A stretch of DNA of 64,000 nt from Clostridium tyrobutyricum DSM 2637 = ATCC 25755 = JCM 11008 (lineage in GTDB: Bacteria; Bacillota; Clostridia; Clostridiales; Clostridiaceae), in assembly GCF_000359585.1 (NCBI RefSeq), contig NZ_APMH01000009.1, positions 1 through 64,000 of the forward strand, in the 5' to 3' direction. Numbering within the stretch: the first letter of the stretch is position 1; each line of letters starts with the position of its first letter. Positions 1-64,000 of the stretch are shown here, in pieces. The translations under genes and the position numbers were made by a program. The notes below the pieces were generated by a model that was not told the DNA's origin, ran no database searches, and saw only the letters and a program-made list of their open reading frames with translations.

Positions 1-25
1 TCTATTGACTTTTACTAGCTGGTCT
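1..25 (+). mobile_element. End of a second IS110-family element, running off the left edge
   Basis: Read on the minus strand, the last 25 bases begin AGACCAGCTA, differ at three positions, then continue AAGTCAATAGA. This matches the end of the complete IS110 element at about 21086-21110 (AGACCAGCTA then AAGTCAATAGA, same spacing). The carboxypeptidase reading frame is conserved up to exactly this point and then loses family resemblance, as expected for an insertion junction. By analogy the transposase of this copy would lie to the left of the window on the plus strand. Only 25 bases are visible, so this is an inference from a short but well-aligned match. Confidence 0.55.
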
Positions 26-789
26 AAAATTTCTCCGTCAATAATGCTTTGATTGCTGAGTTCCTGAAACATGGTACTGTAAAAGGTCATACCGCCAGGG
101 TGTTTATTCGTAGGTTGTGTGGAATGACGGGATGAAGTGAAAATCTCACGGAAAGTATCATTTTGCAATGCATAGCTTAGAAGAATAGCCATATCCTTAA
201 CTGTTGTATAATGATTTTTATTATGAAGGCCGGTGGCATTTTCAAAATGGGTATTGTCCATACCAATATCTGCCGCCTTTTGATTCATCATCTTTACGAA
301 TCCCTGCTCCGAACCTGCAATTTGATCTGCAAGCCCAATACAAGACTCTGCACCACTTGGAAGTAGTGCTCCATATAAAAGGTCAATAGCGCGTACATTT
401 TCACCAGGCTGAAAACCAGTCATTGATGCATCTGCTTTGTACAGTCCCTGAAATGTGTAGTTGGTAAGCTCTATTTCTTCATTGAGATTAGGTAGATTTT
501 CTATTGCAACAATGGCTGTCATAATTTTAGTCAAAGAAGCAGGATAGATTTTTTCTTGGCTATTTTTTTGCATTAGGATAGCATCATCTTTTAAACGAAC
601 CAGAATAGCATTGGGACTGGTCAGCTTGTCAGGAGATATGGAGACAGTTGAGTCCGTTTCTATCTTAAATATATGTTGTTTTTCTTGAGTAATGATGAAT
701 TTATGAACACTAAAGGCAATAACAGCAATTAATAGAAATATTATAAATATTAGTATTCCTGGATTTTCTCTTTTTACTTTTCGTACCAT
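1..789 (-). CDS. D-alanyl-D-alanine carboxypeptidase (VanY/DacA-like, S11 family), interrupted at its 3' end
   Basis: Open frame of 263 codons from ATG at 789 to the window edge. An N-terminal membrane anchor (residues about 11-33) precedes a penicillin-binding S11 domain with the catalytic SLTK (S85, K88) and an SGA triad (S145). These enzymes trim the terminal D-Ala from peptidoglycan stem peptides outside the membrane; in van clusters this removes residual vancomycin targets. The KTG motif should follow the GEIL stretch near residue 254, but the frame there runs into bases matching an IS110 end, so the gene is probably disrupted. It lies divergent from the vanZ-like gene with vanRS nearby, which suggests VanR control. 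Confidence 0.8.
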   Translation of the reverse strand, partial: MVRKVKRENPGILIFIIFLLIAVIAFSVHKFIITQEKQHIFKIETDSTVSISPDKLTSPNAILVRLKDDAILMQKNSQEKIYPASLTKIMTAIVAIENLPNLNEEIELTNYTFQGLYKADASMTGFQPGENVRAIDLLYGALLPSGAESCIGLADQIAGSEQGFVKMMNQKAADIGMDNTHFENATGLHNKNHYTTVKDMAILLSYALQNDTFREIFTSSRHSTQPTNKHPGGMTFYSTMFQELSNQSIIDGEILDQLVKVNR

Positions 790-869
790 ATAAAACAGCT
801 CCTTGTTCTGTACTGGTATCATTTAACCACAGAAAAAAGAGACATGTTGGAATTCCATCTTATGAAATT

Positions 870-913
870 CTTAAGGTTTTATTAAGACATTTCTTTTTTA
901 AATATGCTATTAT
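870..913 (+). promoter_or_regulatory. TTAAG direct repeats and promoter of the vanZ-like gene
   Basis: TTAAG occurs at 871-875 and 882-886, one helical turn apart, in the context CTTAAGGTTTTATTAAGA. A nearly identical block stands in front of vanR (CTTAAGATTTTATTAAGA, minus strand 3647-3630). A -10-like TATTAT lies at 908-913. Direct repeats with 11-bp period are typical of OmpR/PhoB-family response regulators, so this is a candidate VanR operator; the same intergenic region could also serve the divergent carboxypeptidase. Seen: the repeats. Inferred: the binding protein. Confidence 0.6.
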
Positions 914-944
914 GAACGGGTTAAGTACAACGGAGGTGAATTTA

Positions 945-1649
945 ATGTTTATTATTATAGTGTCAATTACGTGTTTTATTGGTACTTTGCCATTCTTGAT
1001 TCCATACCATGTAATACTGAACTTTCAAATCAAAAAGATTGGTTGTAAACTGTCAATTGAACATATTGTAATTGCATATATATTTGTGTACTATCTTACT
1101 GGTGTGCTGATTTTTACTGGTATTACTTCCATAAGCGATATTGTTCATAACAGCTTTGGAATAATAACATCAAAGGGGTTGAATATTTCACCGAATGAGA
1201 TTAATCTGATTCCATTTCGCTGGATTGCAGAGAATGTTCGTCCATACATAGAAAATGTATTGCTTTTTATACCTCTTGGATTCATAATCCCATTTATTTG
1301 GAAAAGGTATGAAGTGTTATGGAAAACAGCATTAACTGGTTTTACATTATCTCTTATAATAGAATTGAGTCAATTGTTTAATAGAAGAATAACGGATATT
1401 GATGATTTAATGATGAATACTCTGGGAGCGTTAATCGGATGGGCAATTTTCAGGATGATGAAAGAGCATTTGTCAGAATTACAGGAAAAGGTCTCTGTCC
1501 AAAGTACCAATATAAAAAAAACTCCATTGCTCCTTCATGAAGAGGCAGTTTTTTATATGGTCAGTGCATTTGCCGGTATGCTCTTTGTGTTTCACCCATT
1601 TTTAATACCTTTACTGCAGTTTGTACTTAAAATTAGAGTTAATATATAA
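945..1649 (+). CDS. vanZ: VanZ-like membrane protein
   Basis: Membrane protein of about 234 residues with several hydrophobic segments and the VanZ-domain pattern (NLIPFR, then ENVLLFIPLGFIIP, then the ELSQLF and DIDDLMMNTLGALIG stretches). VanZ proteins lower susceptibility to teicoplanin and related lipoglycopeptides by an incompletely understood route. I place the start at ATG 945, behind the ribosome site CGGAGGTG at 931-938; an in-frame ATG at 912 falls inside the promoter. It faces vanS tail to tail across a shared terminator. The C-terminal third (after about residue 185) has a further hydrophobic segment outside the core domain. Confidence 0.8.
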   Translation: MFIIIVSITCFIGTLPFLIPYHVILNFQIKKIGCKLSIEHIVIAYIFVYYLTGVLIFTGITSISDIVHNSFGIITSKGLNISPNEINLIPFRWIAENVRPYIENVLLFIPLGFIIPFIWKRYEVLWKTALTGFTLSLIIELSQLFNRRITDIDDLMMNTLGALIGWAIFRMMKEHLSELQEKVSVQSTNIKKTPLLLHEEAVFYMVSAFAGMLFVFHPFLIPLLQFVLKIRVNI

Positions 1650-1689
1650 ATCGTATATTACGAATTGTAGAATATCTTTATTTATAAGA

Positions 1690-1730
1690 GGACAATCTAT
1701 CTGATTTAATCAGATAAATTGCCCTTTCCT
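1690..1730. terminator. Bidirectional terminator between vanZ and vanS
   Basis: CAATCTATCTGA and TCAGATAAATTG form a 12-bp stem with one mismatch around a TTTAA loop (1693-1721). T-rich stretches follow on the plus strand and A-rich bases precede it, so it can serve both convergent genes. Confidence 0.7.
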
Positions 1731-2876
1731 TTATTTTTGTGGAAGCACGACAGTAAAAACTGTTTTTTCTGTATTACTTTGCACGAAAATATTGCCTCCA
1801 TGTGCGTTTACGATTTCTTTGGCAATAGCAAGTCCAAGCCCTGCACCGCCTGTATTGGTAGAACGGGATGTGTCCAGCCGAAAGAATTTCTTAAATATCG
1901 TTTCCAGCTTTTCTTGTGGAATTGGATTGCCTTGATTCATAAAGGTTATAACAATATTTTTGTCCTGCTCTTCAGCAGCAATGTCAATGACGCCGTTTTC
2001 ATAGCTATAGGCTATTGCATTTTTCAGAATGTTGTTGAAAACACGGGCCAGTTTGTCTGCATCTCCCCACAGAGTGAGTTCATTAGGTACATTGACTGAC
2101 ACCTGCTTTCCCTGCGGAGTCAGCATTGGATAGAATTCGTCCGCCATCTGCTGCAGCATGAACAGTAAATTGATTTTTCCTTTATTCAAAAAAATAGTTT
2201 GAAGATTAAACCTTGTTATCTCAAAAAATTCATTTATAAGCTGTTCTAATCTATAAGCTTTTTCCAGTGTAATACCTACATATTTTGCCTTCTGTTTAGG
2301 AGGCATATCAGGAGCTTCATCCAGAAGGCTCAAGTATCCTATAACGGAGGTCAGAGGTGTCTTTATATCATGAGCAAGGTAAACCACCAAATCATTTTTG
2401 CGCTGCTCAGCATCAAGTGCGGCTTTTTTTTGCTTTTCCAAAATATTTTTTATCTGCTTAAGCTTATTTTCCATGAAATACAATTCCGGCGATAATGTAA
2501 TTTCATCATCGGATTTCCCAACAAGTTTATCCATTCCATCACTGATTTCATCAAAATATTTTGTGAACCAGGAAATAGAAAATCGGAAAAGGATACATAA
2601 TAAAAATATTAGGATTATAACAAAAATGATCATTTCCATATTGTTGCGAATTATCAGCTGATAGATTTCATGTGCGTCCGAATTTTCAAAATGAAAAGCG
2701 TTGACTAAATATTGAACAATACGATCTCCAATTTGTCCACGCAGGATATGACGCAATAGATAAACAATGACGGCGGCAGCAACTGTAATCATAAGCATTT
2801 GAAAAAATACTTTCCCTTTTAATTTTGTATAATCATTTCTTCTTCTATCTCTCTTACTTTTCAATTTTATAGCCAA
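1731..2876 (-). CDS. vanS: VanS-type sensor histidine kinase
   Basis: Protein of 381 residues very like enterococcal VanS: two membrane segments (about 24-44 and 82-105), a short HAMP-like linker, the dimerisation box YLAHDIKTPLTS with phospho-accepting H169, and a HATPase domain with the N box (NNILKNA) and G boxes (GGAGLGLAIAKE). It would autophosphorylate and control VanR. The TTG start at 2876 lies inside the end of vanR (23-base overlap), the same arrangement as in enterococcal vanRS; a second TTG at 2864 is an alternative. The ligand cannot be told from the sequence. Confidence 0.9.
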   Translation of the reverse strand: MAIKLKSKRDRRRNDYTKLKGKVFFQMLMITVAAAVIVYLLRHILRGQIGDRIVQYLVNAFHFENSDAHEIYQLIIRNNMEMIIFVIILIFLLCILFRFSISWFTKYFDEISDGMDKLVGKSDDEITLSPELYFMENKLKQIKNILEKQKKAALDAEQRKNDLVVYLAHDIKTPLTSVIGYLSLLDEAPDMPPKQKAKYVGITLEKAYRLEQLINEFFEITRFNLQTIFLNKGKINLLFMLQQMADEFYPMLTPQGKQVSVNVPNELTLWGDADKLARVFNNILKNAIAYSYENGVIDIAAEEQDKNIVITFMNQGNPIPQEKLETIFKKFFRLDTSRSTNTGGAGLGLAIAKEIVNAHGGNIFVQSNTEKTVFTVVLPQK

Positions 2877-3552
2877 CTCCCCATACTGTTTTGATGTATT
2901 TAGGATGTTCTGCGCTGTCGTGTATTTTTTCCCTTAAATGCCTGATATGAACCATTACAGTATTATTGCTGTTGGTGAAATACTTGTCCCTCCATACTTC
3001 GTGGAACAATTCTTCTGAACTTACCACATGTCCGCGATTGGAACAAAGGACCCAAAGAATTGAAAATTCTTTAGGTGTGAGAGATATCTTTTTTTCATTT
3101 AGCGTACATTCATGGGTATCCATATCCAATACCAATCCGGAAAAGGCAATAAAGTGTTCTTCCTGGTTTGGTTCTGCAGAATTATATTTTGTAAATCTCC
3201 GAAGCTGCGCCTTGACACGGGCAACAAGTTCCAAAGGCTGAAAGGGTTTTGTTATGTAGTCATCCGCACCTAGTGTCAATCCGGTAATTTTATCAATTTC
3301 CTCTTCTTTGGCAGTCAACATGATAACAGGGAAGTTATGGTTTTCCCTAATTTTCTGGCAGAGAGTGAAGCCATCAATATCCGGCAGCATGATATCAAGT
3401 ATCGCAAGCTCCAGATGTTCTGACTCAACACACTGGAATGCATCTTGGCCGTTATAAAATTTGTATATTGTAAAACCTTCATTTTTTAAATAGACTTCGA
3501 CTAGATCCGCTATGGACTGCTCATCGTCTACAACCAAAATATTGATACTCAT
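2854..3552 (-). CDS. vanR: VanR-type OmpR-family response regulator
   Basis: Receiver domain (DD at 9-10, phosphorylation site D53 in LAILDIMLPD, T and K in the usual switch positions) followed by an OmpR winged helix ending HIRHLREKIHD...KTVWGVGYKIEK, closely resembling enterococcal VanR. I use ATG 3552, preceded by AAAGGA at a good distance, rather than the longer frame starting at 3582. Cotranscribed with and overlapping vanS. TTAAG repeats upstream suggest autoregulation. There is no ligase or dehydrogenase cluster nearby, so the targets are probably the vanZ and carboxypeptidase genes. Confidence 0.9.
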   Translation of the reverse strand: MSINILVVDDEQSIADLVEVYLKNEGFTIYKFYNGQDAFQCVESEHLELAILDIMLPDIDGFTLCQKIRENHNFPVIMLTAKEEEIDKITGLTLGADDYITKPFQPLELVARVKAQLRRFTKYNSAEPNQEEHFIAFSGLVLDMDTHECTLNEKKISLTPKEFSILWVLCSNRGHVVSSEELFHEVWRDKYFTNSNNTVMVHIRHLREKIHDSAEHPKYIKTVWGVGYKIEK

Positions 3553-3586
3553 AAGATATATCCTTTCTTTTTGATTAAACACTTAT

Positions 3587-3647
3587 CATTATAGTACTGC
3601 AAAACAAAAAGTTATATAATAAATAATTTTCTTAATAAAATCTTAAG
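3587..3647 (-). promoter_or_regulatory. vanR promoter with TTAAG direct repeats
   Basis: On the minus strand CTTAAGATTTTATTAAGA covers 3647-3630, matching the block upstream of vanZ at all but one of 18 positions. A consensus -10 TATAAT sits at 3592-3587. Candidate VanR binding site. Confidence 0.55.
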
Positions 3648-3817
3648 GCTTTATTATGGAAAAACCACTGCAAGCACTTCAAATTAATTTGCACAAAGTG
3701 CTTGAAATTGGATGTATATTTACTGCTTTTAGAATGTATAAAAGTGGAAAAGTGTCTAAGTAATGATATAATGATTTTATAATAGTTAATTTATTATATC
3801 ATTTAGGAGGGATTCAA

Positions 3818-4067
3818 ATGGAGATTGAACGAAAAATAATTGAAGGCAATAATTTGAGAATACCTTCCGTAATATTAACACCAACACAAAAAAATCCATT
3901 ATTTATGCTTCAAGAGATATACCAGAGATAAAGGCTTTATGTAAACGACCTTAAAACAAAAAAATTTGTTAGTGGTGGAGATAGATAATGCACTACATAG
4001 CGATATTTTTACACTCGAGGATACATTTCAAAATATAGTTGCTGAATTAAAAAAGTATTATTCATAG
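3818..4067 (+). pseudogene. Decayed alpha/beta-hydrolase gene
   Basis: A good ribosome site (AGGAGGG, 3805-3811) precedes an ATG frame of 37 codons that starts like clostridial alpha/beta hydrolases (IIEGNNLRIPSVILTP) and then hits a stop. A second frame ending at 4067 reads VVEIDNALHSDIFTLEDTF..., like the histidine-containing C-terminus of such hydrolases. The whole middle, including the nucleophile elbow, is missing. The promoter-like TATAATG/TATAATAG bases at about 3767-3783 are still present. Family assignment rests on short segments. Confidence 0.5.
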
Positions 4068-4124
4068 TTGTAGAAAATATTGAAATAATAGTGAATTATT
4101 CTTAAAAAAAGAAGGGAAAGTATT

Positions 4125-4352
4125 ATGAAGAAAAGTTTAGATAGTAAGGAAAAACAGTTGAATAAAAAGGCAGTTTTAGTATCAGCTGCTATTTCAACAA
4201 TTATATTTACTACATTAGTGAATTTAGCAATACCTAGCAATATGAAAAGAATAATTTTAACAGGCATTTTTTTCTTTATTTTATTTTCTATTACACAAGT
4301 CGTATTGTTAAAGAAGTTGGTAAGAACAAGGGTATTTGACCTGCATAAATAA
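4125..4352 (+). CDS. Small two-helix membrane protein, unknown function
   Basis: 75 residues: a basic, hydrophilic N-terminus (to about 15) and two hydrophobic segments (about 16-35 and 43-63), ending in a charged tail. Ribosome site GAAGGGAAAG lies just before the ATG. It is followed by a lipoprotein and a site-2-protease-like gene on the same strand, which may form one transcript. I do not recognise the family. Confidence 0.6.
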   Translation: MKKSLDSKEKQLNKKAVLVSAAISTIIFTTLVNLAIPSNMKRIILTGIFFFILFSITQVVLLKKLVRTRVFDLHK

Positions 4353-4408
4353 TAAAAATTAAATTATTTTTTGATTTTCTACATATTAAGAGAAGGGAAA
4401 TATAATTT

Positions 4409-4909
4409 ATGAAAAAATACAGATGTTTATTGTTATTTATTTGTTTGTTAAGTAGTTTTATGTTTTATGGATGTAGTCATTTTGGAATAGTTTCGAAAGA
4501 TATTAAATACTCTTTTCAACCATTAAACAAAGTGGAAAAAATAAAACTCAAAATTAATAAAAAAGAGTCAAAACGTAAAATATCCTTTAAATCAGAGTTA
4601 TTAAATGGTTCTAATGTGAAAGTATCTGTAAATAATGATAAGGACAAGACTATATCAAGTATTGATATTACCAAGACCAACCAAAATGGTGAATTGGATT
4701 TAGCTAAAGTCAATAGTGATAATTTTACTATTAATATAGAGGGTAAAGCGGACAAATTCATATTGAATCTCGATTCATCCAATATTTCACTAGCTGCTGA
4801 ATCTCCTGATTCAAAACAAGATGCAAAAGATGCTGATTCTAAAGAAAAAGGACAACCATCAAATCCCAAAGATAAAAATGGCGGATTCCATTTATGGCCA
4901 TTTTTTTAG
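4409..4909 (+). CDS. Putative lipoprotein
   Basis: 166 residues. A signal peptide (KKYRC, then a hydrophobic core) ends in a lipobox FYGC with the acylated cysteine at 22. The mature part is lysine- and serine-rich, predicted extracellular, with an acidic/lysine low-complexity stretch (DSKQDAKDADSKEKG) before a GGFHLWPFF end. Ribosome site AGAAGGGAAA. Its neighbour downstream is a membrane metalloprotease. No family recognised. Confidence 0.65.
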   Translation: MKKYRCLLLFICLLSSFMFYGCSHFGIVSKDIKYSFQPLNKVEKIKLKINKKESKRKISFKSELLNGSNVKVSVNNDKDKTISSIDITKTNQNGELDLAKVNSDNFTINIEGKADKFILNLDSSNISLAAESPDSKQDAKDADSKEKGQPSNPKDKNGGFHLWPFF

Positions 4910-5001
4910 TAGGAGATTTATACTATTATTAATATAAGAGATGGAGTTGTATTTTAGAATAAAAGAGCATTTGAAAAATTAAAATATTAGAGGATTACAA
5001 T

Positions 5002-5736
5002 ATGAAAGAGGATATGGATTTAATTAAAAAGCCGGATGCTGGCAAAATAATATTCAATATATTTATAGTTTCCTTAACAATATTAATATTAGGATGTGCT
5101 ATTAATTTTTATTATGCAATAGGATATTTATTTATTCTTATTGTTCATGAATCTGGACATTATATTTTTGCAAAATCTTTAAAATTAAAAGTCGTGTTTG
5201 GTGGATTTACTCCTTTTGGAGCATATATAGTTCATCAAAGCACTGACAATTGTAAGGAAAATGCAATTGTTGCAATAGGAGGTCCACTTATTGGTAGTAT
5301 ACTTGGCCTTATTTACTATATAATTTATTATTTTACAGGGGATGTTACATTTTTAGTGTTAAGCTTCACTTCAATAGTATTAAACTTAATGAATTTAATC
5401 CCTGTAAAGCCACTTGATGGTGGACATATAGCTGAGGCAATATCGCCCATTATATGTTATATTGGATTGCCATTTATATTGTATTTACTTATATCTGCAA
5501 AGAGATTAAAGGAAAAGGTTTTATCATTGGCTATTTTGGTAATAGGGATTTATGAAACATATAATTTTACTAAAAAATATAAAAGTGACTCTTATTTTAA
5601 ACTTACTAAAAGCAATAGAGTAAAATTTATAGTTAGCTATAGTATATTGTTGCTAATATTAGTGCTTAGTGCGGTGTATCTTTACAATACATTTAATTTT
5701 CATCAATTATTTAAAAGTATAATGCGATATAAATAG
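5002..5736 (+). CDS. Site-2-protease-like M50 family membrane metallopeptidase
   Basis: 244 residues with about six hydrophobic segments. It carries the zinc motif HESGH (H49, E50, H53) within a membrane helix and the second M50 motif NLIPVKPLDGGH with D139. These proteases cut membrane-embedded substrates such as anti-sigma factors or pheromone precursors. No PDZ or CBS domain is present, so it is a minimal SpoIVFB-like type. The preceding lipoprotein gene could encode a partner or substrate; that is only suggested by position. Confidence 0.8.
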   Translation: MKEDMDLIKKPDAGKIIFNIFIVSLTILILGCAINFYYAIGYLFILIVHESGHYIFAKSLKLKVVFGGFTPFGAYIVHQSTDNCKENAIVAIGGPLIGSILGLIYYIIYYFTGDVTFLVLSFTSIVLNLMNLIPVKPLDGGHIAEAISPIICYIGLPFILYLLISAKRLKEKVLSLAILVIGIYETYNFTKKYKSDSYFKLTKSNRVKFIVSYSILLLILVLSAVYLYNTFNFHQLFKSIMRYK

Positions 5737-5762
5737 AGCTAGGAATATTGGAATTTAATTTA

Positions 5763-6854
5763 TTACAGATCCAATAGTGCTTTAACATCATCTTCTTTTT
5801 CAAATAACAGACATCCACCATCATGTTCTCCAATTAACATTTCATTATCTCTAAGTTTTTTAAATAATGGGGACTTTAAAGCTGTTCTTAAACTACATTC
5901 CTTTAAATTGACATCCGAGTATGGTGAGAGGGGACATGGTTCTGCTCCACCATTGGCATTTATATGAAAAAATCCTCTTCCAGCTGCCAGGCAGCCACCC
6001 ATGTATTTTTCATCACCCGGAAATGATAAAAGTACCATATTTTTAAATTCTTTTCTCAATTCCTCTATATTTTCTTCTAGTATTAAATGCTCTTTATCTG
6101 TAGGTGTAAGATTTTCAGTAGATCTGTCTACTGGAGCATATTCCACAAATACCAATATTCTTGCTTTTTTATTATAAAGTTTCTGTACAAATTCCTTACT
6201 TGTAACGGTCATTATATTTTCAGTTGTTACAGTTATAGAACATCCAAATAAGATTGTCTTTTTATTTAAATTAGTCATTGCAGACATTATTGAATTATAA
6301 GTGCCTGTGCCGCGCCTGGCATCAGTTTGATCCTTATTACCTTCAATACTTATTATTGGTACAAGATTTCTGCTCTTATTGAATAAATTTATATAACTTT
6401 TATCAAACAGGGTTCCATTTGTGAAGATTGGAAAGACCATTTCTTTAACAGCAGAAGCTTTTTCAATAACTTCTCTTCTCGTTAAAGGTTCTCCTCCTAA
6501 TAACAATCCAAATGAAATACCAATTTCCTTTGCTTCATTGAATATCTGTCCCCATCTTTCTGCCGACATTTCACTATTTTTCAGGTTATCTCCACAAGAT
6601 TTATTGGCTCTTGCATAACAACCCTTACAATGTAGATTGCAATTTGCAGCAATACTTGCCATGAAAAACGGTGGAATATGATCTCCTTTGCTTTCAAGTA
6701 CAGCCCTCTTATTTTCAGCAGCTTTTACCGACAGCATATATTTTATTACAAATTCAGTTTCCTTTGGATTTTTTATAGATGATTTTAAAATATTCTTCAC
6801 TATATTTTCAATACTCTTGTTCATATATTCAGATAAATTAAATGATTTTTCCAT
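5763..6854 (-). CDS. Radical SAM protein
   Basis: 363 residues with the cluster-binding CNLHCKGC motif (C72, C76, C79), a GGEP motif (LLGGEPL) and a C-terminal cysteine region (GGCLAAGRGFF, PCPLSPYSD, GGCLLFE) that resembles a SPASM-type or related auxiliary-cluster domain. It starts with AdoMet cleavage; the substrate is unknown. It is 21 bases downstream of a tetR gene on the same strand, so the pair forms an operon that the TetR protein probably represses. No peptide precursor gene is visible beside it. Confidence 0.8.
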   Translation of the reverse strand: MEKSFNLSEYMNKSIENIVKNILKSSIKNPKETEFVIKYMLSVKAAENKRAVLESKGDHIPPFFMASIAANCNLHCKGCYARANKSCGDNLKNSEMSAERWGQIFNEAKEIGISFGLLLGGEPLTRREVIEKASAVKEMVFPIFTNGTLFDKSYINLFNKSRNLVPIISIEGNKDQTDARRGTGTYNSIMSAMTNLNKKTILFGCSITVTTENIMTVTSKEFVQKLYNKKARILVFVEYAPVDRSTENLTPTDKEHLILEENIEELRKEFKNMVLLSFPGDEKYMGGCLAAGRGFFHINANGGAEPCPLSPYSDVNLKECSLRTALKSPLFKKLRDNEMLIGEHDGGCLLFEKEDDVKALLDL

Positions 6855-6875
6855 TATTAATCCCCCAAAAAATCT

Positions 6876-7439
6876 TTATTTAATAAGTAAATCCAGCTCT
6901 GTATCAATAAGATTATCCCTTTCCTGTTTATTCATAATATCAATTGCACTAAAGGATTTAAATTCATCTGATCTGTAAAACACCAATTGCATAAATGAAA
7001 TTAGTTGATATGAAATAATTTTACACTCTTCATCACTCTTACTTTCCTTAAAGCATTCTTTAACCAAAGAGAGTATTTCAATAGTTTGGGAAAAAGATCC
7101 GTGAAGTAAAATATAAGGAGTAATTTGTTTTGTATATTTTTTATAGTGTACAATTATATCACTGATAGAAATTAAAAAATATCTAAGTTTATCTTTTGGT
7201 AATTTTATATTATCTTTAATATCCTGAAAATAGGTGTATGCAGAATCTCCTATTATTTTATTTATTGCAATATTCATTAATTCATCTTTGGAAGCAAAAT
7301 AATAATTTATTGTTGATAAATTTATTCCTGCTCTTTCTGTTATTTTTCTTGATGTTATTTCCGAGATGTCATCATACTCCTGTAATAGTTCTATTACTGA
7401 TGAAATCAATTTATTTTTAGTATTATCTGATTTATTCAA
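6876..7439 (-). CDS. TetR-family transcriptional regulator
   Basis: 187 residues; N-terminal helix-turn-helix (SRKITERAGINLSTINYYFASKDEL, about residues 28-52). TTG start at 7439 preceded by AGAGGTG. First gene of an operon with the radical SAM protein. Its promoter carries a perfect palindrome just past the -10 box, which suggests autorepression. Confidence 0.85.
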   Translation of the reverse strand: MNKSDNTKNKLISSVIELLQEYDDISEITSRKITERAGINLSTINYYFASKDELMNIAINKIIGDSAYTYFQDIKDNIKLPKDKLRYFLISISDIIVHYKKYTKQITPYILLHGSFSQTIEILSLVKECFKESKSDEECKIISYQLISFMQLVFYRSDEFKSFSAIDIMNKQERDNLIDTELDLLIK

Positions 7440-7457
7440 TTTAGCACCTCTTTGTTT

Positions 7458-7510
7458 TCAAACACGTTTGATACATGTTTTATTATATATCAATTAGTAT
7501 AATATAGCAA
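7458..7510 (-). promoter_or_regulatory. tetR/radical SAM promoter and operator
   Basis: On the minus strand TTGCTA (7510-7505), a 17-bp spacer and TATAAT (7487-7482) form a good sigma-A promoter. Immediately downstream TCAAACACGTTTGA reads on the plus strand at 7458-7471, with perfect 6-bp arms. Its position over the transcription start fits a TetR operator. A second, overlapping AAACACGT/ACATGTTT inverted pair (7461-7480) may extend it. Confidence 0.7.
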
Positions 7511-7528
7511 TAATTTCAACTATTGTGC

Positions 7529-7578
7529 TTTACATATTAGATGAACTCGTATATAATGATATTACACTAGTATGTAAT
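7529..7578 (+). promoter_or_regulatory. PadR operon promoter and operator
   Basis: TTTACA (7529-7534), 18-bp spacer, TATAAT (7553-7558). Downstream, ATTACA-N6-TGTAAT (7561-7578) is a perfect inverted repeat over the transcription start, a likely PadR autoregulatory site. Confidence 0.65.
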
Positions 7579-7607
7579 ACAATATAGATAAAGTGAGAAG
7601 GGATATT

Positions 7608-7946
7608 TTGAAACAAACTCAGCTTTTGAAAGGTGTACTTGAAGGGTGTGTACTTCTAATTGTTCTGGAAAATGAAGTATATGGATATGAAATGGTTCAG
7701 ATGTTAAAAGAATATGGTTTTAAAGAAATAGTTGCAGGCACTGTATATCCACTGCTGCAGAAATTGGAGAAGCAGGGCTACCTTTCAAGTAAAATAAAAT
7801 CTTCACCGGAAGGTCCGGATAGGAAGTACTATTGTATAACTTCAGAGGGAAGAGTTCATTGTCAGGAATTTATTCAACAATGGCAAAATTTAGTATCCAA
7901 TGTTAATAATCTCATATGCTTGAAAGGGGCAAAACTTTATGAATAA
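7608..7946 (+). CDS. PadR-family transcriptional regulator
   Basis: 112 residues from TTG 7608, chosen because AGAAGGG sits at the right distance; a GTG at 7593 is in frame but overlaps that site. It has the PadR winged-helix pattern (LKGVLEGCVLLIVLENEVYGYEMVQML, GTVYPLLQKLEKQGYLSS, GPDRKYYCITSEG). It overlaps the following membrane-protein gene by 8 bases, the usual pairing for this family. Confidence 0.85.
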   Translation: MKQTQLLKGVLEGCVLLIVLENEVYGYEMVQMLKEYGFKEIVAGTVYPLLQKLEKQGYLSSKIKSSPEGPDRKYYCITSEGRVHCQEFIQQWQNLVSNVNNLICLKGAKLYE

Positions 7947-8787
7947 ACATGATAATTCTGTAGAGAAAATTATTAACCTGAATAATCAATTAAGAGAAAA
8001 ATTGAGCAATGAAAATAAAGAATATTATGAACAGTTATTGCTATACATTCGCAGTGCTGGATTGTTTTATGATGATTACGAAATAGAAAACCTATTGCTG
8101 CAAATTCTGCAGGATATAATTTCTGCTCAGAATGATAGTCAATCAGCGGAAGATTTCTTTGGAAAAAGTCCCCAGGTGGCAGCAGATGAATTGATTCATA
8201 ATCTTGGTAAATGCAGTAAGAAACAAACATTGAAACTGGTAATGCTGATTTTTGGAATTAGTTTTTTCTTTACGATATTGAATACATTAACTGATCCAGA
8301 TAAGGGGATAAATATTCTTATACTAATTTTAAATGGTATATTAAGTTTTTTAATTGTAGGAATTGTATTTTTCATAATACACAAGAGTGTTTATACAAAA
8401 ATTATTAAAGGGAAGATTGCTTCTTTTGTGGTTCTATGGGTGTTTTGCGTTTTAATAATTGGTTCATTTGTATTGATTCAATTATTTACTCCGTCTATTT
8501 TGACTTTGCACTTGTCAAAGTCATTGGGAATTTTGGCAATAGTTATTCTGATTATTGCTGTTACAATATGGGCATTTAGTCATGAAAAGCAGGATAGAAA
8601 GATTTGGTTGCCATTTTTACCTTTTATATGGATTTCAGGAATTATTGGAATTATTTCAAGACTAAGCTTAACAGAAAAATGGATGACAAGTAGTAATGGT
8701 AAAATTACAATAGTGATATTAATTGTTTTTGGTATGATTGTCTTTTGGGCATTAACCTATTTTAGTTTGAAAGAGAAGAAGGAATAG
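7939..8787 (+). CDS. PadR-linked membrane protein (HAAS/DUF1129-like)
   Basis: 282 residues: a soluble, acidic N-terminal third (to about 90) with the short alpha-helical look of HAAS-type modules (ENLLLQILQDIISAQNDSQSAEDFFGKSP), then about seven or eight membrane segments. Genes of this form are routinely translationally coupled to padR and are thought to respond to envelope stress, but their biochemical role is not established. Followed by a strong terminator. Confidence 0.7.
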   Translation: MNKHDNSVEKIINLNNQLREKLSNENKEYYEQLLLYIRSAGLFYDDYEIENLLLQILQDIISAQNDSQSAEDFFGKSPQVAADELIHNLGKCSKKQTLKLVMLIFGISFFFTILNTLTDPDKGINILILILNGILSFLIVGIVFFIIHKSVYTKIIKGKIASFVVLWVFCVLIIGSFVLIQLFTPSILTLHLSKSLGILAIVILIIAVTIWAFSHEKQDRKIWLPFLPFIWISGIIGIISRLSLTEKWMTSSNGKITIVILIVFGMIVFWALTYFSLKEKKE

Positions 8788-8794
8788 TTATTTT

Positions 8795-8820
8795 AACCAG
8801 CAAATAATTTGCTGGTTTTT
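8795..8820 (+). terminator. Rho-independent terminator after the PadR operon
   Basis: AACCAGCAAAT and ATTTGCTGGTT form an 11-bp perfect stem with essentially no extra loop bases, followed by a T run. Confidence 0.85.
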
Positions 8821-8840
8821 GTATTGATTGTAGATTATAC

Positions 8841-9656
8841 TTATATGATTTTTTTTACCGGGACTTGCAGTTCAGTTAAGTAGTCATTAGGGTTTGCTTC
8901 ATTGCAGGATCCTTTTAGAGGTAATGCACGGGCACTGCCGCATATATCATATCCATTTTCTTCAATCCATTCTCCGATATAATTATATGCAGGAGAAATA
9001 TTTGAATATTCACCGGGAACCAAGATGCTTACAACCTGGTCTATTGGTGTAGTTTCTTTGAAAGTAAAGCCATCAGCATTATTTAATAATTTTTCAACGA
9101 CAACTGAAATCTCTATGTCAGCTGGCCCTTCTTTATAATCCTCATCGTGATAGGTTGCATAAGCCATATTATTACAAAAAATTTTTTTATTCTGAATGTA
9201 TTCACCCAGTTTTTGCCATAGAATTCCTTCTAATTGATATGTTGGTACAGTATCTCTTAATGAGATAACTTTATATGAGGGTATTGATTTTAGTGTAACA
9301 TTATAATTCATATTGACTCTCTCCTTTTCTAAATTTTCAATTTTAGCATTGATTTTTCTTAGCTTTTCTTCTTCAGCTTTAATATTATTTTTTATTTCCA
9401 TCTCTTTTTGTTCTAACATCTCCTTCAGTTTTTCATCAGATTGCTCATTTATGGCAATTGATATATCAGACACATTAAAACCTATATCACGAAGAGAAAC
9501 AATTAAATTGAGTTTGGTAATCTGTTTGGCTGAATAATATCTATATCCAGTAAATGCATCTATTTTGGCGGGTTTGAAAAGTCCCATCTCATCATAATAC
9601 CGCAGCATACGTATAGATACCATTGTCAGTTTGGAAAAATCTCCAATCTTAAACAT
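8841..9656 (-). CDS. MerR-family regulator with GyrI-like effector domain
   Basis: 271 residues from ATG 9656 (ribosome site AGGAG). N-terminal MerR helix-turn-helix (FKIGDFSKLTMVSIRMLRYYDE, then GYRYYS), a coiled-coil linker (about 75-115) and a C-terminal GyrI/BltR-type drug-binding domain (from about NYNVTLKSIPSYKVIS). Such BmrR/TipA-like regulators activate efflux genes on binding cationic or hydrophobic compounds. No obvious target is adjacent; the divergent neighbour is a DUF2975 membrane protein. Confidence 0.85.
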   Translation of the reverse strand: MFKIGDFSKLTMVSIRMLRYYDEMGLFKPAKIDAFTGYRYYSAKQITKLNLIVSLRDIGFNVSDISIAINEQSDEKLKEMLEQKEMEIKNNIKAEEEKLRKINAKIENLEKERVNMNYNVTLKSIPSYKVISLRDTVPTYQLEGILWQKLGEYIQNKKIFCNNMAYATYHDEDYKEGPADIEISVVVEKLLNNADGFTFKETTPIDQVVSILVPGEYSNISPAYNYIGEWIEENGYDICGSARALPLKGSCNEANPNDYLTELQVPVKKII

Positions 9657-9858
9657 AAAATCAACTCCTAAAAATATCATTGATAAGTACAATTTAAGAA
9701 TAATGCCTCACACCATGTTAGAGTCAATATCTTATTTTATACTTTACCATATTTTTAAATAAAACAATAAATTTCCAGTAAAAATCAATAAATATTTATT
9801 GATAAACGATAAATAAGATGCTATTATATACATATAAATTAAAAGTGAGGTGATTTCT

Positions 9859-10338
9859 ATGAAACGATATTCAACAATTTTTTTGAAAATAGCTGTTATT
9901 GTTATTGGAATTCCAGTTCTTGCCCTTGGTATATATGGATTGTTTGATTTATACAAGTATCCATTAAATCCAAATAATCATGAGCTAATACTATATCCTA
10001 TTATAATAGGTATATATGTAACAGTTATACCCTTTTATTTTGCTTTATATCAAACTTTTAAAATACTATGCTATATTGATAAGAGCAAAGCTTTCTCGGA
10101 ATTATCCATAAAGTCTTTAAAGTATATCAAGTACTGTGCAATCACAATCAGTATTATATATGCATTACTCATACCGTTCGTATTCCCTGTAGCGGATGCA
10201 GAGGATGCGCCGGGTCTCGTGGGATTTCCAGTCATTTTTATCTTTGCTGCTTCTGTAGTTGGAGTCTTTTCGGCCGTTCTTCAACGACTTCTGCAAGATG
10301 CTATTGATATAAAATCAGAAAATGATTTAACTGTGTGA
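9859..10338 (+). CDS. DUF2975-type membrane protein
   Basis: 159 residues, four hydrophobic segments, ending ...IDIKSENDLTV, the signature end of DUF2975 proteins. ATG 9859 is preceded by GTGAGGTG; an in-frame GTG at 9850 is part of that site. Followed after 9 bases by a small XRE-type regulator gene, the standard partner. A truncated paralogous pair lies at 52705-53270. Function unknown. Confidence 0.75.
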   Translation: MKRYSTIFLKIAVIVIGIPVLALGIYGLFDLYKYPLNPNNHELILYPIIIGIYVTVIPFYFALYQTFKILCYIDKSKAFSELSIKSLKYIKYCAITISIIYALLIPFVFPVADAEDAPGLVGFPVIFIFAASVVGVFSAVLQRLLQDAIDIKSENDLTV

Positions 10339-10347
10339 GGTAAATAT

Positions 10348-10557
10348 ATGGCAATTATAATAAATATTGATGTTATGCTGGCTAAGAGGAAAATGAGTGT
10401 AACAGAGCTTACAAAGAAAGTTGGAATAACCATGGCAAACCTTTCTATACTTAAAAATGGGAAGGCAAAAGCTATTAGGTTTTCAACTTTGGAGGCAATA
10501 TGTAAAGCACTTGATTGTCAGCCAGGTGATATTTTAGAATACAGAAATGATACATAA
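10348..10557 (+). CDS. Small XRE/YozG-type HTH regulator
   Basis: 69 residues that are nearly all one Cro/CI-type helix-turn-helix (VTELTKKVGITMANLSILKNGKAK). The ending CQPGDILEYRND is typical of YozG-like regulators cotranscribed with DUF2975 proteins. Highly similar to the gene at 52705-52908. Confidence 0.85.
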   Translation: MAIIINIDVMLAKRKMSVTELTKKVGITMANLSILKNGKAKAIRFSTLEAICKALDCQPGDILEYRNDT

Positions 10558-10602
10558 ATGGAAAGCTAAATATTGAGTAAAGTTTTTTTGAGGAGGTAAT
10601 AT

Positions 10603-11949
10603 ATGAAGATTAAATTAATACAACCTGCAATGCTGCCAAGACCTATGGATACAAAGTTAAAAACAAGAATGGCCCCTTCATTGGCCTTACTAACAATAGC
10701 GAATCTTACTCCCAAAAAGCATGAAGTTATCATTGAAAATGAAAATGTTGAAAATATAGATTTTGATGAACCTGTGGATTTGGTGGCAATAACTGTTACT
10801 GTAGATGTTATGAATAGAGCAGTGGAAATATCAAAGAAGTTTAAGGAACGTGGGATAACAGTAATTGCAGGAGGTATCCATATTACAGCAGATCCAGAGG
10901 GGGCTGTTAATAGTTTTGATGCAATATGCATTGGAATGGCTGAGAGGGTTTGGACAAAAATTCTTGATGATAAAGAAAACAATTCACTTAAGAAGATATA
11001 TTATGACATGGAGAATATTTCAGGAAAAGAGATAGTATCACCTGATTATTCCATTATAGATAATGAAAAATATTTATATACCAATATAATTAGTACAAGC
11101 AGGGGATGCCCTTTCGAATGCGATTTTTGCTACAATAGTTGTAAAAATGTACTTAAAACTTATATTAATAGACCTGTAGATGATGTACTTAAAGATATAA
11201 ATGCATTAAAAACAAGACATATAATGTTTATTGACGATAACTTTATTGGAAATCCAAAATGGACAAAAAAATTATTAAAGGAAATAAAACCACTTAAACT
11301 AAAGTGGAATGCAGCTGTTACTTCCAATATAGTGGACATGCTTGAATTATTAGATGAAATGAAGGAGTCTGGCTGTCAAAGTCTATTTATAGGTTTTGAA
11401 AGTATAAATGGCAGATCAATAAATAGTGTTCATAAAGTACAAAATAGTGTAAATAGGTATGAGAAACTTGTAGATGAAATACATAAAAGGGGAATAATGA
11501 TAAATGCAAGTTTTGTTTTCGGATTAGATGAGGATGATGTATCTGTATTTAAGAACACATTAAAATGGATAATCAAAAATAAGATAGAAACAGTAACTTC
11601 ACATATCCTTACGCCATATCCTGGAACAAAGTTGTACTCAATGTTAATAGAGAAAAATAGAATTGTAGATTTTAATTTGTCAAATTACAATACTGCGCAC
11701 GTAGTATATAAACCCAAGAATATGACGGCAGAAGAATTATATGATGGTTACTTATGGATATATAAGGAGGTATATACATTTAAAAATATAATAAAAAGAC
11801 TGCCAAAATCTAAAAAGCAATGGCTTCCGTTTCTAGTATTTAATTTATTTTATAGGAAATTTGGAAAGTTAACAGAATTATTATGCAATATAGTTTCTTT
11901 TAAAAATATGGGAAGATTTCTTAGATGGTTGTCCTATCATATAAAGTAA
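10603..11949 (+). CDS. B12-binding-type radical SAM protein
   Basis: 448 residues. The N-terminal part (about 1-135) has a cobalamin-binding-like fold (VAGGIHITADPEG) and the radical SAM core follows with CPFECDFC (cluster cysteines near residues 171, 175, 178) and a conserved FIGFES strand. Enzymes of this class methylate unactivated carbons or rearrange lipids and natural products. The ribosome site GAGGAGG is strong. It stands alone between regulator cassettes, so the substrate cannot be guessed. Confidence 0.8.
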   Translation: MKIKLIQPAMLPRPMDTKLKTRMAPSLALLTIANLTPKKHEVIIENENVENIDFDEPVDLVAITVTVDVMNRAVEISKKFKERGITVIAGGIHITADPEGAVNSFDAICIGMAERVWTKILDDKENNSLKKIYYDMENISGKEIVSPDYSIIDNEKYLYTNIISTSRGCPFECDFCYNSCKNVLKTYINRPVDDVLKDINALKTRHIMFIDDNFIGNPKWTKKLLKEIKPLKLKWNAAVTSNIVDMLELLDEMKESGCQSLFIGFESINGRSINSVHKVQNSVNRYEKLVDEIHKRGIMINASFVFGLDEDDVSVFKNTLKWIIKNKIETVTSHILTPYPGTKLYSMLIEKNRIVDFNLSNYNTAHVVYKPKNMTAEELYDGYLWIYKEVYTFKNIIKRLPKSKKQWLPFLVFNLFYRKFGKLTELLCNIVSFKNMGRFLRWLSYHIK

Positions 11950-12047
11950 GATGTTTGAATTTTTATATTCCTACCATAATTTAGTTGAAGAATTTCTAAT
12001 ATGTTTCTTTCAAGGTACTTAATTACAGACTATATGCAAAATATAAT

Positions 12048-12081
12048 TTACATATAGCAAATTATAATGTATAATATGTAA
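12048..12081 (+). promoter_or_regulatory. Inverted repeat over the promoter of the first XRE module
   Basis: TTACATAT (12048-12055) and ATATGTAA (12074-12081) are perfect inverted arms flanking a TATAAT (12063-12068). Likely autoregulatory operator of the XRE protein at 12100. Confidence 0.5.
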
Positions 12082-12099
12082 TGTAAGGAGGTTGGAGTA

Positions 12100-12312
12100 G
12101 TGAAAAATTTAAAAATGAAAGCGGCTCGTGCAGCATTGGATTTGTCTCAAGAAGAGCTGGCTGAAAAAGTTAATGTTACAAGACAGACCATAGGAATGAT
12201 TGAAGCTGGCAAATTCAACCCATCATTACAATTGTGCATATCAATATGCAGGACGTTGAGGAAAACTTTAAATGATATTTTTTGGGAGGATAAAGAAAAT
12301 GAAAAAAATTAG
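12100..12312 (+). CDS. XRE-family HTH regulator
   Basis: 70 residues; one helix-turn-helix (LSQEELAEKVNVTRQTIGMIEAGKFNPSL) with the NDIFWEDKE ending common in regulators paired with membrane proteins. GTG start behind AAGGAGG. It overlaps the next gene by 14 bases, so the two are translationally coupled. Confidence 0.85.
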   Translation: MKNLKMKAARAALDLSQEELAEKVNVTRQTIGMIEAGKFNPSLQLCISICRTLRKTLNDIFWEDKENEKN

Positions 12313-12763
12313 AAAGATTATAGATGAGAGGCAAGAGCTGGAAATGCTGAAAATTGAGCATCTTGGATTTTGGATTATGTTTTGGCTGTTGTTCGCAAGT
12401 ATTATTGTTAAAACTACAATGGGAATGTCTTTTAAACAGTTTGGAGTGGAGTTTGGAATATTTATGATTGGATGCATATTTACATTAATAGGTTATCTGC
12501 ATAAAGGTACATGGGATGCTTATACTAAGCCATGTATTAAGACATATCTGCTTTACAGCATTGCAGGCACTATTATTGTAGGGATTTTGTTTGGAGTAAC
12601 TAGGTATTTGACAATGGATTATTTTAGGAATAATATACAGCATCTGATCATAGCGACATGTATATTTTCCTTAAGTATTTTTGTCCTTGTATTCATTGCT
12701 TTGTATTTAACTGGGCAATATGCAATCAAAAGACAAAAGCAATTGGAAAAGAAATATAAATAG
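12299..12763 (+). CDS. XRE-linked four-helix membrane protein (DUF6773-like)
   Basis: 154 residues from ATG 12299 behind GGGAGG; the longer frame from 12272 overlaps that site. Starts with a charged MKKIRKIIDERQELEMLKIEHLG motif, then four hydrophobic segments and a basic tail. Partner of the overlapping XRE gene. Family label is tentative; function unknown. Confidence 0.7.
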   Translation: MKKIRKIIDERQELEMLKIEHLGFWIMFWLLFASIIVKTTMGMSFKQFGVEFGIFMIGCIFTLIGYLHKGTWDAYTKPCIKTYLLYSIAGTIIVGILFGVTRYLTMDYFRNNIQHLIIATCIFSLSIFVLVFIALYLTGQYAIKRQKQLEKKYK

Positions 12764-12767
12764 TTTA

Positions 12768-12800
12768 CCTGGAACTTTTTAAAGTTCCAGGCTTTTTATA
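12768..12800 (+). terminator. Rho-independent terminator after the first XRE module
   Basis: CCTGGAACTTT/AAAGTTCCAGG, an 11-bp perfect stem (12768-12791), then CTTTTTATATTTTT. Confidence 0.85.
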
Positions 12801-12849
12801 TTTTTAATATATATTCATAAGTCTTTTTATGTTTAAATGTAAAATGTAC

Positions 12850-12902
12850 TTGACATTAAATGTATAGTTTACTATACTATAAATGTAAAGTTAACTATAC
12901 AT
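12850..12902 (+). promoter_or_regulatory. Promoter and nested operators of the second XRE module
   Basis: TTGACA (12850-12855), 17-bp spacer, TATACT (12873-12878). GTATAG-TTTA-CTATAC (12862-12877) is a perfect palindrome that covers the spacer and -10, and ATGTATAGTT (12860-12869) pairs with AACTATACAT (12893-12902). The shared GTATAG half-site suggests two binding sites for the XRE product, acting as a repressor. Confidence 0.7.
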
Positions 12903-12920
12903 CAGGAAGAAAGTGATAAA

Positions 12921-13130
12921 TTGCAAAACAAGATACAGAGATTGAGAAAGTCAAGGAAAGTAACTCAAAATGAACTTGCTGATGCTGTAAATGTAACGAG
13001 GCAAACTATTATATCTATTGAGAATGGAAGATATAAAGCTTCTCTTATATTGGCACATAAGCTTGCACAGTTTTTTGAAACTTCAATTGAAGAGATATTT
13101 ATTTTTGATCGGGAGGATGAAAATATATGA
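12921..13130 (+). CDS. XRE-family HTH regulator
   Basis: 69 residues; helix-turn-helix VTQNELADAVNVTRQTIISIENGRYKASL and an SIEEIFIF ending. TTG start behind AGGAAGAAAG. The following membrane-protein gene starts four bases before its stop. Similar in design to the module immediately upstream. Confidence 0.85.
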   Translation: MQNKIQRLRKSRKVTQNELADAVNVTRQTIISIENGRYKASLILAHKLAQFFETSIEEIFIFDREDENI

Positions 13131-13606
13131 AATTTTTATTTTTCAGCAGTAAGGTTAACAATAATGAAGATTATAAAAAAGTAATAAAATTAAGAATGAA
13201 AGTACAGATAATATTATTTGCCATAGGAATTAGTACATTAATATTTGCCTTGCTGGCTAAAAATATATGGACAGTTAAGATAAGTGATCATATGCTTGGA
13301 GTTTATACAGGTGTTGGAGGGGGAATCATGGGTGCGTCTATTGCCCAATGGATAAAAAATAAATTGATATTGGCTGATGATAAAAAGTTGAAGAAGAGCA
13401 GATTGAATAATACAGATGAAAGAATACAGGAGATTAGCAAAAAGTCATTTCGTGCAGCAGCTATTGTATTGTTAATTTCACTGTATGTAACAGGACTCAT
13501 CGGAGGATTATTTTATCCAGTATTAGTGGAAGTGCTTTTTGGTATGGTGTGTATCTTTTTAATAATATATTTAGTTGCTTATAAAGTGTATGACAGAAGC
13601 ATGTAA
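13127..13606 (+). CDS. XRE-linked membrane protein, unknown function
   Basis: 159 residues, four hydrophobic segments in two pairs separated by a charged loop (DDKKLKKSRLNNTDERIQEISKKS). ATGA-type overlap with the regulator gene upstream. The NTDERIQEIS segment recalls DUF2178-type proteins; not a firm assignment. Confidence 0.65.
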   Translation: MKFLFFSSKVNNNEDYKKVIKLRMKVQIILFAIGISTLIFALLAKNIWTVKISDHMLGVYTGVGGGIMGASIAQWIKNKLILADDKKLKKSRLNNTDERIQEISKKSFRAAAIVLLISLYVTGLIGGLFYPVLVEVLFGMVCIFLIIYLVAYKVYDRSM

Positions 13607-13790
13607 TACATGAATTGAAGATAGTAAATAGTTTTGTGCTAAATGATATAATTTACTCATAAATCAATGTGAATATGGACAAGAGCTTGATAATGGGAGG
13701 GTTAAAAAGATGAATTTTGAGTTCAAGTTAGATAAATTGTGTAATAAGATGAGAAGGGGTTGATCACAAATCAAGTATAAAAAAAGATAT

Positions 13791-14306
13791 ATGTATTTTC
13801 TTATATTAATGATAGTTCTAATGACAAGTGGCTGTTCTCCTATAAAATCTCAAGTATTAAAACAAGCAACACCGCCAATTCCACAAGCCACTTTGAACAA
13901 CATAATTAAAAAATACGTTGAACCAATATCAGTAAAACCTTCTTTTGGAGGAAAAGCATTTTGTGATTATAAAATAATAGATTCAACAAAAAAATATAAT
14001 ATAATCGATATATATATTTCTCTATTAGGCCAGGAATATTATACTAAGAATAATAAATTGTATGAGGGAACAGGAGGAGTTTTCTATGCCATTTTGACTA
14101 TTAAGGAACAGAATAATAACTACAATTTTGTAAATTGTAATATATCAAGGGCAGAAGAGGAAGAAGATTCCTTGAAAATATTTCCCGAATCTGTTAGAAA
14201 AAAGCTTGGTAAATCAAGTGAAAGAAATTACTTTAATAATTTTTCTTCGAATAAAATTAGGCAAAAAGCAGAAGCATATTTTAAGATGGTCAAAATTTCA
14301 AATTAG
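13791..14306 (+). CDS. Putative lipoprotein with an uncertain start
   Basis: 171 residues from ATG 13791: a hydrophobic core and lipobox TSGC (cysteine near 15). The usual basic n-region is missing from this start, but the codons directly upstream read IKYKKRY in frame with no ATG, GTG or TTG. A strong site (GAGAAGGGG, 13750-13758) sits before that segment, so translation may start at the ATC at 13770 or an ancestral ATG was lost. A 17-codon frame with its own GGGAGG site (13710-13763) ends just upstream. No family recognised; an esterase gene follows after 11 bases. Confidence 0.55.
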   Translation: MYFLILMIVLMTSGCSPIKSQVLKQATPPIPQATLNNIIKKYVEPISVKPSFGGKAFCDYKIIDSTKKYNIIDIYISLLGQEYYTKNNKLYEGTGGVFYAILTIKEQNNNYNFVNCNISRAEEEEDSLKIFPESVRKKLGKSSERNYFNNFSSNKIRQKAEAYFKMVKISN

Positions 14307-14317
14307 GTGGCATAAAA

Positions 14318-15109
14318 ATGAATAAATCAAGAATAGAAAAAATAAATTTTTACAGTAATGCACTTGGTAAAGAAATGTCAATGCAGGTGTATTTGCCTGA
14401 ATGCTATAATAGTTCGATCAATCTACCTGTATTATACTTTCTGCATGGCAGAAGTGGAAATGAGAATTTAATGTTCCAAATAGATATAAATGGTAAAGCA
14501 GATAAAATGATAAAAGATGGAGAAATAAAACCTATAATAATTGTATGTCCAAGGATTGAAAACAGCAGGGGATTGAATTCATCTTTGATTTGTAAAGGAG
14601 TATCTGATCCAGGAGATAGCAGCAGAATTATAAACCTGGGGATGTATGAGGATTATTTTATAAAAGAGGTAGTACCTTTAACAGATAAAACTTTTAATAC
14701 TATAAAAGATAGAAAAGGAAGATATATAGGAGGGGTGTCTGCAGGAGGTTATATAGCTCTTCACAATACGTTACGGCATCAGAATATGTTTTCAAAAGTA
14801 GGAGGCCATATGCCTGCTTTGGAACTGAAACTTGAAGATGAAGACAGGCCATATTACAAGGATATGGAGTTATGGAAAAAATATGATCCAATATATATTG
14901 CAAGAAATGATAATATTTCTTCTGATATTGATGTTTATCTGGATGCGGGAGACAGGGATGAAGGTGGATTTTATGAAGGTTGTTTAATTTTACATAAAAT
15001 ATTGCAGGAAAAAGGTGTAAATTCTCAAAATCATATATTCACTGGCAACCATAGTGCCGAATATATTCAATCCAATATTGAAAAGTATCTAAAATTTTAT
15101 GGGTGTTAA
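14318..15109 (+). CDS. Putative esterase (EstD/PF00756 type)
   Basis: 263 residues, alpha/beta hydrolase of the esterase-D type: oxyanion region YFLHGRSGNE, nucleophile elbow GGVSAGGY (serine near 143), acid in DAGDRDEGG, and GNHSAEY supplying the histidine. No signal peptide, so cytoplasmic. Substrate probably a short-chain ester or S-acyl compound. Probably cotranscribed with the lipoprotein gene before it. Confidence 0.8.
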   Translation: MNKSRIEKINFYSNALGKEMSMQVYLPECYNSSINLPVLYFLHGRSGNENLMFQIDINGKADKMIKDGEIKPIIIVCPRIENSRGLNSSLICKGVSDPGDSSRIINLGMYEDYFIKEVVPLTDKTFNTIKDRKGRYIGGVSAGGYIALHNTLRHQNMFSKVGGHMPALELKLEDEDRPYYKDMELWKKYDPIYIARNDNISSDIDVYLDAGDRDEGGFYEGCLILHKILQEKGVNSQNHIFTGNHSAEYIQSNIEKYLKFYGC

Positions 15110-15244
15110 TAGGAAACAAAGCAGCCATTAGAGTAGGTGCAGCAGTTATGAAAAATATTTCTAATGTAGATATAAATGATTGAATATTGACCATATTGAT
15201 GAATTTTGATATATTAGGTATATAAAATTAAATATATTTTATTA

Positions 15245-15370
15245 GAAGTTTTATAGGGTTCCGCAGTTTTAAACTAAGAACTGGTCTGGTCCGAGATAAA
15301 GCATATAGTTTGACTGTATACACGGAGGGATAAAAGCCCGGGAGATATTTTATATATCTACCTGGTTTTT
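15245..15370 (+). ncRNA. Guanidine-I (ykkC) riboswitch with terminator
   Basis: The conserved ykkC blocks are in order: GGGTTCCG (15256-15263), GGTCCGAGA (15288-15296) and ACACGGAGGGATAAAAGCCC (15320-15339) followed by GGGAGA. The 3' part of the aptamer (CCGGG-AGATAT) can pair with ATATCTACCTGG to make a terminator ending in a T run (to about 15372). Guanidinium binding should block that terminator and switch on the SMR exporter gene 55 bases downstream. Confidence 0.93.
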
Positions 15371-15426
15371 TTATTGCCTATAACTTAAAGAAAATACTAA
15401 ATCATATTTATAAAGGAGTGTAAGCC

Positions 15427-15747
15427 ATGCATTGGATTATATTAGTTATAGCAGGAGTATTGGAAACTTGCTGGGCTGTAGGATTGAAATATTCTCAAGG
15501 CTTTACCAAACTTATACCAAGTATACTTACTGTATTGGGAATGATAGCAAGTTTTTATTGTTTATCAATAGCATTAAAACATCTTCCACTAGGAACTGCA
15601 TATGGAGTTTGGACGGGAATTGGCACAGTTGGTACTGTGATTTTAGGAATAATAATATTCAAGGAACCCATTAGTGTAATTAGATTAATTTGTGTTCTAT
15701 TTATAGTAATTGGAATAGTTGGATTAAAATTAGTATCATCGAATTAA
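15427..15747 (+). CDS. gdx: SMR-family guanidinium exporter (SugE/Gdx)
   Basis: 106 residues, four membrane helices, with the SMR glutamate in helix 1 (GVLETCWAVGLKYS, E13) and the Gdx-type motif LGTAYGVWTGIGTVGT. Proteins of this subtype exchange guanidinium for protons across the membrane. The guanidine-I riboswitch in its leader strongly supports that substrate over general drug export. Ribosome site AAAGGAG. Confidence 0.92.
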   Translation: MHWIILVIAGVLETCWAVGLKYSQGFTKLIPSILTVLGMIASFYCLSIALKHLPLGTAYGVWTGIGTVGTVILGIIIFKEPISVIRLICVLFIVIGIVGLKLVSSN

Positions 15748-15948
15748 TTTAACTCTTGTAAGAGATATACAAAAGCATTTATTTGTGTAAAGTCAACAGA
15801 TACTCTATTTTTATACGTAAAAATCATCTCCCGAGTATCCGAATGGTAATATATTACATAAAATGATATAATTTATTTACAAACTAATTTATTAAAAAAA
15901 GAAAAATTTAAAATGAAAAAGGTTGTAGTGGGGATTATAGCTATTATT

Positions 15949-16029
15949 GTGACATACTGCTGTCATATTCAATGTGATATTATATAGAAAGTAAAAACAC
16001 AATTGTATATATAAGGAGAGGATAAAACT
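15949..16029 (+). promoter_or_regulatory. Conserved upstream block of the effector-binding gene, first copy
   Basis: TGACA-N6-TGTCA (15950-15965) is followed by TATTAT (15978-15983) and AAGGAGAGG. The block is nearly identical to 28811-28891 before the second copy, and similarity starts abruptly at GTGACATAC. The inverted repeat overlaps the probable -35 region. Confidence 0.6.
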
Positions 16030-16488
16030 ATGGCTTATAAATTGAAGGAAGTAACAGTAAGAACGAATAATTCTGAAGAAGGAATAAAAGTAATTGATGA
16101 AATTTGGAAAGATATTGTTAGTGGAAAACTACCCATTCTTTTTAATACCGATGGTATGTTTCAGAAGGGCATTTCTCCAGTTTCAAAATACAGTAATTAT
16201 TCTAGTGATGAAAATGGAGATTACGATCTAACGATAATGGCTGTAACAGTGGACTTTTTTCAAAAGATGGATGAGGAAGTAAGTAAAGGATTTTATAAAA
16301 AATATGATGAAAAAGATGAAAGTGGAGAAATAAGTGTTTGTACAAGAAAGGCGTGGGAAAAGGTGTGGTCTGAGCAAAAATCAGGCGATATACATAGAAC
16401 TTTTACGTCAGATTTTGAGAGCACTGTTCCAGGTGAATATACGAAAGATGGGAAACCACATTGCTATTTATATGTTGCAGTTAAGTAA
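16030..16488 (+). CDS. GyrI-like effector-binding domain protein, copy 1
   Basis: 152 residues, a stand-alone AraC effector-binding/GyrI-like domain (conserved PVSKYSNYSSDENGDYDLTI and HCYLYVAVK end) without a DNA-binding part. Such proteins bind small molecules or inhibit partners. A second copy at 28892 differs at about 15 of 152 positions. ATG behind AAGGAGAGG. Confidence 0.7.
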   Translation: MAYKLKEVTVRTNNSEEGIKVIDEIWKDIVSGKLPILFNTDGMFQKGISPVSKYSNYSSDENGDYDLTIMAVTVDFFQKMDEEVSKGFYKKYDEKDESGEISVCTRKAWEKVWSEQKSGDIHRTFTSDFESTVPGEYTKDGKPHCYLYVAVK

Positions 16489-16563
16489 ATTTAGAAAATA
16501 GAAGTAAGATTATGGTTTAAGATTGATTAATATAAAATAGTAAATTTGAAAGGAAGTTCTATT

Positions 16564-16824
16564 ATGGGAGAATTATCAAAATTGCCTAATATCGGAAAAG
16601 AAGTTGAAAGGCAGTTGAATGAAGTAGGCATATTTACTTACGATGAATTAAGAGATATTGGTGCAGAACAGGCGTGGCTAAAAATACAAGAAATTGATGT
16701 TTCTGCGTGTATTCATAGATTGCTAGCATTAGAAGGTGCAATTCACGGTGTCAAGAAAACAGTTTTACCACAGGAACGTAAAGCAGAACTAAAAGATTTT
16801 TATAATTGGCATAAACATAAATAG
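16564..16824 (+). CDS. TfoX C-terminal-domain protein
   Basis: 86 residues from ATG 16564 (site GAAAGGAAG); the frame's earlier TTG is inside that site. The LSKLPNIGKEVERQLNEVGIFTYDEL opening and CIHRLLALEGAIHGVKK stretch are characteristic of the helix-hairpin-helix-like TfoX C-terminal domain. The N-terminal TfoX domain is absent, as in many Firmicute members. Function unclear. Confidence 0.8.
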   Translation: MGELSKLPNIGKEVERQLNEVGIFTYDELRDIGAEQAWLKIQEIDVSACIHRLLALEGAIHGVKKTVLPQERKAELKDFYNWHKHK

Positions 16825-16975
16825 TAAATTTGTAGGGCAGCTTTGAACTGCAGATAATTTATATTTTGTACGGAGCGCAACTTTGTAATGGCAGAAAGCG
16901 AGCATTAGGTGATAAAAGTCAAAGCGTCTATCCGTCAAAATTCATGTATACTGCAAAATCTGAGGTGAAGAAATC

Positions 16976-17776
16976 GTGACAGATAAAAAGATCATAGTAC
17001 AATTTACGATGCTGACATTTTGCATAGCCTATCTTGTGTCAGGTGCCTTGATTGCTCTTGGGAAATTCGGATATTCGGTTCACAATTGGGTTCACTCGTT
17101 ACAGCAATTTGGGATGAATATTCCTTTTGCAATCTATATTTTATCGCCTGCTATTGCTTCATATATCGTTCTGGGTAAAAATGACAAAATAGCAGATTTT
17201 AAGGAATGGTTGAAAACTGTTTTTTACGCCAAAAATACTATATCTCTCTATTTGTACGTTGTTGCAGGGCTTGCACTGTATTTTTTGATACATATTGCAG
17301 TTTCAGGCCATGCGGTAATGGGACTTCCATTTTATACGTTTTTCTTTTCCCTACCAGGTAATCTTATTATCGGTGGCTTGGAGGAAGCTGGCTGGATGTA
17401 CATATTGCAGCCTGGACTTAACAAAAAATATGGCTTTATTTTATCTTCTATTTTTACTGGAATCATTTGGACAGCATGGCATATCCCTCTTTTCTTCATT
17501 CCGGGGACGAATCACGGAGAGGGACTCATTAACTTTTGGATGTTTGCAGTTCAACTTATTGCGTTTCGGTTTTTCAACGGGGCAATCTACAAAATATCAG
17601 GAAAAGGTCGTGTGTTTATGTGCGTATTATTCCACACCATGTTCAATGCGGCATCCCCCATCTTTGGCACCATGACTGTGACTTGGGCGGGAACCATTGC
17701 CGCAAACGCTGCGATAGTTCTTGTTTCAATTGTAACCATTGTGATATACGGCAAAAAGAGCAGGCGAATAGTATAA
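16976..17776 (+). CDS. CPBP-family (type II CAAX-like) membrane protease
   Basis: 266 residues, about eight membrane segments, with the three CPBP motifs: GGLEEAGW (EE near 132-133), WTAWHIPLFF and FHTMFNA. These are glutamate-dependent intramembrane proteases or self-immunity proteins. GTG start behind GAGGTGAAG. The gene and the 120 bases before it look richer in G+C than neighbours, suggesting recent transfer. No bacteriocin gene is visible nearby. Confidence 0.82.
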   Translation: MTDKKIIVQFTMLTFCIAYLVSGALIALGKFGYSVHNWVHSLQQFGMNIPFAIYILSPAIASYIVLGKNDKIADFKEWLKTVFYAKNTISLYLYVVAGLALYFLIHIAVSGHAVMGLPFYTFFFSLPGNLIIGGLEEAGWMYILQPGLNKKYGFILSSIFTGIIWTAWHIPLFFIPGTNHGEGLINFWMFAVQLIAFRFFNGAIYKISGKGRVFMCVLFHTMFNAASPIFGTMTVTWAGTIAANAAIVLVSIVTIVIYGKKSRRIV

Positions 17777-17861
17777 GCATAATGGTACGTTGTCAAATTT
17801 CAATTTGTCAGGGTTAACCACATTCTAAAAATGTGCAATACAAACCAGGTTATATTTATAG

Positions 17862-18080
17862 CAAATAAATCTTGATAATATAGTTTCACAAGGTGCAGGT
17901 ATACGTATACCAATAAACAAGTGGAATACACATAATATACAGTCTGCTGTAAATAGTATAATTAAGGAACCAGCTTATAAAGAAAATATAAAAGTATTAA
18001 AAAATATTTTGAATTCCATAGATGGCAAGAAAAACTCGGCACTTGTTATTTGGGATTACATAATAAAAAAATTAATTTAG
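17862..18080 (+). pseudogene. C-terminal remnant of an MGT-type glycosyltransferase
   Basis: A 72-codon frame reads NLDNIVSQGAGIRIPINKW...IIKEPAYKENIKVL..., matching the C-terminal end of macrolide-type glycosyltransferases, like the gene that follows 9 bases later (compare ELGTGIMLKSDNPNDIKNAIEQIL). It has no start or nucleotide-binding core. Probably left from a tandem pair after deletion. Confidence 0.65.
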
Positions 18081-18089
18081 GAGGTCAAT

Positions 18090-19277
18090 ATGAAAAAAAT
18101 AGTGTTTTTTTGTATTCCTGCATATGGCCACACAAATCCAACAATACCCGTAGTTAATGAATTGACTAAAAGAGGACATGAAGTATGGTACTATTCTTTT
18201 AATATGTTCAAGGAAAGAATCGAATCTGTGGGGGCAAAGTTTATTAGTTGCGATGAATATTTGCCGGAATTACGTTCTCAGGATGAGAAAAAAGTAGGAA
18301 AAGATTTTGCTGCATTAATTGAAATGGTAGTTGACACGACAATCAGTTTAGATAGAAAGGTATGCAGTGAGTTACAAGAGTTTAATCCAGATTGCATTGT
18401 ATCGGATTCTATATGCATTTGGGGGAAGCTTTTTGCAATGAAATTAAAGATTCAATATATATGTTCAACTACAACATTTGCATTTAATCAATACACGGCA
18501 AAAATGATGAAGCGCGGTATTGGAGAAATCATTCGTACTATTATAGGAATTCCTCGTATAAATAAAAAAATGAAACTTTTAAAAATAAATGGCTATAATG
18601 TAAAAAATTTTATTTCTCTTATACAAAATGATAATGATACCAATACTATAGTGTACACATCAAAGGAATTTCAGCCTATGTCTGAAACATTCTCGGATAA
18701 ATATGCGTTTATAGGTCCATCTATAATAGATGTAGAATCAAAAGATCCTAGGCATGAACACAGAACAGTTTATATTTCCCTGGGGACTGTATTGAATAAA
18801 AATTATAGTTTTTATAAAAATTGCATCAAGGCATTAAAGGAATGTGATGTAAGTGTAATTATGTCTGTAGGTGAAAAAACAGAGATTACCGATTTAGGCG
18901 AAGTGCCATCTAACTTTGAAGTAAAAGCTAAGGTAGATCAAATTAAAGTGCTAAAGAAAACTGATGTATTTCTGACACATTGTGGTATGAACAGCGTAAA
19001 TGAAAGTTTGTATTATGGTGTTCCTATGCTGTTATTTCCCCAACATAGTGAACAGGCATTGGTGGCAACACGAGCAGCGGAATTGGGAACAGGTATTATG
19101 CTTAAGAGTGACAATCCTAATGATATAAAAAATGCCATTGAACAGATATTAAATGATCATACTTATAAAGAAAATGCAGATAAAATATCGAAAGGTTTTA
19201 AAGCTGCTGGTGGTGCAAAAAAGGCGGCAGATATGATTTTAATGGTGATAAATAATGGCAAATCAAAAATTAATTAG
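18090..19277 (+). CDS. MGT/YjiC-type UDP-glycosyltransferase
   Basis: 395 residues, GT1 family GT-B fold: N-terminal YGHTNPTIPVVNELTKRGHEVW acceptor domain, and the C-terminal donor site with VYISLGTVLN, FLTHCGMNSVNESLYYGVPMLLFPQHSEQ (about 305-335). It transfers a sugar from a nucleotide donor to a small hydrophobic acceptor such as a macrolide, flavonoid or lipid. ATG behind TAGGAGG. A glycosyltransferase remnant precedes it. Confidence 0.88.
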   Translation: MKKIVFFCIPAYGHTNPTIPVVNELTKRGHEVWYYSFNMFKERIESVGAKFISCDEYLPELRSQDEKKVGKDFAALIEMVVDTTISLDRKVCSELQEFNPDCIVSDSICIWGKLFAMKLKIQYICSTTTFAFNQYTAKMMKRGIGEIIRTIIGIPRINKKMKLLKINGYNVKNFISLIQNDNDTNTIVYTSKEFQPMSETFSDKYAFIGPSIIDVESKDPRHEHRTVYISLGTVLNKNYSFYKNCIKALKECDVSVIMSVGEKTEITDLGEVPSNFEVKAKVDQIKVLKKTDVFLTHCGMNSVNESLYYGVPMLLFPQHSEQALVATRAAELGTGIMLKSDNPNDIKNAIEQILNDHTYKENADKISKGFKAAGGAKKAADMILMVINNGKSKIN

Positions 19278-19353
19278 ATGACAATGGACTTGCAATAGTG
19301 TCTGCAACCAACCTCTTCAGAACCAAAGAATATAAATTTCAATTTATAATCAC

Positions 19354-19664
19354 TTGATGTATTTTTTAACGGCTATTAAATTTAGTACACCTCATTTTCT
19401 ATTTATTAATAAAATACCATCCTTGAAAAATGCAGCCCTTCGATTAAAAATTAGAGGAAAAAACATTTCGCAGAAATTTGGATTTACTCACGAACATGAT
19501 GATGTATACAGCAAATCTATTTTAGGTGATAAAGAGGCAAATATTTTAATAAAAGGAAACTTGCAGGTGGTGGAGAAATCTATGAAGCTGTACAGAAAAA
19601 ATGGTCTTTGGAAGAGTTGTACTTTAAATACATAAAAGGTATGTCTGATAATCCAATATTATAA
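19354..19664 (+). pseudogene. Remnants including the C-terminus of an ABC transporter ATPase
   Basis: 19557-19664 reads KLAGGGEIYEAVQKKWSLEELYFKYIKG, the usual C-terminal end of an ABC-2 exporter ATPase, directly before the permease gene. The preceding 200 bases are open in a different frame (ending ...SILGDKEANILIKG) with no recognisable domain. The nucleotide-binding domain itself is gone, so the neighbouring permease has no local ATPase. Confidence 0.6.
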
Positions 19665-19682
19665 GTTTGGAGTGATTGAATT

Positions 19683-20477
19683 ATGAATAAAAGTGAAAAA
19701 GCATTGATATACAAAGATATAAATGAAATAGTAATTTCAAAAAGAGTTATCCTGCCAATGACTATTGTGCCCATTATTATGGTTGTAATCATACCACTGG
19801 CAATATTGATAGGTGCTAATTATATTGGAAATGATTTAAGTATATTTACAAAAATAGCACCTCTTATAAAAAAATTACCTTCTGAATATGATGCATACAA
19901 CTCTTCGCAGCTTTTAATAAAAATAACAGTGAACCTTATGTTTCCATCATATTTTCTTATAATTCCCATAATGTGCTCCGGAGTTATTGGTGCCAGTAGT
20001 TTTGTTGGAGAAAAGGAACATAAAACTATGGAGTCTTTGCTTTACACGCCAATATCCATGGAACGTCTGCTTAGAGCCAAAATTTTAGGAGTTTTTGTGC
20101 CTTCTTATATTATTACATTGATTTCATTTATAATTTTTGGCATCCTATCTAACATAGGAGGTTTTATCTACTTTTCAAAACTTATTTTTCCAGATGTAAA
20201 ATGGCTCATAATTATATTATGGATTTCCCCTGCAATCAATTTACTATCCCTGATATTCACTGTGATGGTATCGGCAAAATCAGAAACATTTCAGGAAGCA
20301 CAGCAGGTAAGTGGTCTTCTTGTTATTCCAATTATTCTCCTATTAGTGGCTCAAATGACAGGCGTATTTTTGATTAGCAATTCTGTAATGATTATAGGTG
20401 GAGGCGTTATACTGATACTTGATTACATATTGATAAAGAGAATTTCCTCCAGATTTGTTCCAGAGAAATTAATTTAG
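19683..20477 (+). CDS. ABC-2 type transporter permease
   Basis: 264 residues, six hydrophobic segments with the ABC-2 pattern GVIGASSFVGEKEHKTMESLLYTPIS and AKILGVFVPSY. ATG behind TTGGAG. Its ATPase partner exists only as a short C-terminal remnant just upstream, so it is likely an orphan. Confidence 0.75.
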   Translation: MNKSEKALIYKDINEIVISKRVILPMTIVPIIMVVIIPLAILIGANYIGNDLSIFTKIAPLIKKLPSEYDAYNSSQLLIKITVNLMFPSYFLIIPIMCSGVIGASSFVGEKEHKTMESLLYTPISMERLLRAKILGVFVPSYIITLISFIIFGILSNIGGFIYFSKLIFPDVKWLIIILWISPAINLLSLIFTVMVSAKSETFQEAQQVSGLLVIPIILLLVAQMTGVFLISNSVMIIGGGVILILDYILIKRISSRFVPEKLI

Positions 20478-20630
20478 TTCAGATTAAAAAATGAAATAGC
20501 TTTTAAGTAACATTCAATTTAGACTTTTTATATAAAATATTGAAATTTGTTGATAAATTATCATTAATTTATCCTATCTTAAAAAAATAGGGCACCTTAT
20601 TTAAAAAGTGATCTTATATATATAATTTAT
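20478..20630. other. Intergenic, no gene seen
   Basis: AT-rich sequence with no convincing frame or strong hairpin. Confidence 0.5.
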
Positions 20631-20860
20631 CTAATGTAAGCTCTGAAGCTTCTGATATATATAATCCGCCCAGTATTCTTCATCATAATTATAAACATAC
20701 TGGGGATCTTCTATCATATCTTTAAATTTAATCATTAAATTATCCAAATTGTATTTAGATATATTATTTTTTTAGATCTATTATTATAAATAAATTTAGC
20801 CCAATTTATATCCTGAAACTTAAATATCTTTCCATAATACTATAAGTCGGAAATATTGTG
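20631..20860 (-). pseudogene. Frameshifted remnant of an unknown protein
   Basis: On the minus strand a frame ending at 20631 reads ...DNLMIKFKDMIEDPQYVY then NYDEEYWADYIYQKLQSLH. Just upstream, in another frame, YGKIFKFQDINWAKFIYNNRSKK continues the same protein style across an A-run, suggesting a frameshift. No start is present. Not assigned to a family. Confidence 0.4.
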
Positions 20861-21267
20861 TTCACCTGTATTAAATTATTTACATGGGAAATCTTATTCT
20901 ATCGTAACAAAAATAATAGGAAAAAGACGTACAGAGCTTGTAAATACATGGCTTATAGGCACTCAAATTTCTATATAATAACTATTTTATATGATATAAT
21001 ATATACGAGAGTATAAATATTTTTTAGTTAGTCACCTCCCGGAATTTATCTCTTGCAAAGAGGTCGTTACGGTAATTGACAGCAGAGACCAGCTATGATA
21101 AGTCAATAGATTTCATAAAAAATTATAATATTTCGAGTTATATTTTTGTTTATTATGAAATGTTAAAAATAAATAATATGGTATCATTTTTGGGCAAAGC
21201 AAATAAACTATTAAACAATTAATAGTTAAAATTTTACATAGAGTTATTAATATAGTTATAATATTGC

Positions 21268-22440
21268 TTAGTTAATAGGGGTATAATCTCTTTTATCTCT
21301 CATGACAGCAAAAACAATACGTGTTAATTTATTAGCTGTGGCTCCTACAGCAACTAAATGATGTTTTCCCTCATTTCGCTTTTTATTATAATATTTATTA
21401 AGAGGACTATCATGAAGGACACATGTTGAAGCAGCTAAAAACAAGGCACGTCTAAGATACGGTGAACCTCTTTTAGACATTTTATTGTTATTAGATACAA
21501 ATTGTCCTGATTGCTTAACAGTAGGATCAATTCCAGCATAAGCTACAAGACTAGAAGAATTCTTAAAACGTTTAATATCCCCAATTTCACTAAGAATAAT
21601 AGCAGCAGTGACGAAACCAATTCCAGGAATAGTTGTTAAATGAGAGTTAAATTGATTATAATAAAACTCAATTTCTGAATCTAGAGATTTCATTTGTTTT
21701 TCAAGAAATAGTATTTGACTAATAAGTTGTTTTATTTGAAATTTAAAAGCTTCTTTGGCTATCTTAATACCAAAAGTGTTTTTAGCTGCATTTTGAATCT
21801 CTTCAGCTTTATTAAAACCAAGTCTCCCCTTACTTTTTGTTTTCAATAGTTCAGTTAAATCATTTATACTTAACTTCAGTATTCCTTCTGGAGTTTGACA
21901 CTTTTCAAGGACAGCTTTAGAACTTACACCCCAGATATCAGAAAATAATTTATTATATTCTGGAAAAATTTGATCAAGTACTGTAGTTATTCTGCATTTA
22001 AGTTCAGAAATTTCAGTAGTTAAAGAAAGTTTATATCTGCAAAGTTGTCTTAGAGCAAGAATTTTATCATCACAAAGTTTTGTATTAGTAAATTTACCGA
22101 ATCTAATAACTTCTGCAATTATAAAAGAATCTTTAGTATCGTTTTTGGTTTTACGAATATACAAATTTCTAAAGCTATCAGATTGAATAGGATTAATAAC
22201 GTTTATCTCATATCCTTTTGTCATTAAAAATGAATATAATGAAAGCCAATAATGACCTGTAGCTTCAAGTCCAAATATAACTTTAGAATTGCGAGTATAT
22301 TTTTTTATATGTTCAATTAATTTATTTCCACCATTATGGGAATTAGTAAATTTTATAGATTTGCCAATTATAGAACCAGTATCATCAATAATAGTAGCTT
22401 CATGATTATTTTTACCAATATCAACACCAACAATATACAT
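21268..22440 (-). CDS. IS110-family transposase (DEDD recombinase)
   Basis: 390 residues, full length. The N-terminal RuvC-like DEDD domain shows VGVDIGK (D7), GLEATGHYW (E59), and KNDTKDSFIIAE (D101, D104). A coiled-coil middle leads to the Tnp_2 domain with IPGIGFVTAAIILSEIGDI and the serine motif SKRGSPYLRRALF (S326, probable nucleophile). It carries out RNA-guided cut-and-paste recombination in characterised relatives. No frameshift, so it may be active. Confidence 0.93.
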   Translation of the reverse strand: MYIVGVDIGKNNHEATIIDDTGSIIGKSIKFTNSHNGGNKLIEHIKKYTRNSKVIFGLEATGHYWLSLYSFLMTKGYEINVINPIQSDSFRNLYIRKTKNDTKDSFIIAEVIRFGKFTNTKLCDDKILALRQLCRYKLSLTTEISELKCRITTVLDQIFPEYNKLFSDIWGVSSKAVLEKCQTPEGILKLSINDLTELLKTKSKGRLGFNKAEEIQNAAKNTFGIKIAKEAFKFQIKQLISQILFLEKQMKSLDSEIEFYYNQFNSHLTTIPGIGFVTAAIILSEIGDIKRFKNSSSLVAYAGIDPTVKQSGQFVSNNNKMSKRGSPYLRRALFLAASTCVLHDSPLNKYYNKKRNEGKHHLVAVGATANKLTRIVFAVMRDKRDYTPIN

Positions 22441-22581
22441 AAAAAGTCACCTTCATTTAAAAGATTATTTAGATAGAATCCTCTCACATATGCAAGTTAC
22501 ATCCTAGTTTGATATACGAAAAATTGTAAAAATACAATTAACATCCAGCTTATACGCAACATCTCGCAAAGAAGAGGTAGC
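22441..22581 (-). ncRNA. Candidate bridge RNA of the IS110 element
   Basis: The 140 bases upstream of the transposase, inside the element, have no reading frame but hold hairpins such as AATTGTATTTTTACAATT on the minus strand. In IS110-group elements the guide (bridge) RNA is encoded here. The minus-strand transcript would contain AGCUGG (22550-22545), exactly complementary to CCAGCT at the element end (21089-21094), as expected of a donor-binding loop. Extent and structure are inferred, not measured. Confidence 0.5.
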
Positions 22582-22732
22582 AGTCTCTGCTCCGAGGTCA
22601 AAAAGCCTCATGGGGGTGGGCGTAAACCTCTATCTATACGAGAATATTGTCTCAAAAGATGAGTTATTAAACAATAGTTATATAAATGAACTTTAAAGCT
22701 ATAAAGATATTATATAGATTAAAGCTTTAGGC

Positions 22733-22810
22733 AGGAAAACTATTGTTTAATGTTTACATGTTTATCATACTAGGAAAACTATTGTTTAATGTTTACATGT
22801 TTATCATACT
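22733..22810 (+). repeat. 39-bp tandem duplication before a small membrane-protein gene
   Basis: Two exact copies of a 39-bp unit (22733-22771, 22772-22810; each begins AGGAAAACTATTG and ends TATCATACT) lie directly before the ribosome site AGGAGGTGG. The duplication extends the reading frame artificially upstream. It changes the leader of the following gene. Confidence 0.9.
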
Positions 22811-22823
22811 AGGAGGTGGCAGC

Positions 22824-23009
22824 ATGGGCGGATATATTGTTATTACAGCTATGGTATGTGTTACTGTAGTTGGTATAGTGGGTATTTTTTCTACACTCGC
22901 ATACTTAAAAGAAAGAGCTATTCTTAAATATAAGAACAGCTCTAAATTTAACGATAATGAAATTTCAATTACCGTTGATGATAACAAAGATAAAAACTCA
23001 AAAAACTAA
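22824..23009 (+). CDS. Small single-pass membrane protein, unknown function
   Basis: 61 residues from ATG 22824 (site AGGAGGTGG). One membrane segment (about 2-26), then a basic stretch and an acidic tail (DDNKDKNSKN). Its leader holds the tandem repeat and, further up, the compact structured sequence into which IS110 inserted. Not recognised. Confidence 0.6.
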   Translation: MGGYIVITAMVCVTVVGIVGIFSTLAYLKERAILKYKNSSKFNDNEISITVDDNKDKNSKN

Positions 23010-23040
23010 ATGCACTCTCGCAAAGTACATTTAGTTTAAT
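23003..23040 (+). terminator. Hairpin after the small membrane-protein gene
   Basis: AAACTAAATG (23003-23012) pairs perfectly with CATTTAGTTT (23028-23037), with an inner ACT/AGT. A weak T-rich tail follows. Confidence 0.6.
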
Positions 23041-23282
23041 TAATTAAAAGATTTCTTAAACTATAAACCGTAACGGCTTCTTATATATATTATAACATAT
23101 TTTTTGAAAATTAAACTTGAAATTATAAGTAACTTCAATTCGTAATATAAAAAAATCACGATATACTATGGCAAAATATTAAGTTTAAAAGTAAAATTAT
23201 AAATATATTAATAATCCGGAGGATGTTTATAATGTTATAACTCAGTAAAAATAATAAAAAGAAAGTTCTACAAAATATAAGA

Positions 23283-23740
23283 TGCGGCAGCATTGATGCT
23301 GCTGACGTCAGCTTTCCAAATCTTATAGATTCATATAACCATTATGTTAAGAATAATGTGATGACAAGTATTATATATTTTTAACTACTAATACAAATAA
23401 GACTGCAAAACAGATAATAAATACGTATGAGTTAAGACCAGAGGTAGAAGAAAACTTCAGACAGATAAAAGATTTCTGGAAACTTAAAGATTTTAAAAGC
23501 ACGAAATATAATTTCATAACTTTCCATATCACTATGACATTAATAGAATATATGTACTTTCAATTATTCAAAAACATGGAGGAAGGAAATAGATATTCAG
23601 GCAAGTCAATGCCCGCAGTCATCAAAAATTATAAATCAGATAGGCAGAAATCCGTTATTGTATACTCCGGTCAATATTTTGGAGTGTTCCCATTTATTGA
23701 ATTTATTCAGTTATATGCTGGTTGTCCGATAGAAGTATAA
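23283..23740 (+). pseudogene. C-terminal remnant of a DDE transposase (IS4-like superfamily)
   Basis: A broken frame reads CGSIDAADVSFPNLIDSYNH up to a stop, then in another frame TAKQIINTYELRPEVEENFRQIKDFWKLKDF...IEYMYFQLFKNM. The YELRPEVEENFRQIK segment is the glutamate-containing Y-E-K signature of DDE transposases. The N-terminal catalytic aspartates are missing. The last 68 codons, after an internal ATG at 23534, should not be annotated as a separate gene. Confidence 0.65.
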
Positions 23741-23805
23741 ATTATGGTTTGGATAGATAAAAACACCGTAAAACTCATTTCTGAATAATACGGTATTTAA
23801 ATAAT

Positions 23806-24582
23806 TTATTTGGTATCAATAATCTGCTCTGCCATTTTAACTAATTCTTCTTGTGATATATCAGAATCAATTGATAAGAAAGAATAGTAAATTCCATCTT
23901 GCATCCAATTTAAATATTTGACTTGAGAGATTTTTTCCTTGTCAGATCCATAGCTAAATACATATTTGCCAGACAATTTATCCTTCTTATCTTGTTCTGT
24001 CATTTTATAATCTGCTGGCACAAATTTGTTAGCATATGAATGATAATATAAATCTATACTATTATAATTACCAATAACAGTCTCTTTCTTTGATCTTTCA
24101 CCTAATATTTCATTTTCCATATAGAGATCTAATTTATCATTCCCCTTTGTATAAGTAAAATTAAGTGATTTTGTTTTTGCTACAGAATTACCTTTATCAT
24201 CAGTTCCTTCATTATTTACAATACATCCATTTGTAAAAGTATATCCATTATAAAATTTGTTAACTAATTTAGGATTAAATTTAAAATCCTTTTTCAATTG
24301 TTCTGCTGTAGGTATAGTAGTATAAGTTGGCATTTCACTATTATGTGAAGTTGAAGTTATGGAGGATATTTTTCCAGCAGCCAATACAGTTGTTCCTATC
24401 ATCATAGTAGCTACCAGTGCAATTATAAATCTTTTCTTAAATGATCCATTTTTATATATTTTTTTGTTTTCCATTTTATCACCCTCCTTTTGGTCTGGTA
24501 AGCTGCTTAATGTTGCACTTACCCTGTTTTTAAAACTTTTGGGTGTGCCTAGAAAGACATTATTCCAATTATAATTATCCAT
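23806..24582 (-). CDS. Anti-sigma-factor-like membrane protein
   Basis: 258 residues: a short cytoplasmic N-terminus (about 1-45), one membrane segment (about 51-70) and a large extracellular part that resembles DUF4367-type domains (QVKYLNWMQDGIYYSFLSIDSDISQEELVKMAEQI). It overlaps the sigma-factor gene before it by 8 bases. By position and topology it should hold the sigma factor at the membrane and release it on an outside signal. No canonical zinc HCXXC motif is seen. Confidence 0.7.
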   Translation of the reverse strand: MDNYNWNNVFLGTPKSFKNRVSATLSSLPDQKEGDKMENKKIYKNGSFKKRFIIALVATMMIGTTVLAAGKISSITSTSHNSEMPTYTTIPTAEQLKKDFKFNPKLVNKFYNGYTFTNGCIVNNEGTDDKGNSVAKTKSLNFTYTKGNDKLDLYMENEILGERSKKETVIGNYNSIDLYYHSYANKFVPADYKMTEQDKKDKLSGKYVFSYGSDKEKISQVKYLNWMQDGIYYSFLSIDSDISQEELVKMAEQIIDTK

Positions 24583-25057
24583 AAATTGCCTCCATATGCT
24601 CTAGATTTATTTTCAATAGTTTTCGTCCTTTTGATAATCTGCTTTTTACAGTTCCTGCAGGTATTTTTAAAATCTGTTTAATTTCTTTTACCGAATATCC
24701 CTCTACATAATAAAGAACAATTGTAATACGAATACGCTCTGGTAGTTTCTGAATAGCTAAATATAATTCGGTATAATCCTTTTTATCATCAGCTTTGATA
24801 AACTCAAAGTATTCTTCATAAGATATCTTTGAGCATTCTTTACGCTTCAAACTATAACATTCATTTATAAGAATTCTAACCAACCATGTTTTAAAATATT
24901 GTTCTTTTTTTAGTTTACCTAATTTATTATAAGCTTTTAAAATTGCACACTGAACTGCATCTTCACAATCCTCATCATGAATCAAAATTGATTTAGATAC
25001 ATGATATAAAGTAGATTCAGCCTCAAGAACTTTATCTACAAATTCATCTTTATTCAA
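24575..25057 (-). CDS. ECF-type RNA polymerase sigma factor
   Basis: 160 residues with region 2 (HDEDCEDAVQCAILKAYNKLGKLKKEQYFKTWLVRILINECYSLKR) and region 4 helix-turn-helix (LPERIRITIVLYYVEGYSVKEIKQILKIPAGTVKSRLSKGRKLLK). TTG start behind AAAGGTGG. Coupled to the anti-sigma gene. A GTAGCGCTAC palindrome lies in the leader at 25086-25095. Confidence 0.9.
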   Translation of the reverse strand: MNKDEFVDKVLEAESTLYHVSKSILIHDEDCEDAVQCAILKAYNKLGKLKKEQYFKTWLVRILINECYSLKRKECSKISYEEYFEFIKADDKKDYTELYLAIQKLPERIRITIVLYYVEGYSVKEIKQILKIPAGTVKSRLSKGRKLLKINLEHMEAIYG

Positions 25058-25095
25058 TTGACTTCCACCTTTCTTTGCAAGCTGTAGCGCTACTT

Positions 25096-25480
25096 TTTTA
25101 CCTTACACTAATTAGATGCATATATCTACCAGATGGTTCATTTAATTTTAATTTATTTGGAGCTAAAATTGACATATGAGAGTATGCATATTTGAAAAGA
25201 TACTATTTTATTGAATCTTAAAAATTTTTGTGAGAAAAATAGGAAAGATGAGATTATATCCAATTTGGTATTAAATTATTTTGCACATGCCAACCCAAGC
25301 CTCGCAGTATAGTTGAAAGTGTATTTTGCAGACATATTTTGCCCATTGTGATAGCAATAATTATACATTTTAAAGTATATTTTAATAAATATTATTGGTA
25401 TATTTTGAGAGTATTAAGAGTAGTTGGTTATTGTATAAAATGATATAATATATTACAATTTATCAATAAGCGTTATTTAT
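25096..25480. other. Intergenic between the sigma-factor gene and the DJ-1 gene
   Basis: About 385 bases with divergent promoters expected. A TATAAT at about 25443 probably serves the rightward gene. No coding remnant or strong hairpin was found. Confidence 0.4.
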
Positions 25481-25504
25481 GTGATAAGAATATGGAGGTT
25501 TAAA

Positions 25505-26083
25505 ATGAAGATACTACTTTTTTTGGCTAAAGGATTTGAAACAATGGAATTTAGTGTATTTGTAGATGTTATGGGTTGGGCTAGAAATGATTATGGATAT
25601 GATGTTCCAGTGGTAACTTGTGGATTTCATAAACAAGTTATGAGTACATTTAATATTCCTGTAATAGTCGAAAAGACAATTGATGAAATTAATATTGATG
25701 AATATGATGCACTAGCTATTCCTGGTGGCTTTGAAGAATTTGGATTTTATGAAGACGCTTATGATGAGCGTTTTCTGAAATTAATAAGAGAATTTGACTC
25801 AAGAGGAAAAATTATTGCTGCCATTTGTGTTGGGGCATTACCATTAGGCAAGAGTGGAGTCTTAAATAATCGCAAAGCTACCACATATCATTTAAGAGAT
25901 GCATATAGACAAGAACAGCTAAAAGAATTTGGTGTTAATGTTGTAAATGAACCAATTGTAGTTAATAGAAATATTGTTACTTCATATTGCCCTGAAACAG
26001 CTTCTCATGTGGCATTTAAACTTTTAGAAATGCTTACGTCGGAGAAACAAATGAAAATTGTCAAAGCTGCTATGGGATTTTAA
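25505..26083 (+). CDS. DJ-1/PfpI family protein
   Basis: 192 residues from ATG 25505 (site TGGAGG). Class I amidotransferase-like fold with the nucleophile elbow IIAAICVGALPLGKSG (cysteine near 108), the conserved glutamate in AKGFETMEFSV and LAIPGGFEEFGFYED. Members are glyoxalases, deglycases or chaperones; which one applies here is not visible. Stands alone. Confidence 0.85.
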   Translation: MKILLFLAKGFETMEFSVFVDVMGWARNDYGYDVPVVTCGFHKQVMSTFNIPVIVEKTIDEINIDEYDALAIPGGFEEFGFYEDAYDERFLKLIREFDSRGKIIAAICVGALPLGKSGVLNNRKATTYHLRDAYRQEQLKEFGVNVVNEPIVVNRNIVTSYCPETASHVAFKLLEMLTSEKQMKIVKAAMGF

Positions 26084-26203
26084 TAAATATAAGAAGATGA
26101 ATAGGGTATTTAATTGGTAATCTTTAAGATTATTTTATGAATAGTAAAATATTATAAATTAAATAAAAAAGAAATCATTCTCTTTTATCTTGCGCTTAAT
26201 TAT

Positions 26204-26527
26204 ATGGTTATAATATTTTTTGTAGGAGGATATACGTCAAAAATTATATCTGCAATTTTTATGTCGGTATCTGTATATTTAGTTATAAACGGAATATATA
26301 ACAGGATTTTTATTAAAAAATTAGATAAAGATGAACGAAATATCAGTATTGAGGATAAAGCAAAAGCAATGGCCTTTGATATTATGGGAATAGTATTTGG
26401 TATTCTTATAATTATTTATGGTTTTATAATGGCCAATTTACTCATAATTTTATTTGCACTTGTTGCATATTTGATTATTTTTGCAGTTTATATGATATAT
26501 TTCTCTAAGTACCATAAAGAAATGTAA
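26204..26527 (+). CDS. Small membrane protein, unknown function
   Basis: 107 residues with four hydrophobic segments and a charged middle (KKLDKDERNISIEDKAKAMAFD), the style of DUF2178-like proteins. There is no clear ribosome site before ATG 26204 and the frame is open further upstream, so the gene may be 5'-truncated, possibly after loss of an HTH partner. Confidence 0.5.
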   Translation: MVIIFFVGGYTSKIISAIFMSVSVYLVINGIYNRIFIKKLDKDERNISIEDKAKAMAFDIMGIVFGILIIIYGFIMANLLIILFALVAYLIIFAVYMIYFSKYHKEM

Positions 26528-26624
26528 GTGAATAATATTCTTGGAAATCTGAAATAAAGCTTATTTATATAATATATTGATTTTGGAGCAATTCCTGCTA
26601 ATAGCATTGTATGGAGAATTTGAT

Positions 26625-26706
26625 ATGACTGTTTATAGTGTTAAAGCTAAAAAAGCCATTTCACCATTATTTAATGAATGGCAGGAAACGTTCATTATCA
26701 TTTTCT
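26625..26706 (+). pseudogene. N-terminal remnant of a GNAT-like acetyltransferase
   Basis: GGAGAATTTGAT then ATG opens a 27-codon frame, MTVYSVKAKKAISPLFNEWQ then ETFIIIFFYY. The start resembles clostridial GNAT acetyltransferases up to the tryptophan region, then the gene is lost where the convergent rrf2 gene ends. Confidence 0.4.
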
Positions 26707-27201
26707 TTTATTATTAAACCATTTAATTGTTGCTTTTTCCACCTCTTTTGGAAGCTTTTTATTATATACCTCATCATATAGCCATGCTAATGTCTTATTG
26801 CTTAAATATTTTTTCATTTCATTTTCTGCTTCCAACATTACAACTTTTATTAAACAAGGACATTTGGTATATGTATCTGGTAAATTATCTTTATCTAATA
26901 ATATAGTATTTTGTCTGATTTCTGCACATTGAAAAAATGATTTACTTCCTTCTACTGCTTCAATAACATCCCAAAATGTTATTTCTTCCGCACTACGAGC
27001 TAGTGCATAACCACCTTTTACACCTGATATAGATTTTATAATTCCTGACTTGCTTAGTTTTGCATATACTTTTGACAAATAAGTTTCAGAGATACCTTGA
27101 AATGTGGCTAAATCCCTTATTCTCACAGACTTACCTTCCTCTGAGTTTACCATGTATAATAAGCAATGTATTGCATATTCTACTCCTACTGAAAATTTCA
27201 T
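26698..27201 (-). CDS. Rrf2-family transcriptional regulator
   Basis: 167 residues; winged helix VRIRDLATFQGISETYLSKVYAKLSKSGIIKSISGVKGGY, and three cysteines (in FFQCAEI and TKCPCLIK, about residues 94-118) that could bind an iron-sulfur cluster or sense redox. Divergent from a PNPOx-type gene whose promoter carries a long inverted repeat, its likely target. Confidence 0.85.
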   Translation of the reverse strand: MKFSVGVEYAIHCLLYMVNSEEGKSVRIRDLATFQGISETYLSKVYAKLSKSGIIKSISGVKGGYALARSAEEITFWDVIEAVEGSKSFFQCAEIRQNTILLDKDNLPDTYTKCPCLIKVVMLEAENEMKKYLSNKTLAWLYDEVYNKKLPKEVEKATIKWFNNKRK

Positions 27202-27366
27202 TTTTCATACTCCCCTCAATGTCTAATGTACAAGGTAATATAAGACCCTGTCATAGCTCTTTATATATTTACTACACATAATCATCTGTATAATCTTTTA
27301 TTAATAATATCCTATTATTTATTATCATTCAACATTAAATATATTCTATTTTTAAAATTATATCTA

Positions 27367-27433
27367 TTGACAAAAGGTGAAAAAAATATATTCTAGACAT
27401 ATGTTATCCAGGACAATATATGTCTAGAATATA
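27367..27433 (+). promoter_or_regulatory. Promoter with a 16-bp perfect inverted repeat
   Basis: TTGACA (27367-27372) precedes a TATTCT (27389-27394). TATATTCTAGACATAT (27387-27402) and its exact reverse complement (27418-27433) are separated by 15 bp, and each arm contains the palindrome TCTAGA. Arms cover the -10 and start region. Probable Rrf2 operator; alternatively a hairpin at the start of the transcript. Confidence 0.7.
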
Positions 27434-27453
27434 CAAGAAGGAAGGAAATTAAA

Positions 27454-27672
27454 ATGTTTACAGAAAAAAATATTAACGTTAACCCTAAAGTTAAACTTAC
27501 TCTTGGAAGTAAGGAAGTAATGGGATACAAATACATTGGAACTGGATTTTTAATTGAAGGAACTGCTAAATTCTTAAAAGATGGAGATAACTTTAATATA
27601 ATGAAGGAAAAGTGTCCATTCCTTACAAGAACATTGGAAGTTATAGTTACATCTTGTAAACAAACATTATAA
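27454..27672 (+). pseudogene. Shortened pyridoxamine-phosphate-oxidase-like (PNPOx) gene
   Basis: 72 codons. The first residues MFTEK and the later block NPKVKLTLGSKEVMGYKYIGTGFLIEGTAKFLKDG...TLEVIVTSCKQTL match the start and the C-terminal half of about 130-residue flavin-binding PNPOx proteins (the NimA-related group). The middle strand pair that binds FMN appears deleted, with the frame kept. Promoter and ribosome site (AAGGAAGG) are intact. Whether the short protein folds is unknown. Confidence 0.6.
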
Positions 27673-27785
27673 AAGAGTTAAACAATAATTGAAATTACCA
27701 TATGATTTACTTCTTTAACAGATGAGTGTACATTGCCAACATAATGCAACATTGCAACATACAATTTGATATCACTATTTAAATA

Positions 27786-27830
27786 AAAATAGTAGTTTCC
27801 AATCATAGGTTAGAGCTGCTATTTTTACAT
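27786..27830 (+). terminator. Terminator hairpin downstream of the PNPOx gene
   Basis: AAAATAGTAG and CTGCTATTTT form a stem with one mismatch and a long loop, followed by T residues. It lies between convergent genes and could act in both directions. Confidence 0.55.
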
Positions 27831-27838
27831 TTGAAAAA

Positions 27839-28456
27839 TTATATAAATTGAATTATTACATTGTAACATAATTTAAGTCCGTATATTAACATTACAAATC
27901 CACAAACTAAATTTATAACTTTTAAAATTTTAGTGTTAAACCTGGTTTTATTAATAGAAACTATAATTGATATGGAACTAAACCAAATAAAAGAGGCAAG
28001 ACAAGTACCTATTATAAAATAATTTGAGGAATTTTTTATTAACGATGCTCTCATTCCACCTAAAATAAGAGTCCCATCTATTATAGCTTGTGGATTAAGC
28101 CAGGTTACAATAAAACAACTTAATATTATTTTTAAAATTGTTTCATTTATTTTGGGTTCATCTAAGTTGTCTGGAGTTGTTCTAATTAAAGATATACTTA
28201 TATAAATAACACAAATACCACCTAAAAGCATTATTGCATTTTTTAAGATCATGAATTTCTCTAGTATAAATCCAATACCAAAAAAACAAGCCAATGCAAG
28301 TGAAATATCAAAAAATATTGTTATAATAGCAGTTTTAAATACAATAGATTTATTTTTTGATATAGCAGTATTAATTACATACAAATTTTGTAATCCTATG
28401 GGAGCTACATAAGCTAACCCAAATAGAAATCCTTGTAAAAAATATTTAATTGCCAA
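27839..28456 (-). CDS. LysE-family amino-acid exporter
   Basis: 205 residues, six membrane segments, with the family N-terminus FLFGLAYVAPIGLQNLYVINTAI and the loop motif TWLNPQAIIDG, both conserved in LysE/ArgO exporters of basic amino acids. Monocistronic; no LysG/ArgP regulator adjoins. Confidence 0.85.
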   Translation of the reverse strand: MAIKYFLQGFLFGLAYVAPIGLQNLYVINTAISKNKSIVFKTAIITIFFDISLALACFFGIGFILEKFMILKNAIMLLGGICVIYISISLIRTTPDNLDEPKINETILKIILSCFIVTWLNPQAIIDGTLILGGMRASLIKNSSNYFIIGTCLASFIWFSSISIIVSINKTRFNTKILKVINLVCGFVMLIYGLKLCYNVIIQFI

Positions 28457-28810
28457 TAGTTAGTTCTCCTTTATGTTTATAGTGTATCATGAAATTAGGT
28501 TCTATACATGTCTAAACTGCTCATGTTATTATTTCTATATAATGGAACATAACTTCCTTTTATATTATATAATTAGATATTCTATATAAATTTGTAAAGT
28601 CCTCTCAAAGAATTAAAAATTTTGTCTGAAAGTATGACTGATTTTTATATTTAAAAATCCAAAATTGTATTTTATATAATAGATATGACAAGTAAAATAA
28701 ACTATTGACTGCATTATCCTAAAATTAAAGAAATGGTTTCTAATGAATTTCCACAAGTTACTTCAGATGAAAAAAGGGCAGATACTGTTTTCTGTTAATA
28801 GTAAATTATC
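28457..28810. other. Intergenic, one very short coding remnant
   Basis: Plus-strand bases 28714-28798 read LHYPKIKEMVSNEFPQVTSD then a stop soon after, in protein-like codons without a start; too short to assign. The rest holds the leftward lysE promoter and nothing else I can identify. Confidence 0.3.
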
Positions 28811-28891
28811 GTGACATACTGCTGTCATATTAAGTGTGATATTATATAAAAAGTAAAAAGGTAATTATCTATATAAGGAGAGAATAAAACT
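28811..28891 (+). promoter_or_regulatory. Conserved upstream block of the effector-binding gene, second copy
   Basis: TGACA-N6-TGTCA (28812-28827) and the following 60 bases match 15949-16029 almost throughout. The match begins sharply at 28811. Confidence 0.6.
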
Positions 28892-29350
28892 ATGGCTTAC
28901 AAATTGAAGGAAGTAACAGTAAGAACGAATAATTATGAAGAAGGAATAAAAGTAATTGGCGAAATATGGAAAGATATTGTTAGTGGAAAACTACCCATTC
29001 TTTTTGATACCAATCATATGTTTCAGCAAGGCATTTCTCCAGTTTCAAAATACAGTAATTATTCTAGTGATGAAAATGGAGATTATGATCTGACGATACT
29101 GGCTGTAACAGTAGACTTTTTTCAAAAGATGGATGCAGAAGTAAATAAAGGCTTTTATAAAAAATATGATGAAAAAGATGAAAGTGGAAAAATAAGTGTT
29201 TGTACAAGAAAGGCATGGGAAAAGGTGTGGTCTGAACAAAAATCAGGCGATATACATAGAACATTTACGGCAGATTTTGAAAGCACTGTTCCAAGTGAAT
29301 ATACGAAAGATGGAAAAGCACATTGCTATTTATATATTGCAATTAAGTAA
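28892..29350 (+). CDS. GyrI-like effector-binding domain protein, copy 2
   Basis: 152 residues, a close paralogue of the protein at 16030 (about 15 substitutions, no gaps), with the same upstream block and the same few bases after the stop (ATTTAGAAAATAGAAGTA). The two genes are 12.9 kb apart in direct orientation, so recombination between them could delete the intervening region. Confidence 0.7.
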   Translation: MAYKLKEVTVRTNNYEEGIKVIGEIWKDIVSGKLPILFDTNHMFQQGISPVSKYSNYSSDENGDYDLTILAVTVDFFQKMDAEVNKGFYKKYDEKDESGKISVCTRKAWEKVWSEQKSGDIHRTFTADFESTVPSEYTKDGKAHCYLYIAIK

Positions 29351-29614
29351 ATTTAGAAAATAGAAGTAGCTCTTAAGCCCTGAGGTATAAGTTGGATAAT
29401 ACCTACCTTCCTTTCTTAATTTTTTATGGTAAGAGAATTATACTTTTTTAATATATCTGATAAAAAATCTGAGTTATACCGGTTAAGGATAACATTACCA
29501 TAAATGACGTAGCTTTTCTGTGTAATAGGTTGATATGAGCGTGTTAAAGAGATATGTTTTAAATAATATGAACGAAAATTTTATGAAAATATGATTTAAA
29601 ATAATAATCTGTGT

Positions 29615-29760
29615 TATAATATATATAAGAAACAAAGAAAATAAAAACAGGATGCGCTAACATCCTGTAGTATACAATCTAGTTGCTTAGGCAACTGGTA
29701 ACACTAAATTTTCAATAAAAAATAGTAGTATCCACTTGCGCAGGGGCTACTATTTTTTTA
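29615..29760 (+). ncRNA. Candidate antitoxin RNA, convergent with the toxin mRNA
   Basis: A TATAAT at 29615-29620 would start an RNA near 29627 that folds into ACAGGATG/CATCCTGT and AGTTGC/GCAACT hairpins and ends at an AAAAATAGTAG/CTACTATTTTT terminator (29719-29759). That terminator overlaps the 3' end of the toxin gene on the other strand. Convergent 3'-overlapping RNAs are the layout of clostridial and Bacillus type I toxin-antitoxin pairs. Expression not demonstrated. Confidence 0.55.
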
Positions 29761-29848
29761 TTTCTTTAATAAGTAATACTATAAATGTTAATAGTGAAAT
29801 GAGGAAAAGTCCTCCTTCGAAAAGCAACATTAAGATGTCATTACTCAT
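29750..29848 (-). CDS. Putative holin-like type I toxin
   Basis: 32-residue peptide, MSNDILMLLFEGGLFLISLL followed by TFIVLLIKEIKK: a short N-terminus, one membrane helix and a lysine-rich end, matching the Hol_Tox/TxpA/BsrG-like toxin pattern. The ribosome site AAGGGAGGTGATACA is very strong but is buried in a leader hairpin. Toxins of this type depolarise or damage the membrane when their antisense RNA is lost. Assigned from pattern and context. Confidence 0.65.
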   Translation of the reverse strand: MSNDILMLLFEGGLFLISLLTFIVLLIKEIKK

Positions 29849-29849
29849 T

Positions 29850-29882
29850 GTATCACCTCCCTTCAAAAGGGATGAGTGATAC
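29850..29882 (-). promoter_or_regulatory. Leader hairpin masking the toxin ribosome binding site
   Basis: On the minus strand GTATCAC (29882-29876) pairs with GTGATAC (29856-29850), and CCCTT with AAGGG inside it, enclosing the GGGAGGTGATA ribosome site next to the start codon. Such sequestering stems keep type I toxin mRNAs inactive until processed. Confidence 0.7.
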
Positions 29883-29980
29883 CAGTAGCCCACATGCAAC
29901 ATATTCAATTGTATTAATAAATTATAGCATGTCTAATAATATAATTCTACAGTTAGTATCATCTGTTACTTTAACTATAT

Positions 29981-30292
29981 ATTATAAAAAAGAAAAGCAT
30001 TTTTAGTCGATTTTATACAAATATTTTAGGACTTTTAGATCAAAGCGTACTGGATAGTTCTTATTCTATAACAGAAGTCCATATAATTTTTGAAATTAAT
30101 GAAATTGATAAATGTACTGCCAATAATTTAATTAATAAATTAGGAGTAGATAAAGGATATTTAAGTAGAATTTTAAATCATCTAAAAGAAGATGAAAAAG
30201 AAGAGTTAATTAATTCAATGAAATATATTACAAGATCATTATCTCGTGATAAGAAACAAAAAATAATACTACTTGGACAGAACACTTGGTAA
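29981..30292 (+). pseudogene. MarR-family regulator remnant
   Basis: About 103 codons without a start: SRFYTNILGLLDQSVLDSSYSITEVHIIFEI, CTANNLINKLGVDKGYLSRIL, a MarR winged helix. It then jumps to EELINSMKYITRSL, skipping the wing, which indicates internal deletion. Confidence 0.6.
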
Positions 30293-30360
30293 AAGGAGAA
30301 CGCTGGGAGTTATATTTATAGCCAATAAAGATCCAATCATATATTGAGAGGTGGAGTTAT

Positions 30361-30675
30361 ATGTCTAATAAAAAACATTTAAGAATTGTTTTTTCTGTTA
30401 TACTTTCAGATGCCGGTGAAGCCACTCATGCATTGGAAATAGCAAATGGGCTTAAAGATTATTGCACTGATAATTATGAATTGGATATAATATTTTTATC
30501 TAATGGAAGTAAATTTGAACCAAAGGTGATCTCAGCTGGATTTAAGATTTATAAGTGCTTACCTGTGCTATCGGGGATAGGTTTTCACCAGGATTTAAAA
30601 CCAACAAAAACTAATTTAATCGGTGACACAAAACTTGTCAGTGAATTATTAAGAGGTGAGATTCAAGCTATATAG
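30361..30675 (+). pseudogene. N-terminal fragment of a glycosyltransferase-like gene
   Basis: 104 codons from ATG with ribosome site GAGAGGTGGAG: KKHLRIVFSVILSDAGEATHALEIANGLKDYC..., the acceptor-domain start of GT1-like glycosyltransferases, stopping before the donor domain. It may still be translated as a short protein. It runs into a flavoprotein fragment in another frame. Confidence 0.5.
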
Positions 30676-30934
30676 CTCATTAATAGAATTGGGTATAGGA
30701 TTGCTTGAGGGTGTTATTTGGGATGAACTATCGGATAAACGTAAAAATATTATTATCAGGAAAGTGAAAAAGACTGCCGAAAAATATAAAAAAACATGTA
30801 TATCGCGTAAGAAAATAAAGGTAAATATGAAATTCATCATAAGTAAAATGATGCATCAGGCTATTGCAAAAAAAGAAAAAACATTATCGGCTGACAACCA
30901 GTATTGGGTTGATAATGGATGGATAAAGCTGTAA
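30656..30934 (+). pseudogene. C-terminal fragment, likely NADPH-dependent FMN reductase/flavodoxin-like
   Basis: 92 codons, overlapping the previous fragment. The end, KFIISKMMHQAIAKKEKTLSADNQ then YWVDNGWIKL, is the usual C-terminal pattern of flavodoxin-fold FMN reductases; the flavin-binding N-terminus is missing. It looks like a deletion joined two unrelated genes here. Confidence 0.5.
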
Positions 30935-30962
30935 AGGAAAGGCAAATAGCCTTTCCTTTCAT
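30933..30962 (+). terminator. Rho-independent terminator
   Basis: AAAGGAAAGGC/GCCTTTCCTTT, an 11-bp perfect stem with a 5-base loop. Confidence 0.8.
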
Positions 30963-31014
30963 ACAATGTATCTAAATTATATAAACAGCATTATCTGTTA
31001 AAGATACTTTTTCA

Positions 31015-32439
31015 TTAATTACTGGTATTACTCGATAGTACTGATTTAGATTTGACATTTAGTTTATTGGTTAAAAACAATGCAGGAATAATCATAACTG
31101 CTGTAAAAATCAAGCTTGTAATAAATCCTGCGTGAAAAGCATTGGAAATATTGATGGTTGAAAGCTTTTTTCCAATCATATGGTTACTTACAATAGTGGA
31201 TAAAACTGCTGAACCAAATGCAGCCCCAATATTTTGGATGATTCGGGTAGCAACACTGGCTTGTGGAATTTGTATTTTTTCGAGTCCTATATAAGAATCA
31301 CTCATTATAGGAATTGTAACTCCTCCAATACCTATACCTCTCACAAGTAGAATGGCCCATATAATCCAAGGATTTGTTCCCATATCAAAGAAAGCAAATG
31401 GAAGTGTACCGATGATTGTAATAATTATAGAAGTCAGTACTACAAAACGGGCACCTATTCTATCTGTCATTTTACCAACTATGGATCGTGTCATCAGCAT
31501 GCCTGCTCCCTGTGGAATAAGCCACAATGCCGAGGTAATTACATCTAAGCCTCTCACTTCCTGGAAAAATATTGGGAAAAGCAGCATGGGACCATTGGTT
31601 GCAAGCCCTGCCAAAAATAAAGCTATAAAAGAAGCACTAAAATTTTTAGATTTAAAAAGCTTTAGAGGAATCAATGCTTTTTCTTTCATTTTCCATGCAT
31701 AAATCGTGTATACTATTATCGAAATTAGTCCTATAACAATAGCAAAAATGCCAGTTATATTATTTCCGGTTCCTTTGATTTTGGTAATACCATAGATAAA
31801 CATTCCTGATGTCAGACCAAGTAGAATAATTCCAGGTAAATTCATTTTGGCTTTAGTATTTGTAGGTTCAAATTTGGGAAGTTTGAAGTACATTAGTATT
31901 AGTGCAATTATACCAACTGGTAGATTTACAAAAAACAGCCAATGCCATGTCACGTGTTTTAAAATCAAGCCTCCTATAATGGGACCTACAATAGGACCAA
32001 AAACAATAGGGATTCCCACAATGGACATTAAACTTCCAAGATTTTCTTGACCTGCTATATTAACTACCATGGTAGTCAATGTAGGAATCATGAGGCCAGC
32101 TGCGAATCCTTGAAAAATACGAAATATTATTAGACTTTGTATATTCCACGCCATACCTGAAAGCAGCGATGATATCAAAAAAAGACCTAATGTACTCATA
32201 AATATTTTTTTGCCGTCAAATTTTTGCACTAGCCATCCTGAAAATGGAACTGCAATTCCTAGAGAAAGGGTATATCCGGTAACTACCCATTGCATGACTG
32301 AAAATGTAGTTGAAAACAATTTTGACAAATCGTTGACTGCAATATTGACAATGGTAGAATCAAACATTGGTGGAAGTGCGCCAAGCACCAAAATCATGCA
32401 AATGCTAATTACACCTTTTGGAATTTTTTCTTTTTTCAA
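31015..32439 (-). CDS. DHA2-family (EmrB/QacA) multidrug efflux MFS transporter
   Basis: About 475 residues, 14 membrane segments. It has the DHA2 motifs LDSTIVNIA-like FDSTIVNIAVNDL, QWVVTGYTL, the motif A loop (GWLVQKFDGKKIF) and motif C GPIVGPIIGG. Proton-coupled export of drugs or metabolites. I favour TTG 32439, nine bases after AAGGAG; ATG 32448 abuts that site. Divergent from a TetR-family gene, with repeats in the shared promoter region. Confidence 0.88.
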   Translation of the reverse strand: MKKEKIPKGVISICMILVLGALPPMFDSTIVNIAVNDLSKLFSTTFSVMQWVVTGYTLSLGIAVPFSGWLVQKFDGKKIFMSTLGLFLISSLLSGMAWNIQSLIIFRIFQGFAAGLMIPTLTTMVVNIAGQENLGSLMSIVGIPIVFGPIVGPIIGGLILKHVTWHWLFFVNLPVGIIALILMYFKLPKFEPTNTKAKMNLPGIILLGLTSGMFIYGITKIKGTGNNITGIFAIVIGLISIIVYTIYAWKMKEKALIPLKLFKSKNFSASFIALFLAGLATNGPMLLFPIFFQEVRGLDVITSALWLIPQGAGMLMTRSIVGKMTDRIGARFVVLTSIIITIIGTLPFAFFDMGTNPWIIWAILLVRGIGIGGVTIPIMSDSYIGLEKIQIPQASVATRIIQNIGAAFGSAVLSTIVSNHMIGKKLSTINISNAFHAGFITSLIFTAVMIIPALFLTNKLNVKSKSVLSSNTSN

Positions 32440-32459
32440 GTTTAACATCTCCTTACAGT

Positions 32460-32540
32460 ACAATATGTACCTTAATTTAATCTCATTATATACCACCGTA
32501 AATTAAAGCACAATATGTATCTTAAAATTTATATGTTATA
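32460..32540. promoter_or_regulatory. Divergent promoter with ACAATATGTA direct repeats
   Basis: ACAATATGTACCTTAA (32460-32475) and ACAATATGTATCTTAA (32511-32526) are near-identical direct repeats in the gap between the efflux and tetR genes; TATAAT at 32535-32540 serves tetR. Candidate binding sites for the TetR protein. Confidence 0.6.
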
Positions 32541-32577
32541 ATAATTTAAGAAGTTTTCATAGATAGGGGATATATGG

Positions 32578-33180
32578 ATGATGAAAGAAACAAATAGAAA
32601 TATACGCAAACGTGGAAATGTATTGCTTGAAAGTATATATGATGCAACTGTAAAAGTTATAAAAGAAGTTGGTTATGCTAATCTTACATTTCAGCAAATT
32701 GCAAAGACTGCAAAAACCAGCCGTACTGTAATATACAGGCGTTGGTCTACAAAATTTGATTTAATCCGGGAGATAAAGGAATATAAAAAGTCTATTGTAT
32801 TAGATGGTGAATTATCTGACGAAATACAGAAAACTGAAAGTCTGAGAGAGGATTTATTACAGTTACTTACGCTTTATCAGAAAGTTTATATGGGGGTTGG
32901 CCCTGAAATTATGAGTGCATTTCTATTTGAGTTAAGTCAAAATAATGATAAGATAGCTGAAATTAAAATAATTGCCAAAGAGAAAAATATTATGATTATG
33001 AAAAAATTGTTGGAATTTGCTAAGGAACGTGGTGATAGAATAAAAAAAGTAAGCAATGAGACATTAGTGCTTCCCTTTGACTTGATTCGTATAGAAAATG
33101 TCATGTGGAAAAGTGAAATTGATGAGAGTCGCCTGGCATCACTGGTTGATGAGATATTGATCCCAGTATTTAGGGAATGA
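32578..33180 (+). CDS. TetR-family regulator of the divergent efflux gene
   Basis: 200 residues; HTH (LTFQQIAKTAKTSRTVIYRRWSTKFDL) and a TetR_C-type C-terminal domain. ATG behind AGGGGAT. A degenerate copy of its C-terminal part lies at 41375-41570. Probably represses the DHA2 pump. Confidence 0.85.
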   Translation: MMKETNRNIRKRGNVLLESIYDATVKVIKEVGYANLTFQQIAKTAKTSRTVIYRRWSTKFDLIREIKEYKKSIVLDGELSDEIQKTESLREDLLQLLTLYQKVYMGVGPEIMSAFLFELSQNNDKIAEIKIIAKEKNIMIMKKLLEFAKERGDRIKKVSNETLVLPFDLIRIENVMWKSEIDESRLASLVDEILIPVFRE

Positions 33181-33230
33181 TTATAGATTTAGTTTTTACA
33201 CAAATCTATAACCATTCCCTTTGAGAATTT
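33172..33230. terminator. Long bidirectional terminator
   Basis: AGGGAATG-A-TTATAGATTT (33172-33190) pairs with AAATCTATAA-C-CATTCCCT (33202-33220), 18 of 19 positions; the stem includes the tetR stop codon. It separates tetR from the convergent DUF4811 gene. Confidence 0.85.
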
Positions 33231-33248
33231 TTTATTGAGACTATTTAA

Positions 33249-33983
33249 TCATTTATTTTTAACATCTTGGATAGCTTTTTTTATCATCTGGTCTTGAAAT
33301 TCATTAGCAAATTTTTTTTGCATTTCAAGCTGCCTAGACTTATTTGTTGCCAAACTAGGATTTTTTACAATTGCATTCTTCATCTTATTTTGAATATATA
33401 AAGTTGCCTGAGACTTAATTTGTTTTTTGAACTCTGGACTCGACATTTTCTGTTTCAATTCTTTTGCTTCGCTAGTTGACAACAAGGACCAGGTTTTTGG
33501 CAAGTAAAATGTGTTAATTTGTTTGGATAATTTATTATTATTGTCGGCAATACCAAACCAGAATTTATAAGCAGATGACTTGTATTTCCAATGCACTTCA
33601 GTAATTTTAAGATTTGCTGTGCCGGAATTAACAATTTTAGTTTTGTTTGTAGTAAATTCATCTACTTTCGTGTATGTAACCTTTTTTGAGTGTAGCTCAG
33701 GGGAATAAATAAAAATATTTTCATCTCCGTTAGTGCCAATTGGCTCATACAAAATTATTTGCATAGCACCAGTAGTATCTGCAGAATATATTTGTTTTTC
33801 AGTTGTAGTTGTAATTTCCTGCATGCCATAGTGGCTATGATAATTTGCAACTATTCCAATTATAGAAGAAATAAACACTATTCCTGAAATAAGTGTAAAT
33901 GTTATTCTAAGTGGTACTTTATCAATATAAATAAAGCTGATAAAGAAAGCTATAGCACTTATAATCATTAAGATAATTATCAT
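33249..33983 (-). CDS. DUF4811-type membrane protein of the LmrB operon
   Basis: 244 residues: two membrane segments at the N-terminus (1-20 and 27-46), an extracellular beta-rich domain (about 60-170) and a lysine-rich helical C-terminus. Proteins of this form follow lmrB-type DHA2 pumps in lactobacilli and clostridia. Start and the pump's stop overlap (TAATG). Role in export unproven. Confidence 0.75.
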   Translation of the reverse strand: MIIILMIISAIAFFISFIYIDKVPLRITFTLISGIVFISSIIGIVANYHSHYGMQEITTTTEKQIYSADTTGAMQIILYEPIGTNGDENIFIYSPELHSKKVTYTKVDEFTTNKTKIVNSGTANLKITEVHWKYKSSAYKFWFGIADNNNKLSKQINTFYLPKTWSLLSTSEAKELKQKMSSPEFKKQIKSQATLYIQNKMKNAIVKNPSLATNKSRQLEMQKKFANEFQDQMIKKAIQDVKNK

Positions 33984-35467
33984 TATTTTTCCCCTCCCTT
34001 ATTACTTTGAAGTTGCATTTCGTTAGGGTGAGCAGCATTTCCTTTTATAAAGAAAGCTATTATGAATCCAATAACACAAAAAACCACAGCTAGCCAAAAT
34101 GCTCCTTGATAACCAGACATGGTTGCATTAAGTGCTTTAACTTTATATTCTAATGGTGCTGCTTTTAAGAGAGATTTTCCTGGCATCTGACTATTTGTGA
34201 TGTTTGACAACACTGAAACCAACACAGCGGTACCGATAGAACTGGCAATTTGGCGGACAGTATTGTTAACAGCCGTTCCATGAGAAATTAGTTTAGTAGG
34301 CAAAGTATTCATAGCTTCCGTTGTGACCGGCATCATCACCATGGATATACCAAACATTCTAACAGCATATAGACACGCAATATAAACAATTGGTGTTTCT
34401 TTAGTTATTAGTACAAAAGGCAAAGTTCCTGCTGTCAATAGAAATAATCCTGCGATTGATAGTCTTTTGGCCCCAATCCTATCAAAGGCCCGTCCAGCAA
34501 TAGGGCTCATAACAGCCATCATCAAAGCACCAGGCAACAATAATAGACCTGAGTGGAATGCATTCATGCCATGAATCATTTGCAGGTATAGTGGAACAAT
34601 CATTTCCACACCAACCATAGCTACCATAACAATTGAACTTAATATTGTAGGAACCGTAAAATTCTTGGAAGAGAATACTCGAAGTTCCAGGAATGGTGTT
34701 TTCATAGTAAATTGGCGCCAAACAAATAACCCGATAAACACCAGGCCGACTATTAATGTATTTAAAACCAATTGGGAACTCCAGCCTTTGTCTCCTACTG
34801 ATGAGAATCCATAAAGCAGTGACCCAAATCCAACAGTTGACATTAATAAGGATAACCAGTCAAGCTTTGTCTTATAGGTTTTAAGAACAGGCTTCATAAA
34901 GAAAAATGCCAAAACGATAACTACAGCTACAATTGGAATTATCATTCCAAATAAGTCACGCCATTGCCAAGTATCAATTATAAATCCAGAAAGTGTTGGC
35001 CCAATGGCAGGTGCCACCCCAATGACAACACCAGCCAGCCCCATAGCAACACCCCGTTTGTGAGGTGGAAATATTGACAGCATGATATTTTGTAAAAGCG
35101 GCATGGAGACTCCTACACCAACTGCTTGAATTAACCTACCACTTAATAAAAAGCTATAATTTGGTGCTGTACATGCCATAATAGTCCCAATTTCAAAAAT
35201 AATCATTGAAGTAATATACAGCCACTTTGTATTAAAACGAGTCGATAGCCAAGCTGAAACAGGGATCATAATACCATTGACCATTAGAAATCCTGTTGTC
35301 AGCCATTGAACAGTTGAAGTTGAAATATCAAATGCTTTCATTAATGTTGGAAAAGCAGTTGCTAAAATTGTTTGATTTAGAACTGTACAAAAAGTACCAA
35401 CCAACAGCACAATAACCAGCATAAGCCTATTATACTGTTTACCGTTAGTATCAATAGATTCAGACAA
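33983..35467 (-). CDS. lmrB: DHA2-family drug efflux MFS transporter (LmrB-like)
   Basis: 494 residues, 14 membrane segments: LNQTILATAFPTLMKAFDISTSTVQWLTTGFLM, motif A STRFNTKWLY, motif C GVAPAIGPTLSGFIID. LmrB-like pumps export lincosamides and other drugs. TTG start behind GAAGG. A MerR-like regulator is divergent; a palindrome covers the promoter region. Confidence 0.87.
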   Translation of the reverse strand: MSESIDTNGKQYNRLMLVIVLLVGTFCTVLNQTILATAFPTLMKAFDISTSTVQWLTTGFLMVNGIMIPVSAWLSTRFNTKWLYITSMIIFEIGTIMACTAPNYSFLLSGRLIQAVGVGVSMPLLQNIMLSIFPPHKRGVAMGLAGVVIGVAPAIGPTLSGFIIDTWQWRDLFGMIIPIVAVVIVLAFFFMKPVLKTYKTKLDWLSLLMSTVGFGSLLYGFSSVGDKGWSSQLVLNTLIVGLVFIGLFVWRQFTMKTPFLELRVFSSKNFTVPTILSSIVMVAMVGVEMIVPLYLQMIHGMNAFHSGLLLLPGALMMAVMSPIAGRAFDRIGAKRLSIAGLFLLTAGTLPFVLITKETPIVYIACLYAVRMFGISMVMMPVTTEAMNTLPTKLISHGTAVNNTVRQIASSIGTAVLVSVLSNITNSQMPGKSLLKAAPLEYKVKALNATMSGYQGAFWLAVVFCVIGFIIAFFIKGNAAHPNEMQLQSNKGGEK

Positions 35468-35499
35468 AATTAAAACCTTCTTTCATTAATCGTATAGTA

Positions 35500-35519
35500 A
35501 TGTACAATCAATTATACAT
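35500..35519. promoter_or_regulatory. Palindrome in the lmrB/merR intergenic region
   Basis: ATGTACAAT-CA-ATTATACAT: 9-base arms with one mismatch. Possible operator for the MerR-like regulator. The regulator's own promoter, TTGTTA (35586-35591), 17 bp, TATAAT (35609-35614), is about 70 bases away. Confidence 0.55.
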
Positions 35520-35635
35520 TTAAATATCTAAATTGTAAATATTAATAATATAGTTATGATAAAAAGTGATAATTAAAATCATAAATTGTTATATACATTG
35601 AAATGAAGTATAATAATTTTGAGGAGGTACCAATA

Positions 35636-36085
35636 ATGGATATACAACAACCATACAACCAGTTGCTGGATTTTCAAAAATTCAGTGAAGCGATGATGAA
35701 AGAAGATAACGTTTTATTAGGAATTTCGGAATTATCTCATGCTACCGGAGTAACACCGGCACAATTAAGATACTGGGTTTCTCAGGGATATATCAAAAAT
35801 TATGGAAGTAATAAGAAAAATAAGTTTAGTCTTGAAACTGTCTTCATGGTTCGCAGTATAAAAATTTTTCAAAATCAAGGCTACACGCTATCAGCATCTG
35901 CAAAACGGGCGGCTCAGTATTCTGATTTAGCACATAAAATAAGAAAAATGTTTACTGATAGAGTAATTAATGTTAGCCAGAATGATGGACAATTATTAAT
36001 TAATTTGGGAGTTTTTGATGCTGAGCCAACTCAAAATTTGATTGCCAGAATAGATGACGAGGGTACAAAGTTTGATTTAATTTAA
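35636..36085 (+). CDS. MerR-like regulator of the LmrB operon
   Basis: 149 residues from ATG 35636 behind GAGGAGG. A MerR-type winged helix (LLGISELSHATGVTPAQLRYWVSQGYIKNY) is followed by a short C-terminal part without a long coiled coil. This regulator type is regularly divergent from lmrB/DUF4811 operons. Confidence 0.8.
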   Translation: MDIQQPYNQLLDFQKFSEAMMKEDNVLLGISELSHATGVTPAQLRYWVSQGYIKNYGSNKKNKFSLETVFMVRSIKIFQNQGYTLSASAKRAAQYSDLAHKIRKMFTDRVINVSQNDGQLLINLGVFDAEPTQNLIARIDDEGTKFDLI

Positions 36086-36089
36086 TAAA

Positions 36090-36140
36090 AATCGCAGACT
36101 ATTAATTGTTGATTTGGGCATACATAGTCTGTGGTTTTTA
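36090..36140 (+). terminator. Terminator after the MerR-like gene
   Basis: GCAGACTAT/ATAGTCTGTG stem with a 21-base loop, then GTTTTTATT. Also usable by the convergent FtsX gene. Confidence 0.7.
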
Positions 36141-36179
36141 TTAAGGTACATTTTATTACAATAAGTTCTTGTAAATATA

Positions 36180-39100
36180 TTATTCGACAGACTTCAAGGA
36201 TTCAATCATATTGATTTTCTTCATTTTGAAGTACGTAACTATCTGCATAATAATTGAAACCAGTATAATAATCAAAGCTGACCATACAAAACTGCCAGCA
36301 TGTATATTCTTGAAGTATACATTTCCAGTATCTTCTATAACATCAATTACAAAACTATGAAAGGGAATACCCAGTATCAGGCCTACTACGATACTAACCA
36401 GTGTCAATAAAAATGCTTCACGGTAAATATATTGATTTGTTTCTCCATCGTTAAATCCAAGAACCTTCAATGTGGCAATTTCCCGCTTTCTTTCACTCAT
36501 ATTGATTGATGTTAAATTATAAAGAACAATAATTACCAGCATTGCTGCAACGACGACCAGTAAAACAACTACATTATTCAAGCTTTTATTTCCATTAGCA
36601 GCTTGACTCAGAATATCATCTTTGAAAGTTACATTTATAATAGAATCGCTTTTCAGTAAATGCTTGGCTGTTATATTTTTATTTTGGCTGCAATTGGATA
36701 CAATCATATTATAGGAAATGTCTTTTCCAAATGTTTTACTGTATAAGTTTTTATTGATATAAATATAGTTTTGCATATAGTTTTCTGCAACATCAGATAC
36801 TTTTAGGGAATATAAATTATTGTCCATATCCTTTATTTTGATTGTATCACCTTTGCCTATTTTTAAAATTTCAGCAAGTTTTTGAGTAATTACAACACCA
36901 TTATTATTTATTTTAATGTCATTCCCGGTTGAGGGATTCCTTGCATTATAATATTTCCTGAACAAATTTTCATTTTCCGGCACTATTAAATAGGTATCCA
37001 GTGACTGATTACCTGATTCAGCTTTAAAAGATGTCTGTTTAATTAAAAGAGGGCTCTCAATATTTTCTTTTGCCAGCAGACCCTTTAAGCTTCCACCAAT
37101 ACTTTTAGTTTCATTTTTAAGTACAATCAATGTATTATATTTAAAAATTTCACCATATTGTTTTTCTGCAACACCATTAATACTGTCCCTTATTCCAAAA
37201 CCGGTTACCAGCAGAGCTGTACATCCGGCCACTCCAACTATAGTCATAAGAACTCTTTGCTTATAACGGAATATGTTACGTATTGTAACTTTACTATTAA
37301 ATGAAAGATGCTTCCAGATAAATCCTATTTTTTCAAGAAGGATTCTTTGCCCATTTTGTGGTGGGACAGGGCGCATTAAGATAGCAGGGTACTGTTTTAA
37401 TGCCTTGTTGCAGAAAAAGACTGTTACACCAGTCATAAGGGCTGTAATAACTGCTAATACCACTAATAAACTTATTATGTCGTACTTAATGGACAGTGGT
37501 GGTAAAATAAATTTATTTAAAGTTGAGTATATAATGTTGGGAATAACATTTGTAAATATAAAAAATCCTGTTATAGTTCCCAATATCGTAGCAGACAGTA
37601 CATAAAACAAATATGTTGAAATAATACTTGTATTTTTAAATCCCAGTGAAGTAAGTGTTCCAAGCTCTCCACGCTCTTCCATAATCATTCTTGCCATTGT
37701 ATTTGATGTCATAAGCATTACGATTAATATGAAGAACAGTGGAAAGACAGCTGCTACGGAAGTAATAGTGTCTGTAGCACTTTTTAGATTGCTGTATCCC
37801 AATACGGTATCTTCTCTGTCATAAATATACCATTTGGCTTTTTCTATTGAAGAAACATCCTTTTTAGCATTATCAATCTTTTTTTGAGCATCAGTCATTT
37901 TAGTATTAAAAGTAGATAGATTTTTATTGTATTCACTATATCCATAGTTTAGTTTTTTTTCACTTTGTATGATCTGTGTTCTACCTTTTTTAATTTTGTC
38001 CCTTGCGCTGTTTATTTGCGTGTTGAATATTGCAATTCCCTGACTTAACTTGCTTTCCTGAGTATTTAGTGCATTTATTGATTTTTGTAGTTGCAGCAAT
38101 CCTTTATAAGAAGCGGAGTACTGATTGAGTTGTGTATTAATTTGTACATATTTTTGGCTGTTGGGAGATAGCTTGCTCTGTTGTTCTTTCATGGAGCTGA
38201 TAGCGGAACCCAACTTAGTAATCTTTGCGCTTAATTCTTTTTCTGAAATACCCTTGTTAATTAATACAGTATTAATTTGATTTCGGCCGCTGGTAATTTT
38301 ATTTTTTGCTTTTTGAAACTCGGATTCCTGATTTGAAGCTTTTTTGTTTAATTCAGACTCATTTTCATCAAGCACCTTTTTTGCATTTTCCAGTTTGGCT
38401 TTATTCATATCAAGTGCAGCTTTGACATCAGATAATTTTTTCTGATTGTTTTTCTTTTCTGTATTAAGCTTGATCTGATTAGCATTTATTTTATCCATTG
38501 CCTTGTTATAAATTTCCTGATAACGGGCATTTTCCCTTTCAGGTTTTAACTTTACGAGTTCATTGTTAATCTGTTTTGATATACTGTCATATTTTTGCGA
38601 ATATGATGTGACATTTTTAGTATTTGCGGCAGTAATATAAATTTCCGTATAGGCATCCATATTGAAATTATCCTTGTTTACAAATATAAATGATGTCAGT
38701 TTTCCATCGCCAATTGTAGTACTGCCATAATCAGTATCCATATATAATGGAGATTCTACTGTACCTACGACAGTGAATTCTTTATTTTTTAAATTCTTGC
38801 CTGTAGTACTGTCAATTGTGATTTTATCACCGACTTTATATTTTTTAATATCTGCAATACATTCCTTGTCCGATTTAGGCATTCGTCCATTTATTAATTT
38901 AACAGTATTTATTGAAGTTTCTAGTCCTTGTACTTTTATAGCCTTACTTTTATCAAGAACATCCAGGGAATAGCTTGGAGCAACATTTTTTATACCTTTC
39001 AATGATTTAATTGATTTTACGTCATTATCCGTCAATCCCATTGTACTTACTACCTTGAAGTCCATTAAATTATGTGCTTTATAATATTTGTCAACAGAAT

Positions 39101-39239
39101 TGATAATATCCGGGGAGCTCGACTTTAAGCCTAAAAAGAACCCAATTCCTACCATAACAATTATAAACAGTGATATATATCTTCCAAAAGATTTTTTTAT
39201 CTTAATTAGAGTATTTTTAAATAACAATTTTATCACCAC
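36180..39239 (-). CDS. FtsX-like ABC exporter permease (large, duplicated)
   Basis: 1019 residues. One N-terminal membrane helix (about 19-37), an extracellular MacB-like domain, a long coiled coil (about 230-450), three helices with an FtsX domain (about 490-620), a second anchor, a second extracellular domain, and a C-terminal FtsX domain (about 885-1015). This layout is that of YvrN/SalY-like peptide or antibiotic-resistance exporters. It overlaps the ATPase gene by 7 bases. Confidence 0.87.
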   Translation of the reverse strand: MVIKLLFKNTLIKIKKSFGRYISLFIIVMVGIGFFLGLKSSSPDIINSVDKYYKAHNLMDFKVVSTMGLTDNDVKSIKSLKGIKNVAPSYSLDVLDKSKAIKVQGLETSINTVKLINGRMPKSDKECIADIKKYKVGDKITIDSTTGKNLKNKEFTVVGTVESPLYMDTDYGSTTIGDGKLTSFIFVNKDNFNMDAYTEIYITAANTKNVTSYSQKYDSISKQINNELVKLKPERENARYQEIYNKAMDKINANQIKLNTEKKNNQKKLSDVKAALDMNKAKLENAKKVLDENESELNKKASNQESEFQKAKNKITSGRNQINTVLINKGISEKELSAKITKLGSAISSMKEQQSKLSPNSQKYVQINTQLNQYSASYKGLLQLQKSINALNTQESKLSQGIAIFNTQINSARDKIKKGRTQIIQSEKKLNYGYSEYNKNLSTFNTKMTDAQKKIDNAKKDVSSIEKAKWYIYDREDTVLGYSNLKSATDTITSVAAVFPLFFILIVMLMTSNTMARMIMEERGELGTLTSLGFKNTSIISTYLFYVLSATILGTITGFFIFTNVIPNIIYSTLNKFILPPLSIKYDIISLLVVLAVITALMTGVTVFFCNKALKQYPAILMRPVPPQNGQRILLEKIGFIWKHLSFNSKVTIRNIFRYKQRVLMTIVGVAGCTALLVTGFGIRDSINGVAEKQYGEIFKYNTLIVLKNETKSIGGSLKGLLAKENIESPLLIKQTSFKAESGNQSLDTYLIVPENENLFRKYYNARNPSTGNDIKINNNGVVITQKLAEILKIGKGDTIKIKDMDNNLYSLKVSDVAENYMQNYIYINKNLYSKTFGKDISYNMIVSNCSQNKNITAKHLLKSDSIINVTFKDDILSQAANGNKSLNNVVVLLVVVAAMLVIIVLYNLTSINMSERKREIATLKVLGFNDGETNQYIYREAFLLTLVSIVVGLILGIPFHSFVIDVIEDTGNVYFKNIHAGSFVWSALIIILVSIIMQIVTYFKMKKINMIESLKSVE

Positions 39240-39934
39240 GCAATTTCTTTAGCTTTTTTAGGATTTTTGTTTATAACAATGTCCTTTACAGTTCCATTTT
39301 TAACTTTGATTACTTTATCTGCAATATCTGCCAGAGCAGCATTATGAGTAATTAAAATAGTTGTAGTATCCATTTTCCTGCATGTATTTTGTAAAAGTTC
39401 AATAACTCTCTGACCTGTTACACTATCAAGTGCACCGGTAGGTTCGTCGCACAAAAGCAGTTTTGGATTTTTTGCTATGGCTCTGGCTATGGCCACACGC
39501 TGTTGTTCACCTCCAGACAGCTGTGCAGGAAAATTGTTCATTCTCTCAGATAAACCAACCTGTTCCAATACAGTCTTGGGTTCAATATAATCTGAACATA
39601 TTTGACAAGCAAGTTCTACATTTTCAAGTGCAGTGAGATTTCCTACAAGGTTATAAAATTGAAATACAAATCCAATGTCGCTGCGCCTGTAGTTTACCAG
39701 CTCCTTTTTGGTATAGGTATGAATCGCATTGCCGTTGACTGTGATACTACCTCCACTAGGTATATCCATTCCACCCAACAGATTTAATACAGTTGTTTTT
39801 CCTGCACCTGATGGGCCAAGTATTACGACCAGTTGGCCTTTTTCGACTGAAAAAGAACAATTCTCTACTGCAGTGATTGATACATCTCCAGTAACATATT
39901 CTTTTTTAACATCTTTGAATTCTATAAATGCCAT
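39233..39934 (-). CDS. ABC transporter ATPase (MacB/LolD type)
   Basis: 233 residues: Walker [11 protein letters not shown] loop FQFYNLVG, signature [14 protein letters not shown], Walker [14 protein letters not shown] loop ITHN. Partner of the FtsX-type permease; together they act as a mechanotransmission exporter for peptides or drugs. A TetR-family gene is divergent. Confidence 0.93.
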
Positions 39935-40108
39935 CTAATATACCTCCAAATTTTATAAAACAATGTGTTGATTAATTTTCTTTAGTACAGTATACTTACA
40001 CCATGAAATAAATACAACAATTAAATTATTAAAAAATGATGGTTAAAAAACAGATTTTAATAAAGTGTTTAATAGTTAACAGAATTTTATTATTTAGGAG
40101 TAGATTTT

Positions 40109-40684
40109 ATGAAGGAAAAGAGAAATGATAGGCGAGTAAGATACACAAAAATGGTTATAAAGCAAAGCTTTATTAAATTATTAAAACAAAAGTCCATATC
40201 TAAAATTTCCATAAAGGAAATTTGTGAAGATGCGGATATTAATCGTGCTACATTTTATTCTCACTATAAAAATCAATATGATTTGCTGAAGCAGATAGAA
40301 AATGAAACAATCAATGACATCAATCAATATCTAAGTAGTTATGACTCTAAAAGTAAAAATTATATTCCTTTTGATCCAATTGAAAAAATTCTAGAGTATA
40401 TAAAGAAAAATTCAGAACTTTTCAATCTCCTGATCAATTCAAATGGTGATACAAACTTTCAACAGGAAATCATAAAAATTATTGGGCAGCAGAATATAGC
40501 GTTAATAAATGATAATATTAATCTTTTAAAAAAAGAGGAAGCAGAATATATATTTTATTTTTTAGCAAGTGGCAGTATAGGCATTATTCAAAAATGGCTG
40601 AGAGAAGGTATGAAGAAGCCTATTAAGGAAATGGCCGAGTTTATACTTGCAATATCAATTAATGGCAGAAAATTTTTTGACTGA
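40109..40684 (+). CDS. TetR-family regulator
   Basis: 191 residues; HTH at the N-terminus (ISIKEICEDADINRATFYSHYKNQYDLL) and a TetR_C_7-like C-terminal half. ATG behind TAGGAG. Divergent from the ABC exporter operon, which it probably controls. Confidence 0.85.
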   Translation: MKEKRNDRRVRYTKMVIKQSFIKLLKQKSISKISIKEICEDADINRATFYSHYKNQYDLLKQIENETINDINQYLSSYDSKSKNYIPFDPIEKILEYIKKNSELFNLLINSNGDTNFQQEIIKIIGQQNIALINDNINLLKKEEAEYIFYFLASGSIGIIQKWLREGMKKPIKEMAEFILAISINGRKFFD

Positions 40685-40830
40685 CTTTAAAATTCAACTT
40701 CAGATTAAAAAAGAAATTAGGTGAACAATAATGATAAAAACAGGTGTTTCTCTACATAACAAAATAAGATATAATTGTACTATATTAGTTAATAGACGAA
40801 CTTAATTCCATCTAAGGGAGGATGACAATT

Positions 40831-41253
40831 ATGATAGGAAATAAAACTAAAATTGTAATTCCAGTATGTGTTTTATTAGTTATTTTAATAGCATTTTCAG
40901 TGAAACATTTTAATATGTCAAGTGGTAGTGGAAATTTTAATATTACTAGATCCATTGAACTCAACACTAAAAATAGTATGAGGATGTACTATCATAGTTT
41001 TAGTGGCAATAAATATACCTTAATGAACCTTAGAAAGGGAGATAAACTGGTTTTAAATGTATCGGTAACCACTAAACAGGGAGATTTGAAAGTAAGCCTG
41101 GACAATGGAAATAATAAAGAATTGTTCAGTACTGAAAATCCCCAAAAAACCGTTACTAAAACAATTAATATAAATGAAACTGACAATTACAAGCTGCAGG
41201 TTTCAGGAAAACATAAGGGTAGTTTTTATGTTAAATGGAGAGTAGAAAGTTAG
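40831..41253 (+). CDS. Secreted or membrane-anchored small protein, unknown function
   Basis: 140 residues from ATG 40831, nine bases after GGGAGG (the ATG at 40822 touches it). An N-terminal membrane segment (about 7-25) is followed by an extracellular beta-rich domain (KYTLMNLRKGDKLVLNVSVTTKQGDLKVSL...). Not assigned. A sigma-A promoter and its own terminator region suggest a single-gene unit. Confidence 0.6.
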   Translation: MIGNKTKIVIPVCVLLVILIAFSVKHFNMSSGSGNFNITRSIELNTKNSMRMYYHSFSGNKYTLMNLRKGDKLVLNVSVTTKQGDLKVSLDNGNNKELFSTENPQKTVTKTININETDNYKLQVSGKHKGSFYVKWRVES

Positions 41254-41374
41254 ATATTGTTATTTTCATATTAATCAAATCAACGAGAAATAAAAAATAC
41301 TTAAAAAAGACAGTAGCCGATAATGATACTTTTATTGGTAAATTGGAGTCATGCTTATACATTGCAATTGTTTA

Positions 41375-41570
41375 AAAGAAAAATATTATGATTATGGAGA
41401 AATTATTGGAGTTTGCCAAGGAACGCGGCGATAAAATAAAAAAAGTGAGCAATAAGACATTGGCCCTGCCTTTCGATTTGATTCGTATAGAAAATATCAT
41501 ATCCAAAAGTGACATTGATGAGAATAGATTGGTATCACAGGGTATACAGAGAATAAGTAATAAATATTAA
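41375..41570 (+). pseudogene. Duplicated C-terminal fragment of the tetR at 32578
   Basis: The frame KNIMIMEKLLEFAKERGDKIKKVSNKTLALPF... matches residues about 140-190 of the TetR protein at 32578 with a few substitutions, then ends in unrelated codons. No start or HTH. It shows that a related efflux-regulator locus once stood here. Confidence 0.75.
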
Positions 41571-41606
41571 AGAATTAACCACAATAAATTCTTTATAATA
41601 GATAAA

Positions 41607-41640
41607 AGCCAGACATTGACTATTGTAAGTCTGGCTATTT
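41607..41640. terminator. Terminator between the tetR fragment and spo0E
   Basis: AGCCAGAC/GTCTGGCT, 8-bp stem with T and A runs on the two sides; overlaps the end of the leftward small gene. Confidence 0.7.
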
Positions 41641-41805
41641 ACAGGGCCTATATGAATGATTAGCTTTTGTATATTCATTTAACATCATATCTAATTTTTG
41701 GCTTTCGGCAACTATTTTGGCACTAGTTAAGTTTCCTATTTGTTTTATATATTGTTCCAGTAAAGATCTTTGTTTATCTATTTGTTTAATCATAAATTTT
41801 CTCAT
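41635..41805 (-). CDS. Spo0E-like aspartyl-phosphate phosphatase
   Basis: 56 residues from ATG 41805 behind AAAGGAG. Two predicted helices; the second has the family signature SQKLDMMLNEY (form S-x-x-L-D-x-x-I/L). Spo0E-family proteins dephosphorylate Spo0A~P and delay sporulation. Chosen because length (50-60 residues), helix-hairpin pattern and motif all fit. Confidence 0.75.
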   Translation of the reverse strand: MRKFMIKQIDKQRSLLEQYIKQIGNLTSAKIVAESQKLDMMLNEYTKANHSYRPCK

Positions 41806-41993
41806 AATAATCTCCTTTTATTTTTACACTTAAGATACTATACCACATAAGGGTTGCATTGTAAATACAAAAATAGCAATAAATTCAATAATATCCTTTT
41901 CATAGATAAAATATATCATTTTATTTGTGAAAATTATCGATTAAAGCTATTATTTTAATATTTATTAAATGAGGTTTATGAAATTGATAGAAA

Positions 41994-42872
41994 CTATTTG
42001 CTAAGCTTGATTAAATTCAGCTCAGATATAATCGTTCCAACTAATATCAAAGAACATCCAATGACTTTACTGAAAGTTAATATCTCAACAGTTCCATTTG
42101 AACCGGGAATTATTAGAGCAAACAATAATCCGAATACTGGTTCAAGTGTGAATATCAACGCTGTATGAGTAGGTGATGTGAATTTCTGTACGAATGTTTG
42201 TCCTGTAAATGCCAGAGCAGTTCCCAATACCCCTGTTACAAATAAAGTAATAAATATATTGTAACTAAATATTATATGTTTAGATCCTGTAAAAATCCAT
42301 ATAATACTGCAAATAATACTGGAAAATGCAATTTGAACTATTCCTATAAGAATAGGGTCTTGATTTTTTACAAATCTATCTATAAATATTATTTGAAAAG
42401 CAACGCATATAGCACATAATAATGTGAGAAATTCTCCAAATGTAAACTTGAAGTTTAATCCTCCTGATAAAAAGAACATTCCCAAGAATGCCAGTATAAC
42501 TCCTATAACTGATGACAAGCTTGTCTTTCTCTTAAAAAATATAGCAAGAAAAATAGGAACCATCAATACATTTAAGCTGGTTATAAATGATGAATTGGAT
42601 GCTGTGGTAAAATTAAGACCTAACACCTGAAACACCAATGATCCAGATAACATTAATCCTATTAGACATCCATATTTTATAATTTCTAAATTTAAGAATT
42701 TAATTCTTTTATGAAAGATTAGCAATAGTACTATAGTTGCTGTTATAAATCTCAATGATAAGAATTGAAATGTTGACATTGAATCCAGTACATTTTTCAT
42801 TAGAATAAAAGTGGATCCCCATACTATTGTTATACATAAAAGCAGTATATCTGACTTGAATTTTCTAGACAT
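41994..42872 (-). CDS. EamA/DMT-family exporter
   Basis: 292 residues, ten membrane segments in two EamA repeats (VWGSTFILMKNVLDSMSTFQFLSLRFI; later GTALAFTGQTFVQKFTSPTHTALIFTLEPVFG). Drug/metabolite transporter, substrate unknown. Ribosome site AAAGGA. Confidence 0.85.
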   Translation of the reverse strand: MSRKFKSDILLLCITIVWGSTFILMKNVLDSMSTFQFLSLRFITATIVLLLIFHKRIKFLNLEIIKYGCLIGLMLSGSLVFQVLGLNFTTASNSSFITSLNVLMVPIFLAIFFKRKTSLSSVIGVILAFLGMFFLSGGLNFKFTFGEFLTLLCAICVAFQIIFIDRFVKNQDPILIGIVQIAFSSIICSIIWIFTGSKHIIFSYNIFITLFVTGVLGTALAFTGQTFVQKFTSPTHTALIFTLEPVFGLLFALIIPGSNGTVEILTFSKVIGCSLILVGTIISELNLIKLSK

Positions 42873-43007
42873 AAATTGTGTATCCTTTCCTAAAGAAGTA
42901 ATATTTTGTTCCTTACAAGTATATATTTTACTCCTAATGATTTACAATAATCAACACATGAGCATTGAATTACATGTTATATATTGATATAATTTAAAAT
43001 GGAAAAA

Positions 43008-43513
43008 ATGTAGTCGTAGACTGTGATCAAACTGGATTAATTGCAAATGGCAAAACTTTTGAATTAGCTCAAAAAGGTTATTTCTCAAAACGCAAAAACC
43101 AAAGTGGATATCAACTAGCTATCACATTTACTGGTGAACACTCTGAAACAGTAGCAATGGCTCTAGATTCAGGGAGTATTCATTGTACTGACCACTATGA
43201 TGATTTATTAAAATCTATAATCTCTAAGTACAATGAACAAATTCATAACGGTAATTTAATATTAAGGACTGACAGTGGTTTTGGCTCAGCAAAAAATGTT
43301 AAAAAATTACTATCCATCACTAATTTAAAATTTGTTACTAAAGGGTATTCCTCAGTTAAAGCTAAAAGTTTGGCAAAGAACATATTATACTCTGAATATG
43401 ATAAAGCCGATGAGGCTGCATGGGTTTATGAACTTCCCCAAATCAATAAAGTTAGATACATCAAAATGAAATCTCCTGTTGACAAAGAACCCCCATATAG
43501 TATAATTATATAA
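43008..43513 (+). pseudogene. IS1380-like transposase fragment
   Basis: An open stretch without a start reads VVVDCDQTGLIANGKTFELA...LILRTDSGFGSAKNVKKLL, the two aspartate-containing blocks of DDE group-1 (IS1380-type) transposases. Both the N-terminal DNA-binding part and the C-terminal glutamate region are missing. The 118-codon frame from 43157 is only part of it. Confidence 0.7.
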
Positions 43514-43527
43514 AAATTAAACACATT

Positions 43528-43650
43528 ACTTGTATAAGCTCATAATGAGGTTGAGCGTTTCTACCAGCTGCCGTAAACAGTTGATTATAAGTATGCTTAG
43601 AAATTGGCATAATATAATTGACTTTCGGGAGTTGTTTTTTATACCTTTTT
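43528..43650 (+). ncRNA. Adenine riboswitch (purine class)
   Basis: Aptamer 43528-43592: P1 strands ACTTGTA and TTATAAGT, P2 around GCTCAT...TTGAGC, the junction core TTTCTACC, and P3 CAGCTG...CAGTTG. The specificity base (position 74 in the standard numbering) is T43585 in GATTATAAGT, which means adenine rather than guanine. Downstream TTGACT/AGTTG with a T run (43617-43643) can form a terminator that competes with P1, giving an ON switch. It controls adenine deaminase. Confidence 0.9.
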
Positions 43651-43673
43651 CTAGTGTGGAGAGGAGAAAGTCA

Positions 43674-45374
43674 ATGAAAAATAGAACGAGAAAACAAATG
43701 GCTGCGATTGGAAAGGAAAAAGCAGATATAGTATTAAAGGGAGGAAATGTAGTCAATGTATTTACGGAGGAGATCATTAAAGAGGATGTGGCAATTGTAG
43801 AAGATACTATTGTAGGTGTGGGCGATTATGAAGGAAAAAGGGAGATTGACTGCACTGGAAAATATATTGTACCTGGATTTATTGATGCACACATGCATAT
43901 TGAATCAACCATGGTAATGCCAAATGAACTGGCGAAATCAATTCTCAAATGGGGTACAACTACCCTGATTGCAGATCCTCATGAAATAGTCAATGTAAAA
44001 GGTGAAAAAGCACTGGATTTTTTACTGGATGCAGCGGAGAATGTGCCACTTAACATATATATAATGATACCTTCATCTGTACCGGCTACAAAATTTGATA
44101 CAAATGGAGCAGGAAAATTCCTTGCAAAGGATATGAGAAAATATAGAGAACATCCAGGAGTTCTAGGTCTTGGGGAAGTCATGTGTTTTCGTGATGTAAT
44201 AGAGAACAAAGTGGAGATAATGGACAAAATTGATCTGTTTGAAGACAAAATTATAGATGGACATGCACCTGGAATACTGGGAAAAGAAATACAGGCGTAT
44301 CGTATGGCAGGAGTTGATAATGATCATGAATGTACCAACTTCAGTGAAGTAGTGGAGAAAATGAGAGCGGGATTTCATATCTTGATTAGAGAGGGCAGTG
44401 GAGCTAAAAATTTAGGGACCATTGTACAGGGGCTTATCCGTAATAATCTCCCTCTTGAACAATGCATGTTTTGTACCGATGACAAGCATCTGGATGATAT
44501 TGCAAGAGAAGGGCATATCAGTTTTAATGTGAAAAAGGCCATAAGCCTTGGAGTTCCACCTGTTAAAGCAGTTAAAATGGCAACTTATTATCCAGCAGGA
44601 TTTTATGGGCTCAAAAATCATGGAGCTATTGCCGCAGGATATATGGCGGACATAGCAGTTTTAAAAGATCTGAATCAGGTAAACATTGATTTTGTTCTAA
44701 AATCCGGCAATATTGTAGATAATGATTATCTGTCTCTTTTCAAGTATAAAATAAAGGACAGGGAAATGCTGAACACTGTTGTTTTCAACCCTTTAAATGA
44801 AGACAGACTGATATTGAAGAGGAAAGAGAAAAATCACGTAATGGAAATTGTAAAAGAACAATTGACAACGGAGCATCTTTTTGAAGAAATTCCAGGCAGT
44901 GGAGATGTTTTCGTACCCAATAGGGAATACAATAAACTCTGTGTGATAGAGAGATATGGAAAAACCGGCAATATTGGAGTAGCTCCATTAAAAGGATTTG
45001 GAATGGAAAATGGTGCACTTGCAACTACGGTATCCCATGATTCACACAACATAATAGCTGCCGGTGACAATGACAGGGATATTATAACTGCTGTGAATTA
45101 TTTGAAAGAACTGCAGGGAGGATATGTAATTGCATCAGAAGGAAAAGTAATTGCAAGCCTTCCTCTTCCAATTGGGGGCCTTATCAGCAATTTATCAGCA
45201 GGTGAGGTACAGAAAAAAACTAAAATAATGATTGATATTGCCAAAAATATGGGGGTAGATGAAGGGATTGATCCATTTATAACACTTTCTTTTATGGCAC
45301 TTCCCGTTATTCCAGAGATTCGTCTTACGGATAAGGGACTAGTTGATGTGAAAAAATTCAAGTTTATAGATTAA
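43674..45374 (+). CDS. ade: Adenine deaminase
   Basis: 566 residues from ATG 43674 behind GGAGAGGAG; longer frames run back through the riboswitch. Amidohydrolase fold with metal motif GFIDAHMHIESTM, ADPHEIVNV, LGLGEVMCF, DDKHLDDI. Converts adenine to hypoxanthine and ammonia for purine salvage. The adenine riboswitch means it is induced when adenine is abundant. Confidence 0.95.
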   Translation: MKNRTRKQMAAIGKEKADIVLKGGNVVNVFTEEIIKEDVAIVEDTIVGVGDYEGKREIDCTGKYIVPGFIDAHMHIESTMVMPNELAKSILKWGTTTLIADPHEIVNVKGEKALDFLLDAAENVPLNIYIMIPSSVPATKFDTNGAGKFLAKDMRKYREHPGVLGLGEVMCFRDVIENKVEIMDKIDLFEDKIIDGHAPGILGKEIQAYRMAGVDNDHECTNFSEVVEKMRAGFHILIREGSGAKNLGTIVQGLIRNNLPLEQCMFCTDDKHLDDIAREGHISFNVKKAISLGVPPVKAVKMATYYPAGFYGLKNHGAIAAGYMADIAVLKDLNQVNIDFVLKSGNIVDNDYLSLFKYKIKDREMLNTVVFNPLNEDRLILKRKEKNHVMEIVKEQLTTEHLFEEIPGSGDVFVPNREYNKLCVIERYGKTGNIGVAPLKGFGMENGALATTVSHDSHNIIAAGDNDRDIITAVNYLKELQGGYVIASEGKVIASLPLPIGGLISNLSAGEVQKKTKIMIDIAKNMGVDEGIDPFITLSFMALPVIPEIRLTDKGLVDVKKFKFID

Positions 45375-45461
45375 GGTAAATTTATTTATTTTTTGCCCAT
45401 TGATGGCAGAACAATCAATAATACACCCCTTGTATAGTATATAAAAATGAGTCAAGCTATA

Positions 45462-45525
45462 GGCAATCTCCCGCAAGAACCTTACCAGTCTTGTTCATGT
45501 TTTGTTCTTACGGATCTGCCTTTTA
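45462..45525. terminator. Long hairpin between ade and the HAD gene
   Basis: GGCAATCTCCCGCAAGAAC (45462-45480) pairs with GTTCTTACGGATCTGCC (45504-45520) with a few bulges, followed by TTTTAT. Probably a terminator for ade; its size also allows a small RNA. Confidence 0.55.
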
Positions 45526-45561
45526 TCAGTTTTATAGATGCTTTCGGCTTGCAGAGCATTC

Positions 45562-46383
45562 CTATTTTAATATGTATTTTTCAATTCCTTTTGCAACACC
45601 GTCTTTGGTATTTGAGTCTGTAATAAAGTGAGCTGTTTTTCTGATCTTTTTATCGGCATTTTCCATGGCAAAAGACCATTTTGCCCATTTGAGCATCTCT
45701 ATATCATTATCCGCATCCCCAAAAACCATTACTTCCTCATTGGAAATATCAAGATCAAGGCAGAGTCTTTTAAGAGCATATGCCTTGTTTACACCTTTTA
45801 AAGTGATTTCTATATTCCCAGGAAGAGAAGAAGTAATGTGTATATCCTCACTGATTTTTAAAGTATCATAAACTTGTCCACAATTCTCCTCTGGAGTAAA
45901 CAATACATTGATTTTCTCAATGGGCTTATTTACAAGATAATTTTCCAAATTATCCACTGCTGTTAAATGGCTTTTTAATTCATTGGTAAAGTCTTCTTTT
46001 ATATATGGACTTTTATAGCTGGATAATAAGTTCTGTTCCAGATAGCTTTTTCCGTTGTAGTATATTTCAGGAATACAGTTGTTTTGTTTTAAATAGATGT
46101 AAATGGGATGCCAAAGTTTAAAAGGCATTTCTCTCAACGGAATCAGTTTCCTGGAATTTATGTCATATGCTGATGCACCATTGGACAGAACAGCATAATT
46201 GGTTACAGGTACTTGCCCTGCTATGTTTGACATAACCCCCCAGGTTCTCCCGGTAGCTATTGCAAATAGCACTCCTTTTTCAGATGCATGGGTTATGGCA
46301 TCAATATTTTGTTTGGATACGGTTAAGTGATCACCTTGCAGTAAGGTTCCATCCAGATCTGTTGCTATTAATTTTATGGACAT
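45562..46383 (-). CDS. Cof-type HAD hydrolase
   Basis: 273 residues; HAD motif I DLDGTLL (D9, D11), motif II LSNGAS region, motif IV GDADNDIEML. C2B-cap Cof/YkrA-like phosphatases dephosphorylate sugar phosphates or flavin precursors. Convergent with ade. Confidence 0.9.
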   Translation of the reverse strand: MSIKLIATDLDGTLLQGDHLTVSKQNIDAITHASEKGVLFAIATGRTWGVMSNIAGQVPVTNYAVLSNGASAYDINSRKLIPLREMPFKLWHPIYIYLKQNNCIPEIYYNGKSYLEQNLLSSYKSPYIKEDFTNELKSHLTAVDNLENYLVNKPIEKINVLFTPEENCGQVYDTLKISEDIHITSSLPGNIEITLKGVNKAYALKRLCLDLDISNEEVMVFGDADNDIEMLKWAKWSFAMENADKKIRKTAHFITDSNTKDGVAKGIEKYILK

Positions 46384-46652
46384 AAAAATTTCCTCCTTAA
46401 AATACCGGAATTTATTGCTAGTGGGCTGTTGTTTAAATATTTGGCGTTGTCTATATATAATATACTATTCTCAAAGGGAATTGCCAAATATGGTATTTCC
46501 TAAATTTTTGAAAAACATTTTCATACAGGATAGTTTGTTTTTTTGAATCTTCATATAATATTGACTTGATTAGCCATTTACTTTACGATATTTAATATAA
46601 ATTACTTGAAAAGATATAGTTTGCAATTATTAGGTATACGGGAGGATAGATT

Positions 46653-47108
46653 ATGCCAAGGCCAGTTAAATATAGGAAAATAGAAAGACTACCCCGATAT
46701 ACATATTTTGTACCAGTGGGTAGAAGAAAATGTGAAATTGAGGATATAATAATAAAAGTCGAGGAGCTTGAGGCAGTAAGACTCAAGGACATTGAAAAAT
46801 TGAATCAAGAAGAATGTGCTAAAAAGATGCAAGTATCAAGGCAAACCTTTCAAAATATAATTGATAGTGCAAGGAAAAAGATTGCAACTGCTATTGTAGA
46901 AGGAAAAGCAATAAATATAAATGGTGGAAATTATACTAGAAATGTTTGTAATTTTAAGTGTATGGACTGTGGGAATGTATATGAAATAAAATATGAAGAA
47001 GATAGAAATATTTGTCCAGTATGCGGTTCCAGGCAAGTTTTATGCAATAAGAAAAGTGTTTTTTGTAATAAGATGTGTAATAAATCATTTAAAAATGGAC
47101 ATAAATAA
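46653..47108 (+). CDS. DUF134 (UPF0251) HTH and zinc-ribbon protein
   Basis: 151 residues. A sigma-70 region-4-like HTH (KLNQEECAKKMQVSRQTFQNIIDSARKKIA) after the family start MPRPVKYRKIERLP, and a C-terminal zinc ribbon (CKMDC-like CMDCGNVYE...CPVCGSRQ) followed by a cysteine-rich tail. Probably a DNA-binding, metal-responsive regulator of the NifX-like gene next to it. Confidence 0.85.
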   Translation: MPRPVKYRKIERLPRYTYFVPVGRRKCEIEDIIIKVEELEAVRLKDIEKLNQEECAKKMQVSRQTFQNIIDSARKKIATAIVEGKAININGGNYTRNVCNFKCMDCGNVYEIKYEEDRNICPVCGSRQVLCNKKSVFCNKMCNKSFKNGHK

Positions 47109-47225
47109 GGTTTTATTATTGGCATTTGACAATAATAGAATATCCATTATATAATGTAATTGGCATATGCTAATAAAAACTTAATAAGTATTACTTATTA
47201 AGTGAAATCAAGGAGAATGAATAAT

Positions 47226-47570
47226 ATGAAAATAGCAATACCTAATAATGAAGATATGGTGAATCAACATTTTGGAAAAAGTAAGAGCTTTATTATTGCC
47301 ACAATAGAAGATAAAAAAATTACACAAATTGAAAAAATATCTTCCGAAGATCTTGCACATCAGCATCAGGGGCTGGCAGATTTACTTGTAAAGCATGGAA
47401 CTGATGTAGTTATAACTGGAGGTATAGGAGGAGGGGCCCTTTTAGGTTTACAGAATAATGGGCTTAAGGTAATAAAAGGAGCATCAGGGGAATATATAAA
47501 GGTTATTGAAGAATACATCAATGGAAATTTAAAAGATAAAAATGTAGTTTGCAATCATCATCAAGAATAA
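47226..47570 (+). CDS. NifX/NifB-C-like (dinitrogenase Fe-Mo cofactor) domain protein
   Basis: 114 residues from ATG 47226 (site AAGGAG). MKIAIPNNEDMVNQHFGKSKSF and the GGIGGGALLGLQ loop are typical of the small metal-cluster-carrier family. Usually found with DUF134 and Mrp-like genes; no nif genes are here. Role likely in iron-sulfur or metal cofactor handling. Confidence 0.85.
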   Translation: MKIAIPNNEDMVNQHFGKSKSFIIATIEDKKITQIEKISSEDLAHQHQGLADLLVKHGTDVVITGGIGGGALLGLQNNGLKVIKGASGEYIKVIEEYINGNLKDKNVVCNHHQE

Positions 47571-47597
47571 GGCAAATAGTTATACTCAAATACTTTC

Positions 47598-47640
47598 AGG
47601 CTGTTGACAAAATATGTTTATCAACAGCCTTGTAATTTTC
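47598..47640. terminator. Hairpin between convergent genes
   Basis: AGGCTGTTGA (47598-47607) and TCAACAGCCT (47621-47630), perfect 10-bp stem; moderate T-rich tail. Confidence 0.65.
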
Positions 47641-47661
47641 TATTGGCTTTTTACGGCTGAT

Positions 47662-50103
47662 TTATATAAATAGATTTACATTGGAATCTTCAGCTTCACC
47701 TAAATAGTAGCCAACCCCCCCTATTTTGATGCCGTCCATGAGTTCTTCTTTTTTAAGGCCCATAACGTCCATTGACATTTGACAAGCTACTATCTGTATA
47801 CCGTTGTCCAAAGCTGATTTGATCAGTTCCTCAAGAGATGTTATGTTTTTATCTTTCATAACCCTTCTTATCATTTTAGTACCAATACCCATCATGTTCA
47901 TTTTGGACAGCTTTAATTTTTTACTTCCCCTTGGCATAATAAATCCGAACAGGGAATCCATAAAGCTCTTTTTTACAGGCACTTTTTCATTTTTCCTTAA
48001 AATATTCAATCCCCAGAATGTAAAGAACATAGTGACTTTTTTACCCATTGATACAGCTCCGTTTGCTATGATGAAGGAAGCTATAGCCTTGTCTAAATCT
48101 CCGCTGAATACTACCAGGGTTTTATTGTCCCCCATAGATGAAATGTTTTTTACAGGATTTTTTATTCCATCTTTATTATTTTGTTTTTTTTTAATAAGAG
48201 CAGTGATATTGCTTTTATCTTTGTTTAAATCAATGAGTTCATTGCATGTTCTTCTGCACCATGCATTTATATCTTCGTAGAAACCTGGGTCGGAGGCAGT
48301 CACTTTTAGGATCTGTCCCTCTGCCAAATCATCCATACTTGCTTTAACCTGCATAAGCGGCCCGGGACAGCAAAGCCCGCAGGCATCAAGAGTTTTGTCG
48401 TAATTTAATTTATCTAAAGCTATTTCGGATTTTAAGGTTTGTGTATCATGAATTTCAGGGGTAAAGTTTAAAAGGGATAAACTTTTGTATCCACCGGTTA
48501 TGTTTTTGACTCTATATCCGTGCTGGGAAAGTATTCTTGCTGCAATATATCCTCTTAGCCCAACTTGACAGTATGCAATGATCTCCTTGTTTTTATCCAA
48601 TTCTTCAAGTCTTTCTCTTAAATTGTCTACAGGTATATTTACAGCTCCTTCAAGATGACCATTGTTAAATTCTATCTCTGAACGTACATCCAGTAGAGTA
48701 GTATTTTCTCTATTATAATCCAAAAATTCCATTGGAGTGATAACATCCACTTTACCTGAAAGAACATTTTCAGCTGCAAAACCCGCCATGTTCACAGGAT
48801 CTTTTGCTGAGGAAAATGGGGGTGCGTAGCATAATTCCAGTTCCGTCAAATCTGATACCGAGCCACCAAGCCTCATTGTTGCAGCGATAACGTCAATCCT
48901 TTTATCAACACCGTCATATCCTATAGCCTGAGCACCCAGGATTTTACCGGATTCATTGAATATAAGCTTTATGGACAGGGGAAGGGCAGCTGGATAATAT
49001 GATGCATGGGAAGCCGGATGAATGTATATAACTTTGTACGGTATATTAAGTCCCTTTAAAGTTCGTTCATTATTTCCCGTGCTTGCGGCAGTTAGACCGA
49101 AAACTTTGATTATTGCAGTGCCCTGGGTACCCTTATATGTTGAATTTAACTCTGCTATGTTGTCTGCAGCTATCCTTCCCTGTTTATTTGCCGGTCCAGC
49201 CAGTGGTACTGCAGTATTTTGCCCGTTGACCAGATCAACTACCTCAACAGCATCTCCAACGGCATAGATATTTTCAACATTTGTTTTCATTTTACCGTCA
49301 ACTAATATATGACCTTTTGTTCCAAGTTTTATTCCACTGTTTTTTATGAAACCAGTATTTGGGGTTACCCCAATGGATAGTATAGCTAGGTCGGCGGTGA
49401 TTTTTGCATTGCTGTTTAAGGTGATTTCGATACTATCATCACTATCTTTAAAGGATTTTACTCCGTCATTTAATATTAAATTTATGCCATTTTCTACAAG
49501 TTCTTTTTCAGCCATAACTGCCATGTCTGAATCAAAAGGTGCCAAAATGTGTGGTGCGGCATCGACTAAAGTAACCTGCAATCCTCTTTCTTTCAGATTT
49601 TCAGCCATTTCAACGCCTACGTATCCTGCGCCAATTACCACGGCACTGCTTACTCCTTTTTTATCAATGGATGATTTTATATTATCCGTGTCTGGTATAT
49701 TTCTTAAAGTAAAAATTTTATTGCTGTTTATACCCTTAATTTTTGGCCTGATGGCTTTTGCACCAGGGGACAATAATAGATAATCATAATTTTCTTCATA
49801 TGCCTTTCCAGTTTTGTTTTTTACTTTTACTATTTTTTTGTTTACATCAACATCCGTAATTTCACTGTTTACCCTTACATCTATATTGAACCTGTCGTGC
49901 ATGCTTTCAGGTGTCTGAACCAGGAGCCTTTGCCTTTCTTTGATTGTTTCGCCTATATAATAGGGCAGGCCGCAGTTTGCGAAAGATATATACTCATCTT
50001 TTTCAAATATTATTATTTGGGCATTTTCATCCAGCCTTCTCAGCCTTGCAGCTGCAGATGCTCCTCCTGCAACTCCGCCTACCACCAATATTTTTTTACT
50101 CAT
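47662..50103 (-). CDS. CoA-disulfide-reductase-like flavoprotein fused to rhodanese, TusA and DsrE domains
   Basis: 813 residues in four parts: an FAD/NAD(P)H disulfide reductase (about 1-445; GGVAGGASAAAR, active-site C44 in FANCGLPYY); rhodanese (about 455-545; C512 in YCQVGLRG); TusA-like (about 565-640; CCPGP, C578/C579); and a DsrE-like domain (about 660-813). All four are sulfane-sulfur or persulfide handling modules, so the protein may reduce CoA or protein persulfides and pass sulfur internally. ATG behind AGGAGGAG. An ArsR regulator precedes it by 47 bases. Confidence 0.88.
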   Translation of the reverse strand: MSKKILVVGGVAGGASAAARLRRLDENAQIIIFEKDEYISFANCGLPYYIGETIKERQRLLVQTPESMHDRFNIDVRVNSEITDVDVNKKIVKVKNKTGKAYEENYDYLLLSPGAKAIRPKIKGINSNKIFTLRNIPDTDNIKSSIDKKGVSSAVVIGAGYVGVEMAENLKERGLQVTLVDAAPHILAPFDSDMAVMAEKELVENGINLILNDGVKSFKDSDDSIEITLNSNAKITADLAILSIGVTPNTGFIKNSGIKLGTKGHILVDGKMKTNVENIYAVGDAVEVVDLVNGQNTAVPLAGPANKQGRIAADNIAELNSTYKGTQGTAIIKVFGLTAASTGNNERTLKGLNIPYKVIYIHPASHASYYPAALPLSIKLIFNESGKILGAQAIGYDGVDKRIDVIAATMRLGGSVSDLTELELCYAPPFSSAKDPVNMAGFAAENVLSGKVDVITPMEFLDYNRENTTLLDVRSEIEFNNGHLEGAVNIPVDNLRERLEELDKNKEIIAYCQVGLRGYIAARILSQHGYRVKNITGGYKSLSLLNFTPEIHDTQTLKSEIALDKLNYDKTLDACGLCCPGPLMQVKASMDDLAEGQILKVTASDPGFYEDINAWCRRTCNELIDLNKDKSNITALIKKKQNNKDGIKNPVKNISSMGDNKTLVVFSGDLDKAIASFIIANGAVSMGKKVTMFFTFWGLNILRKNEKVPVKKSFMDSLFGFIMPRGSKKLKLSKMNMMGIGTKMIRRVMKDKNITSLEELIKSALDNGIQIVACQMSMDVMGLKKEELMDGIKIGGVGYYLGEAEDSNVNLFI

Positions 50104-50150
50104 AAGAACTCCTCCTATTTAAATAATTTTAAATTGAATTTCACAAAAGA

Positions 50151-50426
50151 TTAAAATAAAACTTGAATCAGTCTGACTACCATGGGGTTGCAAACTTTAT
50201 AATTGATTTCAAGCCCATTTCGGGTGCCTTTTATGATTCCAGCTGTCCTCAATTTCTGAATATGCTGTGACAGGGTGGATTGTGGTATCTCAAGACAATC
50301 CTGCATATAGCTTACATTACATTGCCCCTTTTCCAGCAGCCCCCTGACTATGCAGAGCCTGACAGGATGTGCCAGTACTTTTAGGATTTCAGCTTTTTCA
50401 GTATAGTCTTTAAAATTTTTATTCAT
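50151..50426 (-). CDS. ArsR-family regulator of the persulfide gene
   Basis: 91 residues; winged helix (LAHPVRLCIVRGLLEKGQCNVSYMQDCLEIPQSTLSQHIQKLRTAGII). It has cysteines at 25, 36, 44 and 79 but lacks the classic metal-binding CVC box. By analogy with BigR/SqrR it may sense persulfides through two cysteines; this is inference from gene order and cysteine content. Confidence 0.85.
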   Translation of the reverse strand: MNKNFKDYTEKAEILKVLAHPVRLCIVRGLLEKGQCNVSYMQDCLEIPQSTLSQHIQKLRTAGIIKGTRNGLEINYKVCNPMVVRLIQVLF

Positions 50427-50452
50427 AATTGTACCTCTTTCGAAAGATATTT

Positions 50453-50490
50453 ATATATCGATATATTTATATATTACGATATAAGGATAT
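50453..50490 (-). promoter_or_regulatory. Palindromic operator region upstream of arsR
   Basis: ATATATCGATATAT (50453-50466) is a perfect 14-bp palindrome; ATATTACGATAT follows at 50470-50481, a partial repeat of it. Candidate ArsR binding sites. Confidence 0.5.
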
Positions 50491-50588
50491 ATTAGTCAAT
50501 AATTTATTAAAAACTCTCCAAGTCAATATGTTATAATTAGTGAAACTGGTTGGAAAAATAATCATGTTGAAATTAGGAGGACATCATT

Positions 50589-51845
50589 ATGGAAGAAAGA
50601 GCTATAATCAAAAAAGCACTGAAAAAAGGAATTCTTCAAATATTCAGTGCCACTTTTTTTAATAAAATAATACAATTCGGCATAATGATGTTTTTAACGA
50701 GAGTACTGGAAAAAAGCCTGTATGGAAAACTTTCATATGCACAGACTATATTAAACATATTTTTGGTCTTGGATGGACTTGGAATGGCATCAAGTTCCCT
50801 GCAATACGGCAGTATGCAAAAAATGGAGGACAAAAAACTTTCCTATTTCAAATATTCAGTTAAAATAGGAAGTATATTTAATGCCTTAATTGCCCTGGCT
50901 ATAATAATATACACTAGATTTTTCGTGCTTCCAGTTAAAGGCAGTACGGAAATACTCTTTTATTTCGCCCTCATACCAATTATGACAATATTCTTCAATG
51001 AAATTCAAATGCTTTTAAGAGCCGAATTCAAGAATACGCAGTATTCAATTCTAACAGTTGTAAATACAGCCCTGTACTTTATAGGAAATGTGACACTGGG
51101 GAAATATTTCAGTATAAAGGGGATAGTTGCAGGGAGGTACATAGCCTACATTGTATCCATTGTCGTTGGTATATATATGATAAGAAACCAATTGAAGAAG
51201 TTTAGAATAATAAAATATCCTGAAACTGGTGAAAAAAAGGATTTTCTCAAGTATTCAATAGTAACCTGTTTTACAAATGCAACTTCCCAGCTGTTGATTA
51301 TGCTGGACAGCTTTTTTGTAGGCTTGCTTATTCCAAACAGTTCCGTGGTAGCTTCTTACACTGTTTCAGCTGTGATCCCAACTAATTTGACATTTATTCC
51401 TATAGCCATAATGACTTTTGTGTACCCTTATTTCGCCAGGCATTGGAATGATAAAAAGTGGATTAAGGACCAATATAGTATTTTTATAAAATATTTATTT
51501 ATCTTGAATATGGCAATAACACTTGTCCTTGTAATATTTGCTCCCTATATTGTAGAGATAGTATTCACTAAACAGTATTCAGATGCAGTTACAAATTTTA
51601 GAATACTTTCAATAGGTTATTTTATAGCAGGTACATTCAAAATACCTGCAGGCAATACACTGGCAAGCATGAAATTTGTAAAAGCTAATTTTTACAATTC
51701 GGCAATAACGGGAGTAATTTATATAATACTCAATGTTGTTTTGATAAGTAAATTCGGTTCCATAGGAGCCTCAATTTCTACAGTGTTGATTTATGGGTTG
51801 TCTTCTATAATGTTCAGTGTATATATTAGGAAGGTTTTAAAATAG
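50589..51845 (+). CDS. Polysaccharide flippase (Wzx/MurJ-like MOP superfamily)
   Basis: 418 residues, about 12 membrane segments, family start KGILQIFSATFFNKIIQFGIMMFLTRVL. Members flip lipid-linked oligosaccharide units or teichoic acid precursors. No glycan biosynthesis genes adjoin, so the substrate is open. ATG behind AGGAGG. Confidence 0.82.
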   Translation: MEERAIIKKALKKGILQIFSATFFNKIIQFGIMMFLTRVLEKSLYGKLSYAQTILNIFLVLDGLGMASSSLQYGSMQKMEDKKLSYFKYSVKIGSIFNALIALAIIIYTRFFVLPVKGSTEILFYFALIPIMTIFFNEIQMLLRAEFKNTQYSILTVVNTALYFIGNVTLGKYFSIKGIVAGRYIAYIVSIVVGIYMIRNQLKKFRIIKYPETGEKKDFLKYSIVTCFTNATSQLLIMLDSFFVGLLIPNSSVVASYTVSAVIPTNLTFIPIAIMTFVYPYFARHWNDKKWIKDQYSIFIKYLFILNMAITLVLVIFAPYIVEIVFTKQYSDAVTNFRILSIGYFIAGTFKIPAGNTLASMKFVKANFYNSAITGVIYIILNVVLISKFGSIGASISTVLIYGLSSIMFSVYIRKVLK

Positions 51846-51946
51846 TTTTTCAATTAAAACATGACATACAGTTGTTATGCTGTATAAAGTATAATAGAAA
51901 CTGTAGATGAATAATTATTTATTAAAAATTATAAGGGGGATTTTTC

Positions 51947-52516
51947 ATGGATGCCTGTTTATGGCCTGGAAAAAGTTTAATCATGCAGCAGTATCATGAC
52001 AATGAGTGGTGCGTGCCAAGTCATGATGATTCATACATATTTGAAATGCTTACACTTGAGGGTGCTCAAGCTGGATTGTCCTGGAATATCGTACTTTCCA
52101 AAAGAGAAGAATACAAAAAAGCTTTCCATAATTTTGATATAACCTATTGTTCAAAGTTAAGCGATGGTGAAATAGAAAATATCAGAGAAGAGTTCAATGT
52201 TATTAAAAATTTGTTGAAACTTAAATCTGTAAGAAACAATGCCATGGAGATTATTAAAATACGATTGGAATTTGGCAGCTTTTCCAATTTCTTATGGAAT
52301 TACGTTGACTTCAAACCTGTGATAAACAACTGGAAATTGGATAGCGAAGCACCTGCAAAGAATGATTTGTCTGAAAAAATCAGCAGGGACTTGAAAAAAC
52401 GAAATTTTAAATTTGTGGGACCGGTTATTATCTATTCATTTATGCAGGCAATCGGAATGGTAGACGACCACATAATTACATGCCCTTGCCATTCAAAAAA
52501 TATAAATGTGAGGTAG
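51947..52516 (+). CDS. tag: DNA-3-methyladenine glycosylase I
   Basis: 189 residues: YHDNEWCVPSHDD start region with the substrate-pocket residues, EMLTLEGAQAGLSWNIVLSKRE, and KFVGPVIIYSFMQAIGMVDDH with the C-terminal zinc ligands (H near 176, C near 180, C182, H183). Excises 3-methyladenine from alkylated DNA. Confidence 0.93.
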   Translation: MDACLWPGKSLIMQQYHDNEWCVPSHDDSYIFEMLTLEGAQAGLSWNIVLSKREEYKKAFHNFDITYCSKLSDGEIENIREEFNVIKNLLKLKSVRNNAMEIIKIRLEFGSFSNFLWNYVDFKPVINNWKLDSEAPAKNDLSEKISRDLKKRNFKFVGPVIIYSFMQAIGMVDDHIITCPCHSKNINVR

Positions 52517-52683
52517 TTTATGAAAATCCATATGTTGAATTCCATCCTTCATTAAGAATAAAGAGAATACAAGGAACTAATAATATTTTTGAGATGACAA
52601 TTACAATGAGTATTAGAGTAACATGGCAGTATATAGATGACGGAATATTACTCAGAAATATAGGTAAACATGATAAAACATAA
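52507..52683 (+). pseudogene. RelE-like toxin fragment
   Basis: A frame overlapping the end of tag reads KRIQGTNNIFEMTITMSIRVTWQYIDDGILLRNIGKHDKT, resembling the C-terminal half of RelE/ParE-superfamily toxins (IFEM...R-IT-...ILLRNIGKHD). No start or N-terminal half and no antitoxin gene. Confidence 0.45.
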
Positions 52684-52704
52684 TTAATTATCTAAGGTTT
52701 TGTT

Positions 52705-52908
52705 TCATTCTTTGTATTCTAATATATCACCAGGTTGACATTCCAATTCACGACAAATTGCTTCAAGCGTAGAAAATCGTATAGCCTTTGCCTTGTTATT
52801 TTTTAGTATAGATAAGTTTGCATTGGTAATTCCAACCCTTCTGGCCAATTCTGAAAGGGACATTTTCCTTTTCGCCATCATCACATCTAAATTTACTATA
52901 ATTGCCAT
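52705..52908 (-). CDS. Small XRE/YozG-type HTH regulator, second copy
   Basis: 67 residues from ATG 52908 behind CGGAGG. Closely related to the regulator at 10348 (same SLSELARRVGIT/VTELTKKVGIT frame and CQPGDILEYK end). Downstream partner of the truncated DUF2975 gene. Confidence 0.85.
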   Translation of the reverse strand: MAIIVNLDVMMAKRKMSLSELARRVGITNANLSILKNNKAKAIRFSTLEAICRELECQPGDILEYKE

Positions 52909-52919
52909 AGTATCCTCCG

Positions 52920-53270
52920 TCATATAGTTAAGTCATTCTCATTTTTAATTTTAACTGCTGTTTTAAATATGTTTGCAAGAATTAAAACAAATAATCCCAG
53001 TAAAATAAAGATCAAACATTCTGAATCTGTGATTAAGCCATCTTTATTAAAATTATAAGTAAAAATATGTGACTTGAACTTCAACCAATCTTTAGTAAAA
53101 ACGTAAGCTGAAATTATAAACAGATATGCAGATATTTTCTGCATTCTTTTTATATTTTCTGTTGTAAAGGGGGTTTTGCAAATTAAAGTACTATTAATCT
53201 TAATTAGTTCATGGCATATTGCAAGGGCGCAGCAATAGGCAACAATAGAGAAGATTAACATTGGTATCAA
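52920..53270 (-). CDS. DUF2975-type protein, N-terminally truncated
   Basis: 116 residues against 159 for the intact paralogue at 9859. Missing is the first membrane helix and loop; the conserved end ...KIKNENDLTI is present. Upstream, the sequence changes to a fragment of another gene on the plus strand, so a deletion junction near 53270 removed the promoter and 5' end. Expression is doubtful. Confidence 0.65.
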   Translation of the reverse strand: MIPMLIFSIVAYCCALAICHELIKINSTLICKTPFTTENIKRMQKISAYLFIISAYVFTKDWLKFKSHIFTYNFNKDGLITDSECLIFILLGLFVLILANIFKTAVKIKNENDLTI

Positions 53271-53276
53271 TGGTTT

Positions 53277-53465
53277 ATCGGAGAAAATATTAGGAAATGT
53301 AAAATAGGAGCTGGTATAAAAGTTGTAGAATTTATTCTTTTAAGAAATGTGAATGAACTAAATTTTATTGAAGCAAAATCAAGCTCACCAAGACCTACAA
53401 AACAGAATGTCATAGATACACCTCTTCAGTATGCAATGGTAAGCCAAAATAATGTTGAAATTTAA
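53277..53465 (+). pseudogene. C-terminal remnant of an unknown protein
   Basis: A frame without a start reads IGENIRKCKIGAGIKVVEFI then LLRNVNELNFIEAKSSSPRP and ends at 53465. The FIEAKSSSPRP motif is seen in uncharacterised, nuclease-like accessory proteins. It abuts the truncated DUF2975 gene. Confidence 0.45.
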
Positions 53466-53640
53466 CTAACTAGTCTTATAATAATTTAAACTTATAGGAC
53501 AGGTAATTATCTAAAGGGCTATATAATATTACCAATACATTCACTGCTATAATGAGGAATTGTAATTAGGATAGTGTAATCACATTTCAAAAATATGAAA
53601 CATATTATAATTTTGTAGGAATATAAAAGAAAGGAACAAT

Positions 53641-54234
53641 ATGTATAGAAAATATCCGTATTATTATAATTTTTATCCATATCCATGTTTGCCTGTCATT
53701 CCAGTATATTATCCAAATTATTTAGGGCGCTCCAGTAATCAGTATACATCGTACAATAATGAAGCTGATTATGATTCAAAATTTGATTTTTCAAGATTAT
53801 CAGATGATGATGCTCCAATACAGTTGATTGATTACGGACCGCAGCCTTTTGTAGTTGATATTGATAAAGCTACTAAGCAAAATAATAATTTTCGTACTGC
53901 TTTATGGACAGGCAGTCATTTGCAGCTTACTTTGATGAGCATAAATCCCGGCGATGACATTGGTTTGGAAATGCATCCAAATGTTGATCAGTTTATACGT
54001 GTTGAAGAGGGCAACGGAATTGTAAGGATGGGAAATTCAAGGAATAATCTTGATTTTGAAGAAAAGGTAGAAGATGATTTTGCAATAATTATACCTGCTG
54101 GTAAATGGCATAATGTTATCAATACAGGGAATAAACCACTTAAAGTATACTCTATTTATGCACCACCAAATCATCCACATAGTACAGTTCATGTGACTAA
54201 AGAGGATGCTGAGGCTGCTGAAGATGGGCATTAG
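53641..54234 (+). CDS. Cupin-domain protein
   Basis: 197 residues. A tyrosine/proline-rich N-terminus (about 1-45) leads to a cupin fold with motif 1 DDIGLEMHPNVDQFIRVEEGNG (metal ligands H, E/Q) and motif 2 IIPAGKWHNVIN. The N-terminus recalls spore-coat-associated cupins; enzyme activity unknown. Site AAAGGAAC. Confidence 0.8.
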   Translation: MYRKYPYYYNFYPYPCLPVIPVYYPNYLGRSSNQYTSYNNEADYDSKFDFSRLSDDDAPIQLIDYGPQPFVVDIDKATKQNNNFRTALWTGSHLQLTLMSINPGDDIGLEMHPNVDQFIRVEEGNGIVRMGNSRNNLDFEEKVEDDFAIIIPAGKWHNVINTGNKPLKVYSIYAPPNHPHSTVHVTKEDAEAAEDGH

Positions 54235-54299
54235 TGATTAAAAATAAACTAATGGTGTTATAATGTATGTCAGCAAGGATACTAATGGCTCAGTTAATT

Positions 54300-54335
54300 G
54301 CAGGATGTTGACAGCATCCTGTTTTTATTTTCTGT
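54300..54335 (+). terminator. Terminator after the cupin gene
   Basis: CAGGATG-TTGACAG-CATCCTG then TTTTTATTTT. A TATAAT at 54258-54263 lies 40 bases upstream, so a very short independent RNA is also possible. Confidence 0.75.
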
Positions 54336-54494
54336 ATTCTTTATTTACATCATAACACAATTATAATTCAAAATAATATTTTTATAGATATAAATTTTTT
54401 TGAAAGATATATTAAGTATGGTATACTTTAAAAGTAAAAATTCCTTTTAATTTGCAATTAAAGCAATCATTAGACAATCCTTAAAAAATCATCC

Positions 54495-54782
54495 ATGGAT
54501 CCAGTCTGCATACCATTTTCCATGACATTTTTTACAATGTTTCTAAGATGTTTTTTCTTCAATAATTCATCTATAAAAATAGATCATGAAAAAGAAGATA
54601 TATATAATAAGATTGAATCAATAATAGCTGTTGCTGAAGAAGTATCTGCATCTTCCCAGGAAATTGCAGCATCATCTGAAGAAATGGACAGATCTTCAAA
54701 GAGTGTTGAAGAAACTGCCAATACATTGGAGAATATGACAAATGATATGATAGCTCATATCAATAAATTTAAGTTGCAATAA
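54495..54782 (+). pseudogene. C-terminal remnant of a methyl-accepting chemotaxis protein
   Basis: The second half reads IAVAEEVSASSQEIAASSEEM...VEETANTLENMTNDM, the methylation-helix end of an MCP. The first 30 codons are unrelated and the sensor and signalling hairpin are absent. Confidence 0.75.
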
Positions 54783-54806
54783 TAATCTAAATAAAGCAAA
54801 AAGGTC

Positions 54807-54842
54807 TGTTTAAATAGATTTTAAGGCAGACTTTTTTACTTT
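54807..54842 (+). terminator. Terminator hairpin
   Basis: AAAAAGGTCTG and CAGACTTTTTT flank a 15-base loop with a long T run. Confidence 0.65.
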
Positions 54843-54880
54843 ATTTCCAATCCTTGTTTTGTTCATCTAGAATATAGTTT

Positions 54881-56248
54881 CTATACTTTTGAATCAGTTC
54901 TCTTGTTTATTCCAAAAGCAAAATAACCGACGGTAATTATTACACAGAACACAGCTCCAATCAATAATGGCATCTGAGTTTGTCTGTTGATACACATGCC
55001 TATTAAGACCATACAGAGATATCCCACTACAATATAGTTGGCATAGGGGAAAAGCTTGGATTTAAAAGGATGGTCTGCCATTTCCTCTGCATGTTCTTTT
55101 CGAAATTTTATTTGACTTATGCACAAAACAACCCAGGGAATCATACCTGGCAGAACACTGGCACTGTAGATATAAACAAATAATTTGGAATTTGGATAGA
55201 TATAGTTTAGACCCACAGCAATTAGCAAACAAGCCAAAGTTATTTTAATACCGTTGGCAGGTACTCCTTCTTTGTTTAATCTGCCAAAAAATTTAGGTGC
55301 CTGACCATTTTCTGACAAGGTATAGAGCATACGGCCACAGCTGTAAATCCCGCTGTTACACCCGGACATTGCGGCTGTAAGCACTACGAAATTGATGATT
55401 CCAGCAGCAGCGGAGATACCAATCTTTGCAAATGTCAGCACAAAGGGACTGCCAAGAGCACTTATTTGATTCCATGGATAAATTGTTACTATTACAAATA
55501 TGGCACCAATGTAGAAAATCAATATACGCCAAATAATATTTTCAGTTGCTTTTCTCAATGTGTTCTTGGGATCCTGTGCTTCACCGGCAGTGATGCCGAT
55601 AAGTTCCACACCCTGATAAGATGCTGTTACCATACACAAGGCGAACAGCCAGCCCTTCCATCCACCGGCAAAGAAACCGCCGTGTGCCGTAAGGTTTTTT
55701 AAACCAATAGGTATACCATGATTCCCAAATCCGAAGAAAATCAATCCAAATCCCACTATGAGCATAACTATAATGGTGACAATCTTAATCAATGAAAACC
55801 AAAATTCAAATTCACCATAGAACTTGACTGATGCCATATTGACAGCAGCTAGAATAGCTACCCCGATTAAAGCTGGAATCCATGAGGGAAGTGCTGGAAA
55901 CCAATAATTCATATAAATTCCAATGGCGGTAACCTCCGACATATCTATGGCAAGCCACATGAACCAATAACACCAGGCTGTCATATAGCCAGCCCAGGGG
56001 GATATGTATTTCTTGGCATAGTTTGCAAAGGAGCCTGTCAATGGTTCTAGATAAAGCATTTCCCCCATGACTCTCATAACTATGTACATGGCAATTCCAG
56101 CTACTGCATAAGCCAGCATTACCGATGGCCCCGCCAACTTGATGGTGTTGGCAGATCCCATGAACAGGCCTACGCCAATTGTACCGCCTAAAGCAATCAG
56201 TTCAATATGACGTGCTTTTAGGCCTCGTGTTAAACTTTTTTCTTCCAC
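54881..56248 (-). CDS. APC-superfamily amino acid permease (AAT type)
   Basis: 455 residues, 12 membrane segments. The start [38 protein letters not shown] with the G-T-I-G substrate loop is typical of the AAT family (proline, GABA, aromatic amino acids). Substrate not resolvable. ATG preceded by AAAGGGG. Confidence 0.9.
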
Positions 56249-56540
56249 TTAAAAAAGCCCCTTTCAAAAATGTATATTAATGGATTAGTTTTTACTGTAC
56301 AGACATTTGTCTGTTATTGTACAAACAATATGTTACCATAATTTTATGGATTTGTGATTTTTATCACAATTTTTTAATTTTTGAATTTTAATATATGCAG
56401 CTATATCATAAGTTTTGATCTGGCTGCTAATATACGTTGCAATATATACTTGCTATTGATATACTTTAATAAAAGTAAGAATTTACTGTAAATTACAATA
56501 TTAACAATTATACTGCATAATTGTGTGAAGGGATTGAAAA
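56249..56540. other. Intergenic region upstream of the amino acid permease
   Basis: About 290 bases with the permease promoter and CAGACATTTGTCTG (56307-56320), a palindrome with perfect 6-base arms that may be an operator. No coding remnant found. Confidence 0.45.
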
Positions 56541-56699
56541 TTGAAAATGAAAGAAATAACTAAAGTTGCACCGCAATATCCTGTTTATAAAGTCATATTG
56601 GAGATTATTAGCGGAGTGGCAATAGTAGTAAGTATTGGTCTGTTATTGAAATATTATAGTATCCTTCCTGATATCATACCAATACATCACGGATATTAA
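56541..56699 (+). CDS. Very small DUF1648-like membrane protein
   Basis: 52 residues (TTG 56541; ATG 56547 is the alternative) behind GAAGGGA. One membrane helix ending in YYSILPDIIPIHHGY, the first motif of DUF1648 membrane proteins (LP..IP.H.). Either a minimal member or a fragment. Missed by length cut-offs. Confidence 0.5.
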   Translation: MKMKEITKVAPQYPVYKVILEIISGVAIVVSIGLLLKYYSILPDIIPIHHGY

Positions 56700-56812
56700 A
56701 AAATATAGAAGGGAAATATTCTTCGGTATATTCAATAGAAAAATCAATAAATTTAAAGTTGAAAATATTTGACAATTCATTTATAATTAAACTACTCTAG
56801 GAGGTCGGAAAA

Positions 56813-57199
56813 ATGTTAGATAAAAATGATATTGAAGTTATAAAGGAGTTATTGAAAGGTGCTTTGCAAACTGAATTACAGCCGATAAAAGACGATATAA
56901 AGGCACTTAAAGCCGGGCAAAATAGACATTCCTTACTACTTGAAAACATGGATAAAAAGCTTAATACAGTAATAGAGGGTCAACAATCACAAGCCGAACA
57001 AATTGACCGCCATTTTACAAGATTAGATGGCAATATAAAAGATGATAACAGTTTAATCAAATCAGTATTAAAGAATGTCTCCAGTGATGTAAAGGACATA
57101 AAAGAAACTACCGGCCGACTTGATGAAGAAAACAAGAAATTAGGTGTTGTTACTGGTCAAAACTGTGTTGAAATTGAGTACTTAAAGAAACTGAAATAA
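56813..57199 (+). CDS. Coiled-coil protein, unknown function
   Basis: 128 residues, soluble, almost wholly heptad-like (LLKGALQTELQPIKDDIKALKAGQNR...LENMDKKLNTVIEGQQSQAEQI...). Predicted long parallel coiled coil without membrane segment. ATG behind AGGAGG. Similar proteins occur as hypothetical clostridial genes near mobile elements. Confidence 0.65.
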   Translation: MLDKNDIEVIKELLKGALQTELQPIKDDIKALKAGQNRHSLLLENMDKKLNTVIEGQQSQAEQIDRHFTRLDGNIKDDNSLIKSVLKNVSSDVKDIKETTGRLDEENKKLGVVTGQNCVEIEYLKKLK

Positions 57200-57233
57200 A
57201 GAGCTGTAAAAGGGTTCTTATTTTTTTGCTTAG

Positions 57234-57521
57234 TAGCTTGTTGAATAATTAAATATATAGTTTATGACTTAAAATTTTATGCGGTAGCATCAACGGCACA
57301 AATCCTTACGGATGGATCAATGAGTTCAATAAATATGGAATAGATAGCATAGTATATATGTTTCTCGAGGGCTGCCCCCCTTAAAGAAAAGGTGGAATAA
57401 TTTAATGATATAATCATAATCAAGTCATCCTTTATTGATATTTTTTGGCTTTTTAGCGAGAACATTATATCATAAAGTGATGACTTATTTAAGTTTACAA
57501 TTATTGTTATTCAACAAGCTA
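57234..57521 (-). mobile_element. Relic insertion sequence or MITE with 15-bp terminal inverted repeats
   Basis: TAGCTTGTTGAATAA (57234-57248) and its exact reverse complement (57507-57521) bound 288 bases. Inside, the minus strand holds a short transposase-like fragment, EKHIYYAIYSIFIELIDPSV then RICAVDATA, as in IS4/IS5-group enzymes around the first catalytic aspartate. The internal gene is deleted, leaving a non-autonomous element. Confidence 0.75.
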
Positions 57522-57645
57522 ATAATATTAAAAACAAATAAATTACTCATAATGTGCTTTAAAATAATTTTGTAATGAATATAGAAAATTTATATTGACA
57601 AAGCATTTTAAAAGTTATATTATATATGTAATTTAATATTATAAT

Positions 57646-57797
57646 TCTTATCGAGAGAGATGGAGGGACTGGCCCTATGATGTCCGGCAACCTGAATTAT
57701 TTATATTCAATGGTGCTAATTCCAGCAGAGGTAATCTGAAAGATGAGAAACACAAAGATATATCTTCCTTTGGTTTCTCTATAGGAAGTTTTTTATT
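57646..57797 (+). ncRNA. SAM-I riboswitch (S box) with terminator
   Basis: Conserved S-box blocks appear in order: CTTATCGAGAGAGATGGAGG (57648-57667), ACTGGCCC, GATGTCCGGCAACC, GGTGCTAATTCCAGCAGA, then GAAAGATGAGA closing P1. Downstream CTTCCT...AGGAAG-TTTTTT (57764-57794) is a terminator. AdoMet binding should favour it, so the sulfur operon downstream is on when AdoMet is low. Confidence 0.95.
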
Positions 57798-57840
57798 GCA
57801 CAAATTTAATATTTTAGTTGGCTAACTAGAAAAACTAGAG

Positions 57841-57912
57841 GTCAAGTTTCAATTGAGCTAGAAAATATTTTTGATGAATTTTCTGGATATATTGAAACTT
57901 GGCTTTTTTACT
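57841..57912 (+). terminator. Second long hairpin with T run in the sulfur-operon leader
   Basis: GTCAAGTTTCAAT...AGAAAAT pairs with ATTTTCT...ATTGAAACTTGGC, a stem of more than 20 bp with an internal bulge, then TTTTTTA. It lies after the S-box terminator and before the permease gene, so the leader has two attenuation points in series. Confidence 0.7.
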
Positions 57913-57968
57913 GCTTATTACCAAATTGGAAAAAAGTGATAAATTTATATAAAAAGGAGAAAATGCAT

Positions 57969-58784
57969 ATGCAGATTAATGCGGATAAAAACGATGCGGA
58001 AGTAACAAAACACAAAGGGAATAGATATATTAAATTTACAAAACAACTCATTAACTATCTATTATTTCCTATTTTAATTTTAGTTATATGGGAACTAATT
58101 AGTAGGTTACAGGTAGTTCCATCCATATTACTTCCGTCTATTGAAGATGTAGTAAAATCCTTTATTTTGCAGATAAAAAGTGGGCAATTAATAAATGATC
58201 TGGCTCAAAGTTTGATTAGAGTATTTAAAGGATATTTTATTGCAGTTATATTGGGCATAAGTACTGGGATAATTATGGGGATTTCCGAGAAAACAAATAA
58301 ATTTTTTACTATAGTTTTCAATGGAATAAGGCAAATACCACCATTGGCATGGATACCACTATTCATACTTTGGTTTGGAATAGGAGAAACTTCAAAGGTC
58401 ATTATGATAGCAATGGGAGCTTTCTTCTCTATATTATTAAACACTATAAATGGTATTAAAAACACTCCAAAACAGTATCTTGAAGTAGCAAAATTATATA
58501 AGATAAAAAAGATAGATTTATTTAAAAAGGTATATCTTCCATCTGCTGTTCCATCTATATTTGTTGGATTGCGGCTTGGGGCTGGGGCTTCATGGATGTC
58601 TGTAGTGGCAGCTGAGATGATAGCTTCAAGTTCAGGCATAGGCTATAGAATAAACGATGCAAGAAGCTTAATGCAGTCTGATGTCGTGATAGTTGGAATT
58701 ATAGTAATAGGTGCAGTTGGAGTTTTAATGGATACTGTTCTTAGAAAAATAGCACATTTGGCATCCAGATGGGAAAGATTTTAA
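57969..58784 (+). CDS. ssuC: Sulfonate-type ABC transporter permease
   Basis: 271 residues from ATG 57969, nine bases after GGAG (ATG 57963 also possible). Six membrane segments with the EAA loop (EVAKLYKIKKIDLFKKVYLPSAVPSIFVGLRLG), of the SsuC/TauC/NrtB group. First gene of the S-box operon; imports a sulfur-containing organic anion with SsuB and SsuA. Confidence 0.85.
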   Translation: MQINADKNDAEVTKHKGNRYIKFTKQLINYLLFPILILVIWELISRLQVVPSILLPSIEDVVKSFILQIKSGQLINDLAQSLIRVFKGYFIAVILGISTGIIMGISEKTNKFFTIVFNGIRQIPPLAWIPLFILWFGIGETSKVIMIAMGAFFSILLNTINGIKNTPKQYLEVAKLYKIKKIDLFKKVYLPSAVPSIFVGLRLGAGASWMSVVAAEMIASSSGIGYRINDARSLMQSDVVIVGIIVIGAVGVLMDTVLRKIAHLASRWERF

Positions 58785-58803
58785 ATTATAGGAGGTGTAC
58801 ACT

Positions 58804-59583
58804 TTGAAAGAAAATAACGAAGAACTTATTATAAAGGATTTAGGCAAGAGCTATACAGTGAACTATAAAGAAATAGAAATTCTTAAAAATATCAATATAA
58901 ATATTAAAAAAGGAGAATTTATAAGTATTGTTGGACACAGCGGATGTGGAAAAAGTACATTACTGAAAATTATAGCAGGACTTGTGGAGCATAAAACTGG
59001 CTCTGTAACTTTAAACGGTAGGGAAATAAATGAACCTGGCACGAAAGTTGGAATGGTATTTCAGGATCACAGACTTTTGCCCTGGCTTACCATTAAACAG
59101 AATATATCTTTTGGATTATATGATATTTCTAATACTGAAAAAGAAAGGCTTATATCAGATCACATTAAACTAGTTGGATTGAAGGGATTTGAAAATGCAT
59201 ATCCTCATCAATTGTCAGGGGGAATGGCACAGAGAGCTGCTATTGCAAGGGCACTGGTCCATAAACCTGAAGTTTTACTTTTAGATGAACCATTTGGTGC
59301 ATTGGATGCACTTACAAGGATACAAATGCAAAAGGAAATCTTAAAAATCTGGGAAAAAGAAAAAACAACAATGATATTGGTTACTCATGATATAGATGAA
59401 TCCATATACCTAGGTGACAAGATTGTAATAATGTCTTCGAGACCTGGGACAATAAAGAAAGTTTTACCCGTTGAAATAGCCAGACCCAGGGATAGAAACA
59501 GTCCAGATTTTTCTTTACTTAGAAGACAAGTATTTGATGAATTTTTTGTAGAAAATAGTGTTGTGTCGGATTATGTAATTTAG
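58804..59583 (+). CDS. ssuB: Sulfonate-type ABC transporter ATPase
   Basis: 259 residues from TTG 58804 (site AGGAGG, 8-base spacing; the GTG at 58795 touches that site). Walker A GHSGCGKST, Q loop VFQDHRLLPWLT, signature LSGGMAQRAAIARA, Walker B VLLLDEPFGALD, H loop VTHD. The Q-loop RLLPW is typical of the SsuB/TauB group. Confidence 0.92.
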   Translation: MKENNEELIIKDLGKSYTVNYKEIEILKNININIKKGEFISIVGHSGCGKSTLLKIIAGLVEHKTGSVTLNGREINEPGTKVGMVFQDHRLLPWLTIKQNISFGLYDISNTEKERLISDHIKLVGLKGFENAYPHQLSGGMAQRAAIARALVHKPEVLLLDEPFGALDALTRIQMQKEILKIWEKEKTTMILVTHDIDESIYLGDKIVIMSSRPGTIKKVLPVEIARPRDRNSPDFSLLRRQVFDEFFVENSVVSDYVI

Positions 59584-59619
59584 CATGGTTAAAATTTATA
59601 TAAATTGGAGGACAAACAA

Positions 59620-60639
59620 ATGAAAAAGAAGTTGTTAACAGTAGTTTTTTTGGGAATATTCGTGTTTGCACTTACGGCATGTTCAAGAGGGGGATCCAGT
59701 TCAAACAATTCAACAAATGGTAGTGAAAATAAGGTTGTTAGAATAGGGTATCCTGGAAGCCAGTATTCTTTGGGTGGGGCTGCTGCCATAGCCCAGCAAA
59801 AAAAATTTTTTGAAGGACAATTGAAAAAGATAGGTTATACAGTGGAATACAATCCATTTTCAGGACAAGGTCCTGCAGTAAATGAGGCACTTACCAGCAA
59901 CAAAATAGATGTTGCAATATATGCAGATTTCCCTGGAGTTGTTTTAAAGTCAAAGGGAGTAAAGACAGATTTAATTGGAATAAGTCAAAATAAAATTTAT
60001 TCTACTATAGTTGTGAAGAATGACTCCAAAATAAAGACATTAAAGGATCTTAAAGGCAAAAAAATAGGATTTGCAAAGGGAACATATGCCCAAAAGTTTT
60101 TATTGGAAATACTAAGCAAGAATGGAATTTCAGATAAAGACGTCCAGCTTGTAAATGTTACTACAGATGCAGAATCCTCACTTATTTCAGGAAATTTGGA
60201 TGCACTTGTATTGACAGACGATTCAGCACTTCAGTTAACCGCTGTTAAAAAGGTTGCAAGGAATATTGTAAGTTCAAGACAGTATCCGGAGATGAGTGCT
60301 CAAAGTATTGTAGTTGTAAGAAGCGATTATGCCAAACAAAATTCTAAAGTACCTGTTGCTATAGATAAAGCGCTGATTGAAGCTGGAAATTATTTTAAAT
60401 CAAATCCAGAGGACAGTTATAAATTGTTAACTAAGGCTGGTTTGAGTTTAGAGGCTGTAAAACAGCAATACAGTGGTGAAGCACCTGACTTCAATGTATT
60501 AAAAACAGAAATAAATCAGGATACGATAAAAAGGTTGGATAAGACACAAAAGTTCTTGTTAGACAACAATTTAATAACCAATAAGTTTGATACTGCTAGT
60601 TGGGCAGATAAATCATATTACCAAAAAGCTGTAAAATAA
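59620..60639 (+). CDS. ssuA: Sulfonate-type ABC substrate-binding lipoprotein
   Basis: 339 residues from ATG 59620 behind TTGGAGG. Signal peptide with lipobox LTAC (cysteine near 21), then an SsuA/TauA periplasmic-binding fold (VVRIGYPGSQYSLGGAAAIAQQKKFFE, LKDLKGKKIGFAKGTYAQKFL). Tethered to the outer face of the membrane. Likely ligand a sulfonate or sulfate ester, given the S-box and the downstream enzyme. Confidence 0.87.
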   Translation: MKKKLLTVVFLGIFVFALTACSRGGSSSNNSTNGSENKVVRIGYPGSQYSLGGAAAIAQQKKFFEGQLKKIGYTVEYNPFSGQGPAVNEALTSNKIDVAIYADFPGVVLKSKGVKTDLIGISQNKIYSTIVVKNDSKIKTLKDLKGKKIGFAKGTYAQKFLLEILSKNGISDKDVQLVNVTTDAESSLISGNLDALVLTDDSALQLTAVKKVARNIVSSRQYPEMSAQSIVVVRSDYAKQNSKVPVAIDKALIEAGNYFKSNPEDSYKLLTKAGLSLEAVKQQYSGEAPDFNVLKTEINQDTIKRLDKTQKFLLDNNLITNKFDTASWADKSYYQKAVK

Positions 60640-60666
60640 TCATAAATTTGAATGGAGATGAAGAGC

Positions 60667-62130
60667 ATGGGATATCCAAGTGTTTATCCAACAGGAGTCA
60701 CAATATACAATCCTGAAAGATGTTGGAATGGTTATACTATTTTCCAAGCGAAGGATATAGGAGCATTATTGATAGGTATGAATGGTCAGGAAGTTCAGCT
60801 TTGGAAAAACCTTCACGGGTTTCCTAATAAAATATTGCCTGGAGGATATGTTATAGGAAGTACAGGGGAAAGAGATTCAAGGTATGGATTTCAGGATATG
60901 GCCGACCTTGTTCAAGTGGATTGGGATGGAAATATCGTTTGGAAATTTAATAAACATGAATATATAGAAGATCCAGGACAAAAACCAAAATGGATGGCAA
61001 GACAGCATCATGATTATCAAAGAGAGGGTAATCCAGTAGGATATTATGCACCTGGTATGGAGCCAAAAATTGAGGGAGGAAATACTCTCGTTTTGTGTCA
61101 TCAAAATATAAAAAATGATAGAATATCCGACAAAATATTGTTGGATGACAAAATTATTGAAGTTAACTGGAAAGGAGATATAATATGGACTTGGAATGCC
61201 AGTGACCATTTTGATGAATTTGGTTTTGATGAAGCTGCCAAAAATGTATTATACCGCAATCCAAATTTAAGGAAAGCAAGTGGAGGTGTAGGGGATTGGC
61301 TTCACATAAATTCCATATCATTGATAGGGCCCAACAAATGGTTTGATGGTGGGGATAAAAGATTTAATCCCGATAATATTATTTTAGACAGCAGGGAAGC
61401 TAATATTTTGGCTGTCATAGACAAGAAAACGGGAAAAATTGTCTGGAAGATAGGCCCTCGTTACGATACAAGTAAAGAACTTATCAATTTAGGATGGATA
61501 ATAGGACAGCATAATGTACATATGATACCTAAAGGACTTCCGGGGGAGGGAAATATACTTGTATTCGATAATGGTGGATGGGGAGGTTATGGAATTCCTA
61601 ACCCAGGGTCCATAAGTGGAAATAGAAATGCTTTAAGAGATTATTCCAGAGTTATTGAATTTGATCCCGTAACTTTGAAAATAATATGGCAGTATACTCC
61701 TGAAGAAGCTGGCTTCATAATTCCACTGGATGCTGCAAGGTTCTATAGTCCTTTTATAAGTAATGCACAGCGTCTGCCCAATGGCAATACCCTTATAACA
61801 GAAGGTTCTGATGGACGTATCATAGAAGTTACAAAGGATCATGAAATAGTATGGGAATATATAAGTCCATATGATGGGAAAAGTTCTACTAAGATGAATA
61901 TGGTTTACAGGTCATATAGAGTTCCGTATAATTGGATACCTCAACTTGAAAAACCTGAAGAAAAGGCTATAGGAAAACTTGACAAAAATCAATTCAGGGT
62001 ACCTGGAGCTGCTGGTCCAGGGCGGCAGAAAGAAACAATTGTATCTGGAACTGAAGAATATGAAGAAAGTGATTCAAATTTTTGTGTTATAACCTATGAT
62101 GAATTAAAAAAAGAAAATAAACTGGATTAG
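60667..62130 (+). CDS. Arylsulfotransferase (ASST) family protein, cytoplasmic
   Basis: 487 residues from ATG 60667 (GGAG nine bases before). Beta-propeller ASST repeats with the conserved DWLHINSI, IGQHNVHMIP and ARFYSPFISNAQRLPNGNTLITEGSDGRIIEV stretches; histidines near 224 and 285 are candidates for the sulfate-carrying site. It has no signal peptide, unlike periplasmic ASSTs of Gram-negatives. Such enzymes move sulfate from aryl sulfate esters to phenols. As last gene of an AdoMet-controlled import operon it may free sulfate from imported esters. Confidence 0.82.
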   Translation: MGYPSVYPTGVTIYNPERCWNGYTIFQAKDIGALLIGMNGQEVQLWKNLHGFPNKILPGGYVIGSTGERDSRYGFQDMADLVQVDWDGNIVWKFNKHEYIEDPGQKPKWMARQHHDYQREGNPVGYYAPGMEPKIEGGNTLVLCHQNIKNDRISDKILLDDKIIEVNWKGDIIWTWNASDHFDEFGFDEAAKNVLYRNPNLRKASGGVGDWLHINSISLIGPNKWFDGGDKRFNPDNIILDSREANILAVIDKKTGKIVWKIGPRYDTSKELINLGWIIGQHNVHMIPKGLPGEGNILVFDNGGWGGYGIPNPGSISGNRNALRDYSRVIEFDPVTLKIIWQYTPEEAGFIIPLDAARFYSPFISNAQRLPNGNTLITEGSDGRIIEVTKDHEIVWEYISPYDGKSSTKMNMVYRSYRVPYNWIPQLEKPEEKAIGKLDKNQFRVPGAAGPGRQKETIVSGTEEYEESDSNFCVITYDELKKENKLD

Positions 62131-62150
62131 AATATAAGATGCTTATTGAG

Positions 62151-62192
62151 AAAACAGCCTTTCATGTCAAAATCATGGAAGGCTGTTTTTCA
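62151..62192 (+). terminator. Terminator of the sulfur operon
   Basis: AACAGCCTT-T-CATG / CATG-G-AAGGCTGTT, 13 paired bases, then TTTTT. Confidence 0.85.
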
Positions 62193-62239
62193 CATTAATG
62201 AATCGGTTGTCACTTGACCAACACTATAAAAAAAGCTAG

Positions 62240-62350
62240 TATTTAAGCTGTAGAGATAAAAACACAGTCCCGGTTGGTAGTCCGGGCCTGCCAAAGTTAA
62301 GGCAGAAGTAACCTTCCCTCCTGGGGTCGTCCATTCTTTGATATTTGATT
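62240..62350 (+). ncRNA. yjdF motif RNA (azaaromatic-responsive riboswitch)
   Basis: A G+C-rich leader with CCCGG-TTGGTAGT-CCGGG (62270-62287) and CTGCC-AAAGTTAA-GGCAG (62288-62305) hairpins and a downstream CCTTCCCTCCTGGGG block lies directly before yjdF. This matches the known yjdF leader RNA, which regulates YjdF in response to azaaromatic compounds. The assignment rests largely on the gene it precedes plus the compact hairpins. Confidence 0.8.
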
Positions 62351-62374
62351 TTATTTTACAGGAGGAAGCTTGAA

Positions 62375-62791
62375 ATGGAAGTAAGTATTAAATTTACAGT
62401 ATTTTTTGAAGACATGTTCTGGGTAGGGATTTTTGAAAAAGTTAATGAAGGAAAGTATTTAGTTTCAAAGGTTGTATTTGGTTCTGAGCCGAAAGACTAT
62501 GAGTTGTATGATTTTATATTGAACAATTTTTATAGTTTGAACTTTAGCTGTAACCTGTCAATTGAGGAGCCTGAAGAAAAAAGGATAAATCCCAAAAGGC
62601 TTCAGAGAAAGATAAAAAAACAGACACAAAGCAGAGGTATAGGTACTAAAGCTCAAGAAGCCATGAAACTGCAGTATGAAGAAAACAAATTTGAGAGAAG
62701 AAAGAATTCAAGGGAAAGAAAAGATCGGGAAAAAAATATAAAATTTCAATTGCACAGACTTAGGAAAAAAGAAAAGCACAGGGGGCATTGA
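62375..62791 (+). CDS. yjdF: YjdF family (DUF2992) protein
   Basis: 138 residues from ATG 62375 behind AGGAGG. The N-terminal beta domain (KFTVFFEDMFWVGIFEKVNEGKYLVSKVVFGSEPKDYELY) and the very basic helical C-terminus (PKRLQRKIKKQTQSRGIGTKAQEAMKLQYEENK) are the family signature. Probably nucleic-acid or aromatic-compound associated; function not settled. Confidence 0.92.
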   Translation: MEVSIKFTVFFEDMFWVGIFEKVNEGKYLVSKVVFGSEPKDYELYDFILNNFYSLNFSCNLSIEEPEEKRINPKRLQRKIKKQTQSRGIGTKAQEAMKLQYEENKFERRKNSRERKDREKNIKFQLHRLRKKEKHRGH

Positions 62792-62844
62792 GTTATTGCT
62801 AAAAACAGGATTCCCATTTTATGTACGAGGGTCGACCCCCTTAA

Positions 62845-62876
62845 ACAAAACCAGCTGAATTCAGCTGGTTTTGTTT
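62845..62876 (+). terminator. Perfect palindromic terminator after yjdF
   Basis: AACAAAACCAGCTGAA and its exact reverse complement form a 32-bp uninterrupted palindrome ending in TTTTGTTTATT. Confidence 0.85.
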
Positions 62877-62891
62877 ATTGCAAATTTGAGC

Positions 62892-62920
62892 TATTTGTTA
62901 TATTATATATATAACAAATA
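62892..62920 (+). promoter_or_regulatory. GntR operator
   Basis: TATTTGTTATAT (62892-62903) and ATATAACAAATA (62909-62920), 12-bp perfect arms around TATAT, 19 bases before the gntR start and overlapping the likely -10. Typical autoregulatory site for YtrA-type regulators. Confidence 0.75.
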
Positions 62921-62938
62921 ACACAGGAGGTGATTCCC

Positions 62939-63322
62939 ATGTTGATAGAAATTGATTTTGAATCTGACATTCCAATATATGAACAACTTAAGAGGCAATT
63001 AATAGAGGGAATAGCATCAGGGGACCTGAAAAGCGGGGATAATCTTCCTTCTGTAAGACATATGGCAGAAGACATAGGAATAAATCTCCATACAGTAAAT
63101 AAAGCATATAACGAACTGAAATCAGAAGGATATCTGAATATAGACAGGAGGAAAGGTGCAGTAATAAACTCGGATATTCCTAAGAACAGTAAAGAATTAA
63201 ATGAAAGACTTGAAGATGAATTAAAATATTTAATAGCGAGAGCTCATTTAAATGGAGCAGATGAGAGGGATTTTCTCAGATTATGCAGCGACATATTTAA
63301 AAAATACAATAAAAGTTTATAG
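62939..63322 (+). CDS. GntR/YtrA-family transcriptional regulator
   Basis: 127 residues from ATG 62939 (site AGGAGGTG; the GTG at 62930 is inside it). Winged helix (IPIYEQLKRQLIEGIASGDLKSGDNLPSVRHMAEDIGINLHTVNKAY) with a short C-terminal dimerisation helix as in YtrA. Cotranscribed with a DUF1648-type membrane protein. Confidence 0.88.
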   Translation: MLIEIDFESDIPIYEQLKRQLIEGIASGDLKSGDNLPSVRHMAEDIGINLHTVNKAYNELKSEGYLNIDRRKGAVINSDIPKNSKELNERLEDELKYLIARAHLNGADERDFLRLCSDIFKKYNKSL

Positions 63323-63339
63323 AAAGGGGAGAGTTAACT

Positions 63340-64000
63340 ATGAAGGAAAATTTGTTCCTGTCTTTGTATCTATTTTTCATATTTATAGTAGTTACTGTTG
63401 TAAGCGTGCTTATGCCAAAACTTTCAAGAAAAGAAATTGTATTTGGAGTCAGAGTGCCGGAAAGTAAAATAAATATGCAGGAAATCAGGGATATAAAGAA
63501 AAGGTATGTAGTGAATAATCTACTGATAGAGATTCCTGCTGCAGTTTTGTTTACTTTCCTAAATTATATATTCTTTAGTGTAGGCATGATTCTTTTTACT
63601 GTCTTTGCATTTATATTTATAAATTATTTTGTGTATTTGATATCCAATAGACAGATGAAAGCTTTGAAGAACCAGCAAAACTGGTTCAACGGCAAGAAGC
63701 AGTCAGTAGTCGTAGATACTGATTTTTCAAGAGAGAGAATAAATACACTTGTATCCCCCTGGTTTTTTATAATTCCAGTAATTATAGTTGTTATAAATAT
63801 AGCTTTAGGATATTCAAATTATAGTGGACTTCCATCCAGGGTTCCCACTCATTGGGACTTTTCGGGGAATATAACAGGTTATCAGAATAAATCACTTTTT
63901 CTGATATGGGAGATGCCAATAACTCAGATTTTTATTACAGCTGTATTTTTTATATGCTACAAGTCCATAGGCTGGTCGAAACAGCAGCTAAGTCCTCCAA
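63340..64000 (+). CDS. DUF1648-domain membrane protein, partial at window edge
   Basis: Open frame from ATG 63340 (site GAAAGGGGAG) through the right edge, 220 codons visible. Membrane helices near 5-25, 68-100 and 145-165, a YKNPEI-type EIVFGVRVPESK segment and the DUF1648 motif SGLPSRVPTHWDFSGNITGY. SdpI-like proteins of this type act in immunity or signalling. Operon partner of the GntR regulator. Confidence 0.75.
   Translation, partial: MKENLFLSLYLFFIFIVVTVVSVLMPKLSRKEIVFGVRVPESKINMQEIRDIKKRYVVNNLLIEIPAAVLFTFLNYIFFSVGMILFTVFAFIFINYFVYLISNRQMKALKNQQNWFNGKKQSVVVDTDFSRERINTLVSPWFFIIPVIIVVINIALGYSNYSGLPSRVPTHWDFSGNITGYQNKSLFLIWEMPITQIFITAVFFICYKSIGWSKQQLSPP

What the first reader, a model, noticed from the sequence alone, without database searches (positions are those of the whole stretch)
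21086..22583. Complete IS110 element with a candidate bridge RNA whose guide matches the element end
The transposase is intact (D7, E59, D101/D104, S326). The 140-base non-coding stretch before it, inside the element, would give a minus-strand RNA containing AGCUGG (22550-22545), the exact complement of CCAGCT at the element's other end (21089-21094). The related end at the window edge also keeps CCAGCT. Established: IS110-group elements use bridge RNAs encoded beside the recombinase gene. Inferred: this RNA is one, and the match is its donor loop. A six-base match can occur by chance.
Basis: partly seen in the sequence, partly recalled or inferred. Interest (0 to 1): 0.7.

Follow-up and report, generated by a model that had tools for sequence, protein, structure and literature searches.

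The report
Bridge-RNA IS110 element, toxin-tip relatives
The finding is a real RNA-guided jumping gene, longer than first thought, and some close relatives of it in other bacteria carry toxin ends that are fitted in frame onto toxin proteins, which I did not find described in the papers I searched.

Summary
The element is real but longer than stated: 21088-22810 (1,723 bp), with AG (minus-strand CT) on both sides. Unoccupied leaders and a 93%-identical element present five times in genome G003 fix its ends. The recombinase is an intact IS110-type enzyme; its catalytic serine aligns at S311, not S326. The 370-nt left end encodes an IS621-like bridge RNA: besides the noted AGCUGG it has target guides, a right donor guide and handshake bases fitting this element's own ends and site. 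In 33 of 44 aligned elements (window included) all four guides match their own partners better than in any of 20,000 shuffles; 15 of 32 named RNA pairs show changes on both sides.

The surprise is the clade. In nine relatives the right end lies 0.65-3.1 kb beyond the recombinase, with genes between; none did outside the clade (0 of 39). In seven, the right end reads TSY(V/E/G)KS and leads a toxin-like C-terminal domain in frame, six of them behind long carriers (Rhs, weakly VgrG-like, WXG100). I propose bridge-RNA-guided toxin-tip loading. Against it: target-guide fits there are modest, three of nine recombinases are broken, nothing was tested at the bench. The window copy is cargo-free.

The parts
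21088..22810 (-). complete IS110-group element, 1,723 bp (LE at the right, RE at the left in window orientation)
   Evidence: core positions computed; LE start common to five G003 copies; unoccupied leaders
21086..21087 (-). core dinucleotide CT (AG on +) at the RE side
22811..22812 (-). core dinucleotide CT (AG on +) at the LE side
21268..22440 (-). DEDD/Ser recombinase, 390 aa; D7, E59, D101, D104, S311 aligned to IS621
22470..22636 (-). conserved core of the bridge RNA (closing stem, target loop, donor loop), 167 nt; true transcript ends unknown
22612..22619 (-). left target guide CCACCCCC; matches left target CCACCTC plus core C in 7 of 8 positions
   Evidence: 6 of 7 scored without the core
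22585..22592 (-). right target guide GAGCAGAG; 4 of 4 scored positions match the right target
22583..22584 (-). handshake bases AC after the right target guide; complementary to donor bases GT at positions 6-7
   Evidence: second base by eye
22504..22514 (-). right donor guide UAUCAAACUAG; 10 of 11 pairs with LE start CTAGTATGATA (by eye; 2 of 2 in the scored test)
22502..22503 (-). handshake bases GA after the right donor guide; complementary to target bases TC at positions 6-7
   Evidence: second base by eye
21101..21106 (-). -35 box TTGACT in RE (half of a junction promoter)
22803..22808 (-). -10 box TATGAT in LE; 17 nt from the -35 box only when the ends are abutted in a circle
   Evidence: no such promoter in the linear form
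22733..22810 (-). first 39 bp of LE present twice in tandem, exact; the G003 copies have it once
21088..21219 (+). RE open frame TSYDKSIDFIKNYN... (44 codons): same start as the toxin-tip linker of relatives, no toxin domain recognised
20999..21085 (+). right-target flank: conserved leader with an anti-Shine-Dalgarno segment, cut from its gene by the element
22813..23009 (+). left-target flank: Shine-Dalgarno GAGGTGG and a 61-aa ORF from 22824 that looks like a small membrane protein (by eye; no Pfam hit)

Best explanation
An IS110-group insertion sequence that works like IS621. Shown from sequence: the boundaries, an intact DEDD/Ser recombinase, and a left-end RNA whose first loop matches the insertion site and whose second loop matches the element's own joined ends. 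Inferred from established IS110 work: the element leaves as a circle, joining RE to LE builds a promoter (TTGACT-17-TATGAT), the bridge RNA is made and loads the recombinase, and the complex inserts the circle at a CT core. Here it entered the leader of a small gene, between the leader and its Shine-Dalgarno sequence. Clade-level inference: in near relatives the same machinery carries extra genes between recombinase and RE. In seven elements from seven genomes these are a toxin-like C-terminal domain and a small following ORF, and the RE is itself the coding linker, so insertion gives a toxin carrier a new tip and pushes the old tip aside. The window copy has lost, or never had, such cargo.
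For: Boundaries. Recombinase. RNA fold. Guide covariation, 33 elements: LTG-LT 4.70 of 7 against 3.11 shuffled; RTG-RT 2.76 of 4 against 1.33; LDG-LD 5.97 of 6 against 5.21; RDG-RD 1.82 of 2 against 1.02; 0 of 20,000 each. Handshake: the donor-loop base is complementary to target base 7 in 29 of 33, including A opposite T in L035 where the others have G opposite C. Cargo: 9 elements with RE more than 400 nt beyond the stop, against 0 of 39 non-clade loci with a detectable RE. In-frame tips: 7 of 7 in phase 0 with 105-187 open codons inside the element; 6 of 7 with 144-1,968 open codons outside in the same phase; other phases close within 23 codons. Domains: EndoU in two tips, Ntox30, DUF6883; carriers Rhs, weakly VgrG-like, WXG100; displaced Tox-GHH, AHH, WHH and TNT. 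A clade of 9 tree rows, 6 with cargo, window inside, support 100/99.
Against: No transcript, circle or transposition was observed. The single-sequence fold is only modestly better than shuffles (z -1.96; 7 of 200 fold as well), and neither its minimum-energy form nor the RNAalifold consensus (28 pairs) equals the proposed structure throughout. Guide fits are imperfect: LTG 0 of 7 in L208 and 1 of 7 in L107; RTG 0 of 4 in L035 and 1 of 4 in L182, L108, L114; RDG 0 of 2 in L193, L211, L212; one of five G003 copies has a poor left target. In the toxin-site members themselves (L174, L175, L177, L178, L179, L180, L182, L183) LTG matches only 3-5 of 7 and RTG 1-3 of 4. The handshake base opposite donor T7 is A in 20, G in 9 and T in 4 of 33, while d7 never varies. 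The RE pattern admitted only AG(C/T)T(G/A)G ends, which lowers the weight of the LDG test. Recombinases of three of nine cargo elements are broken (L182, L183, L052). The window copy carries no toxin cargo, so the tip part rests on relatives.
Confidence: 0.92

Rival explanations
1. An ordinary IS110 element whose non-coding end holds no guide RNA; the hexamer match is chance and the element recognises its target by protein alone.
For: CCAGCT is frequent in this window (30 against 16.0 expected); the single-sequence fold is only z -1.96.
Against: All four guides covary with own ends and targets; helices covary; the architecture is that of IS621.
Confidence: 0.03
2. An IS1111-type element with its RNA in the right end.
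For: A 7-bp inverted repeat TATCATA/TATGATA flanks the donor core in the window copy (by eye), as long as the shortest IS1111 repeats given in PMC11208160.
Against: LE (370 nt) is longer than RE (180 nt); the conserved RNA lies in LE; the repeat is about 5 bp in G003 and shorter in others looked at (by eye).
Confidence: 0.03
3. The toxin tips of relatives are not cargo: the elements merely landed beside existing toxin modules, and what I call RE is a conserved piece of the toxin genes.
For: Orphan tips lie next door; three loci with related recombinases lack a detectable RE (L176, L181, L192).
Against: The same kind of RE with core CT ends cargo-free and non-toxin elements (window, G003, L052). 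EndoU tips 70% identical follow carriers without detectable similarity. The start of the L174 Ntox30 tip (17 of 18 residues) follows an unrelated carrier in L219. Rhs carriers like that of L174 lose similarity within two residues of its RE and go on with other tips (L295-L297).
Confidence: 0.12
4. The cargo is passive: captured by faulty recombination and kept by chance, without selection for tip exchange.
For: Non-toxin cargo in two members (G003: Nim-like reductase, radical SAM, B3/4, SMR; L052: ANT(6)-like) shows varied genes. In L178 the tip follows only six outside codons, L225 is decayed, and three of nine recombinases are broken.
Against: Seven of seven toxin cargos are open in the same phase through RE, and six of seven sit behind long open carriers in that phase.
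Confidence: 0.33

Closest known systems
IS621 and the IS110 group with bridge RNA (PMC11208160, outline, five sections and passages seen; PMC11208158, passages seen)
   Same: DEDD/Ser recombinase, RNA in LE, two loops each stem-left guide-stem loop-right guide, CT core, handshake bases, junction promoter.
   Different: Recombinase distantly related (PDB hits about 9e-23); LE 370 nt; members of the clade carry genes, of which the parts I saw say nothing.
ISEc11 and ISEc21 seekRNA elements (PMC11187229, passages seen)
   Same: RNA-directed site choice by IS1111 and IS110 types; added cargo (catA1, mCherry) can be moved.
   Different: There the cargo was added in the laboratory; here it is natural and, in seven elements, in frame.
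Polymorphic toxin systems (exchangeable C-terminal domains on Rhs, CDI, T7SS and VgrG carriers; general picture recalled, domain names)
   Same: Carrier, C-terminal toxin domain, small following ORF, orphan tips next door.
   Different: Exchange is usually ascribed to homologous recombination (recalled); here the tip is encoded inside an RNA-guided element with a defined end.
IS492 and other reversible IS110 insertions (recalled)
   Same: Insertion and precise excision switch a host gene.
   Different: Here insertion would add a new domain, not only disrupt.

Membership tests
[quoted passage not shown]
   both Pfam domains; D7, E59, D101, D104, S311 align with IS621
IS110 family, IS110 group | LE longer than RE, with bridge RNA in LE | tested here: met
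   LE 370 nt, RE 180 nt (coordinates); conserved RNA in LE
IS110 family, IS110 group | insertion at a short core, CT, shared by target and both ends | tested here: met
IS110 family, IS110 group | target and donor loops complementary to target and donor | tested here: met
   exceptions listed under evidence against
IS110 family, IS110 group | promoter formed by abutted RE and LE | tested here: met
   TTGACT-17-TATGAT across the junction, consensus only; activity not tested
IS110 family, IS110 group | RNA-dependent recombination and circular intermediate | not testable with these tools
   needs an experiment
IS1111 group | RNA in RE and RE longer than LE | tested here: not met
IS1111 group | sub-terminal inverted repeats of 7-17 bp | tested here: inconclusive
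   7 bp in the window copy; shorter in relatives looked at (by eye)
Polymorphic toxin (for relatives, not the window) | known toxin domain at the C-terminus of a carrier | tested here: inconclusive
   named toxin domains in 3 of 7 tips (EndoU twice, Ntox30) and DUF6883 in a fourth; no domain in the L182, L183 and L035 tips
Polymorphic toxin (for relatives, not the window) | downstream immunity gene | tested here: inconclusive
   a small ORF follows each of the 7 tips; 4 of 7 were scanned, none with a Pfam hit; a SUKH protein follows the displaced tip of L176

The most novel reading that the evidence does not exclude
A clade of IS110 elements in clostridia acts as RNA-guided toxin-tip loaders. 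The bridge RNA aims at the start of toxin C-terminal domains (coding GVSN/GVGE-like motifs), the right end doubles as coding linker (TSYxKS), donor site and -35 box, and insertion swaps the toxin's tip and brings its small partner gene while the old pair is kept downstream and could return on precise excision. The same chassis also carries other cargo, such as Nim-like and ANT(6)-like genes. (Odds lowered from 0.55 on checking, because the strict target-guide fits of these members are only 3-5 of 7 and 1-3 of 4.)
Probability: 0.5. Interest if true: 0.9.

Novelty: new variant of a known kind. Interest (0 to 1): 0.74.

Why it matters
For the window alone this is one more bridge-RNA element, with an unusually complete reading of its guides from sequence. 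For the clade, it would be a natural use of bridge RNA beyond self-propagation: targeted, frame-keeping delivery of a protein domain, and a mechanism for how polymorphic toxins exchange tips. It also shows natural cargo on IS110 elements, of interest for genome engineering, and makes the idea directly testable with a harmless reporter.

Tried and rejected
Rfam gave no match in the element at gathering score; two sub-threshold matches nearby are chance. Phages: 2 distant protein matches; plasmids: 79 records, all below 60% identity, not followed; E. coli genomes were not searched. The RE pattern found 19 places in 13 of 206 genomes of the family, reversed control 0, and 10 places in viral contigs; of these only L235 has a recombinase of this clade, three (L233, L240, L241) have 36-37% relatives, so the pattern is not clade-specific. 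L225 (G050:C8) looks by eye like a decayed EndoU cassette with a broken frame. A phylum sample (398 genomes) gave no further member of the cargo clade. Two further viral-contig scans gave relatives of at most 49% identity. (plasmids) was aimed at the wrong stretch of L174 (a flank, not the recombinase) and is not used. A first bridge-RNA alignment had three rows on the wrong strand and was replaced.

Rows dropped before the covariation count: 11 of 44 aligned (L117, L119, L099 misaligned or decayed; L036 left target off contig; L173, L187, L194, L199, L201 no LE found; L176, L203 no RE found). In 7 of the 33 kept rows (L205-L208, L210, L108, L114) I shifted the LTG by one position because the stem-loop start shows the alignment to be off by one there, decided after seeing the sequences; for L035 the LE, for G003 the RE and for L108 the choice between two LE candidates were set by hand. 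Tree: 31 proteins made, 3 dropped (L179 and L182 cut short by stops, L201 misread); L183 and L052 never entered; so 6 of the 9 cargo elements are in it. The tree tool flags L035 as a long branch whose place is unsure and warns of long branches meeting.

Papers: searches (open-licence PMC papers only; no preprints), judged by listed titles and abstract starts. None shows IS110 elements carrying toxin tips. Opened: PMC11208160 (outline, five sections, passages), PMC11208158 (passages), PMC11342252 (passages), PMC11187229 (passages). This does not exclude prior description elsewhere.

Full report
The element. The recombinase ORF (21268-22440, minus) is a typical IS110 enzyme with PDB relatives ISCro4 and IS621 (E about 9e-23). 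The stated right end, 22583, is inside the element. DNA similarity to relatives runs on to 22695. Five copies in G003, identical over 4,601 nt, share their left end from CCTAGTATGATAAAC; the same letters, read on the minus strand, start at the right-hand core in the window. Six unoccupied relatives of the flank were printed; four read GACAGCAGAG|GAGGTG and two differ slightly. The element is therefore 21088-22810, flanked by AG (minus-strand CT) on each side. Its LE has its first 39 bp doubled, which the G003 copies do not show.

The RNA. The IS621 papers (PMC11208160 sections 5, 6, 7, 12 and 21; [quoted passage not shown] The window LE fits it: LTG CCACCCCC against CCACCTC plus core C; RTG GAGCAGAG against CT-CTGCT; LDG AGCUGG against AGCTGG; RDG UAUCAAACUAG against CTAGTATGATA (10 of 11, by eye); handshake AC against donor GT and GA against target TC. 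On 18 homologues the named helices reach 93.5% paired cells, 15 of 32 pairs with double changes, and far exceed slid versions. RNAalifold alone gives 28 pairs, 10 with double changes, which share the inner helices of both loops but not the closing helix.

Covariation. I aligned 44 upstream regions, could define both ends for 33, and compared each guide with its own and with shuffled partners. All four exceed every one of 20,000 shuffles; with one row per distinct guide (23, 23 and 13 rows) the result is the same. Shuffles do not remove relatedness, so these are not exact probabilities, but the donor changes are visible lineage by lineage (CTAG/CUAG, CTGG/CCAG, CTCG/CGAG, CTTG/CAAG). Exceptions are listed under evidence against.

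The target. The window copy sits between a conserved leader and the Shine-Dalgarno sequence of a small gene. The leader part was matched in 7 of 12 other genomes of the genus searched and in two further genomes. In G006 (a C. ljungdahlii contig, judged by the equal contig length of L037) and in one of five G003 copies a clade member is in the same kind of leader, and G010 has an RE there.

Cargo. In most relatives the RE lies within about 240 nt of the recombinase stop: of 42 loci, 8 had no detectable RE, 26 a near one and 8 a far one; L035 makes nine far ones. In one search, of 49 loci outside the clade 39 had a detectable RE and none was beyond 400 nt; the two sets may overlap. All nine far ones have recombinases (or recombinase pieces) at least 57% identical to the window enzyme; in the tree the six of them included fall in one clade of nine rows with the window (support 100/99). 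Recombinases of L182, L183 and L052 are broken. G003 carries a Nim-like flavoprotein, a radical SAM protein, a B3/4 protein and an SMR transporter; L052 an ANT(6)-like protein; the Nim and ANT(6) names are below the NCBIfam cut-offs, though the domains pass Pfam's. These are descriptions, not tests of resistance.

Toxin tips. In the other seven (L173, L174, L175, L178, L182, L183, L035) an ORF opposite the recombinase runs from outside through the RE into the element; its first element codons read TSYVKS, TSYEKS or TSYGKS. Phase 0 is open for 105-187 codons inside in all seven, and for 144-1,968 codons outside in six; in L178 the outside part is only six codons. The other phases close within 23 codons. 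Controls in the same call: in 11 elements outside the clade no inside frame exceeds 56 codons; on the outside L193 has 317 open codons in another phase and L189 61 in phase 0. Among cargo-free clade members L180 has 108 outside codons in phase 0, L177 six and L179 ten. Tips include EndoU (L173, L175), Ntox30 (L174) and DUF6883 (L178), 4 of 7 with a hit; carriers include a 2,100-aa Rhs protein, a weakly VgrG-like protein (below cut-off) and a WXG100 protein. Beyond LE lie displaced domains, 4 of 10 scanned with a toxin-domain hit: Tox-GHH (L174), AHH (L179), WHH (L173), TNT (L183). The EndoU tips are 70% identical although their carriers show no similarity; among six carriers the only similar pair is L175-L183. 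In L219 the first 18 residues (17 identical) of the L174 tip follow an unrelated carrier, where the contig ends. A search with the end of the L174 carrier found 9 places in 7 of 200 genomes, its own among them: three Rhs carriers 68-72% identical (L295-L297) lose similarity within two residues of the RE and go on with other C-termini; a second copy beside L295 stops at residue 104 of 108, two weaker ones (L298, L299) at 92 and 106, and two (L300, L302) part already after about residue 33-35.

Reading. The simplest account is that an ancestral IS110 element began to carry genes behind its recombinase, that its RE can serve as a coding linker because one frame of the fixed donor site and -35 box is open, and that a bridge RNA aimed at the start of toxin C-terminal domains makes insertion a tip exchange. 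How tips are captured is unknown. The window copy is a cargo-free member with a 44-codon remnant-like frame in its RE; whether it lost cargo cannot be told.

Literature. None of nine full-text searches listed a paper on this. PMC11187229 moved added cargo with ISEc11 (passages); the word toxin does not occur in the main text of PMC11208160.

Noticed in passing
window 20999-21085 with 22813-22830; L014, L015, L016, L017, L041, L050: A conserved leader with a segment complementary to the Shine-Dalgarno sequence (GCCACCTCC / GGAGGTGGC) before tiny genes, repeated in related genomes and without an Rfam match in this window; may be an uncatalogued regulatory leader.
   Followed up: partly
window 22733-22810: The first 39 bp of LE are doubled exactly, from core CT to a CT at position 40, giving two right-donor sites; could be a product of the recombinase using an internal CT.
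   Followed up: partly
window 1-25: Right end of another IS110 element at the contig edge; the same 21-nt RE motif ends an element on contig C1 of the same genome (L132), so probably a second family member.
   Followed up: partly
L125 (G003) and L052 (G006): Natural IS110 cargo: Nim-like reductase, radical SAM, B3/4 and SMR genes, and an ANT(6)-like gene; resistance not tested and NCBIfam cut-offs not reached for the Nim and ANT(6) names.
   Followed up: partly
L175, L177, L178 and L179 flanks: Orphan toxin modules that begin with DRLCPK or end their outside part there; some are occupied by clade elements, suggesting a second preferred right target.
   Followed up: no
window 15242, 43510, 57645, 62246: Guanidine-I, purine, SAM and azaaromatic riboswitches.
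   Followed up: no
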